From Streptomyces phaeolivaceus (lineage in GTDB: Bacteria; Actinomycetota; Actinomycetes; Streptomycetales; Streptomycetaceae), in assembly GCF_009184865.1 (NCBI RefSeq), contig NZ_CP045096.1, forward strand, positions 6,820,001-6,884,000: a stretch of 64,000 bases of DNA. The letters run 5' to 3'. Positions 1 through 64,000 of the stretch are shown here, one piece after another. Within the stretch, counting starts at the first letter, position 1. Each line of letters begins with the position of its first letter. Both the position numbers and the translations under genes were made by a program. The notes below the pieces were generated by a model, which saw only the letters and a list, made by a program, of their open reading frames with translations, did not search any database and had not been told where the DNA came from.

Positions 1-1
1 C

Positions 2-154
2 GGCAAGGGCGACATCCTCGTCCCGTGCGGTCGCTGCCGTCAGCTCCTCCACGAGTTCGGCGGCCCGGACCTCCTGCTGGAGACCCCGGCGGGAATCCTG
101 CCCCTCTCGGAGATGCTGCCCCAGGCCTTCGGCCCGGACCATCTCACCAAGTGA
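2..154 (+). CDS. cdd: cytidine deaminase, C-terminal fragment (cut by window edge)
   Basis: This is the last 50 residues of a cytidine deaminase, the cytosolic zinc enzyme that converts cytidine and deoxycytidine to uridine and deoxyuridine in pyrimidine salvage. The fragment carries the PCGRC motif (its residues 8-12), whose two cysteines bind the catalytic zinc, followed by RQ as is usual in this family. The 5' part, with the His/Cys-Ala-Glu motif, lies before the window. It ends at a TGA and is followed by a strong hairpin, then deoA, so the pair looks like a salvage operon with an internal terminator or attenuator. The family call is secure; nothing can be said about its promoter. Confidence 0.9.
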   Translation, partial: GKGDILVPCGRCRQLLHEFGGPDLLLETPAGILPLSEMLPQAFGPDHLTK

Positions 155-159
155 CTCCC

Positions 160-197
160 GTGCGGCCCCTCCTGACGAACGGTCGGAGGGGCCGCAC
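160..197 (+). terminator. hairpin between cdd and deoA
   Basis: A perfect 13-bp inverted repeat (GTGCGGCCCCTCC and its complement) encloses a 12-nt loop, five bases after the cdd stop codon. It is followed by CTTTC rather than a long T run, as is common for Streptomyces terminators. Because deoA starts only 27 bp later in the same direction, it may reduce rather than abolish read-through. Confidence 0.75.
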
Positions 198-223
198 GCT
201 TTCGGACCCTGGAAAGGAACGCC

Positions 224-1525
224 ATGACCTCTCTGCCGTCTTTGTCGATGGACGCCGTCTCCGTCATCCGCACCAAGCGGGACCGCGGTGAACTCAGTGA
301 CGAGCAGATCGACTGGGTCATCGACGCGTACACCCGCGGCGAGGTCGCCGACTACCAGATGGCCGCCCTCAACATGGCGATCCTCCTCAACGGCATGGAC
401 CGCCGCGAGATCGCCCGCTGGACGGCCGCGATGATCGCCTCCGGCGAGCGCATGGACTTCTCGTCCCTGTCCCGCCCCACCGCCGACAAGCACTCCACCG
501 GCGGCGTCGGCGACAAGATCACCCTCCCCCTCGCCCCCCTGGTCGCGGCCTGCGGCGCGGCCGTCCCCCAGCTCTCCGGCCGGGGCCTCGGCCACACCGG
601 CGGCACCCTCGACAAGCTGGAGTCCATCCCCGGCTGGCGGGCGCTGCTGTCGAACGAGGAGATGCTGAACGTCCTGGACGAGGTGGGCGCGGTGATCTGC
701 GCGGCGGGCGACGGCCTGGCCCCGGCCGACAAGAAGCTCTACGCCCTGCGGGACGTCACGGGCACCGTGGAAACCATCCCCCTGATCGCCTCCTCGATCA
801 TGTCGAAGAAGATCGCCGAGGGTACGGGCTCCCTGGTCCTGGACGTGAAGGTGGGCAGCGGGGCCTTCATGAAGACGCTGGAGGACGCGCGGGAACTGGC
901 GTCCACGATGGTCGGCCTCGGCACCGACCACGGCGTCAAGACGGTCGCCCTCCTGACGGACATGTCGACCCCCCTCGGCCTCACCGCCGGCAACGCGCTG
1001 GAGGTCCGCGAGTCGGTCGAGGTCCTGGCGGGCGGCGGCCCGGCGGACGTCGTGGAACTGACGATCGCGCTGGCCCGGGAGATGCTCGACGCCGCCGGGG
1101 TGAAGGACGCCGACCCGGCGAAGGCCCTGGCCGACGGCTCGGCGATGGACGCCTGGCGCCGCATGATCGCGGCCCAGGGCGGCGACCCCGACGCCGCGCT
1201 CCCGACCTCCCGCGAGCAGCACGTGGTGAAGGCGACCGCCTCGGGCGTCCTGACCCGCCTGGACGCCTACGACATCGGTATCGCCGCCTGGCGGCTCGGC
1301 GCCGGACGCGCCCGCAAGGAGGACCCGGTGCAGGCCGCCGCGGGCGTCGAGATGCACGCCAAGCCCGGCGACACGGTGACCGAGGGCCAGCCCCTGCTGA
1401 CCCTGCACACCGACACTCCCGAGCGCTTCGGCTACGCCCTGGAGGCGGTGGAGGGCTCGTACGACATCGCGGCCCCGGGCACGGCGTTCAGCGCGACCCC
1501 GATCGTGCTGGACCGGATCTCCTGA
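224..1525 (+). CDS. deoA: thymidine (pyrimidine-nucleoside) phosphorylase
   Basis: DeoA cleaves thymidine or deoxyuridine with phosphate to the free base and deoxyribose 1-phosphate in the cytosol. The 433-residue length is normal. The phosphate-binding signature KHSTGGVGDK lies at residues 89-98, followed by the conserved LSGRGLGHTGGTLDK stretch, and the C-terminal alpha/beta domain ends with the usual PERFGYALE-like segment. The ATG at 224 is preceded by a GGAAAGGA ribosome-binding sequence about 8 nt upstream. It follows cdd directly, so cytidine could be converted to uridine and then cleaved by neighbouring products. The deoxyribose phosphate made here would be used after isomerisation by DeoC, encoded at 17.3-18.3 kb. 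Confidence 0.95.
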   Translation: MTSLPSLSMDAVSVIRTKRDRGELSDEQIDWVIDAYTRGEVADYQMAALNMAILLNGMDRREIARWTAAMIASGERMDFSSLSRPTADKHSTGGVGDKITLPLAPLVAACGAAVPQLSGRGLGHTGGTLDKLESIPGWRALLSNEEMLNVLDEVGAVICAAGDGLAPADKKLYALRDVTGTVETIPLIASSIMSKKIAEGTGSLVLDVKVGSGAFMKTLEDARELASTMVGLGTDHGVKTVALLTDMSTPLGLTAGNALEVRESVEVLAGGGPADVVELTIALAREMLDAAGVKDADPAKALADGSAMDAWRRMIAAQGGDPDAALPTSREQHVVKATASGVLTRLDAYDIGIAAWRLGAGRARKEDPVQAAAGVEMHAKPGDTVTEGQPLLTLHTDTPERFGYALEAVEGSYDIAAPGTAFSATPIVLDRIS

Positions 1526-1612
1526 GGCACGGCCGCGCGGCTGCCCGGACGTGTGTCCGGGCAGCTCATGGCGGCTCACGGCGGGTGTGGTCGCCCTCAC
1601 GGGTGCGTCGCG

Positions 1613-2011
1613 ATGAGTTCCGGTATCCCGCCCGGTCTACAGATCGTGGACGCGACGACACCCGCCGTACTCGTGCTGCCAGGCCCCGTGACCCGGGACG
1701 AGGTGCCTGGGCTCTGTGCCGAGGTACGCGCGAGACTGGAGGGGACCGGGGGCCGGCCCGGCGGAGGGGTACTGGTCTGCGATGTCGCCGGTATCGGCCC
1801 ACCGGGCCTGGCCGCCGTCGACGTACTGGCCCGGTTGCAGCTCGCCGCGCGGCGGGCCGGGGGCCGGATACGGCTGCGGGACCCCGACCCGGCGCTGAGC
1901 GCGCTACTGGGCTTCGTCGGGCTTGCCTTCGATGTGGAGGGGCAGGCCGAAGAGGGGGAACCAGCGGGCGGTGTCGAGGAAGCAGTGGAATCCGGCGATC
2001 CGGCCCTCTGA
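1613..2011 (+). CDS. STAS-domain protein (anti-sigma-factor-antagonist-like)
   Basis: This 132-residue protein looks like a lone STAS domain, the fold of SpoIIAA-type anti-sigma antagonists. It shows a beta strand near TPAVLVLPG, a VLVCDVAGIGPPGLAAVDVLARLQLAARRAGGRI-like core (split here: VLVCDVAGIG, then GLAAVDVLARLQ), and a DPALSALLGFVGL-like end. The usual phosphorylatable Ser/Thr after the central Asp is replaced by G/P (IGPPGLAAVD), so regulation by phosphorylation is doubtful. I prefer the ATG at 1613; a GTG at 1553 would add 20 poorly conserved residues. Its last 108 bp run into the 3' end of the ECF sigma gene on the other strand. A role in sigma control is inference from fold and position. 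Confidence 0.6.
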   Translation: MSSGIPPGLQIVDATTPAVLVLPGPVTRDEVPGLCAEVRARLEGTGGRPGGGVLVCDVAGIGPPGLAAVDVLARLQLAARRAGGRIRLRDPDPALSALLGFVGLAFDVEGQAEEGEPAGGVEEAVESGDPAL

Positions 2012-2920
2012 GATCTCCAGCACCTGCACGGCCCAGGCGCTGAAACCGCCCTTCTCCGGGTCCGGCTTGTACTGCGCGAAGCCCGGCAGGCCGTTCACCG
2101 CGACCGGTACCAGATGCGATCCGGCACAGGCCGCACCGAGCGTGGTCATGAAGCCGGTGATGTCGCCGGTCCCGGTCAGCCACAGGTCGAACGGCGGCAT
2201 CGTCATGACCGCGTCCTCGTGCAGCAGGGCCGTCAGCGCCGCCATGTCGTACCCCTCGAAGGCGGCCACATAGCGGTCGAGGAGCTTGCGCTGCTCCTCG
2301 TCCAGCGGATCGGAGACATCGGCCGCGGCGCCCTGTCCGCCGCCCTCGGCGAGGGTCGCGCGGGCCCGCTGCAGGGCGCTGTTCACCGAGGCGACGGAGG
2401 TGTCGAGCAACTCGGCGACCTCGCTTGCCTTCCACGCCAGCACCTCGCGCAGGATGAGCACCGCGCGCTGCTTCGACGGCAGCCGCTGCAGCGCGGCCAC
2501 GAACGCCAGCCGCACGGACTCCTTGGCGACGGCGGCCTCCGCCGGGTCGGCGGTGGCGGGCAGCACCCGGGCGTCCGGCACCGGCTCCAGCCAGGTGTTG
2601 TCCGGCCGGGGCGAGAGGGCGGCCTGGGCGAGCGGTGTCGACTCGGTGAGATCCATGGGACGGGCCCTCTTGTTCCCGGCGGTCAGCATGTCCAGACACA
2701 CGTTCGTGGCGATCCGGTACAGCCAGGACCGCAGGCTCGACCGCCCCTCGAACTTCTCGTAACTCCGCCAGGCACGGATCATCGTGTCCTGCACGGCGTC
2801 CTCCGCCTCGAAGGACGAGCCGAGCATCCGATAGCAGTACCCGGTCAACTCGACCCGGTGCCTCTCCAGCCGGACATCCAGATCCGCCGTCGCCGTCGCC
2901 GTACCGTCACCCATGGCCAA
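1904..2920 (-). CDS. ECF sigma factor with C-terminal SnoaL-like domain
   Basis: A 338-residue extracytoplasmic-function sigma factor. Region 2 lies at about residues 20-90 (YCYRMLGSSFEAEDAVQDT, then WLYRIATNVCLD) and region 4 at about 150-200 (LPSKQRAVLILREVLAWKA, then SVASVNSALQRARATL). The remaining 130 residues form a SnoaL/NTF2-like domain (LLDRYVAAFEGYDMAAL, then DAVMTMPPF). ECF factors with fused SnoaL domains usually have no classical anti-sigma and are thought to be self-regulated by that domain. Start ATG at 2920 or 2914. The gene overlaps the 3' end of the STAS gene, tail to tail. Its target promoters cannot be read from the window. Confidence 0.88.
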   Translation of the reverse strand: MAMGDGTATATADLDVRLERHRVELTGYCYRMLGSSFEAEDAVQDTMIRAWRSYEKFEGRSSLRSWLYRIATNVCLDMLTAGNKRARPMDLTESTPLAQAALSPRPDNTWLEPVPDARVLPATADPAEAAVAKESVRLAFVAALQRLPSKQRAVLILREVLAWKASEVAELLDTSVASVNSALQRARATLAEGGGQGAAADVSDPLDEEQRKLLDRYVAAFEGYDMAALTALLHEDAVMTMPPFDLWLTGTGDITGFMTTLGAACAGSHLVPVAVNGLPGFAQYKPDPEKGGFSAWAVQVLEISEGRIAGFHCFLDTARWFPLFGLPLHIEGKPDEAQ

Positions 2921-3030
2921 CCCACCCCTGTGCCATCCCTGTGCGTACCAACACCTCGGAAGCTACCGCAGCCCACTGACAATGGCTCGTGGAAGGGATG
3001 AAGGGGCAGGTCAGGGGGGTCGTGTGTCGT

Positions 3031-3175
3031 CCGCGGGCCCGGTGGGGCTTCTCGCGCGGTTCCCCGCGCCCCTGACGGGCCTGCGGCCCTTTCGGGCCGA
3101 AAAAGCATGGGGCGCAGGCCCTGCTTTTTCAGGGGCGCGGGGAACCGCGCGACCAGCCCCCACCGGACCCGCGGA
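3031..3175. repeat. dispersed palindromic repeat, copy 1
   Basis: A 145-bp imperfect palindrome: GGTGGGGCTTCTCGCGCGG, then TTCCCCGCGCCCCTGA, a 50-nt centre rich in GGGCC/GGCCC and poly-A/poly-T tracts, then the mirrored arm with GGGGCGCGGGGAACCGCGCG and CCAGCCCCCACC. It lies between the MFS gene's 3' end and the start of the sigma gene and probably folds into a long hairpin that stops transcription from the MFS gene. The 2921-3241 interval holds nothing else I can support. Confidence 0.85.
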
Positions 3176-3241
3176 TGGGGGTCGAAGGGGCGCAGCCCCT
3201 GGCGATGGGACGGGTAGGGGCGGCGGGGGCGAAAAAGAAGG

Positions 3242-4537
3242 TCAGTGAACCGGCACCGGCCCGCGCCGGGCCGCATGGGACCCCACCACGGTGATCCCCA
3301 CGACCCCCAGCACGGCCAGCAGCCCCAGCGAGACGGTCCCACCCCAACCACCCGCGTGGAACGCCACCGCCCCGAGCGTGCTCCCCGCACTGGACCCCAC
3401 GTAGTACGCCGACTGGTACAGCGCGGACGCCTGCGCCCGCCCCTCCTTCGCCGTGTGACTCACCGACGACGAGGCGACGGCATGCCCCGCGAAGAACCCG
3501 GCGGTGATCAGCACCAGCCCCACCAGCACCAGCACCAGCGAGTCGGAGAGCGAGAACAGCAGCCCGGCGGTCGTCGTACCGCCCGCGAGATACAGCGCGC
3601 CCCGCCGCCCGAGCCGCCCCGCCAGCCTCCCGGCGGTCGACGCGGACACCGTACCCACCAGGTACACGAGGAAGATCGTCCCGATGACACCCTGGGGGAG
3701 CGAGAACGGTGCGTCGGCCAGCCGGTAGCCGATCACCGTGTAGACGCCGCCGAAGACCGTCATGAACAGCGCGCCGATCGCGTACAGCCGCCGCAGCAAC
3801 GGGTTCGAGAGATGCGCCCGGACCGTACGCCCCAGCACCCGGGGCCGCAGCGACCCCGCCACGAAGTGCCTGGGCGCCGGCAGCAGCAGCCGGAAGGCCA
3901 CCGCGCAGCCCACCGCGATCACTCCGAGCACGGCCAGCGCGACCCGCCAGCCCCACTCCTGGGCGACCCACCCGGTGAGGACCCGCCCGCTCATCCCGCC
4001 GACGCTGTTGCCGGCGACGAAGAGCCCGATCGCGGTGATCAGCGCCTTGGGGCGGACCTCCTCGGCGAGATACGCGGTCGCGGAGGCCGGCACCCCGGCC
4101 AGTGCCGCGCCCTGCACGGCCCGCAGTACGACCAGCGCGCCCAGGGAGGGCGCGAAGGGGATCAGCAGCCCGACCGTCACCGCGACCGCCAGCGACGCCG
4201 TCATCACCGTACGCCGCCCGAACCGCTCCGACAGCGCGCTCATCGGCAGCACGAACAGCGCCAGCGCACCGGTCGCCGCCGACACCGTCCAGCTCGCCGC
4301 GCTCGCCGTCGTCCCGAAGCCGTCCGAGATCAGCGGCAGCAGCGCCTGTGTGGAGTAGAGGAGGGCGAAGGTCGCGACACCCGCGAGGAACAGCGCCAGA
4401 CTCATCCGGCGGTAGCCGGGCCCACCGGGGGTCACCCGGGAGTCGACGACGGCCGGACGGGGGGAACGGGGCGAACGGTCGGACGTGGCGGATACGGCGC
4501 CCACGGTGGTGGACGCCTCGGTACTGGCGGAAGGCAT
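3242..4537 (-). CDS. MFS transporter (drug/metabolite efflux type)
   Basis: A 431-residue major facilitator with 12 predicted membrane helices after a 40-residue Ser/Thr-rich cytosolic tail. Family signs are the loop-2 motif ALSERFGRRTVM (between helices 2 and 3) and the Gly/Ala-rich helices VVLRAVQGAALAGVPASA and GLFVAGNSVGGMSGRVLTG. The layout resembles the YnfM/arabinose-efflux-like branch; the substrate is unknown. It is transcribed away from a LysR-type gene that starts 63 bp upstream, the classic arrangement in which the LysR protein controls its divergent neighbour from the shared intergenic region. Confidence 0.88.
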   Translation of the reverse strand: MPSASTEASTTVGAVSATSDRSPRSPRPAVVDSRVTPGGPGYRRMSLALFLAGVATFALLYSTQALLPLISDGFGTTASAASWTVSAATGALALFVLPMSALSERFGRRTVMTASLAVAVTVGLLIPFAPSLGALVVLRAVQGAALAGVPASATAYLAEEVRPKALITAIGLFVAGNSVGGMSGRVLTGWVAQEWGWRVALAVLGVIAVGCAVAFRLLLPAPRHFVAGSLRPRVLGRTVRAHLSNPLLRRLYAIGALFMTVFGGVYTVIGYRLADAPFSLPQGVIGTIFLVYLVGTVSASTAGRLAGRLGRRGALYLAGGTTTAGLLFSLSDSLVLVLVGLVLITAGFFAGHAVASSSVSHTAKEGRAQASALYQSAYYVGSSAGSTLGAVAFHAGGWGGTVSLGLLAVLGVVGITVVGSHAARRGPVPVH

Positions 4538-4587
4538 GCCTCGAAACTACGTACGGCGCCGCTCATCCGTCCAATGCATGGATCGCC

Positions 4588-4593
4588 CATAAT
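4588..4593 (+). promoter_or_regulatory. predicted -10 element (CATAAT) of the LysR gene
   Basis: CATAAT lies 7 nt before the GTG start, so transcription would begin at or next to the start codon and the mRNA would be leaderless. I see no good -35. Confidence 0.5.
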
Positions 4594-4600
4594 CGTTCCC

Positions 4601-5617
4601 GTGACGCATCAGCAGAGGTCAGGGCCGCGCCTGTCACCGTCCGGTGACACAGAAGACATCGACGGCACCGGCAGGAGAGGCGACAGCGGCGACAGTGGGG
4701 ACAGTGGGGATATCGACGACATCGTCCTGCGCCTCGCGCCCCGTCTCGCCTATTTCGCCGGCGTCGCCCGCACCGAGCACGTCACCGGGGCCGCGCGCGA
4801 GATGCGGGTCCCGCAGTCGACGCTGTCGCGGGCCATGGTCCGCCTCGAACAGGACCTGGGCGTCGACCTGTTCGCCCGCCGGGGGCGCACGGTCTCCCTG
4901 ACGCACGCCGGCCGCACCTTCCACGCCTCCGTGGAACGCGCCCTCGCCGAGATCGAGCGCGCCGCCGACGAGGTCCGCGCCGACGCCGACCCCGCCACCG
5001 GCAAGGTCGCCTTCGGCTTCCTGCACACCATGGGCGCCGAGACCGTCCCAGGCCTTCTCCAGGCCTTCCGCGCCGAACACCCCCGCGTCCGCTTCAGCCT
5101 CGTCCAGAACTACGGCGAGGCCATGCTCGAACGCCTGCGCGCCGGCGAACTCGACCTCTGCCTCACCTCACCCGTCCCGGACGCCCCCGATCTGGTGGCC
5201 CGCCGCCTCGACGAACAGAAGCTCCGCCTGGTCGTCCCCGCCGACCACCGCCTCGCCGCCCGCAAACGCGTCCGCCTCGCCGAGGCCGCCGACGAAACCT
5301 TCGTCACCCTCGAACCCGGCTACGGCATGCGCCGCATCACCGACGACCTCTGCAAGGAGGCCGGCTTCAAGCCCCGTATCGCCTTCGAGGGAGAGGAGGC
5401 GGAAACACTGCGGGGCCTGGTGGCGGCGGGCCTGGGCGTGGCCCTCCTACCGCCCCCGGCCGTCCCCCGGCCGGGCGTCGTCGAACTGACGGTCACCGCC
5501 CCGCGAGCGGCCCGCGAAATCGGCGTGGCCTGGCTCGACGGCCACCCCGACACACCCCCGGTGGCGGCCTTCAAGAAGTTCCTGCTGTCGAGAAGGGGCC
5601 ACCTCCTCCACGACTGA
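4601..5617 (+). CDS. LysR-family transcriptional regulator
   Basis: A 338-residue LysR-type regulator. After an unusual 45-residue N-terminal extension rich in Gly, Asp and Ser (several GDSGDSGD repeats) comes the winged helix-turn-helix (about residues 48-107: FAGVARTEHVTGAAREM, then PQSTLSRAMVRLEQDLGV and LFARRGRTVSLT). The substrate-binding domain follows (KVAFGFLHTMGAETVPGLLQ onward). The GTG at 4601 is chosen because a CATAAT hexamer lies 7 nt upstream and no ribosome-binding site is present, fitting leaderless translation. The frame stays open far upstream, but that stretch opposes the MFS gene and is not coding. It probably senses a small molecule and regulates the divergent MFS gene. 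Confidence 0.87.
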   Translation: MTHQQRSGPRLSPSGDTEDIDGTGRRGDSGDSGDSGDIDDIVLRLAPRLAYFAGVARTEHVTGAAREMRVPQSTLSRAMVRLEQDLGVDLFARRGRTVSLTHAGRTFHASVERALAEIERAADEVRADADPATGKVAFGFLHTMGAETVPGLLQAFRAEHPRVRFSLVQNYGEAMLERLRAGELDLCLTSPVPDAPDLVARRLDEQKLRLVVPADHRLAARKRVRLAEAADETFVTLEPGYGMRRITDDLCKEAGFKPRIAFEGEEAETLRGLVAAGLGVALLPPPAVPRPGVVELTVTAPRAAREIGVAWLDGHPDTPPVAAFKKFLLSRRGHLLHD

Positions 5618-5639
5618 CGCGAGCCGCAGCCGCGCCAGG

Positions 5640-5694
5640 AAGGGGCGCGGGGAACTGCGCGACAAGCTCCACACGGCCCGCAGCCGCGAGACGA
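5640..5694. repeat. dispersed palindromic repeat, copy 2 (one arm only)
   Basis: A single arm of the repeat family (AAGGGGCGCGGGGAACTGCG, then CGACAAGCTCCACACGGCCC) lies between the convergent stops of the LysR and hydrolase genes. Without the second arm it cannot form the long hairpin. Confidence 0.75.
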
Positions 5695-5696
5695 CA

Positions 5697-6467
5697 TCAA
5701 CCACCCTGATGCGAGCGTTGCCGGCCGAAGCCGGAGGCAAGCGGCATCCGCAACCCCAACGGCGGCGGCGCCGCGAGCGCGTCCTCCACCGGCCGGGCGA
5801 ACGCCCGCCCGAACAGCGCCCCCATCACGAAGTCCGACGCCAACGCGTGCACCTCGTCCCGGTACTGCGTCAGCCCGTGCCGGTCCGCGTGCACCTCGAA
5901 CCGGCAGATGTCGGGGTTCGTCTTCTTCGCCCGCGCCGCGTAGCGGAACGACAGTTCGGGATCCACCCGCTCGTCGTTCGTCCCGTGCACGATCAACACC
6001 CGCCGCCCGGCCAGCTGTTTCACCGGTTCGGGCGGCGTCGCCACATCCTCCTCCGGCAGCCAGGGGGCGATCGCCAGCACGGAGTTGACGGCCTCGTGCC
6101 CGCCCGTGTGCAGCGCCGCCCGCGCCCCCATGTGCAGCCCGGTGAGACATACGGGCACGTCCCCGTAGCGCCGGACCACCTCGTCCACGGCCCACTCGGC
6201 GTCCCGCGCGAGCCGCGCCTCCGTGCCGTTCCAGCCCCGGTAGCGGTAGTGCACGACATGGGCCGCCAGCCCCTCCGTACGGCCCGCGCGGGCCAGCCGG
6301 CGGCCGAGGGAGCGCACGGAGGCCGTGGCCATCATGGGGGAGGGTCTGCGGGTGGATGCCTCGTCACCGGCCGGAAGCAGCAGGACCACTGCGCTGACCG
6401 TGCTCGGCTCCGGGCCGATCGTCCGCCCAAGTCGGGGCGTACGGACCGGCATTGCTTGCTGCGCCAT
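5697..6467 (-). CDS. alpha/beta-hydrolase-like protein lacking the usual serine
   Basis: A 256-residue alpha/beta-hydrolase fold protein of the dienelactone-hydrolase or short prolyl-peptidase type. Strand-turn-helix elements can be followed (VVLLLPAGDE; VVHYRYRGWNG; VCLTGLHMGARAAL; VLIVHGTNDERVDP; ADRHGLT). The acid and base positions are filled (Asp165 in HGTNDERVD and His197 in ADRHG), but the nucleophile elbow reads G-L-H-M-G (residues 110-114), with His where the family has Ser, Cys or Asp. Either it uses an unusual nucleophile or it is a non-catalytic member. The gene is divergent from add, 113 bp away. Confidence 0.75.
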   Translation of the reverse strand: MAQQAMPVRTPRLGRTIGPEPSTVSAVVLLLPAGDEASTRRPSPMMATASVRSLGRRLARAGRTEGLAAHVVHYRYRGWNGTEARLARDAEWAVDEVVRRYGDVPVCLTGLHMGARAALHTGGHEAVNSVLAIAPWLPEEDVATPPEPVKQLAGRRVLIVHGTNDERVDPELSFRYAARAKKTNPDICRFEVHADRHGLTQYRDEVHALASDFVMGALFGRAFARPVEDALAAPPPLGLRMPLASGFGRQRSHQGG

Positions 6468-6552
6468 GACAGAACAGTGTCAGAAGAGATGGTGTACGCC
6501 ACCCGTCCTGTGGGTCACCTTTGGGTATCGACCCCCTCGCCCGACAGGCGCT

Positions 6553-6564
6553 CTACGCGCGTAG
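6553..6564. promoter_or_regulatory. nucleoside-regulon operator (copy at add)
   Basis: The perfect palindrome CTACGCGCGTAG ends 4 nt before a TATCGT -10-like hexamer (6569-6574), which is itself 6 nt before the add ATG. The same 12-mer occurs upstream of deoC and the purine nucleoside phosphorylase, so it is probably the binding site of a shared repressor. Confidence 0.75.
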
Positions 6565-6580
6565 GCGTTATCGTGCGAAA

Positions 6581-7744
6581 ATGACGAACCAGACCGACCC
6601 GACCGGTGGCACCCCGGACTCGGACCAGATCCGCCGGGCGCCCAAGGTTCTGCTGCACGACCACCTCGACGGCGGCCTGCGCCCCGGAACCATCGTCGAA
6701 CTCGCCCGCGACAGCGGCTACTCCCAGCTCCCGGAGACCGACCCCGACCGGCTCGGCGGCTGGTTCCGCGACGCCGCCGACTCCGGCTCGCTGGAGCGGT
6801 ACCTGGAGACCTTCTCGCACACCGTCGGCGTCATGCAGACCCGCGACGCGCTGCTCCGGGTCGCCGCCGAGTGCGCCGAGGACCTCGCCGCCGACGGCGT
6901 CGTCTACGCCGAGATCCGCTACGCCCCCGAACAGCACCTCGAAGGCGGGCTCGGCCTCGAAGAGGTCGTCGAGGCCGTCAACGAGGGCTTCCGGGAGGGT
7001 GAGCGGCGGGCCAGGGCCGACGGCAACCGCATCCGCGTCGGAGCCCTGCTCACCGCCATGCGGCACGCCGCCCGCGCCCTGGAGATCGCCGAACTCGCCA
7101 ACCGCTACCGCGACCTCGGTGTCGTCGGATTCGACATCGCGGGCGCCGAGGCCGGCTACCCGCCCACCCGCCACCTCGACGCCTTCGAGTTCCTCAAGCG
7201 CGAGAACAACCACTTCACCATCCACGCCGGGGAGGCCTTCGGACTCCCGTCCATCTGGCAGGCGTTGCAGTGGTGCGGGGCCGACCGGCTCGGGCACGGC
7301 GTCCGCATCATCGACGACATCCAGGTCCACGAGGACGGCTCGGTGAAGCTCGGCCGCCTCGCCTCCTACGTCCGCGACAAGCGCATCCCGCTGGAGCTGT
7401 GCCCCAGCTCCAACCTCCAGACCGGTGCCGCCCGTTCGTACGCCGAACACCCCATCGGGCTGCTCAGGCGACTGCACTTCCGGGCCACCGTGAACACCGA
7501 CAACCGGCTGATGTCGCACACGAGCATGAGCCGTGAATTCGAGCACCTTGTCGATGCCTTCGGTTACACGCTCGACGACATGCAGTGGTTCTCGGTCAAT
7601 GCTATGAAGTCAGCATTCATTCCTTTCGATGAACGACTGGCCATGATCAATGACGTGATCAAGCCCGGATACGCCGAGTTGAAATCCGAATGGCTGTTCC
7701 GGCAAACGGCCTCCACCAGCGGTTCTGTCGACGAACAGAGCTGA
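6581..7744 (+). CDS. add: adenosine deaminase
   Basis: Adenosine deaminase hydrolyses adenosine and deoxyadenosine to inosine and deoxyinosine in purine salvage. The 387-residue protein shows the metal-dependent amidohydrolase features of the family: the N-terminal [10 protein letters not shown] (Zn-binding HxH), HAGE with the catalytic Glu, GHGVRI, and the NTDNRLMS end containing the metal-binding Asp. The ATG at 6581 is preferred over an open upstream extension because it gives the usual start. It would be translated from a leaderless mRNA if TATCGT at 6569-6574 is the -10. The product inosine feeds the purine nucleoside phosphorylase encoded at 23.2-24.1 kb, whose promoter carries the same operator. 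Confidence 0.95.
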
Positions 7745-7759
7745 ACGGCGACTTCGGGA

Positions 7760-7792
7760 AGCGGTCACGCGCGGGGCGACGCGGCCGCTTTT
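7760..7792 (+). terminator. terminator after add
   Basis: AGCGGTC pairs with GGCCGCT (one G-U pair) around a GC-rich loop and is followed directly by TTTT. This makes it one of the few classic intrinsic terminators in the window. Confidence 0.65.
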
Positions 7793-7877
7793 CGATGTTT
7801 GCCTCCGGCGGGACTTTGGTGTTTACGTTTCGGCACCGCTCACCACCCGTCAAACGCATTCCAAGGACGCATTCAAC

Positions 7878-8246
7878 ATGAAGCAGTCTGCTGCCAAGAC
7901 CCTCGGTGTCGCCGTCGTCGGTGCCGCCATCGCCGCTGCGGGCGCGAGCGCCGCGAACGCCGCCCCGAGCGCCCCCGAGGCCTCCCAGGCCCTGGGCACC
8001 GTCACCCAGGCGCTGCCCGTGGAGAACGTCTCGAAGGCGCTGCCGGTCGCCACCGACGCGCTCGCCCAGGGGCAGAGCGCGCTCGGCACCGGTCTGGAGG
8101 CCGCGCAGCCCGCCGCCGCCAACGTCCTCGCCGAGGGCCCCACCGCCCCCGTCGCCGGGCTGCTCGGCGGCCTCCCCGTCGGCAAGACCCTTCCCGCCAA
8201 GGGCCTCGGCGTCAACGGCCTGCCCCTCGGCGGCGGCGCCGCCTGA
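7878..8246 (+). CDS. small secreted Ala/Gly/Pro-rich protein
   Basis: A 122-residue protein with a clear Sec signal peptide: a Lys near the start, a hydrophobic stretch VAVVGAAIAAAGASA and a probable cleavage site after ANA, about residue 29. The mature part of roughly 93 residues has no cysteine and is low in aromatic residues, with repeated short hydrophobic/Ala-rich segments (QALGTVTQALPVENVSKALP) and a Gly-rich tail. It resembles in style the protein at 14445-14855. I cannot name a function. It may be a wall-associated or exported structural protein of the kind abundant in Streptomyces. A strong hairpin follows. Confidence 0.7.
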   Translation: MKQSAAKTLGVAVVGAAIAAAGASAANAAPSAPEASQALGTVTQALPVENVSKALPVATDALAQGQSALGTGLEAAQPAAANVLAEGPTAPVAGLLGGLPVGKTLPAKGLGVNGLPLGGGAA

Positions 8247-8274
8247 GCGGCAGCCACCTCGACACGACACCCGC

Positions 8275-8306
8275 ACGGGGCGCGCACCGCGAAGGGCGCG
8301 CCCCGT
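8275..8306. terminator. bidirectional terminator hairpin
   Basis: ACGGGGCGCGC pairs perfectly with GCGCGCCCCGT around a 10-nt loop, between the convergent secreted-protein and PspC genes. It could serve both. Confidence 0.75.
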
Positions 8307-8313
8307 CGGTGTG

Positions 8314-8514
8314 TCACCAGGCCGCGCGGGCCTTGCCCTCCGAGGGGAACAGGATCCAGAGGGCTATGTAGAGCAGGAACTGCGGGCCCGGAAGCAGACA
8401 CGACACCAGGAAGATCACACGCATCGTGGTGGCGGAGGTGCCGAAGCGCCGTGCCAGCGCGGCGCACACTCCGCCGATCATCCGGCCTTCGGTGGGGCGG
8501 GCAAGGCGACTCAT
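8314..8514 (-). CDS. PspC-domain membrane protein
   Basis: A 66-residue protein consisting of one PspC domain: a basic start, the conserved GRMIGGVCAALARRFG segment, a short turn, and one membrane helix (VIFLVSCLLPGPQFLLYIALWILFP, broken by the Pro-Gly usual in this family). PspC proteins take part in envelope-stress responses, and in actinobacteria small ones often accompany signalling genes. The ATG at 8514 has a GAAGGAG ribosome-binding site 6 nt upstream. It precedes the VanZ/AfsQ block, but no direct link is shown. Confidence 0.82.
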   Translation of the reverse strand: MSRLARPTEGRMIGGVCAALARRFGTSATTMRVIFLVSCLLPGPQFLLYIALWILFPSEGKARAAW

Positions 8515-8538
8515 GACGGCTCCTTCGTCGGCGTAGGA

Positions 8539-8556
8539 CGTCGGCCGCGGCCGACG
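8539..8556. promoter_or_regulatory. 18-bp perfect palindrome upstream of the PspC gene
   Basis: CGTCGGCCGCGGCCGACG is fully self-complementary and lies 25 bp upstream of the PspC start codon, where an operator would be expected. No regulator can be assigned. Confidence 0.35.
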
Positions 8557-8638
8557 GTGGGGGCGAGGCCTCCCTGTGGCCATCGCTCTCTTTTCCACAC
8601 CATCGACGCTACGGTGACGAAGCGGACGAAGCGTCCCT

Positions 8639-9196
8639 CTACGGAGCCATCCCGACCCTGGGAATCGTCGGGGTCCGACCCTGAGACAGCTCCTCACGGC
8701 GCAACCGCGCCGCCGCCCTGACCCGGGTCTCGGCCCTTCGCCGCAGCGCCGCCCTGACCATCGGAACCACCGCGAGATGGGCGAGACCCACACCGACCGA
8801 GTTCAGCAGGATCGAGTCGATGTCGACGACCTGCCCCGGCACCCCGGTCTGCAACAGCTCGACGGCCAGCGACAACAGCGCCCCGGCCGCGACCGACCGG
8901 GCCAGCGAGGCGAGCGGCGACACGGCGAGCCTGCCGTGCGTCATCGGCAGCAGGACACCCAGCGGGGCGAGCAGCGCCAGCCCCTCACCGATGCGGCGGG
9001 CCGCCTCCGGCCAGCCCAGGGCCAGATCCGCTCTGATCCCGGCGAACGGCCGCAGATTCGCGGGACTCATCCAGGTGACGTCCAGCGGACGCAGCGTGAT
9101 CCAGGCAACGACCGCGAGATGCGCGACGAGGAGAACACCCCCCGCCGCACGGACACGGATCCCGGCGCTACGGCCGTTCGTACCTTGAGGCTGCAC
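8639..9196 (-). CDS. VanZ-family membrane protein
   Basis: A 185-residue protein with four to five predicted membrane helices and the VanZ pattern: an N-terminal helix (GVLLVAHLAVVAWITLRP), the NLRPFAGI segment, a central helix (LALLAPLGVLLP), and a last pair around AVELLQTGVPGQVVDIDSIL and NSVGVGLAHL. VanZ relatives are linked to teicoplanin resistance in enterococci, but most actinobacterial members are of unknown function. The start is uncertain; the GTG at 9196 gives a normal N-terminus and has a G-rich sequence just upstream. Confidence 0.8.
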   Translation of the reverse strand: MQPQGTNGRSAGIRVRAAGGVLLVAHLAVVAWITLRPLDVTWMSPANLRPFAGIRADLALGWPEAARRIGEGLALLAPLGVLLPMTHGRLAVSPLASLARSVAAGALLSLAVELLQTGVPGQVVDIDSILLNSVGVGLAHLAVVPMVRAALRRRAETRVRAAARLRREELSQGRTPTIPRVGMAP

Positions 9197-9273
9197 GCCC
9201 CCCAAGACGCGCCCCCCGGCACGATCGGTTGCAGGATTTTTTTGAGGGCTCGGTTCGCCTCCGGGACGCAGAA

Positions 9274-9349
9274 GCCTGTGTCGAGAGCGTGACCGTGCTC
9301 GACCCCTCCTTCGTCGGGGCCTCCGCGCGCTCGCGCTCTCGACACAGGC
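9274..9349. other. long-stem inverted repeat upstream of the VanZ gene
   Basis: A perfect 16-bp stem (GCCTGTGTCGAGAGCG and its complement) encloses 44 nt that contain further GC-rich complementarity. It lies in the 272-bp gap (9197-9468) between the VanZ gene and the lipoprotein gene, with an isolated T7 run at about 9238-9244. It could terminate the afsQ operon, encode a structured small RNA, or be a mobile-element remnant. Confidence 0.5.
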
Positions 9350-9468
9350 GCGCCCCTTCGGCTCACTCGCCGACCCCTGTTGCGGCGGGCCTGCCAAGGG
9401 GCTGTCGGCGGACAGGCACCCGCCTGCGAACCCGTGACAGCGGGCCCTCGACGACGAGGCACCCGGAC

Positions 9469-10092
9469 TCAGGAGCCGTTGATTTCCTCGGAAGGCGGGT
9501 TGCCCTCTCCCGGAGACGACTGGGTCTTCTGGGTGCACTCGTAGCGGCGCAGGGAGTCCGCGCTCGTGCTGCCCAGGACCACCGAGCCGTTGTCGCCGGC
9601 GGCGGCGGAGTCGGCGAAGGTGCAGACGATCTGGGCGAGGGCGTACCGGGGGAGGGAGTCGGGGGCGGTGGACAGGCGGAGGGTGTCCTCCGGGTCGTCG
9701 GGGGCCGGGCCCGTCACCGTGAGGCCGGGCGGCACGGCGGTGCTGTAGCCGGCCTCGTCCTCGACGTCGCTGGGGTCGCCCGCCAGGGCGTCCAGCAGGC
9801 CCTGGGCGACGACGACGCGCCGCTGGGCCTCCTCGGTGCTCTGGGCCGCCTCCACCGAGCGGTTGACCCGCACGAGCGCCCCGGAGCAGAGCAGGAACAC
9901 CTCGACCGGCATACCGGAGGGGGTCGCCTGGGTCGCGATGTCCGACACCGACAGCTCGCACGGCACCATCGAGGGCGCCGGACCGAAGTCCGTCGGCACC
10001 TGGGTGGCCCGGATGCCGCAGCCCGCGAGGAGGGCGGCCAGCGCCCCGGTCGCCGCCAGGAGCCGTACGCCTCGTACGCCTCGTATCGTCAC
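9469..10092 (-). CDS. lipoprotein encoded in the afsQ1-afsQ2 operon (possible GerMN-like domain)
   Basis: A 207-residue lipoprotein. Its signal peptide ends in a lipobox (LAALLAGC), so the mature protein would be anchored outside the membrane by the Cys at about residue 25. The central part (VFLLCSGALVRVNR, then AQGLLDALAGDPSDVEDEAGYSTAVPPGLTV) resembles the GerMN fold seen in the LpqB lipoprotein of the MtrAB system. The GTG start overlaps the afsQ2 stop in a GTGA motif, so the two are translationally coupled. This suggests a periplasmic-side accessory of the AfsQ2 sensor. That role is inference; the lipoprotein call is firm. Confidence 0.85.
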   Translation of the reverse strand: MTIRGVRGVRLLAATGALAALLAGCGIRATQVPTDFGPAPSMVPCELSVSDIATQATPSGMPVEVFLLCSGALVRVNRSVEAAQSTEEAQRRVVVAQGLLDALAGDPSDVEDEAGYSTAVPPGLTVTGPAPDDPEDTLRLSTAPDSLPRYALAQIVCTFADSAAAGDNGSVVLGSTSADSLRRYECTQKTQSSPGEGNPPSEEINGS

Positions 10093-11681
10093 TGGCCGTC
10101 CCCCTCGGTGGCAGCCGGGCCGGCGTCGCCCTGGTCGTCGTCCCGTTCCTCCGCGAGCAGCGAGGACGCGTCGCGGGGCAGGCGGAGGGTGAAGACCGCG
10201 CCGCCCTTGGGGGAGTTGGCGGCGGTGATCTCGCCGCCGTGGATATGGGCGTTCTCCAGGGCGATGGACAGACCGAGACCGCTGCCCTCGGAGCGGGGGC
10301 GGGAGGCGCTCGCCTTGTAGAACCGGTCGAAGACGTGCGGGAGGACGTCCTCGGGGATGCCGGGGCCGTGGTCCTGCACCTCGATGAACAGGTTCTCGCC
10401 CTCCGTGCGCACCGAGACGCGCACCGGGGAGCCGCCGTGCTTGAGCGCGTTGCCGATCAGGTTCGCCAGGATCACGTCCAGACGGCGCGGGTCGAGGTTG
10501 GTGATGATGCCGCGCTCGGCGTCCAGGTCCACCGCGTCCAGCCAGGCGCGGGCGTCGATACAGGCGGTGATCTGGTCGGCGATGTCCACGTCGTCGAGGA
10601 CCAGACGGGCCGTGCCCGCGTCGAAGCGGGTGACCTCCATCAGGTTCTCCACCAGGTCGTTCAGCCGCCGGGTCTCGCTGACGACGAGCCGTACCGCCGG
10701 TTCGATCATCGGGTCGAGGCTGCCCGTGTCGGCGTCCAGCTCCTCCTCCAGCACCTCCGTGACGGCGGTGATCGCGGTCAGCGGCGTACGGAGTTCATGG
10801 GACATGTCGGCGACGAAGCGGCGGGAGGCCTCCTCGCGGGCGCTCATGTCGTCGACCTTCTTCTCCAGCGACTCCGCCGCGAGGTTGAACGTCCTTGAGA
10901 GGTCGGCCAGTTCGTCCGTGCCGGAGACGCGCAGCCGGGTGTCGAGCTTGCCCTCGCCGAGGCGCCGGGCGGCCACGCCGAGGCGCTGCACCGGCTTCAG
11001 TACGGTCGTCGCGGCGGCCTGCGCGAGCAGCGCCGAGCCGATCAGCGACAGGCCCGTGGCGATACCGAGCGACCAGGCCAGCGAGTTGAGGTCCTTCGCC
11101 TCCTCCGCGAGGGACTTGCGCATGTAGCCGGTCGGCCCGCCGCCGATCATCCTCGCGCCGCCCACGAGGTACGGGGTGTCGCCGTCGATGACCCGCTGCC
11201 AGTACACGTGGTACGCGTGCTTGTTGCCGGACGTGAGCTTCTGCCGCTTGTTGACGGCCTTCTGCAGGGACGCGGGCACGTCCGCCAGCGAGAAACCGGT
11301 GAGCGCGTTGTCGGTCGAGGAGCCGGAGACCGCCTCGCCGTCGGCGCCCTCGGCGATGAGCAGCACACTGGAGCGCTCGCCGCCGTCCGCCATCTTCCGT
11401 GCCGCGACGCGCAGTTGGTCCTGCGTCGGGTTCGGGCGCAGGGTGCTCACATGGCTCTGCATCTCCCGCTCGAAGTCGTTCAGCGCCGCGTCCTGCGCGC
11501 GCGTCTGCACGGCCTCGCGGTTGAGCCAGTACGCGATACCGGACGCCGACACGGCGGCCGTGAGCGCCACCAGGCCGAAGACGACCACCAGACGCAGCCG
11601 CAGACTGGTGAAACGGATCCGGGACTGCACTTTCCTGCGAGCCGCGGCCCAGCCGCGGATCCCCCCTCGGGCCTTCGTCAC
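10089..11681 (-). CDS. afsQ2: sensor histidine kinase AfsQ2
   Basis: AfsQ2 is the membrane kinase of the AfsQ1/Q2 system, which links nitrogen conditions (notably glutamate) to antibiotic production in S. coelicolor. The 530-residue protein has membrane helix 1 (about 30-52), an extracytoplasmic domain (about 53-200), membrane helix 2 (about 202-224), HAMP (about 222-275), the phosphoacceptor His295 in DMSHELRTP, and a HATPase domain with N box NLIGNALKHG, DHGPGIP and GSGLGLSIA. The GTG start at 11681 overlaps the afsQ1 stop by four bases (GTGA), indicating translational coupling. The identity rests on family, neighbours (afsQ1, sigQ, lipoprotein) and recalled synteny. Confidence 0.93.
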   Translation of the reverse strand: MTKARGGIRGWAAARRKVQSRIRFTSLRLRLVVVFGLVALTAAVSASGIAYWLNREAVQTRAQDAALNDFEREMQSHVSTLRPNPTQDQLRVAARKMADGGERSSVLLIAEGADGEAVSGSSTDNALTGFSLADVPASLQKAVNKRQKLTSGNKHAYHVYWQRVIDGDTPYLVGGARMIGGGPTGYMRKSLAEEAKDLNSLAWSLGIATGLSLIGSALLAQAAATTVLKPVQRLGVAARRLGEGKLDTRLRVSGTDELADLSRTFNLAAESLEKKVDDMSAREEASRRFVADMSHELRTPLTAITAVTEVLEEELDADTGSLDPMIEPAVRLVVSETRRLNDLVENLMEVTRFDAGTARLVLDDVDIADQITACIDARAWLDAVDLDAERGIITNLDPRRLDVILANLIGNALKHGGSPVRVSVRTEGENLFIEVQDHGPGIPEDVLPHVFDRFYKASASRPRSEGSGLGLSIALENAHIHGGEITAANSPKGGAVFTLRLPRDASSLLAEERDDDQGDAGPAATEGDGQ

Positions 11682-12355
11682 TGAGGCGTGTCCAACCGGT
11701 AGCCCACGCCGCGCACGGTACGGATCAGGGTCGGCGACGACGGCACGTCCTCGACCTTGGCGCGCAGCCGCTGCACACACGCGTCCACCAGGCGGGAGTC
11801 GCCCAGATAGTCGTGCTCCCACACCAGACGCAGCAACTGCTGCCGGGACAGGGCCTGTCCGGGACGGCGGCTCAGCTCCAGCAGCAGCCGCAGCTCGGTG
11901 GGCGTCAGCTGGAGGTCCTCGCCGTTCTTCGTCACGGTCATCGCCGCGCGGTCGATCACGAGGGAGCCGAACGTCGCCGCGTCGTTGGCCTCGCGCTCAC
12001 CGCGGCGCAGCACCGCGCGGATCCGGGCGTCCAGGACCCGCCCCTGCACGGGCTTGACCACATAGTCGTCCGCGCCGGACTCCAGGCCCACCACGACGTC
12101 GATGTCGTCACTGCGCGCCGTCAGCAGGATGATCGGCAGCTGATCGGTGCGCCGGATCCGCCGGCACACCTCGAAGCCGTCGATGCCAGGCAGCATCACG
12201 TCCAAAACGATCAGATCCGGCCGCTGTTCGCGCAGCAGCTTGAGACCATCCTCGCCGGTGGCGGCGGTGGCGACACGGTGCCCCTGGCGCGTCAGTGAGA
12301 GCTCCAGGGCCGTGCGGATGGCGTCGTCGTCCTCGATCAGCAACAGGGAAGGCAC
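11678..12355 (-). CDS. afsQ1: response regulator AfsQ1 (OmpR/PhoB type)
   Basis: AfsQ1 is the DNA-binding partner of AfsQ2. From the GTG at 12355 it has 225 residues, the length known for S. coelicolor AfsQ1. The receiver domain has the acidic pair in LIEDDDA, the phosphorylated Asp52 in LIVLDVMLPG, the Thr in LLTARS and the Lys in YVVKPV. The winged-helix output domain (about 130-222) ends with RLVDACVQRLRAKVE and IRTVRGVGYRL. An in-frame ATG 18 bp further upstream is possible; neither start has a strong ribosome-binding site. The gene is divergent from sigQ, and an AfsQ1-type direct repeat lies between them, consistent with control of both directions. Confidence 0.94.
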   Translation of the reverse strand: MPSLLLIEDDDAIRTALELSLTRQGHRVATAATGEDGLKLLREQRPDLIVLDVMLPGIDGFEVCRRIRRTDQLPIILLTARSDDIDVVVGLESGADDYVVKPVQGRVLDARIRAVLRRGEREANDAATFGSLVIDRAAMTVTKNGEDLQLTPTELRLLLELSRRPGQALSRQQLLRLVWEHDYLGDSRLVDACVQRLRAKVEDVPSSPTLIRTVRGVGYRLDTPQ

Positions 12356-12507
12356 GGGCTCATTCTGGCCCATGGCATGGCGCCGAATCGACCGTTGGAG
12401 CGCCCCCACCCGACACCCGCACACGATCGTGCCGTTCGTGTAGCCGTACGACTCTTCTCTGTGATCGACCTGTGCCCCGACTGGGCCCCGCCCCAGGACC
12501 GGCCCCT

Positions 12508-12523
12508 GTGACAGGTCTGTGAC
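12508..12523 (+). promoter_or_regulatory. AfsQ1 binding site (GTGAC-N6-GTGAC)
   Basis: GTGAC, AGGTCT, GTGAC matches the published AfsQ1 consensus GTnAC-N6-GTnAC exactly. It lies in the intergenic region between afsQ1 and sigQ, about 110 bp upstream of sigQ. Confidence 0.85.
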
Positions 12524-12619
12524 AGTCGGCGGACAGAGCCATGAAGGTGAACGGGCAATCTTTTCGGCACAGGCAAGAAAGCATGCCGAAGACCGGAACT
12601 CCACGACGGGGGGCGCGAG

Positions 12620-13387
12620 ATGAACACGCTGCACAGCACCAGCACTGGCGCAGTTGTCACGCGGCTCCACGATGTCGTCCGGAACGCGGAGAAGTCCGGT
12701 GCCGTGAGCGGGCGGGGGTGCGCTCGCGGCACCGGGCGTCAGCACACCACGTTCATGTCGGTGGTTGACGCACACGTGGGGGGAAGCACCACGGGGGTGA
12801 CGGGGGTCGCCCACGGGGGAACGGGGACCGCGTACGGGGAGGGCACGGGGGAACGCCGTTCTGTGTCGGAGGCGGAGTTCACCGCCTACGTCCAGGAGCG
12901 TCGTGCCTCCCTGTACGCAACCGCCTACCACCTGACCGGAGACCGCTTCGAGGCCGAGGACCTGCTGCAGAGCGCGCTGTTCTCGACCTACCGGGCCTGG
13001 GACCGGATCAGTGACAAGGCCGCGGTCGGGGGCTACCTCCGCCGCACCATGACCAATCTGCACATCAGCGCGTGGCGCCGCCGCAAGCTGAACGAGTACC
13101 CGACCGAGGAGCTGCCGGAGACCGCCGGCGACACGGACGCGATGCGCGGCACCGAACTGCGCGCCGTCCTGTGGCAGGCGCTCGCCCGGCTCCCCGAACT
13201 CCAGCGCACGATGCTGGTCCTCCGCTACTACGAGGGCCGCACCGACCCGGAGATCGCGGAGATCCTCGACATCAGTGTCGGCACGGTGAAGTCCAGCATC
13301 TGGCGGTCGCTGCGCCGCCTGCGCGAGGACGAGGTCCTCAGCTTCGGCCGTGACGAGGAGGAGTCCTTCGGGGAGCTTGTCGCCTGA
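12620..13387 (+). CDS. sigQ: ECF sigma factor SigQ
   Basis: A 255-residue ECF sigma factor encoded divergently from afsQ1; in S. coelicolor sigQ is an AfsQ1 target that antagonises AfsQ-dependent antibiotic production. An unusual 90-residue N-terminal part, rich in Gly and Thr, precedes region 2 (EFTAYVQERRASLYATAYHL, GDRFEAEDLLQSALF, GGYLRRTMTNLHISAWRRRK). Region 4 lies near the C-terminus (LPELQRTMLVLRYYEGRTDP, EIAEILDISVGTVKSSIWRS). An ATG at 12755 (reading MSVVDAHVGG) would be an alternative shorter start. The N-terminal coding region is crossed by many GGGGG runs, as is the DNA downstream of the gene. Confidence 0.92.
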   Translation: MNTLHSTSTGAVVTRLHDVVRNAEKSGAVSGRGCARGTGRQHTTFMSVVDAHVGGSTTGVTGVAHGGTGTAYGEGTGERRSVSEAEFTAYVQERRASLYATAYHLTGDRFEAEDLLQSALFSTYRAWDRISDKAAVGGYLRRTMTNLHISAWRRRKLNEYPTEELPETAGDTDAMRGTELRAVLWQALARLPELQRTMLVLRYYEGRTDPEIAEILDISVGTVKSSIWRSLRRLREDEVLSFGRDEEESFGELVA

Positions 13388-13575
13388 AGGTCTGTGGGGG
13401 GAGTAAGTAACGGGGGAGCACGGGGGAAACGGGGGTACGGGGGTACGGGGGACGTCACGGTGGCGCGGGGGAGCGCCGGCGCGACGGCCGGGGGGAAAGC
13501 CGACGGGGTCCGGGGGGACCACGCCGGCGCACCACGGGGGAAAAGCGGGGGACAGCAGGGGGGGGGCACGGGGGA
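13388..13575 (+). repeat. G-tract array downstream of sigQ
   Basis: Some 190 bp with more than a dozen runs of four to eight G on the + strand (ACGGGGG-like units, for example GGGGGTACGGGGGTACGGGG), directly after the sigQ stop. No coding pattern is visible. The sequence could fold into G-quadruplexes in the non-template strand or the nascent RNA. Confidence 0.7.
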
Positions 13576-13614
13576 AGCGGGACTGGAGGGCCGGGGGGTC
13601 CGTCCAGTCCCGCT
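13576..13614 (+). terminator. terminator of sigQ
   Basis: AGCGGGACTGGA pairs perfectly with TCCAGTCCCGCT around a 15-nt loop and is followed by TTT. It closes the G-tract region and faces the convergent kinase gene. Confidence 0.75.
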
Positions 13615-13665
13615 TTCATGTCCGCCCGCGGGCCGACCCCTGGGTCGGATGTGCGCCCCGCGCGC

Positions 13666-14304
13666 TCAGGCCGGCGCCTTCGCGACACGGCCCGCCGCTG
13701 CCGCCGCCAGCCGGCCGAGCGCCTCGTCCCGGTCGCAGGGATGGGCGCCCGACTCCGTCTGCCGGGCCACGATCGAGCGCTCCAGCCGCATCAGCCGCCA
13801 GCCGCGCCGCAGCAGGAACGGCACCGACTTACGGCCCTCCCTCAGATCGCGAAGGAAGCGGCGGCGGAAGGTCTTCACCGGACCACGCGTCAGACACAGC
13901 GCGTCCGCCAGCAGCCCGAGTTCACGGCAGCGCCCGACGATTTCGGCGGCGAAGATGCCCTCGGCGATGAACACCGGCGTCCGCCCGATGCGCAGCGCCT
14001 CCGCGCCGGTACGCGCGCTGAGCGAGATGTCGTACGCCGGGACGGTCGTACGGCCCGTGCGGCACAACTCCTCGATCGCCGCTACGGCGCTGTCCGCGTC
14101 CCACGACAGCGGGTGGTCCCAGTCGATGTCCGCGCTGCCCTCCACCTGCGGCAGCGTCGGGTCGTCGCCCTCCTTGTAGAAGTCGTCGAGCCGCAGCACG
14201 GGCAGGCCGGAGCGGGCGGCGAGGAGGGACTTGCCCGAGCCGGACGGACCGGACAGCAGGACCACTCGGGTCGGTATCGAGGGATGCGGCGGATGCGAAC
14301 TCAC
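13666..14304 (-). CDS. uridine kinase-like P-loop kinase
   Basis: A 212-residue P-loop phosphotransferase of the uridine kinase/phosphoribulokinase group. The Walker A motif GPSGSGKS lies near residue 19, followed by LDDFYKEGDDPTLP, which matches the nucleoside-binding LDDFY region of uridine kinases, then DWDHPLSWD, and VFIAEGIFAAE as the Walker-B-like segment. The gene lies among nucleoside genes, so phosphorylation of uridine or cytidine is likely, although actinobacterial members of this size are less studied. The GTG start at 14304 places the P-loop at the normal distance. Confidence 0.8.
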   Translation of the reverse strand: MSSHPPHPSIPTRVVLLSGPSGSGKSLLAARSGLPVLRLDDFYKEGDDPTLPQVEGSADIDWDHPLSWDADSAVAAIEELCRTGRTTVPAYDISLSARTGAEALRIGRTPVFIAEGIFAAEIVGRCRELGLLADALCLTRGPVKTFRRRFLRDLREGRKSVPFLLRRGWRLMRLERSIVARQTESGAHPCDRDEALGRLAAAAAGRVAKAPA

Positions 14305-14444
14305 GAGAGTCCAGTGTGAGGCATCACGCGGCTCCCGCCGAGACGGCGGGTCGTCCTTGGAGCGCACATCACACCTCAACTACCGTACGTGTCTCTATGA
14401 TTACTTTCCGCAAGGTAAACGCACAGGAGAAGGTGGCACCGCTG

Positions 14445-14855
14445 ATGGCTCGACTCTCGGCTTCCCAGAACCCCACCGCCCGGCGCGCGTTGCTGGCCGT
14501 CACGACCGCGGGGGTCGCGCTCGGCGCGGGCGCCGGTGCGGCAGCGGCGGCCGACGGCGCGGCCCCGGTCGTCGACGTGATGCGCACCCGGCCCACGTCG
14601 CTCGGCAAGGTCGACCCGCAGGCGGGCCTCCAGGCCCTGACCGGCACGGTCGGTTACGTCACCGGGCCGGTCGCGGGGCTCAAGCCCAACCCGCTGGCGG
14701 GCACGGGGGTCGATCCTCTCGACAACGGGGTGGGGACGCAGCTGGCCGACTTCAAGCCGCTGACGTCCACCGCCCTCACCGGGCCGGTGGCGCAGGCGCC
14801 GTCGGTGGGGAGCATTCCCGTGGTGGGGCCGGTGGTGGGCGGATTGAAGGGTTGA
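14445..14855 (+). CDS. small secreted Gly/Pro-rich protein
   Basis: A 136-residue protein with a Sec signal peptide: RR near position 14, the hydrophobic ALLAVTTAGVALGAGAGAAAA, and probable cleavage before DGAAP. The mature part has no cysteine and is made of short hydrophobic-Gly-Pro segments (GTVGYVTGPVAGLKPNPLAG, SVGSIPVVGPVVGGLKG). The ATG at 14445 has an AGGAGAAGG ribosome-binding sequence 12 nt upstream; an earlier ATG at 14397 would add 16 residues. In style it resembles the exported protein at 7878-8246. Function unknown. Confidence 0.68.
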   Translation: MARLSASQNPTARRALLAVTTAGVALGAGAGAAAAADGAAPVVDVMRTRPTSLGKVDPQAGLQALTGTVGYVTGPVAGLKPNPLAGTGVDPLDNGVGTQLADFKPLTSTALTGPVAQAPSVGSIPVVGPVVGGLKG

Positions 14856-14869
14856 CGGAAGCGGAGGGT

Positions 14870-14956
14870 TTCCGGGAACTGCGCGGTCCGTGGGGACGGT
14901 GCGGGCCGTCCGTGGCTGGTCGCGCAGTTCCCCGCGCCCCTTACGGGGCACTCCTC
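14870..14956. repeat. dispersed palindromic repeat, copy 3
   Basis: Short arms GGGAACTGCGCGGTCC and GGCTGGTCGCGCAGTTCCCC flank a GTGGGGACGGTGCGGGCC centre. It fills the gap between the convergent stops of the secreted protein and the aldehyde-dehydrogenase-like gene, where it probably acts as a two-way terminator. Confidence 0.75.
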
Positions 14957-14957
14957 C

Positions 14958-15869
14958 TCAGTACGCCGACCCCGACGCGCCCAGCGACCCCGTCGGGTGC
15001 CAGACCGTCTTCGTCTCCAGGAACGCCGTCATGCGGTCGATGCCGGGCGTGGCCGTCCAGTCGTCCACAGGCTGTGGACGCAGGACACGCTTGAGGTTGT
15101 CGGCGGCGGCGATCTCCAACTCCTTGGCGAGGACGTCGTCCGCGCCGGCCAGGTCGATCGCGTTGACGTCCTGGTGGGCGGCGAGGGGCGCCGCGATCTC
15201 CGCCGTACGGCCGGAGAGGACGTTGACGACACCGCCGGGGACGTCGGAGGTGGCGAGCACCTCGCCGAGGGAGAGGGCCGGGAGAGGGGACTTCTCGCTC
15301 GCGATCACGATCGCCGTGTTGCCCGTGGCGATCACCGGGGCGAGGACCGAGACCAGGCCCAGGAACGACGACTCCTGGGGGGCCAGGACCGCGACCACAC
15401 CCGTCGGTTCGGGGGAGGAGAGGTTGAAGTACGGGCCCGCGACCGGGTTTCCGCCGCCGACCACCTGGGCGATCTTGTCGGTCCAGCCCGCGTACCAGAC
15501 CCAGCGGTCGATCGTGGCCTCCACCTCGGCCGCCGCCTTCGACTTCGACAGGCCCTCCGCGTCGGCGACCTCCCGTACGAACTGGCCCTTGCGGCCCTCC
15601 AGCATCTCGGCGACGCGGTAGAGGACCTGGCCGCGGTTGTACGCCGTCGCACCGGACCAGCCGCCGAACGCCTTGCGGGCGGCGACCACCGCGTCACGGG
15701 CGTCCTTGCGGGAGGAGAGCGGGGCGTTCGCCAGCCACTTGTCCTTGCCCGCCGCGCCAGCGGCTGATGTCCTCGTCGTCACCTCGTACACCCGGCCGCT
15801 CTCGGAACGCGGGAACTTCCCGCCGACGTACAGCTTGTAGGTCTTGAAAACAGACAGGCGGTCAGACAT
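14958..15869 (-). CDS. aldehyde-dehydrogenase-like protein without catalytic cysteine
   Basis: A 303-residue protein covering only the first part of the aldehyde dehydrogenase fold. It starts like a normal member (YKLYVGGKFPRSESGR) and keeps a coenzyme-domain-like part (EPTGVVAVLAPQESSFLGLV, VIATGNTAIVIASE, LSGRTAEIAAPLAAH). It lacks the FTGS segment, the ELGG glutamate region and any G-Q-x-C cysteine; the whole C-terminal catalytic half is missing. It is probably a pseudoenzyme partner of the full-length enzyme encoded just upstream, whose stop overlaps its start by 8 bp. Together the two resemble the double-domain ALDH16 layout, split into two genes. Confidence 0.75.
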   Translation of the reverse strand: MSDRLSVFKTYKLYVGGKFPRSESGRVYEVTTRTSAAGAAGKDKWLANAPLSSRKDARDAVVAARKAFGGWSGATAYNRGQVLYRVAEMLEGRKGQFVREVADAEGLSKSKAAAEVEATIDRWVWYAGWTDKIAQVVGGGNPVAGPYFNLSSPEPTGVVAVLAPQESSFLGLVSVLAPVIATGNTAIVIASEKSPLPALSLGEVLATSDVPGGVVNVLSGRTAEIAAPLAAHQDVNAIDLAGADDVLAKELEIAAADNLKRVLRPQPVDDWTATPGIDRMTAFLETKTVWHPTGSLGASGSAY

Positions 15870-17298
15870 CGAGGTACGCCTCCAGGCCGTGACGGCCGCC
15901 CTCGCGGCCGAAGCCCGACTCCTTGTAGCCGCCGAACGGCGACGTGGGGTCGAACTTGTTGAACGTGTTGGACCAGACGACGCCCGCGCGGAGCTTGTTC
16001 GCGACGGCCAGGATCCGGGAGCCCTTCTCGGTCCAGATGCCCGCCGACAGGCCGTACTGGGTGTTGTTGGCCTTGGCGACGGCCTCGTCCGGGGTGCGGA
16101 AGCTGAGGACGGACAGGACCGGGCCGAAGATCTCGTCACGGGCGATGGTGTGCGCCTGGGTGACGTTGGTGAACAGCGTCGGGGCGAACCAGTAGCCCGA
16201 GGTGGGCAGTTCGCAGGCCGGGGACCAGCGCTCGGCGCCCTCCGCCTCGCCGCGCTCGACGAGCGAGGTGATCCGGGTGAGCTGCTCCTCGGAGTTGATC
16301 GCGCCGATGTCCGTGTTCTTGTCCAGCGGGTCGCCGAGGCGGAGTGTGGAGAGCCTGCGCTTCAGGGAGTCCAGCAGCTCGTCCTGGATCGACTCCTGGA
16401 CCAGGAGGCGGGAGCCCGCGCAGCAGACCTGGCCCTGGTTGAAGAAGATGCCGTTCACGATGCCCTCGACGGCCTGGTCGATGGGCGCGTCGTCGAAGAC
16501 GATGTTCGCGCCCTTGCCGCCCAGTTCGAGCGTGAGCTTCTTGCGGGTGCCCGCGACCGTCTTCGCGATCTGCTTGCCGACCGCCGTGGAGCCCGTGAAG
16601 GCGACCTTGTTGACGTCCGGGTGCGCGACCAGGGCCGCGCCCGTGTCGCCGTATCCCGGGAGGATGTTGACGACGCCCTTGGGCAGGCCCGCCTGGCGGC
16701 AGATGTCCGCGAAGAACAGCGCCGAGAGGGGGGTGGTCTCCGCCGGCTTCAGGACGACCGTGTTGCCGGTCGCCAGGGCCGGGGCGATCTTCCACGCCAG
16801 CATCAGGAGCGGGAAGTTCCAGGGGATGACCTGGCCCGCCACGCCGAGGGGGCGGGGGTTCGCGCCGAAGCCCGCGTGGTCGAGCTTGTCTGCCCAGCCC
16901 GCGTAGTAGAAGAAGTGCGCGGCGACCAGGGGGAGGTCCGCGTCGCGGGTCTCCTTGATGGGCTTGCCGTTGTCGAGGGTTTCGAGGACGGCCAGCTCGC
17001 GGGAGCGCTCCTGGACGATACGGGCGATGCGGAACAGGTACTTCGCGCGTTCCGTGCCGGGCAGCGCGGACCACTTCTCGAAGGCCTTGCGGGCCGCCTT
17101 CACCGCGCGGTCGACATCCGCCTCGCCCGCCTGGGCGATCTCGGAGAGGACCTCCTCGGAGGCGGGGCTGACCGTCTTGAAGACCCTGCCGTCGGCGGCC
17201 TCGGTGAACTCGCCGTCGATGAACAGGCCGTAGGAGGGGGCGATGTCGACGACCGCCCGGGACTCGGGGGCCGGTGCGTACTCGAATGCGGAAGCCAT
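15862..17298 (-). CDS. NAD(P)-dependent aldehyde dehydrogenase
   Basis: A 478-residue aldehyde dehydrogenase with all active-site elements: Asn161 in IPWNFP, Lys184 in LKPAE, the FTGSTAVGK cofactor turn (about 235-242), Glu258 in LELGGK, and the catalytic Cys292 in GQVCCAGSR. The C-terminal half includes EIFGPVLSV and FGGYKESGFGREGG. The physiological aldehyde is unknown, but the gene lies 5 bp downstream of deoC, whose reaction releases acetaldehyde, so oxidation of that acetaldehyde is a reasonable guess. It overlaps the truncated paralogue downstream. Confidence 0.92.
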   Translation of the reverse strand: MASAFEYAPAPESRAVVDIAPSYGLFIDGEFTEAADGRVFKTVSPASEEVLSEIAQAGEADVDRAVKAARKAFEKWSALPGTERAKYLFRIARIVQERSRELAVLETLDNGKPIKETRDADLPLVAAHFFYYAGWADKLDHAGFGANPRPLGVAGQVIPWNFPLLMLAWKIAPALATGNTVVLKPAETTPLSALFFADICRQAGLPKGVVNILPGYGDTGAALVAHPDVNKVAFTGSTAVGKQIAKTVAGTRKKLTLELGGKGANIVFDDAPIDQAVEGIVNGIFFNQGQVCCAGSRLLVQESIQDELLDSLKRRLSTLRLGDPLDKNTDIGAINSEEQLTRITSLVERGEAEGAERWSPACELPTSGYWFAPTLFTNVTQAHTIARDEIFGPVLSVLSFRTPDEAVAKANNTQYGLSAGIWTEKGSRILAVANKLRAGVVWSNTFNKFDPTSPFGGYKESGFGREGGRHGLEAYLDV

Positions 17299-17303
17299 GG
17301 CGA

Positions 17304-18263
17304 TCAGTCCACCGTCACGTAGTCGGGGCCGGAGTAGCGGCCGGTGGCCAGCTTCTGGCGCTGCATCAGCAGGTCGTTGAGGAGCGAGGACGCGCCGAAG
17401 CGGAACCAGCGGTTGTCCAGCCAGTCCTCGCCCACGGTCTCGTTGACCAGGACGAGGAACTTGATCGCGTCCTTGGTGGTGCGGATGCCGCCGGCGGGCT
17501 TCACGCCCACCTGGACGCCGGTCTGGGCGCGGAAGTCGCGGACGGCCTCCAGCATGAGCAGGGTGTTGGCGGGGGTGGCGTTCACCGCGACCTTGCCGGT
17601 CGAGGTCTTGATGAAGTCGGCGCCCGCGAGCATGCCGAGCCAGCTGGCGCGGCGGATGTTGTCGTACGTCGAGAGCTCGCCGGTCTCGAAGATGACCTTG
17701 AGGCGGGCCGCGGAGCCGCAGGCCTCCTTCACGGCGGTGATCTCCTCGTGGACCTTGAGGTAGTTCCCCGCGAGGAACGCGCCGCGGTCGATGACCATGT
17801 CGATCTCGTCGGCCCCGGCGGAGACGGCCTCGCGGACGTCGGCCAGCTTCACGGCGAGGGGCGCGCGGCCGGCCGGGAAGGCGGTGGCGACGGAGGCGAC
17901 CTTGACGGTGGAGCCGGCGACGGCCGCCTTGGCGGCGGGCACCATGTCGGGGTAGACGCAGACCGCGGCCGTGGCGGGCGTGGTGCGGTCGGTCGGGTCG
18001 GGGAGGACCGCCTTGGCGCCGAGCGACCGGACCTTGCCCGGGGTGTCCGCGCCTTCCAGGGTCGTCAGATCGACCATGGAGATGGCCAGGTCGATGGCGT
18101 ACGCCTTGGCGGTCGTCTTGATGGAACGGGTGCCGAGCGAGGCGGCGCGCGCCTCCAGTCCGACCGGGTCGACGCCGGGCAGCCCGTGGAGGAAGCGGCG
18201 CAGCGTGCTGTCGGACGCGGTGACGTCGGCGAGAGCGTGGGGTGCAGCTGTGGACATGGTCAC
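17304..18263 (-). CDS. deoC: deoxyribose-phosphate aldolase
   Basis: DeoC splits 2-deoxyribose 5-phosphate into glyceraldehyde 3-phosphate and acetaldehyde, completing deoxynucleoside breakdown begun by DeoA and the purine phosphorylase. The 319-residue protein shows AVCVYPDMV, EIDMVIDRG, the Schiff-base Lys in FIKTSTGK, and GVKPAGGIRT for phosphate binding. Size fits the longer actinobacterial form. I take the GTG at 18263 because TATGCT lies exactly 6 nt upstream, suggesting a leaderless mRNA; the ATG at 18257 is the alternative. The shared operator CTACGCGCGTAG abuts the -10. Two aldehyde dehydrogenase genes follow in the same operon. Confidence 0.95.
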   Translation of the reverse strand: MTMSTAAPHALADVTASDSTLRRFLHGLPGVDPVGLEARAASLGTRSIKTTAKAYAIDLAISMVDLTTLEGADTPGKVRSLGAKAVLPDPTDRTTPATAAVCVYPDMVPAAKAAVAGSTVKVASVATAFPAGRAPLAVKLADVREAVSAGADEIDMVIDRGAFLAGNYLKVHEEITAVKEACGSAARLKVIFETGELSTYDNIRRASWLGMLAGADFIKTSTGKVAVNATPANTLLMLEAVRDFRAQTGVQVGVKPAGGIRTTKDAIKFLVLVNETVGEDWLDNRWFRFGASSLLNDLLMQRQKLATGRYSGPDYVTVD

Positions 18264-18276
18264 CAGACGAGCATAT

Positions 18277-18288
18277 CTACGCGCGTAG
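18277..18288. promoter_or_regulatory. nucleoside-regulon operator (copy at deoC)
   Basis: A CTACGCGCGTAG palindrome, 1 nt upstream of the TATGCT -10-like hexamer (18275 to 18270 on the minus strand) of deoC. It would overlap RNA polymerase binding. Identical to the sites at add and the purine nucleoside phosphorylase. Confidence 0.75.
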
Positions 18289-18360
18289 CGGGTGTACAGC
18301 CCTCGGATTGGTCGGACGGGTTGGTGAGAGGGCTTGAGCGGGTCGGTGTGGGGCGTCGGG

Positions 18361-18366
18361 CAGAAT
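18361..18366 (+). promoter_or_regulatory. predicted -10 element (CAGAAT) of the PH-like membrane gene
   Basis: CAGAAT lies 7 nt before the ATG at 18374, and no ribosome-binding site is present, so a leaderless mRNA is likely. Confidence 0.45.
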
Positions 18367-18373
18367 CGGACGT

Positions 18374-19093
18374 ATGAGCACCTCGGATCAGGCCTCCGCG
18401 TCGACGCCCGGTGAAGCCGGGAAGCCCGGTAAGCCCGGGAAAGCCGACAAGCCCGGGAAAGCCGACAAGCCCGGGAAAGCCGACAAGCCCGTGTACAGGG
18501 ACCGGGCGTATCGGTCGCCCGCCGGGCTGGTGGGCGGGGTGCTGCTGCTCGGGCTGTTCGGCTGGCTCGGCGGGGACGCGGTGGTGTCGGGGGAGGGGCG
18601 TACGCCCTGGCTGGCGCTGGCCTCGATGCTGGTGGCCGTGCCGCTGGTGGTCGCCTTCTCGGTGCGGCCGGCGGTGTTCGCCAACGACGACCGGCTGCGG
18701 GTGCGCAATCCCTTCCGGGTGATCGAACTGCCCTGGGCGAGCGTCGTCTCGCTGCGGTCGGGCTACACCAATGAGGTGATCGACGAGAGCGGCGCCAAGT
18801 ATCAGCTCTGGGCGATTCCCGTCTCGCTGCGCGGGCGGAAGAAGGCGGCCCGGCATCAGGCCCGTGAGGCGCATCGTGCGGCCAAGGCGGGTGGGGGCGG
18901 TCGTACGGCCCCGGACGGGCGGCCGGTGCGGGCGGAGACCGATCAGGTCATGGCCGATCTGCGGGAGCTGTGCGAGGCGCGGGCCAAGGCGGCCGGGTCG
19001 CAGGGGGAGCCGAGCGTGCGGTGGGCCTGGGAGATCGTGGGGCCGGCGGTGGCGGGGGCCGTGCTGTTGCTGGTGCTGATCGCCGTCGGGTGA
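18374..19093 (+). CDS. PH-like-domain membrane protein with Lys/Pro/Gly tail
   Basis: A 239-residue membrane protein. Residues 1-40 are a flexible tail built of GKP and GKADKP repeats. Two membrane helices follow (GLVGGVLLLGLFGWLGG; LALASMLVAVPLVVAFSV). Next comes a small domain (VRPAVFANDDRLRVRNPFRVIELPW) of the bacterial PH type (about 95-140). A charged segment and a last membrane helix (IVGPAVAGAVLLLVLIAVG) close it. Small PH-like membrane proteins are common in actinobacteria and mostly uncharacterised. It is divergent from deoC. The protein encoded at 19351-21264 has a similar domain (ITADRSGLWLRG, IAWDDL), so the two may be functionally related. Confidence 0.7.
   Translation: MSTSDQASASTPGEAGKPGKPGKADKPGKADKPGKADKPVYRDRAYRSPAGLVGGVLLLGLFGWLGGDAVVSGEGRTPWLALASMLVAVPLVVAFSVRPAVFANDDRLRVRNPFRVIELPWASVVSLRSGYTNEVIDESGAKYQLWAIPVSLRGRKKAARHQAREAHRAAKAGGGGRTAPDGRPVRAETDQVMADLRELCEARAKAAGSQGEPSVRWAWEIVGPAVAGAVLLLVLIAVG
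18434..18487 (+). repeat. three in-frame 18-bp repeats
   Basis: Three perfect tandem copies of CCCGGGAAAGCCGACAAG encode PGKADK three times in the N-terminal tail of the PH-like protein. Copy number can be expected to vary between strains. Confidence 0.9.
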
Positions 19094-19253
19094 CCTCGCT
19101 CCGCCGGGCACTTCTCATGGGCGGAGTTCCGGACGCCTGTTCTATGGTGGCGGAAATGCCCCGGACCGGACTTCCGGGAGGCAGAGGTGTGCCCAACTGT
19201 CCGTGAATCGGAGCGGGTTGGACCAGAACATGCCTGTGCGTCCCTTCCTCACC

Positions 19254-19309
19254 GCTCGGTCCGCTCGGTCCGCTCGGATCGCTCGGATCGCGTCGCCTCG
19301 CAGGCGACG
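19254..19309. repeat. 9-bp tandem repeats and small hairpin
   Basis: Four tandem 9-mers (GCTCGGTCC twice, GCTCGGATC twice) are followed by a hairpin, CGTCGCCT-CGC-AGGCGACG (19291-19309). They lie in the 257-bp gap upstream of the 19351 gene. Either leader structure or neutral repeat; nothing else is visible in that gap. Confidence 0.55.
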
Positions 19310-19350
19310 AGGGGCGCAACCACGACGGCGGCCGGAGTGTCCACAGAACG

Positions 19351-21264
19351 ATGAGTACCGAACTCGAGTCCCCGTCCCAGGGGCCCCTACCGCCGAGTCC
19401 ACTGCCCGTGTCCGCCGTGCCCGAGGGCTGCGTCGCCTGGAGCGGGGAGAAGCTGGAGGCCTGGGCGCGCACCCGGCCGCCCCTGTGGGTCCCGGCCCGC
19501 ACCCGCCCCCTGCACCTCCTCGCCGTGGTCCCGGGCGGCCTGATCATCGGCTTCTGGCTGGCCAACTTCGCGGAGGTGCCCGCCGCCCTCGCCGCGCTGG
19601 TCCCGCTGCAACTGGTGTGGACCCTGGTCAGGCCCGAGGTCGTACGGTTCTCCGCGCCCGTGCTCATGGCCCTGCTGGGCTGGTTCGGCGGATCGCACGA
19701 TGTGCCGACCCTGCTGGGTCTCCTCGCCGTGACCTTCACCTGGGCCGCGGCCGAGATCCGGCTGAGCAAGGGCAGGCTCCAGCGGCAGTGGGCCCTGTCG
19801 GCCGCCGGGGGCGCGACCGCCACGGTCCCCGGCGAGGCGGGACCCCTGCGCCGCGGCCGGTTCCTCATGGGCCTCGGCTCCCTGCTGACCCTGCTCGGCG
19901 CGGGACTGCTCTCCCTCGCCTCCGGCTGGAACCTCACCACCGACCGGCACGAGGTCGCCCTCGTCGGCTGGTTCGTGGTCGGCTGGGGCCTCACCTCGGT
20001 GCTCTCCGGGTGGCTGGGCCGCCGCCGGGCCGCCGCGCTGCGCCGGGCTCCCGTACCGGTGCTCCGGGTCCTCGTACGCGACGGCGCCGACGGGGACGCC
20101 GAGATCTTCGCCGCCGACGACGTGACCGCCCTGCGCCCGCTGTTCACCGTCTCGACCGAGGAGTGGTACGACGACAGCGACGAGGAGCTGGAGGAGCTGG
20201 AGGAGACAGAAGGGACGGAGGAGCCGGAGGGGATCGAGGCGACGGAGGGGCCGGAGGAGGCCGAGGCACGGGACGAACTCCTCGACGCCCTCCAGAGCGT
20301 CGAGGACGACGACGAGCAGCCCGGCCCCCTGCGCGAGGCCGTGCTCTACGGCCTGCCCCACGACGGCGCCGAGATCGTGATCGTCAGCGCGGCGGAGAAG
20401 CCCGAGACACCCGTGACCCCCGAGCCATCCGAGATACCTGAGGCACGGGATACGCCCGGGGCGCCGGAGGACGCGAAGACTCTGGAGGGGGCGGGGCCGG
20501 AGGGGTCGGAAAGGCCTGGCGGCGCGGACGGGGTCGAGGACGGGGGCGCGGACGGGGTCGAGGACGTGCGCGACACGTCCGCCGAGCTGGTCGTCGAGTC
20601 CTCGACCGGCCCGGTGCGCCCGCTGTCCGACCGGGCCGTACGGCGTCGCGCCGTCGCGCAGCTGGCCGGTGCGCGCCGGCACACGGTCCACGAGGAACTG
20701 CGGGCCGCGGCCGTCACCGAGAGCAGGGCGCGACTGGGCGACGAGCCGGTGCCCGTACGGCGCTGGCGGGCGGGCTGGGCCGACTGGGCCTCCGCCCTCT
20801 TCATGATCGTCAGCATCGCGGCCATCGGGCTGTACCCGGACGGGACGACGCGGTACGTCCTCGGCGGCCTGCTCGGCGTCTTCGGAGTGCTGACGCTGCC
20901 CACGATGCTCGCCTGGCGGATCACGGCCGACCGCTCGGGGCTGTGGCTGCGGGGCTGGCGCCGGACCGGGCACATCGCGTGGGACGACCTCATGACCGTG
21001 CGGTGCGCCGGGTCCGTGCTGACGCTGGACAGCCACCGGGCCTCGTTCTCGACCTGGTCCGTGCGGTCGGAGCGCTGGCGTTGGCTGGAGCGGAAGCTGC
21101 GCCTGGTCCACCCTTACGAGCGGGCCGCCGCCGAGATCACCGCCCTGTGGCGGGAGCCCGCGCTGCGGCCCGAGGGGGAGCACGGGGGCCGGGACCTGCC
21201 GCTGTGGCCGCTGAGCGTGCTGCTGGCCGTGGTGTGGGCGGCGGTGCTGGTCCTGGTGCCGTGA
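19351..21264 (+). CDS. large membrane protein with acidic linker and PH-like C-terminal domain
   Basis: A 637-residue protein that I cannot assign to a named family. The N-terminal half (about 50-225) has two pairs of membrane helices (LLAVVPGGLIIGFWLANF, VPAALAALVPLQLVW, FLMGLGSLLTLLGAGLLSLA, LVGWFVVGWGLTSVLSGWL). A cytosolic domain is followed by a long, very acidic and Pro-rich linker (about 275-430: DDSDEELEELEETEG and related). The C-terminal part has two more helices (WASALFMIVSIAAIGLYP, VLGGLLGVFGVLTLPTML), then a PH-like segment (ITADRSGLWLRGWRRTGHIA) and a terminal helix. The acidic linker is low-complexity, and its length probably varies. Possible partner of the PH-like protein upstream. 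Confidence 0.7.
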   Translation: MSTELESPSQGPLPPSPLPVSAVPEGCVAWSGEKLEAWARTRPPLWVPARTRPLHLLAVVPGGLIIGFWLANFAEVPAALAALVPLQLVWTLVRPEVVRFSAPVLMALLGWFGGSHDVPTLLGLLAVTFTWAAAEIRLSKGRLQRQWALSAAGGATATVPGEAGPLRRGRFLMGLGSLLTLLGAGLLSLASGWNLTTDRHEVALVGWFVVGWGLTSVLSGWLGRRRAAALRRAPVPVLRVLVRDGADGDAEIFAADDVTALRPLFTVSTEEWYDDSDEELEELEETEGTEEPEGIEATEGPEEAEARDELLDALQSVEDDDEQPGPLREAVLYGLPHDGAEIVIVSAAEKPETPVTPEPSEIPEARDTPGAPEDAKTLEGAGPEGSERPGGADGVEDGGADGVEDVRDTSAELVVESSTGPVRPLSDRAVRRRAVAQLAGARRHTVHEELRAAAVTESRARLGDEPVPVRRWRAGWADWASALFMIVSIAAIGLYPDGTTRYVLGGLLGVFGVLTLPTMLAWRITADRSGLWLRGWRRTGHIAWDDLMTVRCAGSVLTLDSHRASFSTWSVRSERWRWLERKLRLVHPYERAAAEITALWREPALRPEGEHGGRDLPLWPLSVLLAVVWAAVLVLVP

Positions 21265-21288
21265 GGCACCCCGCCCCGAACGCGGCGA

Positions 21289-21316
21289 GGCCCCGACCGG
21301 TGATCCGGTCGGGGCC
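21289..21316. terminator. bidirectional terminator
   Basis: GGCCCCGACCGG and CCGGTCGGGGCC pair perfectly around TGAT, between the convergent membrane-protein and mutase genes. Confidence 0.8.
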
Positions 21317-21343
21317 CCGCCACTTCTGGGGACGACGGCCGGG

Positions 21344-22978
21344 TCAGATACCGGCCGCCGCCGACAGGTCCCGCTTGATCCCGGCCAGCAGAACGGCCGC
21401 CTTCTCGTGGGCCGCCGGGAGACCGGCGTGGTCGGCGACCGGCACCACGACCTCCAGATAGCACTTCAGCTTGGGCTCGGTGCCGCTGGGGCGGACGATG
21501 ACACGGGCGCCGTCGAGCGTGTAGCGCAGGCCGTCCGTGGGCGGGAGCCGGTCCGTGCCGCGCGTCAGGTCCTCGGCCCTGGTGACGGCCAGGCCGGCCA
21601 GCGCGGTCGGCGGCCGCTCGCGGAGCCGTTCCATCGCGCGGGCGATCAGCGAGAGGTCCTCGACCCGGACCGAGAGCTGGTCGGTGGCGTGCAGACCGTG
21701 CTCCACGGCGATGTCGTCCAGCAGGTCCAGGAGGGTGCGGCCCTCCTCCTTGAGACCCGAGGCGAGTTCCGTGACGAGCAGGGCCGCCGTGATGCCGTCC
21801 TTGTCCCGGACGCCCTCGGGGTCGACGCAGTAGCCGAGGGCCTCCTCGTAGCCGTAGCGCAGGCCGTCGACGCGGGCGATCCACTTGAAGCCGGTGAGGG
21901 TCTCCTCGTAGGGGAGGCCCGCCTTCCCGGCGATCCGGCCGAGCAGGGAGGAGGAGACGATCGACTCGGCGAAGGTGCCCCGCGCCCCGCGCGCGACCAG
22001 ATGGGTGGCGAGCAGCGCGCCGACCTCGTCCCCGCGCAGCATCCGCCAGTCGGCGCCGTCCTTCACGGCCACGGCGCAGCGGTCGGCGTCGGGGTCGTTC
22101 GCGACGATCAGATCGGGGTCCGTCTCCCGGGCCTTCGCGAAGGCGAGGTCCATCGCCCCCGGCTCCTCCGGGTTGGGGAAGGCGACCGTCGGGAACTCCG
22201 GGTCCGGGTCCGCCTGCTCGGCGACGAGCACGGGCTCCGGGAAACCGGCGCGGGCGAACGCCGCGAGCAGGGTGTCCCTGCCGACGCCGTGCAGGGCCGT
22301 GTAGACCGTGCGGGCGGTGCGGGGGGAGCCGGGCGCGAGGACCGCGTCCGTACGGGCCAGATAGGCGTCCAGGACACCGTCGTCGAGGGTGTCCCAGCCG
22401 GCCTCGGGGCGGGGGACGTCGTCGAGGGAGCGTACGGCGGCGATCTCGGCCGCGATCCCGGCGTCGGCCGGGGGCACGATCTGGGAGCCGTCGCCCAGGT
22501 AGACCTTGTAGCCGTTGTCGCGCGGCGGGTTGTGGCTGGCCGTGACCTCCACGCCCGCGACCGCGCCCAGGTGCCTTATGGCGAACGCCAGGACGGGCGT
22601 GGGGAGGGGGCGCGGGAGGACGGCCGCGCGCAGGCCCGCGCCGGTCATCACGGCGGCCGTGTCACGGGCGAAGTCGGCGGACTTGTGGCGGGCGTCGTAG
22701 CCGATGACGACGAGGCCGCCGGTGTCGCCGTTCCTGTTCAGATACGCGGCGAGGCCGGCGGCGGCGCGGATGACGACCGAGCGGTTCATGCGCTGGGGGC
22801 CGGCGCCGAGTTCGCCGCGCAGGCCGGCGGTGCCGAACTGGAGGGTGCCGGAGAAACGGGCGGTCAGTTCCGCCGTGTCCGCCGCGTCGATCAGCGCGCC
22901 GAGTTCGGCCCGGGTGTCCGGGTCGGGGTCCTCGGCCAGCCACGCCTTGGCGCGGGCGATCAGGTCGTCGTCGTGCAC
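21344..22978 (-). CDS. phospho-sugar mutase (phosphoglucomutase/phosphomannomutase family)
   Basis: A 544-residue alpha-D-phosphohexomutase of the long PgcA-like type, which moves phosphate between C1 and C6 of glucose or mannose (or C1 and C5 of pentoses). Family motifs are GTAGLRGELGAGPQRMN at the start, the catalytic phosphoserine in VTASHNPPRDNGYK, the Mg-binding DPDADR in VANDPDADRC, GDEVG with the sugar-binding loop, and RPSGTEPKLKCY for phosphate binding. Position next to deoC and the purine phosphorylase makes phosphopentomutase-like activity on ribose 1-phosphate or deoxyribose 1-phosphate plausible; sequence alone cannot settle the substrate. Start GTG at 22978. Confidence 0.9.
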   Translation of the reverse strand: MHDDDLIARAKAWLAEDPDPDTRAELGALIDAADTAELTARFSGTLQFGTAGLRGELGAGPQRMNRSVVIRAAAGLAAYLNRNGDTGGLVVIGYDARHKSADFARDTAAVMTGAGLRAAVLPRPLPTPVLAFAIRHLGAVAGVEVTASHNPPRDNGYKVYLGDGSQIVPPADAGIAAEIAAVRSLDDVPRPEAGWDTLDDGVLDAYLARTDAVLAPGSPRTARTVYTALHGVGRDTLLAAFARAGFPEPVLVAEQADPDPEFPTVAFPNPEEPGAMDLAFAKARETDPDLIVANDPDADRCAVAVKDGADWRMLRGDEVGALLATHLVARGARGTFAESIVSSSLLGRIAGKAGLPYEETLTGFKWIARVDGLRYGYEEALGYCVDPEGVRDKDGITAALLVTELASGLKEEGRTLLDLLDDIAVEHGLHATDQLSVRVEDLSLIARAMERLRERPPTALAGLAVTRAEDLTRGTDRLPPTDGLRYTLDGARVIVRPSGTEPKLKCYLEVVVPVADHAGLPAAHEKAAVLLAGIKRDLSAAAGI

Positions 22979-23042
22979 GGGGGGCAACCTCTCGTTCTTT
23001 GTCTGTGGATGCGTCGAGATGTGTTGAGGGGGTGCGATCTCG

Positions 23043-23211
23043 TCTGCGGGTCCGGTGGGGCTTCTCGCACAGTTCCCCGCGGGCCTGAAAAGCAGGCGCT
23101 GCGCCCCTTGCTCTTCAGGCCCGCGGGGCCGTGGTCTTTCAGGCCCGCAGGGGCCTGAATCCTTTGGGGGCGCGGGGAGCTGCGCGACCAGCCCCCACCC
23201 ACCCGCAGCCG
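23043..23211. repeat. dispersed palindromic repeat, copy 4
   Basis: The largest copy: outer arms TCTGCGGGTCCGGTGGGGCT with CTCGCACAGTTCCCCGCGGG on one side, and GGGGAGCTGCGCGACCAGCC with CCCACCCACCCGCAG on the other. The centre has three GC-rich repeats of CAGGCCCGC type. It separates the purine phosphorylase and mutase genes, both on the minus strand. Confidence 0.85.
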
Positions 23212-23239
23212 ACAACGCACCGGACAATGCCCCCGCGCG

Positions 23240-24064
23240 TTACAGCCGGCCCAGGACCCGCGTCAGCAGCTCACCCATCCGCGTCGCCGAGTCCCGCCCC
23301 GCCTGGAGGACCTCTTCGTGGTTGAGCGGCTCACCCGTCATCCCGGCGGCCAGGTTGGTGACGAGGGAGATGCCCAGCACCTCCGCACCCGCCTCGCGCG
23401 CGGCGATGGCCTCCAGCACCGTGGACATGCCGACCAGGTCCGCGCCGATCACGCGGGCCATCCGGATCTCCGCGGGCGTCTCGTAGTGCGGGCCCGTGAA
23501 CTGCGCGTAGACACCCTCTTCGAGGGAGGGGTCGATCTCCTTGCACAGGGCGCGCAGCCGCGGGGAGTAGAGGTCCGTGAGATCGACGAAGTTCGCGCCG
23601 ACGATCGGCGACGTCGCCGTCAGGTTCAGGTGATCGCTGATCAGGACCGGCTGGCCGGGACGCATCCCCTCACGGAGACCGCCGCAGCCGTTGGTGAGGA
23701 CGATCGTCTTCACACCGGCCGCGACGGCGGTACGGACACCGTGCGCGACGGCGGCGACGCCACGGCCCTCGTAGTAGTGGGTGCGGCCCAGGAACACGAG
23801 CGCGCGCTTGTCACCGATCTTGTACGAGCGGACCTTGCCGCCGTGGCCCTCGACCGCCGGCGGCGGGAAGCCGGGCAGCTCGGTGACCTGGAACTCGGCC
23901 TCGGGGGCGCCGAGCGCGTCCACGGCCGGGGCCCAGCCGGAGCCCATCACAAGAGCGACGTCGTGGGTCTCGGCGCCCGTCAGCTCGCGCAGGCGCGCGG
24001 CGGCGGCGTCGGCGGCGGCGTACGGGTCGCCCTGGGTGTCGTCCGGAAGAAGAGATGCGTTCAC
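23240..24064 (-). CDS. purine-nucleoside phosphorylase
   Basis: A 274-residue trimeric-type purine nucleoside phosphorylase, which splits inosine or guanosine with phosphate into the base and ribose 1-phosphate. Signature pieces are [11 protein letters not shown] (phosphate loop), [35 protein letters not shown] with the purine-site Glu, and [16 protein letters not shown]. It would act on inosine made by Add. The GTG start at 24064 lies exactly 6 nt after a TACCCT hexamer, so the mRNA is predicted to be leaderless, as for add and deoC. The operator CTACGCGCGTAG is 12-13 nt upstream of that hexamer. Confidence 0.93.
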
Positions 24065-24088
24065 GCGACGAGGGTATCCGGTCCTGGC

Positions 24089-24100
24089 CTACGCGCGTAG
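24089..24100. promoter_or_regulatory. nucleoside-regulon operator (copy at purine phosphorylase)
   Basis: The third identical CTACGCGCGTAG palindrome, 24 nt upstream of the purine phosphorylase GTG start. Confidence 0.72.
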
Positions 24101-24178
24101 ATGACGAGGCTCACCGGATCGCGATCGTTGTCTTGTCGTTTCCAACCGCATGCGCCGGCCGGCGGCTTCGGCCGGGCG

Positions 24179-24616
24179 TCAGCAGGGGCGTTTGCGGAGT
24201 TCCATCACATAGTCGTGGGGCGCGCCCGCCGACTCCGCCGCGTCCGCCACCTCGCCGAGGTAGCGGGCCGAGGGCAGACCGCCCTCGTAGCCGTTGAGCA
24301 CGTAGACCCAGGCCGCCTCCTCGCCGTCCAGCGTGTGTACGCGGACCCGCATCCGGCGGTATATGTCCAGGCCGACGCCGACCCAGCGGTCCATCGCCTC
24401 CTCGTCCATGGGGGCGATGTCGTACAGCGCCACGAAGACCTGCGAGCGGGGGGCCTCGACGACGGTTGCCAGGGCGCCCTCCCAGCCCATGTGCTCACCG
24501 CCGAAGGTCAGCCGCCAGTCGTTCAGCCAGCCGGTTGCGCGCAGCGGGGAGTGGGGGGCGCGGCGGGACATCAGGCGGGAGTCCATGTTGCCGGCGTAGG
24601 CGGCGTAGAGCGACAT
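24179..24616 (-). CDS. gamma-glutamylcyclotransferase-family protein
   Basis: A 145-residue protein of the gamma-glutamylcyclotransferase/AIG2-like fold. It starts with the family signature YAAYAGNM (the usual YFAYGSNL-like segment), then RLTFGGEHMGWEGALATVVE, FVALYDIAPMDEEAMDRWVG with the acidic catalytic region, and AAWVYVLNGYEGGLPS. Family enzymes release 5-oxoproline from gamma-glutamyl amines or peptides; the substrate here is not known. The ATG at 24616 has no ribosome-binding site. The gene is divergent from lpdA. Confidence 0.8.
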   Translation of the reverse strand: MSLYAAYAGNMDSRLMSRRAPHSPLRATGWLNDWRLTFGGEHMGWEGALATVVEAPRSQVFVALYDIAPMDEEAMDRWVGVGLDIYRRMRVRVHTLDGEEAAWVYVLNGYEGGLPSARYLGEVADAAESAGAPHDYVMELRKRPC

Positions 24617-24687
24617 GGGAGGAGAGTACGGGAGCGCTCCGCTTGGGGCTGGGGCGCCTGATGGGGTGGGGGTTCGGTTGTTCGGCG

Positions 24688-24755
24688 GGTGCGGATGGGT
24701 TGTGGCTGGTCGCGCAGTTCCCCGCGCCCCTGGTGATGGCCCTGCGGGCCGATCA
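24688..24755. repeat. dispersed palindromic repeat, copy 5 (one arm)
   Basis: One arm (GGTTGTGGCTGGTCGCGCAG, TTCCCCGCGCCCCTGG) followed by a decayed centre (GGCCCTGCGGGCC). It sits between the divergent cyclotransferase and lpdA genes, the only copy in a divergent promoter region. Confidence 0.7.
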
Positions 24756-24800
24756 CCCCGTCCCGCACACCCCGACTCGTTGGCACCCGTGCTCGTACGG

Positions 24801-24806
24801 GACAAT
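24801..24806 (+). promoter_or_regulatory. predicted -10 element (GACAAT) of lpdA
   Basis: GACAAT ends 7 nt before the GTG at 24814, consistent with a leaderless transcript. Confidence 0.45.
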
Positions 24807-24813
24807 GGGGCAT

Positions 24814-26253
24814 GTGACTCGGATCGTGATCATCGGTGGCGGACCCGGCGGATATGAAGCGGCGCTGGTGGCCGCGCAGCTCGGCGCGGAGGTGACCGTC
24901 GTGGACTGCGACGGTCTGGGCGGGGCGTCGGTGCTGACCGACTGCGTGCCGTCGAAGACCCTCATCGCGACGGCCGAGGTGATGACGACCTTCGACTCCT
25001 CGTACGAGGAGCTGGGGATCATCGTCGCCGACGACACCCCGCACGTCGACACGCCCGCGCGTGTCGTGGGCGTGGACCTCGGCAAGGTCAACCGGCGTGT
25101 GAAGCGGCTCGCGCTGGCGCAGTCTCACGACATCACCGCCTCCGTGACGCGCGCCGGGGCGCGGGTCATGCGCGGGCGCGGGCGGCTGCAGGGGCAGCAG
25201 GACCTCGACGGGTCGCGGAAGGTCGTGGTGCGCGCCGCCGACGGGTCCGAGGAGACCCTGACCGCCGACGCGGTGCTCATCGCCACCGGCGCGCACCCGC
25301 GCGAGGTGCCCGACGCACAGCCCGACGGCGAGCGGATCCTCAACTGGACGCAGGTCTACGACCTCGACGAGCTGCCCGAAGAGCTGATCGTCGTCGGATC
25401 CGGTGTCACCGGTGCCGAGTTCGCCGGCGCCTACCAGGCGCTCGGATCGCGCGTCACGCTCGTCTCCAGCCGGGACCGCGTGCTGCCGGGCGAGGACCCG
25501 GACGCCGCCGCCGTCCTGGAGGACGTGTTCCGGCGGCGCGGGATGAACGTCATGGCGCGCTCGCGGGCCCAGTCCGCCAAGCGGGTCGGCGACCGGGTCG
25601 AGGTCACGCTCGCGGACGGCCGGGTCATCAGCGGCTCGCACTGTCTGATGGCCGTCGGCGCCATCCCCAACAGCGCGGGGATGGGCCTGGAGGAGGCCGG
25701 GGTCAAGGTCAAGGAGTCCGGGCACATCTGGACCGACAAGGTCTCCCGGACGAGTGCGCCCGGCGTGTACGCCGCGGGCGACGTCACCGGTGTCTTCGCG
25801 CTCGCCTCCGTGGCCGCCATGCAGGGCCGGATCGCCATGTACCACTTCCTCGGCGACGCCGTGGCCCCGCTGAACCTGAAGACCGTCTCCTCCAACGTCT
25901 TCACCGACCCCGAGATCGCCACCGTCGGCTACTCCCAGGCCGACGTGGACGCCAAGGTCATCGACGCCGTCGGGGTGAAGCTGCCGCTGCTGCGCAACCC
26001 GCGCGCCAAGATGCAGGGCATCCGGGACGGCTTCGTCAAGATCTTCTGCCGGCCGGGCACCGGCATCGTGGTGGGCGGTGTCGTGGTCTCCCCGCGCGCC
26101 TCGGAGCTGATCCACCCCATCTCGATCGCGGTCGACAACAACCTGACCGTCGAGCAGATCGCGAACGCCTTCACGGTGTACCCGTCCCTGTCGGGTTCGA
26201 TCGCCGAGGTCGCGCGCCAGCTCCACACCCGCAAGTCGGGCGAGGGCGTCTAG
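24814..26253 (+). CDS. lpdA: NAD(P)H-quinone/flavoprotein dehydrogenase (LpdA type)
   Basis: A 479-residue FAD enzyme of the dihydrolipoamide dehydrogenase superfamily. It has the FAD loop GGGPGGYEAAL at the N-terminus, the second nucleotide-binding loop GSGVTGAEFAGAY, YAAGDVTG before the FAD, and a C-terminal dimer domain. The redox-active pair CxxxxC of true lipoamide dehydrogenases is changed: GLGGASVLTDCVPSK keeps only the second cysteine. That fits the LpdA branch (for example mycobacterial LpdA), which reduces quinones with NAD(P)H. The GTG at 24814 is preferred over the ATG at 24805 because of the -10 position. The stop codon TAG lies inside the CTAG target of the MITE-like element. 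Confidence 0.88.
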   Translation: MTRIVIIGGGPGGYEAALVAAQLGAEVTVVDCDGLGGASVLTDCVPSKTLIATAEVMTTFDSSYEELGIIVADDTPHVDTPARVVGVDLGKVNRRVKRLALAQSHDITASVTRAGARVMRGRGRLQGQQDLDGSRKVVVRAADGSEETLTADAVLIATGAHPREVPDAQPDGERILNWTQVYDLDELPEELIVVGSGVTGAEFAGAYQALGSRVTLVSSRDRVLPGEDPDAAAVLEDVFRRRGMNVMARSRAQSAKRVGDRVEVTLADGRVISGSHCLMAVGAIPNSAGMGLEEAGVKVKESGHIWTDKVSRTSAPGVYAAGDVTGVFALASVAAMQGRIAMYHFLGDAVAPLNLKTVSSNVFTDPEIATVGYSQADVDAKVIDAVGVKLPLLRNPRAKMQGIRDGFVKIFCRPGTGIVVGGVVVSPRASELIHPISIAVDNNLTVEQIANAFTVYPSLSGSIAEVARQLHTRKSGEGV

Positions 26254-26345
26254 GGCCTGTCGTTTGGATCACGCCAAGCCCCGCTCACCGGCGGTCACCA
26301 GGCACCGTGGCCCGAAGCCGGCGTGATCCAAACGGCAGGCCCTAG
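26250..26345. mobile_element. MITE-like inverted-repeat element at the lpdA stop codon
   Basis: A 96-bp element with 26-bp terminal inverted repeats (CTAGGGCCTGTCGTTTGGAT, then CACGCC, with a single T/C mismatch between arms) and a 44-nt centre without coding capacity. It is bounded by CTAG on both sides, so the target was CTAG with duplication of either TA or the four bases. It begins inside the TAG stop codon of lpdA and leaves the protein unchanged. It may also act as the lpdA terminator. The rest of the gap to 26471 shows only the DeoR-gene promoter. Confidence 0.75.
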
Positions 26346-26458
26346 TCCACTGGTCCACGGTCGGCGCACGGTCCGGCCCCTATATCACTTCTTGCCCCAC
26401 CCTGCGAACAACTTCTGCTATTCGGCGCAAACTGCTGAAAGCAGATGGTCGTTGGCGT

Positions 26459-26464
26459 TACTGT
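26459..26464 (+). promoter_or_regulatory. predicted -10 element (TACTGT) of the DeoR-family gene
   Basis: TACTGT ends 7 nt before the GTG at 26472. CTGAAA at 26435-26440 is a possible -35 (18-nt spacer). Confidence 0.45.
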
Positions 26465-26471
26465 CAGTTTC

Positions 26472-27452
26472 GTGTTCGCTGCAGAACGTCGTCAATTGAT
26501 CCTCGAAATGGTGCGGGCCAATGGAGCCGTGTCGCTCCGTGAGCTCGCCCGCGTCGTCCAGACCTCCGAAGTGACCGTACGGCGGGACGTGCGCGCTCTG
26601 GAGGCAGAAGGACTCCTCGACCGCCGGCACGGCGGTGCGGTATTGCCGGGCGGGTTCACGCGGGAGTCCGGCTTTCCGCAGAAATCTCATCTCGCGACCG
26701 CCGAGAAGACGGCCATCGCCGACCTCGCCGCGAGCTTCGTCGAAGAGGGCGAGGCCATCGTGGTCGGGGCGGGGACCACCACGCAGGAGCTGGCACGCCG
26801 GCTCGCGCGGGTCCCCGGGCTGACCGTCGTCACCAACTCCCTGCTGGTGGCCCAGGCGTTGGCCCATGCCAACCGTGTGGAGGTCGTGATGACCGGCGGC
26901 ACCCTGCGCGGTTCCAACTACGCCCTGGTCGGCTCCGGTGCCGAGCAGTCCCTCCAGGGGCTGCGCGTCTCCAAGGCCTTCCTCTCCGGGAGCGGACTGA
27001 CCGCCGAGCGCGGCCTGTCCACGTCCAACATGCTGTCGGCGTCCGTGGACCGCGCGCTGGTCCAGGCCGCCGCCGAGGTCGTTGTCCTCGCCGACCACAC
27101 CAAACTCGGCACCGACACCATGTTCCAGACGGTGCCGACCGATGTCATCACCCGGCTGGTCACCGACGACCCGCCCGGTCACGACGACCGCGCGGTCACC
27201 GAGTTGCAGGCCCTGGCCGATCAGGGCGTGCAGATCTCCGTGGCCGGGGCGTCGGGCGGCGGTGGTACGGGAGGCGATCCCGTCCCGGCGCGCCCGTCGC
27301 GCCGGGACGTGCCCCTTCCGGGACCCCGCCGCAACCAGGTCCACGGCACCGCGCCCCAGTTGCGCACCGCCACGGTCCTGGGCGACCAGCCGCCGGCCGG
27401 CGAACGGGAGCGGGAGCGGGCGGCCCGGGTCGCGGATCTGCGCCGCCGGTAG
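26472..27452 (+). CDS. DeoR/GlpR-family transcriptional regulator
   Basis: A 326-residue DeoR-type regulator. The N-terminal winged helix matches the family (AAERRQLILEMVRANGAVSL, RELARVVQTSEVTVRRDVRA, RRHGGAV). The effector domain has the sugar-phosphate-isomerase-like fold with VVGAGTTTQELAR, VVTNSLLVAQAL, VVMTGGTLRGSNYALVG and VVLADHTKLG. A 70-residue Pro/Arg-rich C-terminal tail is extra. Family members usually sense a phosphorylated sugar; deoxyribose 5-phosphate is the effector of E. coli DeoR. Because nucleoside genes with a shared operator lie nearby, this is a candidate for their regulator, but nothing in the sequence proves it. Predicted leaderless start GTG. Confidence 0.87.
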   Translation: MFAAERRQLILEMVRANGAVSLRELARVVQTSEVTVRRDVRALEAEGLLDRRHGGAVLPGGFTRESGFPQKSHLATAEKTAIADLAASFVEEGEAIVVGAGTTTQELARRLARVPGLTVVTNSLLVAQALAHANRVEVVMTGGTLRGSNYALVGSGAEQSLQGLRVSKAFLSGSGLTAERGLSTSNMLSASVDRALVQAAAEVVVLADHTKLGTDTMFQTVPTDVITRLVTDDPPGHDDRAVTELQALADQGVQISVAGASGGGGTGGDPVPARPSRRDVPLPGPRRNQVHGTAPQLRTATVLGDQPPAGERERERAARVADLRRR

Positions 27453-27488
27453 CGGCGCCGAGCAGTCCGGCCACGGCTACGGCCACGG

Positions 27489-28055
27489 CTACGGCTTCAG
27501 GCCGCGCAGGGTCAGTGTCAGCAGGCGGTCGGCCAACTCCGGGTCGTCCGGGGTTTCCTCGGCCGCCAGCGCGATCGCGTGGGTGAGCTGGAGCAGGTCA
27601 CCGATGGACACGTCCTCGCGTACGGCGTGCGCGCTTTGCGCCCGCCGGAGCAGGGTGGTGCCGGCCTCCCGGATGGGGGCACAGCACCGGGCCAGGTCCG
27701 AGGGGTCCTCGTCCGCGGCGCGGGAGTCCGCGTACGAGACCGTCATCAGGGCCTGGGCCAGCCCTCGGTATTCGCCCGCACGAGTGATGATGTCGCGCAG
27801 CCAGGCGACCAGCGCGGTGCAGGGCCGGTCCGCTTCGAGCTGGGTCCGCGCTCGGGCCAGCAGGTCGCCCACGGCTTCCTCGAAGACCGCGCTCAGGAGG
27901 GCCTGGCGGTTGGGGAAGTGGCGGTAGAGGGTGCCGATGCCGACATCCGCGCGGCGGGCGATGTCTTCGAGCGAGGCGGCGGTGCCGTGGGCCGCGAAGG
28001 CGAGGCGGGCCTCGGTGAGCAGGCGGTCGTGATTGCGGCGGGCGTCCGCGCGCAT
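27489..28055 (-). CDS. TetR-family transcriptional regulator
   Basis: A 188-residue TetR-type repressor. The helix-turn-helix lies at about residues 10-55 (HDRLLTEARLAFAAHGTAAS, EDIARRADVGIGTLYRHFPN, RQALLSAVFEEAV). The helical ligand domain contains VAWLRDIITRAGEYRGLAQALM, the usual pattern of the C-terminal-33-type actinobacterial group. The ATG at 28055 is preferred; a GTG at 28097 would add 14 residues. Its target is unknown; possible ones are a gene outside the window or itself. Confidence 0.85.
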   Translation of the reverse strand: MRADARRNHDRLLTEARLAFAAHGTAASLEDIARRADVGIGTLYRHFPNRQALLSAVFEEAVGDLLARARTQLEADRPCTALVAWLRDIITRAGEYRGLAQALMTVSYADSRAADEDPSDLARCCAPIREAGTTLLRRAQSAHAVREDVSIGDLLQLTHAIALAAEETPDDPELADRLLTLTLRGLKP

Positions 28056-28168
28056 GGGCCGGCCCCCTGCGGGGGGCCTGACGGGTGTGGGGCTCACTCT
28101 GGTTTCACCTGCTCTCTTCCGGCGGGGGCGTCTTCAGCCCAAGAGCTCGGGTGAATGGGGGTAGTTGC

Positions 28169-28262
28169 GCGGGTGCGGGTGGGTGGGGCTTCTCGCGCCC
28201 ACGCGGCGGAGCCGCATGTCGATACAGCCCCGCGCCCCTGAAAGCGTGGGGCGCGGGGGAGG
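28169..28262. repeat. dispersed palindromic repeat, copy 6 (rearranged centre)
   Basis: It begins with the family arm GTGGGTGGGGCTTCTCGCGC, but the next part is replaced by CCACGCGGCGGAGCCGCATG and TCGATACAGC before CCCGCGCCCCTGAAAGCG and GGGGCGCGGGGG. This looks like a chimera of two repeat families. It sits between the TetR start and the accA2 stop. Confidence 0.7.
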
Positions 28263-28277
28263 TTTGTTGCGTGTGGG

Positions 28278-30050
28278 TCAGTCCTTGATTTCGCAGATTG
28301 CGGCGCCGGAGGTGATGGAGGCGCCGATTTCCGCGCTGAGGCCCTTGACGGTGCCGGAGCGGTGGGCGTTGAGGGGCTGTTCCATCTTCATGGCTTCGAG
28401 GACGACGATGAGGTCGCCCTCCTTGACCTCCTGGCCCTCCTCGACGGCGACCTTGACGATGGTGCCCTGCATGGGGGAGGCGAGGGTGTCGCCGGAGGCG
28501 GCGGGGCCGGACTTCTTGGCGGCGCGGCGCTTGGGCTTGGCTCCGGCGGCGAGACCGGTGCGGGCCAGGGTCATGCCGAGCGCGGCGGGGAGGGAGACCT
28601 CCAGGCGCTTGCCGCCGACCTCGACGACGATCGTCTCGCGGTCGGTGTCGTCCTCGGCCTCGGTGTCGGCGGGGGCCGCGAAGGGCTTGATGTCGTTGAC
28701 GAACTCGGTCTCGATCCAGCGGGTGTGGATCGTGAACGGGTCGGTGGAGCCGGTGAGTTCGGGGCCGAACGCCGGGTCCTTGACGACCGCGCGGTGGAAC
28801 GGGATCGCGGTGGCCATGCCCTCGACGGTGAATTCCTCCAGGGCGCGGGCGGCGCGCTGGAGGGCCTGCTGCCGGGTGGCGCCGGTGACGATCAGTTTGG
28901 CGAGGAGGGAGTCCCAGGCGGGGCCGATGACGCTGCCGGACTCGACGCCCGCGTCCAGGCGGACACCGGGGCCGGTGGGCGGGGCGAACGTGGTGACCGT
29001 GCCGGGGGCGGGCAGGAAGTTGCGGCCCGGGTCCTCGCCGTTGATGCGGAACTCGAAGGAGTGGCCGCGCAGCGGCGGGTCGTCGTAGCCCAGTTCCTCG
29101 CCGTCGGCGATGCGGAACATCTCGCGGACCAGGTCCAGGCCGGTGACCTCCTCGGTCACCGGGTGCTCGACCTGGAGGCGGGTGTTGACCTCCAGGAAGG
29201 AGATCGTGCCGTCCAGACCGACGAGGAACTCGACGGTGCCGGCGCCGACGTAGCCGGCCTCCTTGAGGATGGCCTTCGAGGCGGCGTACAGCTCGGCGTT
29301 CTGCGCCTCGGACAGGAAGGGGGCCGGGGCCTCCTCGACCAGCTTCTGGTGGCGGCGCTGCAGGGAGCAGTCACGGGTGGAGACCACGACCACGTTGCCG
29401 TGGGAGTCGGCCAGGCACTGGGTCTCGACATGGCGGGGCTTGTCGAGGTAGCGCTCCACGAAGCACTCGCCCCGGCCGAACGCCGCGACCGCCTCGCGGA
29501 CGGCGGAGTCGTACAGCTCCGGGACCTCTTCGAGGGTGCGGGCGACCTTCAGACCGCGTCCGCCGCCGCCGAAGGCCGCCTTGATCGCGATCGGCAGACC
29601 GTGCTCCTCGGCGAACGCCACGACCTCGTCGGCGCCGGAGACCGGGTCCGGGGTGCCCGCGACGAGCGGGGCGCCGGCGCGCTGGGCGATGTGACGGGCC
29701 GCCACCTTGTCGCCCAGGTCCCGGATGGCCTGCGGGGGCGGGCCGATCCAGATCAGGCCCGCGTCCAGGACCGCCTGCGCGAATTCCGCGTTCTCCGAGA
29801 GGAAGCCGTAGCCGGGGTGGACCGCGTCCGCTCCGGCGTCCTTGGCCGCCTGCAGCACCTTGCCCATGTCCAGGTAGCTGGTGGCGGGGGTGTCACCGCC
29901 CAGGGCGAACGCCTCGTCCGCGGCCCGCACATGCAGCGCGTCCCGGTCCGGATCGGCGTACACGGCCACGCTCGCGATCCCGGCGTCCCGGCACGCACGG
30001 GCGACGCGGACAGCGATTTCGCCTCGGTTGGCGATCAACACCTTGCGCAC
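28278..30050 (-). CDS. accA2: acetyl/propionyl-CoA carboxylase alpha subunit (biotin carboxylase + BCCP)
   Basis: A 590-residue alpha subunit that carboxylates biotin with ATP and bicarbonate and carries the biotin. The biotin carboxylase part (about 1-450) has [34 protein letters not shown], the Gly-rich ATP lid AFGGGGRG, and [17 protein letters not shown] linker leads to the biotinyl domain at the C-terminus with the biotin Lys in VLEAMKMEQ, about 35 residues before the end region. The length equals S. coelicolor AccA2. It would pair with PccB (32.2-33.8 kb) and the epsilon subunit, and needs BirA (34.1-35.0 kb) for biotinylation. The GTG at 30050 has AGGAGAGGGAG just upstream. The 341-bp gap to the next gene holds both promoters but no feature I can define. 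Confidence 0.94.
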
Positions 30051-30391
30051 GATGGCTCCCTCTCCTTGAAACAAGCCGAGTTTAGGGACTGCCGACACGG
30101 CGTTTCGACCCGTCCACAATGGTGAGCTTGCCCACACGGAGCGTGAAACGAGGCTCGCCCGAACGGCGAAATCCCTTGTCGCACTGCATTGCGCAGGACC
30201 CCACGCGGAAACCCTAGCCCTCTGATGTGGTCAAGGTCTCTGTGCGGCCGTGCTGCGGCCGGTTGGGTTTCTTTGTGGAGTCCCTACTAATGGCCCAACG
30301 ATTCTTTGCTCTCGCGAGAACCCTTGTCCCGGGGTTTACCCGTTAGTAGCGTTCGCGATGTCTCGAACACCTACCTGGGGTAACGACGCGG

Positions 30392-30937
30392 GTGTGCGAG
30401 GCGCTGAGAGCAGCAGGACGACAGTGGAAGTGGGTGGGGCCGGTGATCCGCAGACCGGTGGCGGTGGTCACGGCGATCGTGCTGTTCGTGGAAGGGCTCG
30501 GGATCGCCGGGCTCCAGTGGTTCCTCGGCACGGTCGTCGACCGGCAGAAGATGTCCCTCGCCGGGCTGGATCCGGACGCGATGTCCGTCTCCACGAAGGC
30601 GGGGGGTGTCGTGTTCGGCGCCTACTTCGTCTTCTGCGGTGTGGTCGCGCTGCTCGTCGCGCTGCGCAACCGGCCCGCCGCCGGGCTCGGGAAGATCCTG
30701 CTCATCAGCGTGGCCGTCGTGCACGGGCTGCTCGGCGCGCTCACCGTGGGGCTGGTCGGGTGGGGTGCCTTCGCGTTCATGATGGTGGTGCTCGGGATCG
30801 TGCTGCTCACGCTGATGACGTACGACCGGGAGGCGCGGGGGTCGGGTGGGGGTGCCGATGCCGTGCCGGGTGAGAACGGTGGTTCGGGTGCGGGGCCGTC
30901 GGAGCAGGCCGCTCCTCCGGCGCCCAGCGTGTCGTGA
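30392..30937 (+). CDS. membrane protein of unknown function
   Basis: A 181-residue protein with four predicted membrane helices (VAVVTAIVLFVEGLGIAGL, VFGAYFVFCGVVALLVAL, ILLISVAVVHGLLGALTVGL, AFMMVVLGIVLLTLM) between a basic N-terminus and a Gly/Ala/Pro-rich cytosolic tail. Helix pattern and conserved position beside the carboxylase genes suggest a conserved Streptomyces integral membrane protein; I recognise no named family. The GTG at 30392 is likely; a GTG at 30443 is the alternative. It is convergent with maf, ending 3 bp before that gene's stop. Confidence 0.7.
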   Translation: MCEALRAAGRQWKWVGPVIRRPVAVVTAIVLFVEGLGIAGLQWFLGTVVDRQKMSLAGLDPDAMSVSTKAGGVVFGAYFVFCGVVALLVALRNRPAAGLGKILLISVAVVHGLLGALTVGLVGWGAFAFMMVVLGIVLLTLMTYDREARGSGGGADAVPGENGGSGAGPSEQAAPPAPSVS

Positions 30938-30940
30938 GGG

Positions 30941-31555
30941 TCACCGCCCCCACAGGTCCGTGATGCCGACGTCCAGCTGGGCCAGCAGACGGCGGAGCAG
31001 GGGGAGGCTGATGCCGATGACATTGCCGTTGTCGCCCTCGATGCCGTCGATGAACGGGGCCGAGCGGCCGTCGAGGGTGAACGCGCCCGCCACGTGGAGG
31101 GGTTCGCCGGAGGCGACGTACGCGGCGATCTCCTCGTCCGTGGGCTCGCCGAAGTGGACGACCGTGGAGGCCGTCGCGGAGGTGTGGCGGCCGGTGGTGG
31201 TGTCGTAGACGCAGTGGCCGGTCTGGAGCGTGCCGGAGCGACCGCGCATGGACTTCCAGCGGGCGGTGGCCTCCTCGGCGTCGGCCGGCTTGCCTAGCGC
31301 CTGGCCGTCGAGGTCCAGGACCGAGTCGCAGCCGATGACCAGGGCGCCCCTGACCTCCGGTCGCGCGGCCACGACGGAGGCCTTGGCCTCGGCCAGGGCC
31401 AGCGCGAGGTCGGCGGGGGTGGGGGCGGTGACGGCGTCCTCGTCCACGCCGCTGACGATCACCTCGGGGGTGAGGCCGGCCTGGCGGAGCAGGTTCAGGC
31501 GGGCGGGGGACTGGGAGGCGAGGACCAGGCGGCGGCGGGGGTTCGGGGCGGTCAT
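30941..31555 (-). CDS. maf: Maf-type nucleoside triphosphate pyrophosphatase
   Basis: A 204-residue Maf protein, a house-cleaning enzyme that hydrolyses dTTP/UTP or modified nucleotides to monophosphates. It starts with the conserved [18 protein letters not shown], then [18 protein letters not shown], with the catalytic Asp region, [20 protein letters not shown] and the late [18 protein letters not shown]. The ATG is at 31555. It belongs to the minus-strand group with mmpB, pccE and pccB (244, 71 and 38 bp gaps in order), as in other Streptomyces. Confidence 0.92.
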
Positions 31556-31798
31556 GGGGTCAGGGTATTGCCTCGTTCTTCGGGTGCGGGTGCGGGTGCG
31601 CCTTCCGGTGGTGGGGGGTGGGGCGCCTGTTCGGTGGGTGGGTCGGGGGCGTGTCGGGGGGGTCCGTCCTCGGAACGGCGCGGAATCGGTCGGCTGGGAG
31701 GTTGGGCGGGTTGACGCGCCGACCGCTGCGGGCGGACACCCCCCGACACGCCCCCTTCTCGCGTACGCCACCGACCCGCCGTCGGGGTGCGTGTGGGT

Positions 31799-31927
31799 TC
31801 AGAGGATGCCCAGGACCAGCATCGCCAGGACCATGGCCAGGGCCATGAGTACGCCGAGCCGCCGAAGCATGGCCTGCGTGTCGCGCAGTTCCTTCGGCGG
31901 CTCGTTCTCAGGGTCGGACCAGAGCAT
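31799..31927 (-). CDS. mmpB: small membrane protein MmpB
   Basis: A 42-residue protein (MLWSDPENEPPKELRDTQAM, then one membrane helix LRRLGVLMALAMVLAMLVLG). The acidic-proline N-terminus followed by a basic turn and a single helix matches the conserved tiny protein named morphogenic membrane protein MmpB in recent Streptomyces annotations; I recall the family but cannot check it here. It lies between maf and the epsilon subunit gene. The intact small frame, conserved-looking start and membrane helix support it as a real gene despite its size. Confidence 0.72.
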   Translation of the reverse strand: MLWSDPENEPPKELRDTQAMLRRLGVLMALAMVLAMLVLGIL

Positions 31928-31998
31928 GAGGCGATGGTGCGCCGCCGGGAGGGGCGGCGCCTGAGTACGCGTACTCAAGTTGGTAGGAGAGGTTCCGC

Positions 31999-32205
31999 TC
32001 AGCCGGGCCAGTAGGTGCGGCTCCAGGTGGTGGGGCCCGGGAGCGGCAGGCGGCGGGCCGCGATGCGGGACGGGTCGGACCAGGTGTCGCGGGGGGTGGG
32101 GGTGGGGGGTTGTTCGGTGGCTGCCGCCGCGCGGGCTCTGACCACCGCGAGGGCGGCTGCCAGTTCCTCCGGGGTCGGGTTGCCCCGTACGACCTTGATG
32201 TTCAT
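31999..32205 (-). CDS. pccE: acyl-CoA carboxylase epsilon subunit
   Basis: A 68-residue epsilon subunit of actinobacterial acyl-CoA carboxylases. The N-terminus KVVRGNPTPEELAAALAVV is the hallmark of the family, and the C-terminal half is rich in Pro/Arg and ends WSRTYWPG. These small proteins bind the beta subunit and raise carboxylase activity. It lies 38 bp downstream of pccB, in the arrangement known from S. coelicolor pccB-pccE. Confidence 0.9.
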   Translation of the reverse strand: MNIKVVRGNPTPEELAAALAVVRARAAAATEQPPTPTPRDTWSDPSRIAARRLPLPGPTTWSRTYWPG

Positions 32206-32243
32206 GACGGCTCCCGGCCGGCTGGAGGGGGGTGGGTGCGGTT

Positions 32244-33842
32244 TTAGAGGGGGATGTTTCCGTGCTTCTTCGGGGGGAGGGATTCCCGCTTGGTGCGGAG
32301 TTGGCGTAGGCCTCGGACCAGGTGGCGGCGGGTTTGGGAGGGGGTGATGACGGCGTCGACGTAGCCGCGTTCGGCCGCTGTGTAGGGGTTGAGGAGGGTG
32401 TCCTCGTACTCCTGGATGAGGCGGGCGCGTACCGCTTCTCGTTCGTCGTCGGGGGCGGCGGCGATGGTGCGGCGGTGGAGGATGTTGACGGCGCCCTGGG
32501 CGCCCATGACGGCGATCTGGGCGGTGGGCCAGGCGAGGTTGAGGTCGGCGCCGAGGTGCTTGGAGCCCATGACGTCGTAGGCGCCGCCGAAGGCCTTGCG
32601 GGTGATGACGGTGATGAGGGGGACGGTGGCCTCGGCGTAGGCGTAGATGAGTTTGGCGCCGCGGCGGATGATGCCGTCGTGTTCCTGGCCGACGCCCGGG
32701 AGGAAGCCGGGGACGTCGACGAAGGTGAGGACCGGGACGTTGAAGGCGTCGCAGGTGCGCACGAAGCGGGCCGCTTTTTCGGAGGCGTCGATGTCCAGAC
32801 AGCCCGCGAACTGCATGGGCTGGTTGGCGACGATGCCGACCGGGTGGCCCTCGACGCGGCCGAAGCCGGTGAGGATGTTCGGCGCGAACAGGGCCTGGGT
32901 CTCGAAGAACTCGGCGTCGTCCAGGACGTGTTCGATCACCGTGTGCATGTCGTACGGCTGGTTGGCGCTGTCCGGGACGAGGGTGTCGAGTTCGCGGTCC
33001 TCGGCGGTGAGGGTGAGGTCCGCCTGTTCGGGGAAGGCCGGGGGCTCGCTGAGGTTGTTGGAGGGGAGGTAGGAGAGGAGCTGCTTGACGTACTCGATGG
33101 CGTCCTTCTCGTCACCCGCCATGTGGTGGGCCACGCCCGAGGTGGCGTTGTGGGTGCGGGCGCCGCCGAGTTCCTCGAAGCCGACGTCCTCGCCGGTGAC
33201 CGTCTTGATGACGTCGGGGCCGGTGATGAACATGTGCGAGGTCTGGTCGACCATGACCGTGAAGTCGGTGATCGCCGGGGAGTAGACCGCTCCGCCCGCG
33301 CAGGGGCCGACGACCAGGCTGATCTGCGGGATCACACCGGACGCGTGGGTGTTGCGGCGGAAGATCTCGCCGTACATGCCCAGGGCCATGACGCCCTCCT
33401 GGATGCGGGCGCCGCCGGAGTCGTTGATGCCGATGACGGGGCAGCCGGTCTTCAGGGCGAAGTCCATGACCTTCATGATCTTCTGGCCGAAGACCTCGCC
33501 GAGGGAGCCGCCGAGGACCGTGAAGTCCTGGGAGAACACGGCGACCGGGCGGCCGTCGACCGTGCCGTAGCCGGTCACGACGCCGTCACCGTACGGGCGG
33601 TTGTGCTCCATGCCGAAGTCGGTGGAGCGGTGGCGGGCGAACTCGTCGAACTCGGCGAAGGAGTCCTCGTCGAGAAGCAGTTCGATCCGCTCACGGGCCG
33701 TCAGCTTGCCCTTGGCGTGCTGCTTCTCCACCGCGCGCTCGGAGCCGGCGTGCGTCGCCTCGTGGATACGGCGCTCCAGGTCCGCGAGCTTCCCCGCGGT
33801 CGTGTGGATGTCGATGTGTGCTGGCTCTACCGGCTCGGACAT
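32244..33842 (-). CDS. pccB: propionyl-CoA carboxylase beta subunit (carboxyltransferase)
   Basis: A 532-residue carboxyltransferase that moves CO2 from biotin to propionyl-CoA, giving methylmalonyl-CoA for polyketides and odd-chain metabolism. It has both crotonase-like domains: [14 protein letters not shown] and [17 protein letters not shown] in the first, [10 protein letters not shown] and [16 protein letters not shown] in the second. Asp423 in AYDVM corresponds to Asp422 of S. coelicolor PccB, the residue known to favour propionyl-CoA (acetyl-preferring AccB has Ile). The ATG at 33842 lies 298 bp from birA on the other strand. The gap shows birA's -10 and an inverted repeat near 34078-34117, but no clear pccB promoter. 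Confidence 0.95.
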
Positions 33843-34127
33843 CGGGATGCGGCTCCCTGCCTGCTCATGGGGACGTGAGAGATCGGTACTTGCTGCTCGG
33901 TGCGTGCTCAGAAGTGTGTGGGGTTACTCATCCGTAGCGTAGTGCTGCGCCTACCGTTCGGCAGTGCGGCGTTTACCACACTCCCGCCCCCTTCCGCTTG
34001 TACCGTCGGAGCGTCGCGGCGGGACACGTCGGAGGGGCGACATCACGCGAGTGATCGAGCGCCCGTGAACCTCAGCCCCTCAGGGCTGGAATCCGTCCCC
34101 TTCTCGCGGGGCGGAGGATGTCAAACC

Positions 34128-34133
34128 TAGGGT
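34128..34133 (+). promoter_or_regulatory. predicted -10 element (TAGGGT) of birA
   Basis: TAGGGT ends 7 nt before the birA ATG. No ribosome-binding site is present. Confidence 0.4.
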
Positions 34134-34140
34134 GGGTCGC

Positions 34141-35028
34141 ATGACGATCCCACCAGGTGCACAAGGTGACCCGTCCGACGGACCGGGTGAGTCGAGGTCG
34201 GACCGATGGTCCGACCTCGACCGGCCGCCCCTCGACTCCGCCTCCCTGCGCCGTGCCCTCGTCCGGAAAGAGGGGCTCTGGAGCTCTCTGGACGTGGTCC
34301 CGGTCATCGACTCCACCAACACCGACCTCGCGGCCCGCGCCGACCGTCTGCCCGAGGGCGCGGTGCTCGTCGCCGAGGAGCAGCGGGCGGGGCGCGGGCG
34401 GCTCGACCGCATCTGGACCGCGCCCGCGCGCTCCGGCCTGTTCTTCTCCGTCCTCCTCAAGCCGGCGGAGGTGCCCGTCGAGCGCTGGGGCTGGCTGCCG
34501 CTCCTCACCGGTGTCGCCGTGGCGACCGGACTGTCCCGGACCGCCGGGATCGATACGGCACTCAAGTGGCCCAACGACCTGCTGGTGACCGTCGACGGGC
34601 AGGAGCGCAAGGCCGGCGGCATCCTCGCCGAGCGCGCGGGGGCGGACGGCGTGGTCATCGGTATCGGCATCAACGTCAGCCTCCGGGAGGACGAGCTGCC
34701 GGTGCCCGCGGCCGGGTCCCTGGCGCTTGCCGGCGCCGTGACCACGGACCGTGATCCGCTGCTGCGGGCCGTGCTGCGGTCGCTGGAGGACTGGTACGGG
34801 CGGTGGCGGGCGGCCGGGGGCGACCCGTCGGTGAGCGGGCTCCAGGAGACCTACGCCGCCGGGTGCGCGACCTTGGGGCGGAAAGTGCGCGCCGAGCTGC
34901 CCGGGGACCGGTCGGTCGTGGGGGAGGCCGTGGCGGTGGACGGCGACGGGCGGCTGGTGCTCGCCACCGGGGAGGGCGTGCGGGAGCCGGTGGGAGCCGG
35001 GGACATCGTGCACTTGAGGGCCGTGTGA
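34141..35028 (+). CDS. birA: biotin--[acetyl-CoA carboxylase] ligase
   Basis: A 295-residue biotin protein ligase that activates biotin as biotinyl-AMP and attaches it to carrier lysines such as that of AccA2. It has IDSTNTDLAARA, the biotin loop EEQRAGRGRLDRIWTAP (GRGRxxR type), LKWPNDLLV, and KAGGILAE and GIGINVSL in the core. The C-terminal SH3-like domain follows. There is no N-terminal winged helix, so it is a monofunctional ligase, not a repressor. Divergent from pccB, its main client complex. Predicted leaderless ATG at 34141. Confidence 0.93.
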   Translation: MTIPPGAQGDPSDGPGESRSDRWSDLDRPPLDSASLRRALVRKEGLWSSLDVVPVIDSTNTDLAARADRLPEGAVLVAEEQRAGRGRLDRIWTAPARSGLFFSVLLKPAEVPVERWGWLPLLTGVAVATGLSRTAGIDTALKWPNDLLVTVDGQERKAGGILAERAGADGVVIGIGINVSLREDELPVPAAGSLALAGAVTTDRDPLLRAVLRSLEDWYGRWRAAGGDPSVSGLQETYAAGCATLGRKVRAELPGDRSVVGEAVAVDGDGRLVLATGEGVREPVGAGDIVHLRAV

Positions 35029-35196
35029 GCGTCGCGTAGAAGGAGGGAGGTGGAAGGGGCTCCTCCCGGCGCGGGGTGCGTCGGGAACTCCGGGTAACCC
35101 CCATCGGCCCACCTGACGGAGTGAGCTGGCGCACACCTGCCGTAGAGTTGAGGCCGGTCGAGTACGTGACCGCGGGAGATCGGAAGGGCAGCAGGA

Positions 35197-36360
35197 GTGA
35201 GCGTCGAGGACACGGGCTCCGGCACGGACGCGGATGACCGCGTGGAGCCGCCCCCTCTCTCGGCTTCGCTCGAGCGGGGCGAGCCCCACGGCGTGGACGC
35301 CGACGAGGAGGACCCGCTGGCGCTGCGCCTCGAAGGGTTGATCCTCGGGGCCGAGCGCCGGTACACCCCCTTTCAGGCGGCGCGCAGTGCCGGTGTGTCC
35401 ATGGAGCTGGCGTCCCGTTTCTGGCGGGCCATGGGCTTCGCGGACATCGGTCAGGCCAAGGCGCTGACCGAGGCGGACGTCCTCGCGCTGCGACGGCTCG
35501 CCGGTCTCGTGGAGGCGGGGCTGCTGAGCGAGGCCATGGCGGTGCAGGTGGCCCGTTCGACCGGGCAGACCACGGCACGCCTCGCCGAGTGGCAGATCGA
35601 CTCGTTCCTGGAGGGGCTGACCGAGCCGCCGGAGCCGGGCATGACCCGGACCGAGGTGACGTACCCGCTGATCGAGCTGCTGCTGCCGGAGCTGGAGGAG
35701 TTCCTCGTCTACGTCTGGCGACGGCAGCTCGCCGCCGCCACCGGGCGGGTCGTGCAGGCCGCGGACGACGAGGAGATGGTCGACCGGCGGCTCGCCGTCT
35801 GCTTCGCCGACCTCGTCGGCTTCACACGGCTGACCCGTCGTATGGAGGAGGAGGAGCTCGGCGAACTCGTCGAGGCCTTCGAGACCACGGCGGCGGACCT
35901 GGTCGCCGCGAACGGCGGGCGGCTGATCAAGACCCTGGGCGACGAGGTCCTGTACGCCACGGACGACGCGGGTGTGGCCGCCGAGATCGCGCTGCGCCTC
36001 ATCGAGACCATGGCCAACGACGAGAGCATGCCCGAGCTGCGCGTCGGCATGGCCTTCGGCACGGTGACGACGCGGATGGGCGACGTCTTCGGCTCGACCG
36101 TGAACCTCGCCAGTCGGCTCACCTCGATAGCGCCGAAGGACGCGGTCCTCGTCGACGGCGCCTTCGCCGAGGAGCTGACCCGCACGGGCGAGGCGCCCGC
36201 CTCCGAGGCCGAGGCCGCCGAGGCCGCCGCCGCCGCGGAGAAGGAGGGCGAGGAGCCCCCTACGTACCGTTTCGCTCTCCAGCCGATGTGGCAGCGCCCG
36301 GTGCGCGGGCTGGGCGTGGTCCAGCCGTGGCTGCTCACGCGGAGGCCCGGGAAGGCCTGA
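35197..36360 (+). CDS. cya: class III adenylate cyclase
   Basis: A 387-residue cytosolic adenylate cyclase making cAMP, which in Streptomyces affects germination and antibiotic production. The N-terminal region (about 45-165) has a helical domain with a MerR-like helix pattern. The catalytic domain (about 195-340) includes CFADLVGFTRL with the metal-binding Asp, GRLIKTLGDEVLY with the second Asp and adenine Lys, and GSTVNLASRL with the transition-state Asn/Arg. An Ala/Glu-rich insert (about 335-355) precedes the end. The GTG at 35197 is preceded by GCAGGA. Residues around 18-26 (PPPLSASLE) are encoded by a repeat motif also found in hutH. Confidence 0.93.
   Translation: MSVEDTGSGTDADDRVEPPPLSASLERGEPHGVDADEEDPLALRLEGLILGAERRYTPFQAARSAGVSMELASRFWRAMGFADIGQAKALTEADVLALRRLAGLVEAGLLSEAMAVQVARSTGQTTARLAEWQIDSFLEGLTEPPEPGMTRTEVTYPLIELLLPELEEFLVYVWRRQLAAATGRVVQAADDEEMVDRRLAVCFADLVGFTRLTRRMEEEELGELVEAFETTAADLVAANGGRLIKTLGDEVLYATDDAGVAAEIALRLIETMANDESMPELRVGMAFGTVTTRMGDVFGSTVNLASRLTSIAPKDAVLVDGAFAEELTRTGEAPASEAEAAEAAAAAEKEGEEPPTYRFALQPMWQRPVRGLGVVQPWLLTRRPGKA
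35251..35276 (+). repeat. REP-like motif inside the cya 5' coding region
   Basis: Contains the exact complement of the 18-mer CGCTCGAGCGAAGCCGAG present in the hutH insertion at 42323-42366, followed by a C-rich arm. It encodes part of the variable, disordered N-terminus of the cyclase. Confidence 0.6.
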
Positions 36361-36420
36361 GGGCGACTGCGGGGGTGCTGACCTCTGCCGCCGGGTCTTC
36401 TCCGTTCATCGTTTCATCGT

Positions 36421-37257
36421 TCATCTGCCCGGGGTGTCGTCGACGCAGAGGCCGACGAGGGGGACGCACAGGCTCGGCTTCGAGGGTTTGGCGGGGTTTG
36501 TCGTGTCGCCCGGGGTGGTCGGGGGGTTCTGGGCGTCGGGGGCCGCCGCCGCTGGTGGCTGGGTGGGCGTGGGCGGAGTGGGGCGAGGGGCCTGCGGGGT
36601 GCGGGCCGTCGAGGGTGTGTCCGGGGCGGGCGGGGTCCTGGGGAGGCCGCGGGCGCCCGTGTCCGAGGGGAGCCGCACGCCGATGGAGTGGGCGGGCGAG
36701 TAGGACGACGGGGTCGGCGTGGGGGCGGTCGCTCCCGGTGACGACGGCTGTGGCGACGGCTGTGACGGGGGCGGGGACGGCGGCTGGGACGAATGCGGGT
36801 CGCCGCCGCCCATGGGGGTGCCGGCGGTGGGGGTGCCCCCGTCGGCCGAGGGCTCGTCGCCCACGGTCGTACCGGCGTCTGCCGCCTCGTCCATGACGTC
36901 GTCCGCCGCGGTCGGTGCCGGGCCCGCCGCCGTACCGGCACCGGGTCCGCCGTCGGTCGGGTCCGAGGTCAGCCGCAGGAGACTCAGCGCGCCCGCCGCC
37001 AGCGCCATCCCGCCCACCGCGAACAGCAGCTTCCGGGGCCGGGGCCGCCGGTGACGCCCGCGCGGCCGGGGCTCGGGGTTGCCGACCCGGTCCGAGGGAC
37101 CCGACACGAGGGGTGCCGAGGGGTCGGGCGTGAGGGGGGAGGAGGGTGTGGGCGTCGGCTGGTACGGGGTCGTCGATGGGCGCCAGAGCTGTGCTTGTGG
37201 CGCGCGTGGTGCTCCCTGTGCGGTCGGCGTGGGCCTGGTGACCGTGTCCGTCGTCAT
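36421..37257 (-). CDS. Pro/Thr-rich single-pass membrane protein
   Basis: A 278-residue protein with a cytosolic N-terminus rich in Pro and Thr, a basic cluster (RPRGRHRRPRPRKLL), one membrane helix (LFAVGGMALAAGALSLL, about residues 76-93), and a 180-residue Pro/Thr/Ser/Gly-rich extracellular stalk ending in CVPLVGLCVDD. Low-complexity composition prevents family assignment. The topology suggests a surface-exposed protein with an extended stalk and a small disulfide-capable end. The ATG at 37257 has GGGAGGGA just upstream. Convergent with cya. Confidence 0.65.
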   Translation of the reverse strand: MTTDTVTRPTPTAQGAPRAPQAQLWRPSTTPYQPTPTPSSPLTPDPSAPLVSGPSDRVGNPEPRPRGRHRRPRPRKLLFAVGGMALAAGALSLLRLTSDPTDGGPGAGTAAGPAPTAADDVMDEAADAGTTVGDEPSADGGTPTAGTPMGGGDPHSSQPPSPPPSQPSPQPSSPGATAPTPTPSSYSPAHSIGVRLPSDTGARGLPRTPPAPDTPSTARTPQAPRPTPPTPTQPPAAAAPDAQNPPTTPGDTTNPAKPSKPSLCVPLVGLCVDDTPGR

Positions 37258-37487
37258 GTCCGTCCCTCCCCTGCGCGCCGGTGTCCTCGGTGCGCCTGTG
37301 GCGGAGCGCAGATTATGCGCCGGAGTGGGCGGTGTGGCCGGAGAAGGTCCGGATGTCACTCGTACGGGGAAAAGGACGCCCGAGATCGTCAAGGAGGCGG
37401 TCTGCTGGGCTCTCGTTGGGGTGGGTGTTCGGGGTGGCTGCGATGATCGGGGGACAGGAGCTAACAGGCGTTGACCGGGAGGGTTTC

Positions 37488-38288
37488 ATGGGCGACGGAG
37501 AGCGGCGGTTCGGGGAGTTCGTTGTCGTACGGAGGCATGGGTATGTCGCCGAACTCGCGCTCGACCGGCCCAAGGCCATGAACGCCGTGTCGACGGACAT
37601 GGCCCGGTCCGTCGCGGAGGCGTGCGCGGCGCTCGGTGACGACCGGGACGTGCGCGTGGTCGTGGTGACGTCGACGCATGAGCGGGCGTTCTGTGTGGGG
37701 GCGGATCTGAAGGAGCGGAACTCGTTCAGTGACGCCGATCTGGTGCGGCAGCGGCCGGTCGCGCGGGCGGCGTACACCGGCGTACTGGAGCTGCCGATGC
37801 CCACGATCGCCGCCGTGCACGGCTTCGCGTTGGGCGGTGGCTTCGAACTCGCCCTGTCCTGCGACCTGATCGTGGCCGACCGTACGGCGGTGGTGGGGCT
37901 GCCCGAGGTGTCGGTGGGGGTGATCCCGGGGGGTGGGGGGACGCAGTTGCTGCCGCGTCGGGTGGGGGCCGCGCGGGCCGCCGAGCTGATCTTCACGGCA
38001 CGGCGGCTGGAGGCCGGGGAGGCGCGGGAGCTGGGGGTCGTGGACCAGGTGGTGGAGGAGGGGCGGGACCGGGCGGAGGCTCTCGCGCTGGCCGCCCGGA
38101 TCGCCGCGAACTCGCCGGTCGGCCTCCGCGCGGCCAAGCGTGCCCTGCGGCTCGGGCACGGGCTCGATCTACGGGCGGGGCTTGAGGTCGAGGACGCGGC
38201 CTGGCGTTCGGTGGCGTTCTCGGGGGACCGCGCGGAGGGCGTCGCCGCCTTCAACGAGAAGCGAAAGCCGGAGTGGCCGGGGGAGTGA
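37488..38288 (+). CDS. enoyl-CoA hydratase/isomerase-family protein
   Basis: A 266-residue crotonase-fold protein. It shows LALDRPKAMNAVS, the oxyanion-hole part FCVGADLKERNSF, HGFALGGGFELALSCD with the Gly-rich turn, and PEVSVGVIPGGGGTQLLPRRVG, where a Glu is one of the two catalytic acids of true hydratases. ARRLEAGEARELGVVDQVV and the C-terminal helices follow. It probably hydrates enoyl-CoA esters in fatty acid or amino acid breakdown. The ATG at 37488 has GGGAGGG upstream. Confidence 0.9.
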   Translation: MGDGERRFGEFVVVRRHGYVAELALDRPKAMNAVSTDMARSVAEACAALGDDRDVRVVVVTSTHERAFCVGADLKERNSFSDADLVRQRPVARAAYTGVLELPMPTIAAVHGFALGGGFELALSCDLIVADRTAVVGLPEVSVGVIPGGGGTQLLPRRVGAARAAELIFTARRLEAGEARELGVVDQVVEEGRDRAEALALAARIAANSPVGLRAAKRALRLGHGLDLRAGLEVEDAAWRSVAFSGDRAEGVAAFNEKRKPEWPGE

Positions 38289-38454
38289 GCTGGGGTGGGG
38301 GCTGGGGTGATTCGGGGGTGACCGCGCGGAGCCTGGCCGGCGCCCGAGCTCCGGTCTTCCGTCGCGTGGCCTTCCTGGGGCTCGCTGCCCCGGCCGTAGA
38401 CCACCCCGTACCCCTGTTCGCCCCGCCAACGTCTCAAATCGGGTTAAAGCTCCC

Positions 38455-38460
38455 TAGCCT
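38455..38460 (+). promoter_or_regulatory. predicted -10 element (TAGCCT) of the GGDEF gene
   Basis: TAGCCT lies 6 nt before the ATG at 38467 (3 nt before an in-frame GTG at 38464). Leaderless transcript likely. Confidence 0.45.
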
Positions 38461-38466
38461 GGGGTG

Positions 38467-39636
38467 ATGGGAGAGGACAGGCGGCTGAGGGCCGTGGTGG
38501 CGTTGGCGCGTGGGATGGCGGGGGCGCGCACGTCGCCGGAGACGTGGTGGGCGGCTGCGGACGGGTCGTGTCGGGCCCTGTCGGGGAGCTTCGCCGCGCT
38601 GTCCGTGTGGGAGCGGGAGCGCGGGCTGCTGCGGGTGCTTGTCAATGTGGGGAACCGCGCGGGGGACGAGGAGGAGTTCCCGGAGGACGAGACGTATCCG
38701 GTGCACGAGTTCCCCGAGATCGCCGAGTTCCTGCACGAGCGGTGGCTGGAGGGCGGTGAGCCCAACGCCTGGGTGGAGACGGCGGCCGGGCCGGTCGCCG
38801 GGCGGCGGCCCGGCGGCTACTGCCATCAGCGGGTCGCCGCCCTGCGCCGGCGCGGACGCGGCTGCTGCGTCGTCGCGCCGGTCGTGATGAACGGCCGGGC
38901 CTGGGGCGAGCTGTATGTGGCGCGGCCCGCCGGGGAGCCCGTCTTCCACGGTGACGACGCCGCGTTCGCGACCGTGCTCGCCTCCGTCGTGGCGGCCGGG
39001 CTCGCACAGTCCGAGCGGCTGGAGGAGGCCCGGCGGCTGGCCTTCACCGACCCGCTGACCGGACTCGGCAACCGGCGCGCCGTCGACCTCCGGCTCGACG
39101 AGGCGATGGAGGCGCACCGGCGCGACGGCACGGTGATCAGCCTCGTCGTCTGCGACCTCAATGGATTGAAGAAGGTCAATGACTCCTACGGGCACGCGAT
39201 GGGGGATCAGCTGCTGGAACGGTTCGGGTCGGTGTTGTCGCGGTGCGCGGCCGAGCTGCCCCGTGTGCTGGTCGCGCGGCTCGGCGGTGACGAGTTCTGT
39301 CTGCTCGCGGTGGGGCCGTCGGCGGACGACGTGGTGCGGGTCGCCGGGGAACTGTGTGTGCGGGCGCGGGAGTTGGAGCCGGGCGACGGCGTCGCCTGCG
39401 GGGTCGCGTCCACCGGGGATCCGATCGGGCCGCTGCGCTCGGCCCGGCGGCTCTTCCGGCTGGCCGACGCGGCGCAGTACCGGGCCAAGGCCGCCGGTTC
39501 CGTCGAGCCGGTCGTCGCGGGGCGGGAGGGCGAGGGGGCCGAGGACCCGGTGGTCAGCCTCGCCGACCGCCCGCCCGCACCCGTCGACCCCGCACACCCG
39601 GGAGACCGACGCCGCATTCGTGGGCGCCGGCCTTAG
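38467..39636 (+). CDS. cdgE: GAF-GGDEF diguanylate cyclase
   Basis: A 389-residue cytosolic diguanylate cyclase: a GAF-like sensory domain at about residues 25-180, a short coiled linker (LAQSERLEEARRLAFTDPLTG), and a GGDEF domain at about 190-350 with an intact RLGGDEF active site (273-277) and CDLNGLKKVNDSYGHAMGD metal/GTP region. No RxxD inhibitory site precedes GGDEF at the usual distance, so product inhibition is not expected. The c-di-GMP made controls development in Streptomyces. The symbol cdgE rests on recalled synteny with SCO4931. An IS701-type element is inserted at the TAG stop without changing the protein. Confidence 0.85.
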   Translation: MGEDRRLRAVVALARGMAGARTSPETWWAAADGSCRALSGSFAALSVWERERGLLRVLVNVGNRAGDEEEFPEDETYPVHEFPEIAEFLHERWLEGGEPNAWVETAAGPVAGRRPGGYCHQRVAALRRRGRGCCVVAPVVMNGRAWGELYVARPAGEPVFHGDDAAFATVLASVVAAGLAQSERLEEARRLAFTDPLTGLGNRRAVDLRLDEAMEAHRRDGTVISLVVCDLNGLKKVNDSYGHAMGDQLLERFGSVLSRCAAELPRVLVARLGGDEFCLLAVGPSADDVVRVAGELCVRARELEPGDGVACGVASTGDPIGPLRSARRLFRLADAAQYRAKAAGSVEPVVAGREGEGAEDPVVSLADRPPAPVDPAHPGDRRRIRGRRP

Positions 39637-41023
39637 TACTGCAACCGCATCTGGCGTGACGGATGGTCGGCGGTCTCGTTGGTATGACTGTGTGCTGATG
39701 CGCTGACGGTTGAGCAGGTCGAGTCGTGGTCCGAGGGGGTGGCCGGGCTCCATGCCCGGTTCGCCCACCGTTTCGGCAGGTCGGAGCCCCGCGAGCGGGC
39801 GCTGGACTACCTGAACGGACTCGTCGCGCCGCTGGAGAAGAAGAACGGGTGGACGCTGTCCGAGCAGGTCGGGCAGCTCCGCCCGGACGGCGTCCAGCGC
39901 CTGCTCAACCACTCCGACTGGGACGAGAACGCGGTCCGCGACGATGTGCGCGACTTCGTCGTGGAGACCATCGGAGCCAAGAACGCGGTCCTGATCTGCG
40001 ACGACACCGGTTTCCTGAAGAAGGGCACCAAGTCCGCCGGAGTCCAGCGGCAGTACACAGGTACCGCCGGCCGCACGGAGAACTGCCAGATCGGGACCTT
40101 CCTGGCCTACGCCTCCGCCAGGGGGCGGGCATTGATCGACCGTGAGCTCTACATCCCCGTTTCCTGGACGGATGACCGTGAGCGCTGCCGCGCAGCCGGG
40201 ATCGACGACGAGATCCCCTTCGCGACCAAGAATGAGCACTGCAAGTGGATGCTGCAACGTGCCGTCGACGCAGGCATCCCGTTCGCGTGGGTCACCGCTG
40301 ACGAGGCATACGGGCAGGTCAAGCACCTGCGGGTATGGCTGGAGGAACGCAGGATCGCGCACGTACTGGCCACCAAGGTCAACGACACCGTGACCACGGC
40401 GGACGGCGGCGACGCCAGGGTGGACCAGTTGGTCGCCGCCCTGCCCAGGCAAGCGTGGAAGCGGGTTTCCGGGGGCCAGGGCGCGCACGGCGAACGGATC
40501 TACGACTGGGCCCGCGTCGCCATCCGCCCGTACTGGGAGAACGGCTTCGGGCACTGGGTTCTGGCCCGCCGCAGCATCAGCGACCCCACCGAGATCGCCT
40601 ACTACGTCTGCTACGGATCGGTGGCCTCCCGGCTGAAAGACCTGGTCAAGGTAGCCGCCGCGAGGTGGGCGGTGGAGGAGTGCTTCCAGACCGCCAAGGG
40701 CGAGTGCGGCCTGGACCACTACCAGGTGAGGCTCTACCGGGCCTGGTACCGCCACATCACCCTGGCCATGGCCGCCCTCGCCTACCTGACCGCCGTCCGC
40801 GCCGCAGAAGCCGCAAAAGGGGCGGAGCGGACGACGAGCAAGACCTCATACCCCTCAGCGTCCCGGAGATCCGCCGACTGATCGGCCACATCATCGTCAC
40901 GCCCCGCCACCACAGCAACGACCATCATCTGCACTGGTCACGCTTCCGACGACGCAGCCAGGCCCGTGCCCGCCGCTCCCACTACAAACGCCGAGGCCAC
41001 AACCCGCAGATGCGGTTGCAGTA
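39637..41023 (+). mobile_element. IS701-family insertion sequence
   Basis: A 1387-bp element with perfect 17-bp terminal inverted repeats (TACTGCAACCGCATCTG at 39637-39653, complement at 41007-41023), one DDE transposase gene and TTAG direct repeats on both sides (39633-39636 and 41024-41027). Four-base YTAG target duplications are typical of the IS701 family. Removal of the element plus one TTAG restores the end of the GGDEF gene joined to its terminator hairpin, so this is a clean insertion. Confidence 0.95.
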
Positions 41024-41027
41024 TTAG
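39739..41027 (+). pseudogene. IS701-family transposase, interrupted by a -1 frameshift
   Basis: A DDE transposase. Frame 1 (39739-40881, 380 codons) covers the catalytic core: the first Asp in VLICDDTGF, the second in WVTADEAYGQ, and Glu in WAVEECFQTAKGECG. Near 40815-40821 (AAAAGGGG) the conserved C-terminus moves to the -1 frame, giving DLIPLSVPEIRRLIGH and a basic end that reads to 41027. Either one base has been lost from the A/G run or the ribosome slips there by design; both products should be considered. The start is uncertain: GTG at 39739, or a non-standard CTG at 39703 that would add the usual EQVESWSEG stretch. The stop of the long frame is supplied by the target duplication. Confidence 0.75.
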
Positions 41028-41030
41028 GGC

Positions 41031-41064
41031 GGGCCGCACGCCGGGTCGAGTCGGCGTGCGGCCC
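41031..41064 (+). terminator. terminator of the GGDEF gene, separated from it by the insertion
   Basis: GGGCCGCACGCC pairs perfectly with GGCGTGCGGCCC around a 10-nt loop. Before the insertion it lay 2-4 bp after the GGDEF stop codon. It now follows the transposase gene. Confidence 0.8.
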
Positions 41065-41220
41065 TGGGGTGCCCACGGCCAAGGGGGGAGTGGGGCCGTG
41101 GGCCTGTTCGGGGTGTGCTTCGACCTTACTCGCGTACCGGTGCCGAACCTGCTCTGACCTGCGCATTCTGATCAACCTCGGAGCGATCTCGGATCGTTTT
41201 CTGATGAGTTTCTGATCTAC

Positions 41221-41275
41221 GCGGATAGCTCGCGGATAGCTCGCGGATAGCTCGCGGGCGGCTCGCGGGCGGTTC
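41221..41275. repeat. five 11-bp direct repeats upstream of hutH
   Basis: Three perfect GCGGATAGCTC units and two variants (GCGGGCGGCTC, GCGGGCGGTTC) in tandem, about 75-130 bp upstream of the hutH start. An 11-bp period is about one DNA turn, so a protein could bind one face of the helix repeatedly. Confidence 0.7.
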
Positions 41276-41314
41276 CGGGGTGGGGCGGGTAAGGAGTCCC
41301 TCCCGCGTTCGGTC

Positions 41315-41343
41315 GTGACATTCGGCGATTCAGTCCCTACGAT
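41315..41343 (+). promoter_or_regulatory. predicted hutH promoter (GTGACA-17-TACGAT)
   Basis: GTGACA at 41315-41320 and TACGAT at 41338-41343 with a 17-nt spacer. The ATG at 41351 lies 7 nt after the -10, so the mRNA is probably leaderless. Confidence 0.6.
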
Positions 41344-41350
41344 CCTGAAT

Positions 41351-42940
41351 ATGGATATGCACTCTGTGGACACGGTGGTCCTCGGGACGTCCGGGGTCAC
41401 CGCGGCCGACGTCCTCGCCGTGGCGCGCGCCGGCGCCCGGATCGAGCTCTCCGGCGAGGCGGTGGCGGCGCTCGCCGCGGCCCGCGAGATCGTGGACGCG
41501 CTGGCGGCCAAGCCGGAGCCCGTCTACGGGGTCTCCACCGGCTTCGGCGCCCTCGCCACCCGCCACATCAGCCCGGAGCTGCGGGCCCGGCTCCAGCGCA
41601 ACATCGTCCGCTCGCACGCGGCCGGCATGGGGCCGCGGGTGGAGCGCGAGGTCGTACGCGCGCTGATGTTCCTGCGGCTGAAGACCGTCTGCTCCGGCCG
41701 TACCGGCGTACGGCCGGAGATCGCGCAGACCATGGCCGACGTCCTCAACGCCGGGATCACGCCGGTGGTGCACGAGTACGGCTCGCTCGGCTGCTCCGGC
41801 GACCTGGCGCCGCTGTCCCACTGCGCGCTCACCCTGATGGGCGAGGGCGACGCGGAGGGCCCGGACGGCGTCGTACGGCCCGCCGGGGAACTGCTCGCCG
41901 AGCACGGCATCACGCCCGTCGAGCTGCGCGAGAAGGAGGGGCTGGCCCTCCTCAACGGCACCGACGGCATGCTCGGCATGCTGGTCATGGCGCTGGCCGA
42001 CCTGGAGCGGCTGTACACCTCCGCCGACATCACCGCCGCGATCTCCCTGGAGGCGCTGCTCGGCACCGACCGGGTCCTCGCGCCCGAGCTGCACGCCATC
42101 CGCCCGCACCCCGGGCAGGCCGCCTCCGCCGCCAACATGCTCGCCGTGCTGAAGGGTTCGGGGCTCACGGGCCATCACCAGGACGACGCGCCCCGCGTGC
42201 AGGACGCGTACTCGGTGCGGTGCGCTCCGCAGGTCGCCGGGGCCGGGCGGGACACCGTCGCGCACGCGCGGCTCGTCGCCGAGCGGGAGCTGGCGGCGGC
42301 GGTCGACAACCCCGTGGTGCTGCCTGGGGGCACCTCCCGCTCGAGCGAAGCCGAGGGTGGGGGAGGGCGGGTGGAGTCCAACGGGAACTTCCATGGCGCG
42401 CCCGTCGCGTACGTCCTCGACTTCCTCGCCATCGCGGTGGCCGACCTCGCGTCGATCGCGGAGCGGCGGACGGACCGGTTGCTCGACAAGAACCGGTCGC
42501 ACGGGCTGCCGCCGTTCCTCGCGGACGACGCCGGGGTGGACTCCGGGCTGATGATCGCGCAGTACACGCAGGCGGCGCTGGTGAGTGAGCTGAAGCGGCT
42601 GGCCGTGCCGGCGTCGGCGGACTCGATTCCGTCCTCCGCGATGCAGGAGGACCATGTGTCGATGGGGTGGTCGGCGGCGCGGAAGCTGCGGACCGCCGTG
42701 GAGGGGCTTTCGCGGGTGCTGGCCGTGGAGTTGTACGCGGGGACGAGGGCGCTGGAGCTGCGGGAGGGGCTGGTGGCCGCGCCGGCCACGCGGGCCGTGG
42801 TGGACGCGGTGCGGGCGGCCGGGGTGGAGGGGGCCGGGCCGGATCGGTTCCTCGCGCCCGACCTGGCGTTGGCCGAAGGGTTCGTGCGGGACGGGGGGTT
42901 GGTGGCAGCCGCCGAGTCCGTGACCGGGCCGCTCGCCTGA
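41351..42940 (+). CDS. hutH: histidine ammonia-lyase
   Basis: HutH removes ammonia from L-histidine to give urocanate, the first step of histidine use. The 529-residue protein forms its MIO cofactor from Cys148-Ser149-Gly150 in GSLGCSGDLAPLSH (Cys in place of the usual Ala, as I recall for Streptomyces HutH). The active-site Tyr59 (VYGVSTGFG) and SSAMQEDHVSMG are present. Residues 326-339 (GGTSRSSEAEGGGG) are an insertion between VDNPVVLP and RVESNGNFHG caused by a repeat element in the DNA; they fall near the substrate side of the fold but keep the frame. The ATG at 41351 (or 41357) fits a leaderless promoter. Five 11-bp repeats lie upstream. Confidence 0.93.
   Translation: MDMHSVDTVVLGTSGVTAADVLAVARAGARIELSGEAVAALAAAREIVDALAAKPEPVYGVSTGFGALATRHISPELRARLQRNIVRSHAAGMGPRVEREVVRALMFLRLKTVCSGRTGVRPEIAQTMADVLNAGITPVVHEYGSLGCSGDLAPLSHCALTLMGEGDAEGPDGVVRPAGELLAEHGITPVELREKEGLALLNGTDGMLGMLVMALADLERLYTSADITAAISLEALLGTDRVLAPELHAIRPHPGQAASAANMLAVLKGSGLTGHHQDDAPRVQDAYSVRCAPQVAGAGRDTVAHARLVAERELAAAVDNPVVLPGGTSRSSEAEGGGGRVESNGNFHGAPVAYVLDFLAIAVADLASIAERRTDRLLDKNRSHGLPPFLADDAGVDSGLMIAQYTQAALVSELKRLAVPASADSIPSSAMQEDHVSMGWSAARKLRTAVEGLSRVLAVELYAGTRALELREGLVAAPATRAVVDAVRAAGVEGAGPDRFLAPDLALAEGFVRDGGLVAAAESVTGPLA
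42323..42366 (+). repeat. REP-like element inserted in the hutH coding sequence
   Basis: CTGGGGGCACCTCCCGCTCG, AGCGAAGCCGAGG, then GTGGGGGAGGG: a short imperfect palindrome that I recall as a common Streptomyces intergenic repeat. Here it adds 14 codons in frame to hutH. A related copy lies in cya (35251-35276). Confidence 0.65.
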
Positions 42941-42972
42941 TTCGGGTGGGTGAGTGGGTGAGTGAGCGGACG

Positions 42973-43117
42973 GGTGCGGGTTCGGTGGGGGCTGGCCGCG
43001 CAGTTCCCCGCGCCCTTGAAAAAGCGGGGCTGCGCCCCTGCTTTTTCGGCCCGAAAGGGCCGTAGGCCGTTGAGGGGTGCGGGGAACTGCGCGACCAGCC
43101 CCCACCCACCCGCAGAC
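42973..43117. repeat. dispersed palindromic repeat, copy 7
   Basis: Both arms are complete (GTGCGGGTTCGGTGGGGGCT with GGCCGCGCAGTTCCCCGCGC, and GGGGAACTGCGCGACCAGCC with CCCACCCACCCGC). The centre has A- and T-tracts as in copy 1. It lies between the convergent stops of hutH and the LAxTG gene. Confidence 0.85.
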
Positions 43118-43119
43118 GA

Positions 43120-43449
43120 CTACGCGCCCCCCACCGGCCCGAACTCCTCGCGTTCTCGGCGGATCGCGTACGCGAGGAACGCCGCGCCCAGGCCCAGCAT
43201 GGTCGTCCCGCCGACGACGTACGGCGTGGTGTTGGGACTGCCCGTGTCGGCGAGTTCTCGGGCGTCGCCCGTGCTCGTGGTCGTGTTCGTGCTTGTGTCG
43301 GCGGTCGTGGTCGCCCGGTCGCGTATGGGTGCCTCCTGCGTCGCGTTGGCGGACGGCACGAACCACAGGGCACCCAGCAGGGTGCCCGCGGCGGTGGCGG
43401 TCAGCAGCGATCGGCGGGCGGTGGACGACGCGCGACGTGCGACGGACAC
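43120..43449 (-). CDS. LAxTG cell-surface protein (sortase substrate)
   Basis: A 109-residue exported protein. The N-terminus has RRASSTARRS followed by a hydrophobic segment (LLTATAAGTLLGALWFVP) and a likely cleavage site after ANA. The mature part is a short Thr-rich stalk (ATTTADTSTNTTTSTGD). It ends in the sorting signal LADTG, a membrane helix (YVVGGTTMLGLGAAFLAYAI) and the basic tail RREREEF. LAxTG is the motif used by class E sortases in Streptomyces, so it would be linked to peptidoglycan. With no folded domain it may be a spacer or surface-coat protein. Start GTG at 43449. Confidence 0.82.
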   Translation of the reverse strand: MSVARRASSTARRSLLTATAAGTLLGALWFVPSANATQEAPIRDRATTTADTSTNTTTSTGDARELADTGSPNTTPYVVGGTTMLGLGAAFLAYAIRREREEFGPVGGA

Positions 43450-43559
43450 GGAATATCGATCCCCTTGTGGCGCTGGCGAATTGGCCGTAGGGAGCGATGC
43501 TAATGAAAGGCGCGGGTCGTGGGAAAGTCGCGTGACCCGTGAGCCGTACGCTCCGGACC

Positions 43560-43904
43560 ATGAGTACAACGCAGACATCACAGTTTGTCCGGCTTCGCGT
43601 TGAATTGGTGGTCGAGGTCGAGGATGTGGAGGCCGTGACCGGCGCCGCATTGCGACGGATCGCGGACGACCCCGATATGCCCGCCGATGAACGGGTACAC
43701 GCCGAGAGCGCGGTCGCGGAGGACACGGCGGAGGCCCTCGCGTACCTGATCGACCCGTTCGACCTGGTCGGGGAGGTGCCTGGGGTCGAACTCGCCCAGG
43801 CCTCCTGGAGCAGTGAGGGAATCGACTACGACCCCGATTCGCCGGAATGGGGTCTCGGCGAGGATGATGACCAGGAGGACGAAGAGGAAGACCGACTCGG
43901 CTGA
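43560..43904 (+). CDS. conserved acidic protein of unknown function
   Basis: A 114-residue cytosolic protein with an alpha/beta pattern (FVRLRVELVVEVEDVEAVTG, AALRRIADD), a central helical part (AVAEDTAEALAYLIDPFDLV) and a strongly acidic tail (EDDDQEDEEED). It has no signal peptide, membrane helix or cysteine. I recognise no family. The intact frame, good third-position GC and a following terminator support it as a real gene. Confidence 0.65.
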   Translation: MSTTQTSQFVRLRVELVVEVEDVEAVTGAALRRIADDPDMPADERVHAESAVAEDTAEALAYLIDPFDLVGEVPGVELAQASWSSEGIDYDPDSPEWGLGEDDDQEDEEEDRLG

Positions 43905-43924
43905 GCGGCTCGGGAAATTGATGG

Positions 43925-43950
43925 CCCCGGGTGGCAACCGCTGCCCGGGG
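43925..43950 (+). terminator. terminator after the acidic-protein gene
   Basis: CCCCGGG and CCCGGGG pair around a 12-nt loop, followed by TTCTTTC. Confidence 0.7.
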
Positions 43951-44133
43951 TTCTTTCGTCTCATGGGGCGCACCAGTCACTTGCGCACCGCCGGGTCGCC
44001 GACGATCCGATGCGGTGGAGTGGCGTATCCCACATATCCGCGCGAGCGGAACGGCCAGGAGTCGTAGTGGTGTTTAAGTGCTTACGGGGATCTTCGGGGT
44101 TTTGGGGATTCGGCAACGATGGAGAAGCGTGTG

Positions 44134-45387
44134 ATGACGAACAGTAAGCGGCGCAGGGGCCTGACGGTCGCGTCCGCACTGCTCGGCGGGGTGCTGGTGC
44201 TCTCTGCGTGCAGCGGAGGCGACGGCGACAACGCGTCCGGGAACGACGGCGGGGACTCCTCGCAGGCCAAGGTCGACGAGGCGGCAGCCGAGAAGACCTC
44301 CGAGGCCGACATCAAGATCACACCGCAGGACGGCTCCGACAACGCCTCCATCAACAACTCGGCCAAGGTCACCGTGAGCAAGGGCACGCTCACGGACGTC
44401 AAGATGACCACCTCCGAGGGCACCGCCGTCGAGGGCGCGATATCCGAGGACAAGAAGAGCTGGGCGCCCAGCGGTCAGCTGGAGCGGTCCACCAGCTACA
44501 AGATCGCGGCCGCCGCGCAGGACTCCAAGGGGCGCGAGGCCCACGAGAACTCGGCGTTCACCACGGTCTCGCCGGCCAACAGCTTCATCGGCAACTTCAC
44601 GCCCGAGGACGGCTCGACCGTCGGCGTCGGTATGCCGGTCTCGATCAACTTCGACAAGGCGATCACCAACAAGGCCGCCGTGCAGAAGGGGATCACCGTC
44701 TCCAGCAGCTCCGGCCAGGAGGTCGTCGGGCACTGGTTCAACGCCAACCGCCTCGACTTCCGCCCCGAGGACTACTGGCAGGGCAACTCCACCGTCACCC
44801 TGAAGCTCGCGCTCGACGGGGTCGAGGGCGCCGAGGGTGTCTACGGTGTGCAGCAGAAGACCGTGACCTTCAAGATCGGCCGCAACCAGGTCTCGATCGT
44901 CGACGCCAAGACCAAGACGATGAAGGTCACCCAGGACGGCAAGGTCATCAAGACCATCCCGATCTCCGCCGGTTCGCCCGAGAACAAGACGTACGCGGGC
45001 GTCATGGTGATGTCGGAGATGTTCAAGGAGACGCGCATGAACGGCGCGACCGTGGGCTTCACCGACGACGACGGCAAGGGCGAGTACGACATCAAGGACG
45101 TGCCGCACGCCATCCGCCTCACCAACTCCGGGACGTTCATCCACGGCAACTACTGGGGCGCCGACTCGGTCTTCGGCAGCGTCAACACCAGCCACGGCTG
45201 TGTCGGTCTGAACGACACCAAGGGTGCCAACGACAAGGGCACGGCCGGCTACTGGTTCTACGACAACTCGATCGTCGGTGACGTCGTCGACATCCGGAAC
45301 ACCGGTGACAAGACGGTCGCCCCCGACAACGGCCTCAACGGCTGGAACCTGAACTGGGCCGACTGGAAGGCCGGTTCGGCGGTCTGA
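44134..45387 (+). CDS. L,D-transpeptidase lipoprotein with Ig-like domains
   Basis: A 417-residue lipoprotein that cross-links peptidoglycan through 3-3 bonds or anchors proteins to it. The signal peptide ends with the lipobox LSAC. Two Ig-like domains of the bacterial Big_5/LDT type follow (about 45-145 and 145-250), then the YkuD catalytic domain with IHGNYWGADSVFG and the active-site Cys in SHGCVGL. The overall layout matches mycobacterial LdtMt2 and its Streptomyces homologues. The ATG at 44134 is preferred because GGAGAA lies 7 nt upstream; an ATG at 44119 is also open. A terminator follows. Confidence 0.92.
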   Translation: MTNSKRRRGLTVASALLGGVLVLSACSGGDGDNASGNDGGDSSQAKVDEAAAEKTSEADIKITPQDGSDNASINNSAKVTVSKGTLTDVKMTTSEGTAVEGAISEDKKSWAPSGQLERSTSYKIAAAAQDSKGREAHENSAFTTVSPANSFIGNFTPEDGSTVGVGMPVSINFDKAITNKAAVQKGITVSSSSGQEVVGHWFNANRLDFRPEDYWQGNSTVTLKLALDGVEGAEGVYGVQQKTVTFKIGRNQVSIVDAKTKTMKVTQDGKVIKTIPISAGSPENKTYAGVMVMSEMFKETRMNGATVGFTDDDGKGEYDIKDVPHAIRLTNSGTFIHGNYWGADSVFGSVNTSHGCVGLNDTKGANDKGTAGYWFYDNSIVGDVVDIRNTGDKTVAPDNGLNGWNLNWADWKAGSAV

Positions 45388-45425
45388 TCCACCGCGTCGG
45401 CCGTTCGCCGGCCGCGGTACGGCTT

Positions 45426-45459
45426 CGATGCCGCCCCTGGACACCCAGGGGCGGCATCG
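45426..45459 (+). terminator. terminator after the L,D-transpeptidase gene
   Basis: CGATGCCGCCCCTGG and CCAGGGGCGGCATCG pair perfectly around ACAC. Among the strongest hairpins in the window. Confidence 0.85.
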
Positions 45460-45533
45460 GTGTTTCCGGGGCTGCCCACAGGGTTCTCATCAGGCTCTCA
45501 GCGGGGGCTTATCCCTTCATCACGCGGCGTACC

Positions 45534-45539
45534 TAGCTT
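45534..45539 (+). promoter_or_regulatory. predicted -10 element (TAGCTT) of the ABC transporter operon
   Basis: TAGCTT lies 6 nt before the ATG at 45546, with no ribosome-binding site. Confidence 0.45.
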
Positions 45540-45545
45540 GCCACC

Positions 45546-47057
45546 ATGTTCTTCACCTACCTGAGGCGCGAACTGCGCCGCCGCAGAAAGGCGGCCCTCG
45601 TCGTCGCCTCCGGCCTCGCCCTGGGCATCGCGCTGGTCATCGTGGTCAGTTCCGTGTCCTCGGGCATGGAGAAGGCGCAGGCGAAAGTGCTCGAATCCCT
45701 GTACGGCCTGGGGACGGACATGACCGTCACCAAGGCCGCCGCCGCGCCCGGCGAGAACGGCGGCGAACGCCCGCGGTTCGAGTTCGACGCCCAGGACAAC
45801 GACTCCGACGAGCAGCAGAGCAGCGACCTCGTCCGCGTCCAGGGCTTCCAGACGCTGGCCGGTTCGACCGTCACCGAGGTGGGTGAGCAGGCGGGCGTCG
45901 CCGAGGCCGTCGGCGGTCTCAGCCTCCAGGTCATCAAGGTGGACGGGCAGTTCCGGCGCGGCCAGTTCGAGCAGGACGAGAGCGCCGGGGGCCAGCCGCA
46001 GGGCGGTCCCGGCGGCGGTGGCCAGAACGGTGGCGGCACCGGGCAGCCCGGGGGCCGGGTCGAGGGCGGCGGCGCCCAGTTCGACGTCGACAACTACTCG
46101 GTGTACGGCACGGACGTCACCGAGCCCGCGCTGGGCCCGCTGACCTCCTCGAAGATCACCAGCGGTCGTACGTTCAAGACGTCCGAGACGAACGCCAAGG
46201 TCGTCGTCGCGGACAAGTCGTACGCCAAGGAGAAGGAGCTGAAGGTCGGGGACAGCGTCACCGTCAACAGCGTCAAGTACGAGGTCATCGGCATCGCGAC
46301 GCCCGACAGCGGGGACGCGGCGGCCAACCTCTACATGCCGCTGAAGCAGGCGCAGACCCTCAGCGACTCCAAGGACAAGGTCACCACGATCTACGTCAAG
46401 GCGAGCGACTCGCAGCGGATCGACAGCGTCAAGGCGGCCATCCAGAAGAACATCGACGGCACGACCGTCACCACCTCCGCCGACCTCGCCAAGACGGTCT
46501 CCGGGTCGCTGTCCACCGCCTCCTCCCTGGCGTCCAACGTCGGCAGGTGGCTGTCGATCGCGGTGCTCCTGGCCGCGTTCCTGGTGGCCGGACTGCTCAC
46601 CTCGTCGGCCGTGTCGCGGCGGGTACGGGAGTTCGGCACGCTCAAGGCGCTCGGGTGGAAGTCGGGGCGGGTGACCCGGCAGGTCGTCGGTGAGGCCGTC
46701 GTCAACGGGCTCGTGGGCGGCGCGCTCGGGATCGCGCTGGGGCTCGGCGGGGCGTACCTCGTGACGGCCATCAGTCCGTCGCTGCAGGCGGAGATCGGCG
46801 CGACGGGCGGCGGCTTCGGCGGCGGTCCCGGTGGTGGCGCTCCCGGCGGTGGCGGCTTCCCCGGTGGCGGCGGACCCGGTGGTGCCCAGCAGACGGCCTC
46901 CAACGCGCTGGAAGTCGCCCTCACCGCGCCGGTGAGTGTCACGACGATCGGTGTCGCGGTGGGGCTCGCCGTCGCGGGTGGGCTGATCGCGGGGGCGTTC
47001 GGCGGATGGCGGGCGTCCCGGCTGCGACCGGCGGACGCGTTGCGGCGCGTGGAGTAG
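45546..47057 (+). CDS. ABC transporter permease (FtsX/MacB type)
   Basis: A 503-residue permease with one N-terminal membrane helix (AALVVASGLALGIALVIVVS), a large extracytoplasmic domain with MacB-PCD-like features (about 45-320) and three C-terminal helices: around LSIAVLLAAFLVAGLLTS, GEAVVNGLVGGALGIALGLGG and VTTIGVAVGLAVAGGLIAG. Two Gly-rich insertions stand out (GGQPQGGPGGGGQNGGGTGQ at about 145-170, and FGGGPGGGAPGGGGFPGGGG near 420-440). Such MacB-like pairs act as mechanotransmitters or export peptides and lipids rather than importing. The partner ATPase follows 51 bp later. Confidence 0.9.
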   Translation: MFFTYLRRELRRRRKAALVVASGLALGIALVIVVSSVSSGMEKAQAKVLESLYGLGTDMTVTKAAAAPGENGGERPRFEFDAQDNDSDEQQSSDLVRVQGFQTLAGSTVTEVGEQAGVAEAVGGLSLQVIKVDGQFRRGQFEQDESAGGQPQGGPGGGGQNGGGTGQPGGRVEGGGAQFDVDNYSVYGTDVTEPALGPLTSSKITSGRTFKTSETNAKVVVADKSYAKEKELKVGDSVTVNSVKYEVIGIATPDSGDAAANLYMPLKQAQTLSDSKDKVTTIYVKASDSQRIDSVKAAIQKNIDGTTVTTSADLAKTVSGSLSTASSLASNVGRWLSIAVLLAAFLVAGLLTSSAVSRRVREFGTLKALGWKSGRVTRQVVGEAVVNGLVGGALGIALGLGGAYLVTAISPSLQAEIGATGGGFGGGPGGGAPGGGGFPGGGGPGGAQQTASNALEVALTAPVSVTTIGVAVGLAVAGGLIAGAFGGWRASRLRPADALRRVE

Positions 47058-47108
47058 GGCGGCGCACGGCTGCCCGCGGTTCGATCCCCCTTCCTTCAGG
47101 AGTTGCAC

Positions 47109-47792
47109 ATGTACGTACTCACGGGTGTCACCAAGCGGTACTCGCGCGGCAAGGACACCGTCACCGCGCTCGACGGGGTCGATCTCACCATCGCCGATGG
47201 GGATCGGCTGGTCATCCAAGGGCCCACCGGGGGCGGCAAGTCGACGTTGCTGCAGATGCTCGGGGGGTTGGACAAGCCGTCCGACGGGAGCATCGAACTC
47301 GACGGGACCGATCTGGCGAAGCTGTCGGAGGCGAAGCTCACGACGGTGCGGAGCGAGAACATCGGGTTCGTGTTCCAGAGCTTCAACCTCATCCCGACAC
47401 TGACCGCGCAGGAGAACGTCGAGACGGCCCTCGTGCCGCTCGGGGTGAAGGCGAAGGAGCGGCGGCAGCGGGCCGCGGAGGCGTTGGAGTCGGTGGGTCT
47501 GGGGGAGCGGCTCGGGCATCTGCCGGCCGAACTCTCCGGCGGACAGCAGCAACGCGTCGCGATCGCCCGCGCGTTGGTGAAGCGCCCCAAGGTGCTGCTC
47601 GCCGACGAGCCCACCGGCAACCTCGACGAGTCCACCCGCGACGAGATCATGGAGGTGCTGGAGACCCTGTGGAAGGAGCACGGGCTCACTTTCATCATGG
47701 TCACCCACGACTCGGCGCTCGCGAAGAAGGCCCCCCGGGTCGCGACGATCCGCAAGGGGCGGATCACGGTGAAGGAGAACGCCAAGGCCTGA
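47109..47792 (+). CDS. ABC transporter ATP-binding protein (LolD/MacB type)
   Basis: A 227-residue ATPase of the MacB/LolD/FtsE branch. Walker A is GPTGGGKS, the Q loop VFQSFNLIPTL, the signature LSGGQQQRVAIARAL, Walker B VLLADEP followed by TGNLDE (the D-loop and family-typical TGNLD), and the H-loop MVTHD. The ATG at 47109 has AGGAG 7 nt upstream. It drives the preceding FtsX-type permease. The stop codon is followed within 2 nt by the heptanucleotide satellite. Confidence 0.93.
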   Translation: MYVLTGVTKRYSRGKDTVTALDGVDLTIADGDRLVIQGPTGGGKSTLLQMLGGLDKPSDGSIELDGTDLAKLSEAKLTTVRSENIGFVFQSFNLIPTLTAQENVETALVPLGVKAKERRQRAAEALESVGLGERLGHLPAELSGGQQQRVAIARALVKRPKVLLADEPTGNLDESTRDEIMEVLETLWKEHGLTFIMVTHDSALAKKAPRVATIRKGRITVKENAKA

Positions 47793-47793
47793 A

Positions 47794-47996
47794 CTCCCGA
47801 CTCCAGGCTCCCGACTCCAGGCTCCCGGCTCCCGGCTCCCGACTCCCGACTCCCGACTCCAGGCTCCAGGCTCCCGGCTCCCGGCTCCCGGCTCCCGACT
47901 CCCGGCTCCCGGCTCCCGACTCCAGGCTCCCGGCTCCCGGCTCCCGACTCCAGGCTCCAGGCTCCCGACTTCCAACTTCCGACTTCCGATTCCCGC
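47794..47996 (+). repeat. heptanucleotide satellite (29 tandem units)
   Basis: A tandem array of 7-bp units starting 2 nt after the transporter stop codon: CTCCCGA, CTCCCGG and CTCCAGG alternate in an irregular order (25 units), then four decayed CTTCCRA/TTCCCGC units. The + strand is C-rich. The array shows no protein-coding logic; a 7-bp period in a coding frame would give a 7-residue repeat, and the open minus-strand frame through it is a by-product. Units should mutate rapidly in number. The remaining gap to 48202 holds a predicted promoter and hairpin before the subtilase gene. Confidence 0.95.
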
Positions 47997-48100
47997 CGTC
48001 CCGAGCGCCCCTCGCGCGGGGCGCGTCGGTGCCGAGTCCGGGGCGCGTGCGGATCGCGCGTGGCCCGGACTTCGCCGCTTTGCGCCCAGTCGCGAGGTAT

Positions 48101-48142
48101 GTGACACGAGTTGACCCCCGGTCATACTGCGGAGACCGGGGG
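48101..48142 (+). promoter_or_regulatory. possible promoter and hairpin upstream of the subtilase gene
   Basis: GTGACA (48101-48106) and CATACT (48123-48128) with a 16-nt spacer could be a promoter. CCCCCGGTC (48115-48123) pairs with GACCGGGGG (48134-48142) across the -10. This could regulate initiation or simply be an operator. Confidence 0.35.
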
Positions 48143-48202
48143 AATTGACGCGCATATGTGCGGAACGTCCCCTGGCCGGATGAACCGGATCGAGGGGGAG
48201 TC

Positions 48203-51586
<3,384 letters not shown>

Positions 51587-51613
51587 CGGACGCGGGCGCG
51601 GTCCAGGGCTGGT

Positions 51614-51730
51614 CTAGGGCGTGTTTCGGAAGTCCCCTCTGCTCCGCGGCGCCCGGCACGTACTCTCGCCGCACCGGACGCCGCGGAGCCGCCCTCCGGG
51701 CGACGAAGGGACTTCCGAAACACGCTCTAG
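51614..51730. mobile_element. MITE-like inverted-repeat element at the XRE-gene stop codon
   Basis: A 117-bp element with 23-bp terminal inverted repeats (CTAGGGCGTGTTTCGGAAGT, then CCC; one mismatch at the fifth base), an inner inverted repeat (GCTCCGCGGCG and complement), no coding capacity, and CTAG at both ends. The right end lies in the TAG stop codon of the minus-strand regulator. It also lies just after the subtilase gene and could stop transcription from both sides. Confidence 0.75.
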
Positions 51731-52659
51731 GGCCTCGCCGTCGTCGCCCGGGTCGCGTCCGTGCCCCAGCTGGCGAGGAGGCGGAGGGCGTCGGCGGAGG
51801 GGGAGCCCGGTTCGGCGTGGTAGGTGATCAGGCTCTGCTCGTGGTCGTCGGGGAGGTGGAACGTCTCGAAGGAGAGGGTGAGTTCGCCGACCAGGGGGTG
51901 GCGCATGCGCTTCACCCCGTGGCCCTTCTCCTTCACATCATGGGTCGCCCACAGCCGCCGGAACTCCTCGCTCTTCACCGACAACTCGCCCACCAGCGCC
52001 GACAGCAGCGGATCGTCCGGATGGCAGCCCGCGTCCATCCGCAGATAGCTGACGATGTCGGCCGCCTTCTGGTCCCACTCGACGTACCGATCCCGGTAGT
52101 CGGGCCGCAGGAACACCATCCGCGCCCAGTTCCGCTCCTGCGCCGGCAGCTCCGACCAGTCCCCGAACACCGCCGCCGCCATCCGGTTCCAGACGAGGAT
52201 GTCCGAGCGTCGGCCGGTGACGTACGCGGGGATGCCGTCCAGGGTGTCGATCAGCTGCCGCAGGGCGCCCCGCACCTGCTGCGGACGGGCCGACCGCTTC
52301 TTCTTGTGCGCCTTCGGCTTCGCGAGATGCGTGAGATGGGCGTGCTCCGCGTCGGTCAGCTGGAGGGCGCGCGCGATGGCGTCGAGCACCTCCGCCGACA
52401 CATTGCGCCCGTTGCCCTGCTCCAGGCGCGTGTAGTACGCCACGGACACCCCGGCGAGCTGTGCCAGCTCCTCCCGGCGCAGCCCGGGAACCCGCCGGTG
52501 CCGGCCGAACGCCGACAGCCCCACGTCCTCCGGCTGCAGCCGGGCCCGCCGGGTGCGCAGGAACTCGCTCAGCTCGGCACGCCGGTCCAGCGCACCGGCG
52601 GTCCCACCGGGCGCCGCACCGTCCTGGGGTTCCTGTACGGCTTCGGGCTGTTCGTCCAT
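51727..52659 (-). CDS. XRE-family regulator with MmyB-like ligand domain
   Basis: A 310-residue regulator. An N-terminal XRE helix-turn-helix (about residues 35-100: [56 protein letters not shown]) is followed by the MmyB-like ligand-binding domain ([61 protein letters not shown]). Proteins of this type usually repress a divergent short-chain or zinc oxidoreductase gene, which fits the adjacent alcohol dehydrogenase gene. MmyB was first described in S. coelicolor methylenomycin control. The stop codon TAG is shared with the CTAG end of the neighbouring MITE. Confidence 0.9.
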
Positions 52660-52840
52660 ACGTCAAGTATTCATGGTCGTACGACTGTGTACGCCGCTGA
52701 TCCTGACCCCGCCAGTGGTAGGACCGGCGGACGTACGCAAAGCCGTGGCCTGGGTGAGCGCCGGGATCTCGGGCAGGCTGGTCCTCGCAACCGGTCGGAA
52801 GGCAGACCGGATGCGGGACGACGATCAGGAGAACCCCGGC

Positions 52841-53884
52841 ATGACCACCACTGTTGCCGCCTACGCGGCGCCCGCCGCCAAGGCTCCGCTGGAGCGCACC
52901 ACGATCGAGCGCCGCGAGGTCGGTGAGCACGACGTTCTGATCGACATCAAGTACGCCGGAATCTGTCACTCGGACATCCACCAGGCCCGTGAGGGCTGGG
53001 GCGAGGCGATCTTCCCGATGGTCCCCGGCCATGAGATCGCCGGTGTCGTCGAGGCCGTCGGCTCCGGTGTCACCAAGTTCGCCGTCGGCGACAAGGTCGG
53101 CGTCGGCTGCATGGTCGACTCCTGCCGCGAGTGCGAGAACTGCCGGGCGGGCCTGGAGCAGTACTGCCTGAAGGGCAGCGTCGGCACGTACAACGCCGTC
53201 GGCAAGGACGGCGAGCCCACCTACGGCGGCTACGCGGAGAAGATCGTCGTCGACGAGGCCTTCACCGTACGCATCCCCGACGGCATCGCCCTCGACGAGG
53301 CCGCGCCCCTGCTGTGCGCCGGCATCACCACGTACTCCCCGCTCAGGCACTGGAACGCCGGCCCCGGCAAGAAGGTCGCCGTCGTCGGTCTCGGCGGCCT
53401 CGGCCACATGGGCGTCAAGCTCGCGAACGCGCTGGGCGCCGAGGTGACCGTCCTGTCGCAGTCCCTCCGCAAGAAGGACGACGGTCTGAAGCTGGGCGCG
53501 ACGCACTACTACGCCACGAGCGACGAGGCGACGTTCAAGGAGCTGGCGGGCACGTTCGACCTCATCCTGTCGACGGTCTCGGCTCCGCTGAACCTCGACG
53601 CGTACCTGTCGTTGCTGAAGACCGACGGTGCCTTCGTGAACGTCGGCGCGCCCGAGGAGCCCGTCGCGCTCAACCTCTTCTCCGTCATCGCCGGCCGCAA
53701 GACCCTGGCGGGGTCCGGCATCGGTGGCATCCAGGAGACCCAGGAGATGCTCGACTTCTGCGCCGAGCACGGCCTCGGCGCCGAGATCGAACTCATCCGC
53801 GCGGACCAGATCAACGAGGCGTACGAGCGGGTGCTGTCGAGCGACGTCCGCTACCGGTTCGTGATCGACACGTCGACGATCTGA
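52841..53884 (+). CDS. zinc-dependent NAD(P) alcohol dehydrogenase (CAD/YahK type)
   Basis: A 347-residue medium-chain dehydrogenase of the cinnamyl-alcohol branch. Catalytic zinc ligands are Cys in GICHSDIH and Glu/His in PGHEIAG. The structural zinc site is [15 protein letters not shown]. The nucleotide-binding fold is [14 protein letters not shown], and [13 protein letters not shown] follows the second strand, suggesting NADP specificity. It probably reduces aldehydes. The ATG at 52841 has CAGGAGA 8-9 nt upstream. Divergent from the XRE regulator. Confidence 0.92.
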
Positions 53885-53940
53885 GCGAGCGGACACCCAC
53901 TGCTGGGTGAGCCAAGGACGCCGACTCCGGCTCCGGCCGG

Positions 53941-55077
53941 TCAGTCGGCGTCGGAACCGGTTCCGCGACGCTCGACAGCGTACATGTTGCAGTTGGGGTA
54001 CCTCGGGCAGTGTTTGAGCTGAACGTCCTTGTCGTGGAAGTTCGTGTAACGCCTCGCCATTCCCCCTGATGCCTTGGGGGCGGATTTGAAGGGTGTGAAC
54101 GTCTTGTTGCACCTGCACGGCTTCGACGACCCCTCGTCGAAATGGTCGTACTTCGTGCTGTCGCCGACCTTTCGGTGATACACGATCTCCCCCGGTTGCA
54201 GTTCGCGCTTTTCGTGCGGCGAATGGATATCCATGTCAAGGGCGATAGGGATCAATGTCTGCCGCGTATGCGTCAGCAGGTTCGAGAAGGATGAACCCGG
54301 GGTGCCCACGATCAATTCCGTGACCTCGTCACTCTTTTCGTGCGCAACCTTCTGGGACGACTGCCAGCCACGCAGCCGTATCTTCGTATCGATCGTGTCG
54401 CGAAGTTGAGGGCCTCGCGCGCGCAGCTGGGTGGTACGCGTGATGAATTGGGCGCGCATCCCGAGCACCGAGGCGACCGTGCGAATCTGGGACTGCCAGT
54501 CAGCCGGCACGTCGATGTATCCGGAAACCGAGGGATCGCCGAGCCACAGGAGATTCTTCGGCTTGGAGAGTTCGGGCAGGGTGATCTCGCGGACGTTGAA
54601 CTCCTTCCACCACATCTCCAGGTACTCCGTCACGTCACAGGCATCCTCGGCGATGTCCACGGGGAGCGATTCCGTGTGTACTTCCACGACCTCCGGCGGT
54701 TTGCTCGCGGAAGTGGCGACCCGCAGCGAGACGAAATATGTGTCTGTGCCGTCTTTTCCTCTGACGAGAGATGCCTGCAAGAACTCGTGGAGGTTGTCTT
54801 CGCGCCTACGCATCAGTGCCACGCCCGGTGAGTTGACGACTTCCCGCGCGCAGACGAGCGCCGTTCCGGTGGAGAGGCCTCCTTGCCGGAGCTGGCTGAG
54901 CACATCGTTGAGGAACCCTGAGCCACTCCTGCGTTCAAGGTGTTGGCGCAGGAGGGAGTACCCGCGTCTCTCGCCGAGGATGAGATCGGCTGGATCGCCG
55001 GTCAACTCCTCGTAGGCACCTTCCCGCTGAATCAGCAGCGCGAGGTTACATGCGGCCCTGCCGCTTTTCGCAGCCAT
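53941..55077 (-). CDS. accessory-module gene 2: protein of unknown function with C-terminal Cys cluster
   Basis: A 378-residue protein that I cannot place in a family. N-terminal helices (ACNLALLIQREGAYEELTGD, RRGYSLLRQHLERRSGSGFL) precede a region with several strands (TDTYFVSLRVATSASKPPEV, WWKEFNVREITLPELSKPKN, LWLGDPSVSGYIDVP). The C-terminal 50 residues contain CRC and CPRYPNC, a probable zinc knuckle, together with basic residues. Starting at ATG 55077 it lies 19 bp downstream of the partner gene, so both are probably one operon. The local GC is visibly lower than in flanking genes. Nucleic-acid binding is inferred only from the Cys/basic end. Confidence 0.6.
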   Translation of the reverse strand: MAAKSGRAACNLALLIQREGAYEELTGDPADLILGERRGYSLLRQHLERRSGSGFLNDVLSQLRQGGLSTGTALVCAREVVNSPGVALMRRREDNLHEFLQASLVRGKDGTDTYFVSLRVATSASKPPEVVEVHTESLPVDIAEDACDVTEYLEMWWKEFNVREITLPELSKPKNLLWLGDPSVSGYIDVPADWQSQIRTVASVLGMRAQFITRTTQLRARGPQLRDTIDTKIRLRGWQSSQKVAHEKSDEVTELIVGTPGSSFSNLLTHTRQTLIPIALDMDIHSPHEKRELQPGEIVYHRKVGDSTKYDHFDEGSSKPCRCNKTFTPFKSAPKASGGMARRYTNFHDKDVQLKHCPRYPNCNMYAVERRGTGSDAD

Positions 55078-55096
55078 GTCCGGATGCCGTATGAGA

Positions 55097-56056
55097 TTAG
55101 AGGTCGCCGAGCAGGTGTTCGGCCCGGATGGGAATGTCTGCCAGCTCCGCGTACGACATACGGTCGATCGCGCGGTGGACGATCTCGCGCAGCCTTTCGA
55201 GATCGCTCCCGCCCGCCGCGCGTGCGTCCCGGGTTTCGGACGTCGACGCGGGCCTGACGTTCTTGTTCGCAGCCCTGTACGTCGGAGAACTCGACGATGC
55301 CGACGACCGCTCAGGTGGCAGAGGGGTGGTGAGATCGTGCCAGGCGACGGCGTGCTGATCCGCCCAGGCGCGCACATGGGCGCCCACCTTGTTCTGCAGT
55401 TCGGCACGCCACTCGAGGGCGAGCCCTCGTGAGTCCAGCACATGCCGGAAGGAGCGCAGCGGCGCGTCCGGTGCCAGCGCGGCGAGCAAGGCGGCACGGT
55501 CGGCGGGTGGCTGCCTGAGCGCCCATGCGCGCATCCATTCCTTCTGTGCCTCCGGGGTCACCGGCTCGATCGCGCGAAAGCGATCCGGTTGGGAGACCCA
55601 GGTGGGCTCGTCGTGTTCGTCCACCGGGTAGACGAACGCCCGGGACGTCCGGGAGTCCCAGAGCCGCCGGTGTCCGTCATGCCATTCGACGAACGCGGCC
55701 CACACATCGGACTTGAAGCGGCTGCGCGCCAGGGAGGTGTTCGAATCGTCGCGCTTGTGACCCTGTTCCAGCTTCGCGGTGGTCACCGCAAGGTTCTCGT
55801 CCGGCAGCAGGATGCCTGTGTGATTGGTCGCCAGCCGCTCCGTCCGTACGTGGCCGGCTTCGGCGGCGGCCTCGACGAACTCGCGCCACGTTCCGAAGCC
55901 GTAGTCCTGCTCGTTCTTGCCTTGCGTCGCCTGGACGAACGCCGGCTTCACGCCGGCGCTGGTGGTGACACGCCCGGCGGACCGCCATTCCCGTACGACG
56001 TCGACCAGCGTCGCGAAGGCGGATTCTCTCTGCTTCGACAGCTCAGGTTCGGTCAT
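55097..56056 (-). CDS. accessory-module gene 1: possible OST-HTH/LOTUS-like domain protein
   Basis: A 319-residue protein. Residues about 12-75 (ESAFATLVDVVREWRSAGRV, VKPAFVQATQGKN, DYGFGTWREFVEAAAEAG) resemble an OST-HTH/LOTUS domain, a winged-helix RNA-binding fold with the conserved YGF turn (52-54) seen in bacterial proteins beside NYN nucleases. The assignment is mine by eye. The middle is helical with many Trp (FVEWHDGHRRLWDSRTSRAF, EWMRAWALRQ). The last part is low-complexity, ending in ELADIPIRAEHLLGDL. The ATG at 56056 is preceded by GAGGGG. A 22-bp palindrome overlaps the upstream region. It lies in a region variable between Streptomyces, as I recall, and may belong to a defence or mobile function. 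Confidence 0.5.
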   Translation of the reverse strand: MTEPELSKQRESAFATLVDVVREWRSAGRVTTSAGVKPAFVQATQGKNEQDYGFGTWREFVEAAAEAGHVRTERLATNHTGILLPDENLAVTTAKLEQGHKRDDSNTSLARSRFKSDVWAAFVEWHDGHRRLWDSRTSRAFVYPVDEHDEPTWVSQPDRFRAIEPVTPEAQKEWMRAWALRQPPADRAALLAALAPDAPLRSFRHVLDSRGLALEWRAELQNKVGAHVRAWADQHAVAWHDLTTPLPPERSSASSSSPTYRAANKNVRPASTSETRDARAAGGSDLERLREIVHRAIDRMSYAELADIPIRAEHLLGDL

Positions 56057-56078
56057 GACATGTGCCCCTCTAAAGTGA

Positions 56079-56100
56079 GATAGCCCCATCGGGGGCTATC
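56079..56100. promoter_or_regulatory. palindromic operator upstream of the accessory module
   Basis: GATAGCCCC and GGGGCTATC are perfect inverted arms separated by ATCG (reading CGAT on the other strand), 22-23 bp upstream of the module start codon. Probable regulator binding site. Confidence 0.5.
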
Positions 56101-56246
56101 GAGAAGAAAACATGTCGTTGCCGCGCCTTGGCAGTGGCTCGCGTGACCTCTGCGGAAATCCGCACCGGTCAGACCCCGTAGGGGGACTTCACCTGCCAGC
56201 ACCACGACGGTTGCGTTGCTGCGGCTGTGTCCCGAGGTTGCCGTTT

Positions 56247-56271
56247 GATCATTTAGACGGGCTAGATGATC
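56247..56271. promoter_or_regulatory. second dyad upstream of the accessory module
   Basis: GATCATTTAG and CTAGATGATC (9 of 10 complementary) with a 5-bp spacer, in AT-rich DNA unlike the surroundings. This could be an operator for a diverging or lost regulator gene. The 56104-56381 gap shows no other feature except a chance 75-codon frame. Confidence 0.45.
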
Positions 56272-56381
56272 CAACGTCAATTAAGTTCTTCGCAGGGAGC
56301 GACCCCGCTGACCGTCATTGTAACGCAGCTGGCCAGCAACGTCACTCGGTCTGATGGCAGAGCCGTCGTCCGGCACGTTCC

Positions 56382-57047
56382 TCAGCCCTCGGCCTTCGCC
56401 ACGCCGATCGGGCAGGACAGGCCCGTGCCGCCGATGCCGCAGTAGCCCGCCGGGTTCTTGTCCAGGTACTGCTGGTGGTAGGGCTCGGCCGGGTAGAAGG
56501 TGCGGCCCTCCGCCGGGAGGATCTCGGTGGTGATGTCGCCGTGGCCGGCGGCGGTCAGGACCTGCTGGTAGGCCTCGCGGGAGGCTTCGGCGGCCTTGGC
56601 CTGGGCCGGGGTGTGGGTGTAGACGGCGGAGCGGTACTGAGTGCCTACGTCATTGCCCTGCCGGTAGCCCTGCGTGGGGTTGTGGGCCTCCCAGAAGACC
56701 TGGAGGAGACGCTCGTAGGAGATCAGGGCGGGGTCGTAGACCACGCGGACCGCCTCCGTGTGGCCGGTGAGGCCGGAGCAGACCTCCTCGTAGGTGGGGT
56801 TCTCCGTGTAGCCGCCCTGGTAGCCGACGAGGGTCGTCCACACACCGGCCGGGAGCTGCCAGAACTTCCGCTCGGCGCCCCAGAAGCAGCCGAGGCCGAA
56901 GTCGGCCGTCTCGTACCCCTCCGGGTAGGGGCCGAGGAGCGGGGTGCCGAGGACGGTGTGCCGGTCCGGGACGGTGAACGGCAGCTCGGCGCGGCCACGC
57001 AGAGCCTGCTCGGGGGTGGGCAGCTGGGGCGTGCGGCCGAAGAGCAT
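56382..57047 (-). CDS. msrA: peptide-methionine (S)-S-oxide reductase
   Basis: A 221-residue MsrA that repairs oxidised methionine with thioredoxin. The catalytic Cys is in [14 protein letters not shown], followed by [52 protein letters not shown] and a resolving Cys near [13 protein letters not shown] at the C-terminus. The ATG at 57047 has a very strong AAGGAGGAGGA ribosome-binding site. It borders the accessory module. Confidence 0.95.
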
Positions 57048-57177
57048 GGGAACTCCTCCTCCTTGGGGCTCGGAAAGAGCGGGCGGTACCTGAGGAACGT
57101 TCCGGCTACCGCCCGCATTCCGCACAGCGTTTCGCGCAGCGTCCCGGGGCGCGTTCCGTACTCGCGGCCTCGCCCGC

Positions 57178-58281
57178 TCAGTTTGTCGAGCGCGTCGCCG
57201 TCGCCGCGACCGCCTGTGCCGACGAGTTCCGGATGCGGCAGTAGAACGCGGCCATCGCCTCGCCGTCGCCCCGGTAGCGCCACGGCAGCGCTTCGACGTA
57301 CCCGTCGACCAGCTTGAACTGTTCGAGCGCGGCCTCGTCGCGGTCCTGGAGGGAGAGGTAGTACGCGAGGAGGTGCCGGAGTTCCGGGAGACGCGGGTGG
57401 GCCGGATCGGCCGCCGCCGCGTCCGCGAGGCCCGCGTCCACGCGGCCGATCATCCTCGGCGTACGGTCCACGTCGTTGTCGTCCGAGGTGTCGTGCTCGA
57501 AGTGCGCGATCAGCGGGAACGCGGTCAGCAGACTGCCCAACGGCGCCCGCGCCGCCGCCCGCTCGGCGAACTCGACCGCCAGCTTCTCCGAACCCCGCCA
57601 CTTCGCACACCAGTACTGAAGCGCCGAGAAATGGGCCTCGTAGTGGTGCGGCGCCCGCGCGGTGATCTCCGTCCAGAGCCTGTCCATCTCGGAGTGCGGA
57701 TAGCCGAGCCCGAGCGCGACCCAGATCTCGGTGATGTACGGCGTCGGGTCGTCCGGATGGAGCGCCGCCGCCCGGCCGATCTCCTCGCGGGAACGTTCCA
57801 GCATCCGGTGGAAGCCCCCGAACTGCTCACCGGTCGTGTGCCTGGCCGGCTTCCCGCCACGCAGCTCCCAGGCCAGGACGACCGTGCTGCGGGCCCGTAC
57901 GACGGCCGCGTCCGGGTCGTCGGGCCGGTCCGACTCCCAGGCGAGCAGCCAGTCGTCCTCCCGCGCCGCGATCTCGCCCAGCAGATACGCGGCCCAGGAC
58001 CGGCGCTCCCAGTCCCGGCCGATGTCCCGCATCAGCTTGGCGGCGGCCTTCCAGTCGCCGCCGCGCACGGCGGCCAGCGCCGATTCCGTACCGGCCGGGA
58101 GCGGGCCCGCGAGCCCGGTGTGCTGCCGTTCGGCGGGCAGCAGCCCCATCGCCTCGGCGATCTCCTGGGCGGCGTCGCCACCGGGGAAGAAGAACTCCTT
58201 GAGGAAGACCCAGGCCATCCAGAGCCCGAAGAGCACGGTCGGCACCGCCAGGACGGCCAGTGTCCACAGCAGTACGGTCAT
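57178..58281 (-). CDS. membrane-anchored helical-repeat protein (paralogue A)
   Basis: A 367-residue protein with an N-terminal membrane helix ([20 protein letters not shown]) and a cytosolic or external part built of helical repeats resembling TPR or SEL1 repeats. The stretch [20 protein letters not shown], then [10 protein letters not shown] and PLIAHFEH, is shared closely with the protein at 60096-61214. No enzyme motif is visible. The ATG overlaps the stop of the M48 protease gene upstream (ATGA), so the two are co-translated. A partner or substrate adaptor of the protease is an inference from that coupling. Confidence 0.7.
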
Positions 58282-59918
58282 CGCGGTGCGTCCGTTTCTC
58301 GGGCGGCGGGGCCCTGCGGTGTGGGCAGCAGCGTGCGCAGCGGGCCCGTGTCGGGACGGTCGGCGACCGCCGCGGCGATCGCGGCGTCGAGATCGGTCTC
58401 CGTGCCGTCCGGCGTGGGCGGCAGCCGCACCACGACCGGCTCGGCCCAGGAGAAGTCCCAGCTCAGCCGGGAGTGCGCGTGCAGTTCGGCGAGCACCATG
58501 CGCTCCAGCCCGTCCGCCAGCGAGGGCCGTACGAACTCGCGGAACGCCCGCCCCCGCGCCTCGGCCGCCTCGTCGGACATCGGCAGCCGCCGCGCCAGCT
58601 GCCACAGCTGACCGTCGTCGATCACCCTCAGCAGCGCGGCCAGCGAAGGCCGGTCCTTCGTGTACCTCGCCAGCGCCCGGTGCAGCGGGGTGTCGAGGGT
58701 GGCGAAACGCGCGTCCATCGAGCCGTCGAGCAGCTCCGGCCAGTCGGCGGTGCGCCGGAACCCCAGCACGTTCTCGGTGAGCACCGCGTCCTCCAGCGCC
58801 ACCAGCACACGGTCCGGGTCGGCGAGCAGACCGATCGCCGCGCCCCTGGCCTCGTCCGCGCGGCCGTCGGCGGGCAGCGCCTCGATCCGCGCGACACGGT
58901 CGGCGATCGGCGGGTGCGAGTCGTACGGCGAGGCCGGCTCGGTCGGCAACTCGGTGCGCAGGCCCACCAGTTCGAGCTGACGGCCGGAGAGCAGCCGTCC
59001 GTAGCCGCCGAAGAACTCGCCGCGCGGCGGCATCAGCCGGGCCTCGGCCCCGAGCGTGGCGTAGCTGTTCATGTAGAAGTCGTACGCGGTGTCCAGCACC
59101 GGTATCTCGCGCAGCGCCGACGCGGTGGCGTCCCGGCCGGCGACGTGGACGGAGGCGTCGTCGGCGGCGTACTCCTGGCGGCGCGCACCGGCGAGCGTGG
59201 CGCGGATGTACAGCTTGGCGTAGGCCATGTAGAGCTTCGCCAGCGCGCGGTACGTGAGGCCCACGTGCCGGGTGTCGATCTCCCCGGTCTTCTTCCCCTT
59301 GGCCGCGGCCTTGGCGTTCTTCTTCTCCTGCCGGGCCCGCTCGCGTCCGGCGCTCCGGTCCGCCAGCTCCTCGAAGTGCCGGATGGCGCGCAGCACTTGG
59401 GCCCGGCAGCGCACGGTGATCGCGGCGTGCCGGGTGTCGGCGTTGGAGTAGTGGCCCAGCTCATGGGCGAGGACGGCGCGCAGTTGCGCCTCGGTCAGCC
59501 CCTGGAGCAGGGGTACGCCGAGGTAGAGGCGGCGCCTGCCGGGCAGCAGGCCGAGCAGCCGGGCGTCCTCGGCGACGGCGGCGTTGACGTCGGCGGTCAG
59601 CACGATCCGGGCGGGCGCCCGGGTGCCGACCCGGTCGGCCGACTCCCGTACCGCGCGCCACAGTCCGGGTTCCTCGGCCTCCGTCACCGGCAGGCCCGGC
59701 GGCTCCTCGCCCTTCGGCGTCCGCAGCATGAACAGCCCGCGGACCAGCGGGACCGCGAGCAGTGCGGAGACCACGTACAGCTTGACGGCGACGCCCCACG
59801 GGGCGTGCAGGTGGAGGAGGTAGTCGGCGCCGGCGAGCGCCGCGAGCAGGGTCACGCCGAGCAGATGGAAGCCGGCGAGCAGCACGAGGGCGCGCAGCGC
59901 GCGCAGGGTCGCGCCCAT
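58278..59918 (-). CDS. M48-family membrane metallopeptidase
   Basis: A 546-residue zinc protease. Two N-terminal membrane helices (LRALVLLAGFHLLGVTLLAA; VAVKLYVVSALLAVPLVRGL) precede the M48 domain with HELGH (152-156) and a third zinc ligand Glu in QEYAADDASV. The long C-terminal part (about 340-546) is extra to HtpX/Ste24-like enzymes and of unknown role. M48 enzymes degrade misfolded membrane proteins or process prenylated peptides. The ATG at 59918 is chosen because it places the first helix at the N-terminus; an ATG at 59963 is open too. It overlaps the downstream repeat-protein gene by 4 bp. Confidence 0.85.
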   Translation of the reverse strand: MGATLRALRALVLLAGFHLLGVTLLAALAGADYLLHLHAPWGVAVKLYVVSALLAVPLVRGLFMLRTPKGEEPPGLPVTEAEEPGLWRAVRESADRVGTRAPARIVLTADVNAAVAEDARLLGLLPGRRRLYLGVPLLQGLTEAQLRAVLAHELGHYSNADTRHAAITVRCRAQVLRAIRHFEELADRSAGRERARQEKKNAKAAAKGKKTGEIDTRHVGLTYRALAKLYMAYAKLYIRATLAGARRQEYAADDASVHVAGRDATASALREIPVLDTAYDFYMNSYATLGAEARLMPPRGEFFGGYGRLLSGRQLELVGLRTELPTEPASPYDSHPPIADRVARIEALPADGRADEARGAAIGLLADPDRVLVALEDAVLTENVLGFRRTADWPELLDGSMDARFATLDTPLHRALARYTKDRPSLAALLRVIDDGQLWQLARRLPMSDEAAEARGRAFREFVRPSLADGLERMVLAELHAHSRLSWDFSWAEPVVVRLPPTPDGTETDLDAAIAAAVADRPDTGPLRTLLPTPQGPAARETDAPR

Positions 59919-60095
59919 TGGGCAGTGGTCCCCCCACGGGAAAGATCGCGAACGATCATTCATGCCATGACATCGGACGGTCGCGGACGTGTCCATGACC
60001 AAGTGGTGTGAGGGGCGGAGTATTTCGTACGGATGTACGGGGTCGCAAGGGCTTACTGGGAGTGTCGGACGCCCCCGGAGGGCCTCGCCTCGGCC

Positions 60096-61214
60096 TCAGT
60101 GCGGCAGCGTCGCCGGGGTGCCGCCGTTCGCCTCGTAGCCCGCCACCGCCAGGGCCCGGTATATCGCGTAGTCGGCGGCCGGGTCCGAGGTGAGGGTCCA
60201 GGGGAGGGCGCCCACATGGCCGTCGACGTGGACGAGCTGGTTCATGGCCTCGGACCAGCGCTCGGAGCGGACCAGGAAGAAGATCAGCAGATGGCGGACA
60301 TGGGCCAGCATCGGGTCGTCGGGCCGCGCCGCGTGCACCGCGAACAGGGCACCGTGGATCGCCTTGGTGACGACCTCGCTCTGGTAGAAGCCCTGCACCA
60401 GGTTCACCTCGGGCAGGTGCTCGAACACCGCGAAGAGCGGCATGGCCGCCAGCAGCGAGCCCTGCGGCGCGCGGGCCGCCGCCGCCTCGGCGAAGGAGTA
60501 CGCCAGCTCCCGCGAGCCGTGCCACTTCCCGCACCAGTAGTGCAGGGCCGCGAGATGGGCGCCCATGTGCTCCGGCGCCCGGTCCAGGATCCTCAGCCAG
60601 AGCTGCTCGAACTCCTCACGGGAGTACGCGAGCCCCCGCGCCACCGACAGCTCGACGATGTACGGGATCGGGTCGCCCGGGGCCAGCAGTGCCGCGTCGC
60701 CGCAGGCCGACCTGGCCTCCTCCATGATGATCCGGAAGTCGTCCGTGCCCGGCGACGACGTCCGCCACGCCTGCTGCACCAGGAACTCCGCGTGCACCGC
60801 CGCGCCGCCCGCGTCCTTGGGCGCCTCCGCGCGCCACACCCGCAGCCACTGCCCGCCCGGCGTCTCGCCCACTCCGCCGGGCCGCTGCGCCAGCTCCAGC
60901 GCCGCCGCGCCCGCGAACGCCTGCACCCGCTGCCACCGGACCTCACCGGCCGCCTCCGTACCCGCCAGCAGCTGCTTCGCCGCGCGGTGGTCGTGCGACC
61001 GCTGCACCACGTCGAGCACATCCAGCAGATCCTGGTCCGGCCCCGGCATCCGCACGTCCAGCAGCTCCTGCCGCACGAACCCGTAGCTCGCCGGGTCCGC
61101 CGCGTCCGGATGCCCCGCCTCGACCTGCTGAATACCGGCCCGCCGACGCGCCAGGATCGGCCACGCCACAAAGCCGATCATGAGCATCGCCATCAGGACC
61201 CAGAGAATCTCCAT
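60096..61214 (-). CDS. membrane-anchored helical-repeat protein (paralogue B)
   Basis: A 372-residue protein with an N-terminal membrane helix (ILWVLMAMLMIGFVAWPILA) followed by a helical-repeat domain. The segment YWCGKWHGSRELAYSFAEAA, then AARAPQGSLL and MPLFAVFEHL, matches paralogue A (57178-58281) nearly position for position. The two genes flank the M48 protease gene on the same strand. Function unknown; most likely they arose by duplication. The gap to the protease gene (59919-60095) shows no feature. Confidence 0.7.
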   Translation of the reverse strand: MEILWVLMAMLMIGFVAWPILARRRAGIQQVEAGHPDAADPASYGFVRQELLDVRMPGPDQDLLDVLDVVQRSHDHRAAKQLLAGTEAAGEVRWQRVQAFAGAAALELAQRPGGVGETPGGQWLRVWRAEAPKDAGGAAVHAEFLVQQAWRTSSPGTDDFRIIMEEARSACGDAALLAPGDPIPYIVELSVARGLAYSREEFEQLWLRILDRAPEHMGAHLAALHYWCGKWHGSRELAYSFAEAAAARAPQGSLLAAMPLFAVFEHLPEVNLVQGFYQSEVVTKAIHGALFAVHAARPDDPMLAHVRHLLIFFLVRSERWSEAMNQLVHVDGHVGALPWTLTSDPAADYAIYRALAVAGYEANGGTPATLPH

Positions 61215-61313
61215 ACGACAAGGGTTCCAGAAGCCACTGACAATTGCCCAACCCGGTCGGGGCCCGAACCTCGGTCCCCTCCCCGGAAGGCGCCCTGCCC
61301 CCCTCCGACCGCT

Positions 61314-61319
61314 TAGGCT
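61314..61319 (+). promoter_or_regulatory. predicted -10 element (TAGGCT) of metB
   Basis: TAGGCT ends 8 nt before the metB ATG, with no ribosome-binding site. A leaderless or one-base leader is likely. Confidence 0.4.
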
Positions 61320-61327
61320 CGGCAGCT

Positions 61328-62482
61328 ATGAGCGACACCCACCACAGCCAACACTTCGAGACCCTCGCGATCCACGCGGGCAACACCGCGGATCCCCTCA
61401 CCGGCGCGGTCGTCCCGCCGATCTACCAGGTCTCGACCTACAAGCAGGACGGCGTAGGAGGCCTGCGCGGCGGCTACGAGTACAGCCGGAGCGCCAACCC
61501 CACCCGCACCGCGCTGGAGGAGAACCTCGCCGCCCTCGAAGGCGGCCGACGCGGCCTCGCGTTCGCGTCCGGGCTCGCCGCCGAGGACTGCCTGCTGCGC
61601 ACGCTGCTCAGCCCCGGCGACCACGTGGTCATCCCCAACGACGCGTACGGCGGCACGTTCCGCCTCTTCGCGAAGGTCGTCTCCCGGTGGGGCGTCGACT
61701 GGTCGGTGGCCGACACCTCCGACCCCACGGCCGTCCGGGCCGCCCTCACGCCGAAGACGAAGGTCGTCTGGGTGGAGACCCCCTCCAACCCGCTGCTCGG
61801 CATCACCGACATCCCGGCCGTCGCCCAGATCGCCCGTGAGGCCGGCGCGAAGCTGGTCGTCGACAACACCTTCGCCACCCCCTACCTCCAGCAGCCGCTG
61901 GCGCTCGGCGCGGACGTCGTCGTGCACTCGCTCACCAAGTACATGGGCGGGCACTCCGACGTCGTCGGCGGCGCCCTGGTCGTCGGCGACCAGGAGCTGG
62001 GCGAGGAACTCGCGTACCACCAGAACGCGATGGGCGCGGTCGCCGGACCCTTCGACTCCTGGCTGGTGCTGCGCGGCACCAAGACGCTCGCCGTCCGCAT
62101 GGACCGGCACAGCGAGAACGCCACGAAGGTCGCCGACATGCTCACCCGGCACGCGCGCGTGTCGAGCGTGCTCTACCCGGGACTGCCCGAGCACCCCGGG
62201 CACGAGGTCGCCGCCAAGCAGATGAAGGCGTTCGGCGGCATGGTGTCGTTCCGGGTCACCGGCGGCGAGGCGGCGGCCGTCGAGGTCTGCAACCGCGCCG
62301 AGGTGTTCACCCTCGGCGAGTCCCTGGGCGGCGTCGAGTCCCTGATCGAGCACCCGGGCCGTATGACGCACGCCTCGGTGGCCGGTTCGGCCCTGGAGGT
62401 CCCCGCCGACCTCGTCCGCCTCTCCGTGGGCATCGAGAACGTCGACGACCTCCTGGAGGACCTCCAGCGGGCCCTGGGCTAG
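61328..62482 (+). CDS. metB: cystathionine gamma-synthase
   Basis: A 384-residue PLP enzyme joining an activated homoserine to cysteine, giving cystathionine for methionine synthesis or, in the reverse direction, breakdown (cystathionine gamma-lyase cannot be excluded by sequence). It shows YEYSRSANPTRTALEENLAA, GLAFASGLAAEDC, VDNTFATPYLQ and the PLP Lys in HSLTKYMGGHSDVVGG, then HPGHEVA and SLGGVESLIEHPGRMTHAS. Its ATG lies 113 bp from the diverging repeat-protein gene. Confidence 0.92.
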   Translation: MSDTHHSQHFETLAIHAGNTADPLTGAVVPPIYQVSTYKQDGVGGLRGGYEYSRSANPTRTALEENLAALEGGRRGLAFASGLAAEDCLLRTLLSPGDHVVIPNDAYGGTFRLFAKVVSRWGVDWSVADTSDPTAVRAALTPKTKVVWVETPSNPLLGITDIPAVAQIAREAGAKLVVDNTFATPYLQQPLALGADVVVHSLTKYMGGHSDVVGGALVVGDQELGEELAYHQNAMGAVAGPFDSWLVLRGTKTLAVRMDRHSENATKVADMLTRHARVSSVLYPGLPEHPGHEVAAKQMKAFGGMVSFRVTGGEAAAVEVCNRAEVFTLGESLGGVESLIEHPGRMTHASVAGSALEVPADLVRLSVGIENVDDLLEDLQRALG

Positions 62483-62521
62483 ACACGGGCTAGACACCCC
62501 GACGGGCCCCTGGCCGGGCGC

Positions 62522-62770
62522 TCACCAGCCCGTCATCGGTGGGGTCGTCGTCGACGGCGGCTCCACCCAGGGGCGGGCGGTCAGCGCCCACACGACGAAC
62601 GCGACGACGGCGGCCGTCAGCACCAGCCACATCAGACGCCGGGCCGCCGTCCGGCGCCGCAGCATCCGCCCGCCGCGCCGCACCGCCGCCGCGCACAGAT
62701 CGGACGGCACCCGCACCGGCCCGTCCTCCAGGATCCGCCGTACGGCGGCCTCACGGTCCCGCAGACTCAT
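62522..62770 (-). CDS. small single-pass membrane protein, partner of the sigma-like gene
   Basis: An 82-residue protein with a basic, helical N-terminus (DREAAVRRILEDGPVRVP, AAAVRRGGRMLRRRTAAR), a membrane helix (LMWLVLTAAVVAFVVWAL) and a Pro/Thr-rich outer tail. Its ATG overlaps the stop of the upstream sigma-like gene (ATGA), so the two are translated together. The topology is like that of a minimal anti-sigma factor, although the N-terminal part is too short for a zinc anti-sigma domain. Confidence 0.65.
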   Translation of the reverse strand: MSLRDREAAVRRILEDGPVRVPSDLCAAAVRRGGRMLRRRTAARRLMWLVLTAAVVAFVVWALTARPWVEPPSTTTPPMTGW

Positions 62771-63261
62771 GACGGCGCCACCTCCACCACCTTCGTCCCC
62801 GGGGCGGCCTCGCGCGGCGGATGCAGCACGGTCGCCATCGCGCGCAGACAGATCGTCCGTACGCGCTCCACGGGCAGCCCCAGCAGCGCCGCCGTCTGCT
62901 CCTCCGCGACCCCCTCGTGGAGCCGCAGGACGAGGATCAGCCGCTCCTGGGGGCTGAGGACGCTCAGCACGCCCCCGCGCGCGTGGCCGAAGAGAGCGTG
63001 ATGGTGCCAGGCCTCACGCGCGAAGCGGACGGCCAGCTGCTGCCGGGCACGGTCGTACGGATCCTCGCCGCGCAGCCGGTCCCAGCCGGCGTACGTGTGG
63101 GCGAGGGCGTGGGTCAGCAGCCGTCGCGCGCGCGGGTTGGCGCCCGGCGGCTCCGCCGTCAGCAGGGTGGCGGTCCGCGACAGCCGTCCCGCCGCACCCG
63201 CGACGAACGCCTCGAACTCCCGGTCCCGGCGGGCACCCCGGGCCACATGCCGCTCTCGCAT
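62767..63261 (-). CDS. degenerate ECF-sigma-like protein
   Basis: A 164-residue protein with an ECF sigma layout but weak region 2 (REFEAFVAGAAGRLSRTATL, ARRLLTHALAHTYAGWDRLR) and a recognisable region 4 (LSPQERLILVLRLHEGVAEE, QTAALLGLPVERVRTICLRA). The acidic and aromatic residues of region 2 that bind the -10 and core polymerase are mostly missing, so it may not direct transcription alone. The ATG at 63261 has GGGAGG 5 nt upstream (a GTG at 63264 is also possible). It is translationally coupled to the small membrane protein. Confidence 0.65.
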   Translation of the reverse strand: MRERHVARGARRDREFEAFVAGAAGRLSRTATLLTAEPPGANPRARRLLTHALAHTYAGWDRLRGEDPYDRARQQLAVRFAREAWHHHALFGHARGGVLSVLSPQERLILVLRLHEGVAEEQTAALLGLPVERVRTICLRAMATVLHPPREAAPGTKVVEVAPS

Positions 63262-63353
63262 CACGCCCTCCCGTCCGAGGCCGACTCCGAGGGGAACGAG
63301 GCCCAGGAGGGCCCGGTCTCATATGAGGCCAGGAGCGGGGGCGCGGTCAAGGG

Positions 63354-63866
63354 TCAGGAGGGGGAAGGTGCCTCCGGCGCCGCCGCCATCCGGGTCGAGA
63401 GCGCGGTGTTGAAGCGGGTGAGGAGGGAGCAGAAGGCCTCGCGCTCCTCGGGGTCCCAGTCCTGGGTGAGTTCGGCCATCAACTGACGCCTGGAGGAACG
63501 TACCTCCTCAAGGCGGGACAGCCCGCGCGGCGACAGCTGCAGCACCACGGCACGGCCGTCCTCCGGGTGGGACGTGCGCTTGACGAGTCCGGTGTCCACG
63601 AGCGGCGCCACCTGACGGGTCACCGTCGAGGAGTCGATCCCCATGCTCGCCGCGAGCGCCTTGACGCCCATCGGGCCTTCGTTGTCGAGGCGGTTGAGCA
63701 GCAGGTACGCGGCACGGTCCATGGAGTTGCGCACCTGCCCGACACCGCCGAGCCGGGTCTGTTCGGCACGGCGCGCGAACACCGCGACCTCGTGCTGCAG
63801 CGTGTCGAGAAGACCGTTGTCACCGACGGTCGTCATGTCCATCGACATTTCAGGTGTTGTGGGCAT
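63354..63866 (-). CDS. MarR-family transcriptional regulator
   Basis: A 170-residue MarR-type winged-helix regulator. The DNA-binding core is at about residues 55-120 (AYLLLNRLDNEGPMGVKALA, MGIDSSTVTRQVAPLVDTGL, VKRTSHPEDGRAVVLQLSPR). Dimerisation helices lie at both ends. MarR proteins usually respond to phenolic or oxidising ligands. The ATG at 63866 is preferred (or 63836, MTTVGDN). The gap between it and the window end (63867-64000) shows nothing I can support. Confidence 0.87.
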   Translation of the reverse strand: MPTTPEMSMDMTTVGDNGLLDTLQHEVAVFARRAEQTRLGGVGQVRNSMDRAAYLLLNRLDNEGPMGVKALAASMGIDSSTVTRQVAPLVDTGLVKRTSHPEDGRAVVLQLSPRGLSRLEEVRSSRRQLMAELTQDWDPEEREAFCSLLTRFNTALSTRMAAAPEAPSPS

Positions 63867-64000
63867 GGCCAAAGGCTCAATTCATGCGTGGGGCGCTGGG
63901 TTGGGGGACAGAGTACGCGGACCGGGCGTGGGGTGTACGGGCGCCGCTGAAACCCGGTCCCGCCCCTTGGTCACACCCGCGTTCGGCCCCTGTGAACTGC

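What the first reader, a model, noticed from the sequence alone, without database searches (positions are those of the whole stretch)
53941..56056. Two-gene accessory module: possible LOTUS-like protein plus an unrecognised Cys-rich protein
Two genes of one operon sit between conserved core genes (adh and msrA) in DNA of visibly lower GC. The first carries a stretch (residues 12-75) that looks like an OST-HTH/LOTUS RNA-binding domain with a YGF turn; the second matches nothing I know and ends in a CxC...CX5C cluster. In S. coelicolor, as I recall, this interval holds other genes, so it may be a variable site. This is the best candidate in the window for an undescribed system, possibly RNA-directed or defensive.
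Basis: partly seen in the sequence, partly recalled or inferred. Interest (0 to 1): 0.7.

Follow-up and report, generated by a model that had tools for sequence, protein, structure and literature searches.

The report
Mobile structured RNA plus LOTUS-protein module

Summary

The DNA directly upstream of gene A (56054-56278, -) is a conserved structured RNA. It is 75% identical to the same region in Actinomadura flavalba, more than either gene (70%, 66%), and a model of those two found it in two further genomes whose proteins are only 31-39% identical. On four sequences, 96.6% of cells in a 53-pair structure are paired, 20 pairs with changes on both sides (0 of 500 shuffles). No Rfam match. The last helix (P5) encloses the ribosome site of gene A.

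The trio is rare: own genome plus two in 394 class genomes; the RNA was found only beside the proteins. One trio lies in a 14.15-kb element at a tRNA-Ala with 49-bp att repeats.

Best reading: a mobile RNA-protein module whose leader RNA controls, and is probably bound by, its own LOTUS protein. Defence is plausible but untested.

The parts
56317..56345 (-). promoter-like site GTGACG-17-TACAAT; inferred transcript start near 56310
   Evidence: 1 found, mean 0.1 in shuffles; a TGAC...TACACT arrangement at the matching place in L002 read by eye. Transcription not shown.
56054..56278 (-). conserved structured RNA (core; models R1/R2), directly 5' of and including the gene A start codon
   Evidence: 75% identical to A. 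flavalba over about 240 bases; found by R1 upstream of gene A in L131 and L132, E 1.2e-17 and 4.2e-14; covariation; no Rfam match over the RNA
56243..56275 (-). RNA helix P2
   Evidence: 100% of cells paired, 4 of 7 pairs with changes on both sides; not recovered as drawn from the plain MAFFT alignment
56197..56221 (-). RNA hairpin P3, loop AACCGUC
   Evidence: 96.9% of cells paired, 1 of 8 pairs changed on both sides; not part of the structure to which the alignment was fitted
56206..56209 (-). P3-loop strand CGUC of predicted pseudoknot, pairs with 56124-56127
   Evidence: 15 of 16 cells paired; one G-U variant, no change on both sides; these pairs were also in R1
56124..56127 (-). 3' strand of predicted pseudoknot
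56239..56242 (-). GGCA, 5' strand of long-range helix with 56130-56133
   Evidence: paired in 4 of 4, predicted by RNAalifold on both alignments; only one one-sided variant, so no covariation support
56130..56133 (-). UGCC, 3' strand of the long-range helix
56141..56185 (-). RNA helices P4a (hairpin) and P4b
   Evidence: P4b: 6 of 8 pairs with both sides changed, its inner helix 3 of 4; P4a: 90.9% paired, none changed on both sides
56057..56116 (-). P5 (56110-56116 with 56057-56063) enclosing hairpin P6 (56080-56099) and the Shine-Dalgarno-like GAGGGG (56065-56070)
   Evidence: P5 100% of cells paired but 6 of 7 pairs never vary (1 changed on both sides; 3 pairs have gaps in L132); P6 5 of 8 pairs changed on both sides. 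SD computed as paired in the window and A. flavalba, only partly in L131 and L132
55097..56056 (-). gene A, 319 aa: LOTUS/OST-HTH 2-87, UPF0158-like about 112-245, conserved C-terminal helices about 284-316
53941..55077 (-). gene B, 378 aa: helices then beta sheet in the N-part, Rossmann-like alpha/beta 170-285, C-terminal Cys/His cluster 296-368

Best explanation
A three-part mobile module: a structured RNA of about 220-250 nt, a LOTUS-type protein (A) and a protein with a probable zinc site (B), made from one transcript. The RNA folds into P2, P3, P4 and probably a pseudoknot. Its last helix, P5/P6, encloses the Shine-Dalgarno sequence and ends at the start codon of A, so the folded leader should hold translation of A-B down. 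I infer that A (through its LOTUS domain), perhaps with B, binds this RNA, giving tight self-control of the pair and possibly a stable RNP that is the working form. A trigger that remodels the leader would then release the pair, most plausibly against foreign genetic elements or for upkeep of the carrying element. Shown here by computation: the triad, its RNA structure, the LOTUS domain, rarity and (in one genome) mobility. Inferred: transcription, RNA binding, translational control, and the biological role.
For: Leader more conserved than either gene: 75% against 70% and 66%. R1, built from two leaders, found the RNA upstream of gene A in both newly found loci, E 1.2e-17 and 4.2e-14, although the proteins are 31-39% identical to the window's. 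Four of four loci whose DNA I could read have RNA-A-B in this order (window, L002, L131, L132). Covariation: 20 of 53 pairs changed on both sides, 96.6% of cells paired; slid controls 30-48% and 2-5 such pairs. P3 and the long-range helix came out of folds not imposed by the model. The RNA was seen nowhere else: R2 gave 3 of 296 class genomes, the same three that held gene B among 394; R2 contains those three by construction, so the news is the absence of others. SD paired in the window and A. flavalba. LOTUS domain. Mobility: 49-bp att repeats, integrase, excisionase-like gene, relaxase; L132 trio ends 57 bp from the 3' end of a tRNA-Leu.
Against: Only four RNA sequences. Alignment A6 was fitted to an earlier structure (P3 and the long-range helix were not in it), and shuffles do not allow for relatedness. 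On the plain MAFFT alignment P2 and P6 are not recovered as drawn and some other pairs appear. P5, the helix on which the switch idea rests, hardly varies. The SD is only partly paired in L131 and L132. No promoter-like site was found by the scan in L131. No evidence of transcription or binding. A leader RNA could serve a small-molecule ligand instead of protein A. Nothing links the trio directly to phage resistance; known-defence profiles do not match.
Confidence: 0.5

Rival explanations
1. The leader is a riboswitch-like or other cis-regulatory RNA that senses a ligand or stress and only controls expression; A and B have nothing to do with binding it.
For: The RNA ends exactly at the start codon with the SD inside its last helix; conserved unpaired blocks such as GGCAACC and AACCGUC.
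Against: R2 finds it nowhere else in 296 class genomes and R1 nowhere else convincingly in 295 genomes of the window's genus, whereas many riboswitches precede several kinds of genes (recalled). It tracks an operon with a LOTUS domain.
Confidence: 0.25
2. Type III toxin-antitoxin-like or RNP-type anti-phage system: the RNA is processed from the transcript and is a working part (inhibitor, scaffold or guide) of the A-B complex.
For: The RNA lies upstream of protein genes in a rare cassette that is mobile in one genome; a relative has a different cassette with a weakly GajB-like UvrD helicase in the same slot.
Against: No tandem repeats and no terminator-like site between RNA and gene A; no toxin or nuclease family recognised in A or B.
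Confidence: 0.2
3. The upstream conservation is DNA-level (operator plus promoter), not RNA.
For: Two-copy identity alone would fit an operator.
Against: Changes on both sides in 20 of 53 pairs, 2-5 when partners are slid; conservation spread over about 220 bases.
Confidence: 0.04
4. The leader is an overlooked coding gene.
For: Open stretches of 74 codons in the window leader and of 73 and 82 in two others.
Against: In A. flavalba the longest open stretch is 37 codons, and the two-sequence alignment has indels that are not multiples of three.
Confidence: 0.01

Closest known systems
Bacterial OST-HTH/LOTUS proteins (Anantharaman, Zhang and Aravind 2010, PMC2848206; passages seen)
   Same: Gene A carries the same kind of winged-helix domain; its profile finds 17 of 878 ORFs at E<0.01, all from OST-HTH loci (16 of 19 distinct proteins), reversed profile 0.
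   Different: That paper says almost all bacterial versions are fused to the DUF88/LK-nuclease and show no conserved neighbourhoods with known RNA-processing systems. Gene A matched no nuclease family, has a UPF0158-like middle, a fixed partner gene and a conserved RNA. The three OST-HTH proteins it does not find are those with the best Pfam scores, so it belongs nearer the divergent ones.
UPF0158 (PF03682)
   Same: Middle of gene A resembles it: profile-profile probability 48%, pairwise E 2e-4, reversed control 0.1%; Pfam E 0.033 and 0.05 in 2 of 12 members.
   Different: All below Pfam's cut-off; only 1 of 3 UPF0158 proteins is weakly found by a simple profile (E 0.025). Function of UPF0158 unknown to me; 1 paper with the word in the searched library (listing only).
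Type III toxin-antitoxin systems such as ToxIN (recalled)
   Same: RNA encoded directly upstream of a protein gene.
   Different: No repeats, no terminator between, no toxin family recognised; RNA larger and with several helices.
Autogenously regulated leaders such as ribosomal-protein leaders (recalled)
   Same: Structured leader enclosing the SD, next to a gene for a likely RNA-binding protein.
   Different: Rare operon, mobile in one genome; no Rfam leader family matches.
Gabija-type UvrD helicase (GajB)
   Same: A weakly GajB-like helicase (best E 2.8e-5 over 58 residues) occupies the same adh-msrA slot in one relative (L037).
   Different: Unrelated proteins; only the location is shared.

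Membership tests
OST-HTH/LOTUS domain | sequence profile match | tested here: met
   Pfam alone is sub-threshold (none for the window protein; E 0.098 in 1 of 12 members), but the family's own profile finds 16 of 19 distinct OST-HTH proteins (3 of the 16 themselves under Pfam's cut-off), reversed control none
OST-HTH/LOTUS domain | winged-helix fold of the LOTUS type | tested here: met
OST-HTH/LOTUS domain | RNA (or Vasa) binding | not testable with these tools
   needs a binding assay
Bacterial LK-nuclease/DUF88 + OST-HTH proteins | DUF88/NYN nuclease domain in the same protein | tested here: not met
   no such Pfam match in gene A of the window, L131 or L132 or among the families matched by 12 members at E<=10
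UPF0158 | match over Pfam gathering score | tested here: not met
   14.1 and 14.6 bits against 21.1; remote similarity only
Any Rfam family | match at gathering score | tested here: not met
   all four leaders searched at E<=10; no match lies on the RNA
Known anti-phage systems (PADLOC-DB 2023) | match to a defence profile | tested here: not met
   0 for genes A and B of the window at E<=10 and for 5 homologues at E<=0.01
Type III toxin-antitoxin | tandem RNA repeats and terminator upstream of toxin | tested here: not met
   no tandem repeat in 55950-56420; no terminator-like site in 56000-56420 or L131 7700-8200
Integrative element cargo (L131) | flanking att repeats in a tRNA gene, integrase and excisionase | tested here: met
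   exact 49-bp repeat at tRNA-Ala and 14.15 kb further on; Phage_integrase, HTH_17, TrwC
Integrative element cargo (window) | flanking att repeats or integrase | not tested
   no tRNA in the window; att repeats around the module were not searched for; only a variable interval is shown
Zinc-binding domain in gene B | four conserved metal ligands | tested here: inconclusive
   C321, C357, C363 invariant, position 323 C or H in 11 of 11; metal not testable here

The most novel reading that the evidence does not exclude
A new class of RNA-dependent immune or selfish module: the pseudoknotted RNA is a working component bound by the LOTUS protein A and by B, and the RNP recognises or responds to invading genetic elements, with the SD-enclosing P5/P6 helix as its infection-sensitive switch.
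Probability: 0.28. Interest if true: 0.9.

Novelty: categorically new. Interest (0 to 1): 0.75.

Why it matters
It ties a LOTUS domain, best known from animal germ-granule proteins, to a specific structured RNA in bacteria, where earlier work reported no conserved neighbourhoods with known RNA-processing genes. If the RNA is its ligand, this is a compact natural pair for solving how a LOTUS domain reads structured RNA. The module is mobile in at least one genome and sits in a slot that in a relative holds a helicase cassette, so a phage test is direct and cheap.

Tried and rejected
Coding leader: rejected (frames broken in A. flavalba). DNA operator only: disfavoured. R1 hit in G178 (E 4e-5): rejected, it lies antisense inside an ORF that reads to me as a PfkB-type sugar kinase, not tested by profile. 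Viral-contig patterns gave 48, 4, 36 and 0 stretches; the RNA models found no convincing RNA in the 52 and 36 loci (best E 0.15 and 0.049), so I take them as chance. Viral contigs: no relative of A or B at patterns tried. Plasmids: none for A and B of the window, B of L131, A of L132, and P0022. Phages: only B of L131 was searched as protein, none. Leader DNA against plasmids and phages: matches of 23-31 bases, E 0.8 or more.

Limits: protein searches scored only the 8000 candidates sharing most words, and the G900 and G1063 proteins are not among their hits, so the family is larger than listed. Gene A's own alignment was never successfully run against whole genomes. The genome samples overlap to an unknown degree.

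Rows left out: P0012 (a 176-aa fragment) and A9; P0015 and P0018 from A8; P0004 and P0006 from A9.

Full report
WHAT IS THERE. Gene A runs from 56056 to 55097 on the minus strand (319 aa) and gene B from 55077 to 53941 (378 aa), 19 bases apart, between adh (ends 53884, +) and msrA (56382-57125, -). The module is 63.5% GC in a window of 71.2%; 0.16% of same-size windows are as low. Neither window protein matches Pfam, NCBIfam, PADLOC or PHROGs. In about 5.8 billion proteins gene A has 12 matches and gene B 11, the window's own included; a profile search with the B alignment found no new ones. Searches scored only the 8000 best candidates and do not list the two new loci below, so these are lower bounds. 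Six A-B pairs, the window's included, share the same longest-contig length, which suggests that they are neighbours. Names given by sources, where any, are Streptomyces, Actinomadura and Nonomuraea.

THE RNA. Reading upstream of gene A in the window and in the one relative found in genome contigs, Actinomadura flavalba (L002), showed long identical blocks. Over about 240 bases the leaders are 75% identical, against 70% for gene A and 66% for gene B; the alignment score (197) is far above 200 base shuffles (mean -0.3, sd 9.5). A two-sequence consensus fold scores -186 against -137 +/- 7.5 for 100 column shuffles; single folds have z -3.0 and -4.3. I built a covariance model, R1, from these two.

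TWO NEW TRIOS. A gene B profile search of 394 genomes of the class found the own genome and two more, G900 and G1063. Both carry gene A next to gene B, at 31-39% identity to the window's proteins. R1 then found the RNA directly upstream of gene A in both, E 1.2e-17 and 4.2e-14, ending at the start codon. So 4 of 4 loci whose DNA I could read hold RNA, A and B in that order. These two are the strongest test, because R1 was made without them.

COVARIATION. On the four-sequence alignment A6 a 53-pair structure with a pseudoknot has 96.6% of cells paired; 20 pairs have changes on both sides and 0 of 500 shuffles reach any of the five measures; slid versions give 30-48% paired and 2-5 such pairs. 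The changes on both sides lie in P2 (4), P3 (1), P4b and its inner helix (6 and 3), P5 (1) and P6 (5). A6 was fitted to R1, which favours the R1 helices, and shuffles do not allow for relatedness. Hairpin P3 and the long-range GGCA/UGCC helix were not in R1 and were proposed by RNAalifold. A plain MAFFT alignment also gives these two, P4a, most of P4b and P5, but not P2 and P6 as drawn, and it adds pairs that I did not keep. The pseudoknot (P3 loop CGUC with GACG downstream) rests on 15 of 16 paired cells with little variation, so it is likely but not proven. No Rfam match lies on any of the four leaders at E<=10.

HOW IT MAY WORK. P5 (56110-56116 with 56057-56063) encloses hairpin P6 and the Shine-Dalgarno; its 3' strand fills the space between SD and AUG. 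Partition-function folding pairs the SD in the window and A. flavalba and only partly in L131 and L132. A promoter-like site at 56345-56317 would start the transcript near 56310, with a matching arrangement in A. flavalba seen by eye; none was called in L131. The simplest mechanism is a leader RNA that holds translation down and is bound by protein A (self-control), perhaps also the scaffold of a working RNP. Binding, transcription and control are inferences.

DISTRIBUTION AND MOBILITY. Gene B: 1 of 293 genomes of the order, 1 of 346 of the phylum, 3 of 394 of the class, own genome counted in each. RNA: R1 in 295 genomes of the genus gave the own genome and one hit that I reject as chance, antisense inside a sugar-kinase-like ORF; R2 in 296 class genomes gave exactly the own genome, G900 and G1063, which R2 contains by construction. 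The samples overlap to an unknown degree, and RNA searches over 40 genomes use stricter filters. In G900 the trio lies between an excisionase-like HTH_17 gene and a tyrosine integrase, behind a TrwC relaxase gene, inside an element bounded by an exact 49-bp repeat at 12550 (3' part of tRNA-Ala) and 26703: 14.15 kb. In G1063 gene B ends 57 bp from the 3' end of a tRNA-Leu, with no repeat of that end found in the contig. In the window the slot between adh and msrA is variable: 6 of 20 relatives' stretches show both genes, 519 to 5767 bp apart; one holds a UvrD helicase with weak GajB similarity beside an unknown protein. No relative was found in viral contigs, in plasmids or, for gene B of L131, the only one tried, in phages.

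LITERATURE. Passages of Anantharaman et al. 2010 (PMC2848206): bacterial OST-HTH domains are almost always fused to a DUF88 nuclease and show no conserved neighbourhoods with known RNA-processing genes. Passages of PMC8195603: OST-HTH appears in effector modules with S1 domains in some predicted conflict systems. PMC3710099 was looked up and its main text gave no OST-HTH or LOTUS. Searches for LOTUS with OST-HTH and bacteria, UPF0158, LOTUS with anti-phage or OST-HTH, a two-gene operon with structured RNA, OST-HTH with NYN, and LOTUS with G-quadruplex (listings only, several cut to the best 5-10) showed no description of this module; the library holds open-licence papers only.

VERDICT. The module exists and the RNA is real by covariation; I rate that near 0.95. 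It met the membership test of no system tried. I file it as categorically new as a genetic system, with the caution that if the RNA proves to be only a self-regulating leader, 'new variant of a known kind' would be the fairer label.

Noticed in passing
L037 3283-6518 (-): In a relative (G646) the adh-msrA slot holds a 742-aa UvrD-type helicase with weak GajB similarity and a 337-aa protein without any Pfam or PADLOC match: a possible second two-gene cassette in the same place.
   Followed up: partly
L131 (G900:C1 12550-26751): A 14.15-kb integrative element at tRNA-Ala(TGC) with TrwC relaxase, HTH_17 and tyrosine integrase; a MazG-like gene (L131 620-1405) lies inside it.
   Followed up: partly
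window 56293-56310 (-): A further 5' hairpin just after the inferred start, with what looks by eye like a compensatory change between the window and A. flavalba; not aligned in the other two loci, so left out of the model.
   Followed up: partly
window 55097-55205 (-), gene A residues 284-316: A very conserved C-terminal helical motif (LERLREIVHRAIDRMSYAELADIPIRAEHLL) after a variable linker; no family found, perhaps the contact to gene B.
   Followed up: no
L073 (G000:C2 6159700-6159969): The host genome also encodes an ordinary UPF0158 protein elsewhere, downstream of an uncharacterised ORF; a relative (L072) shows a similar arrangement.
   Followed up: no
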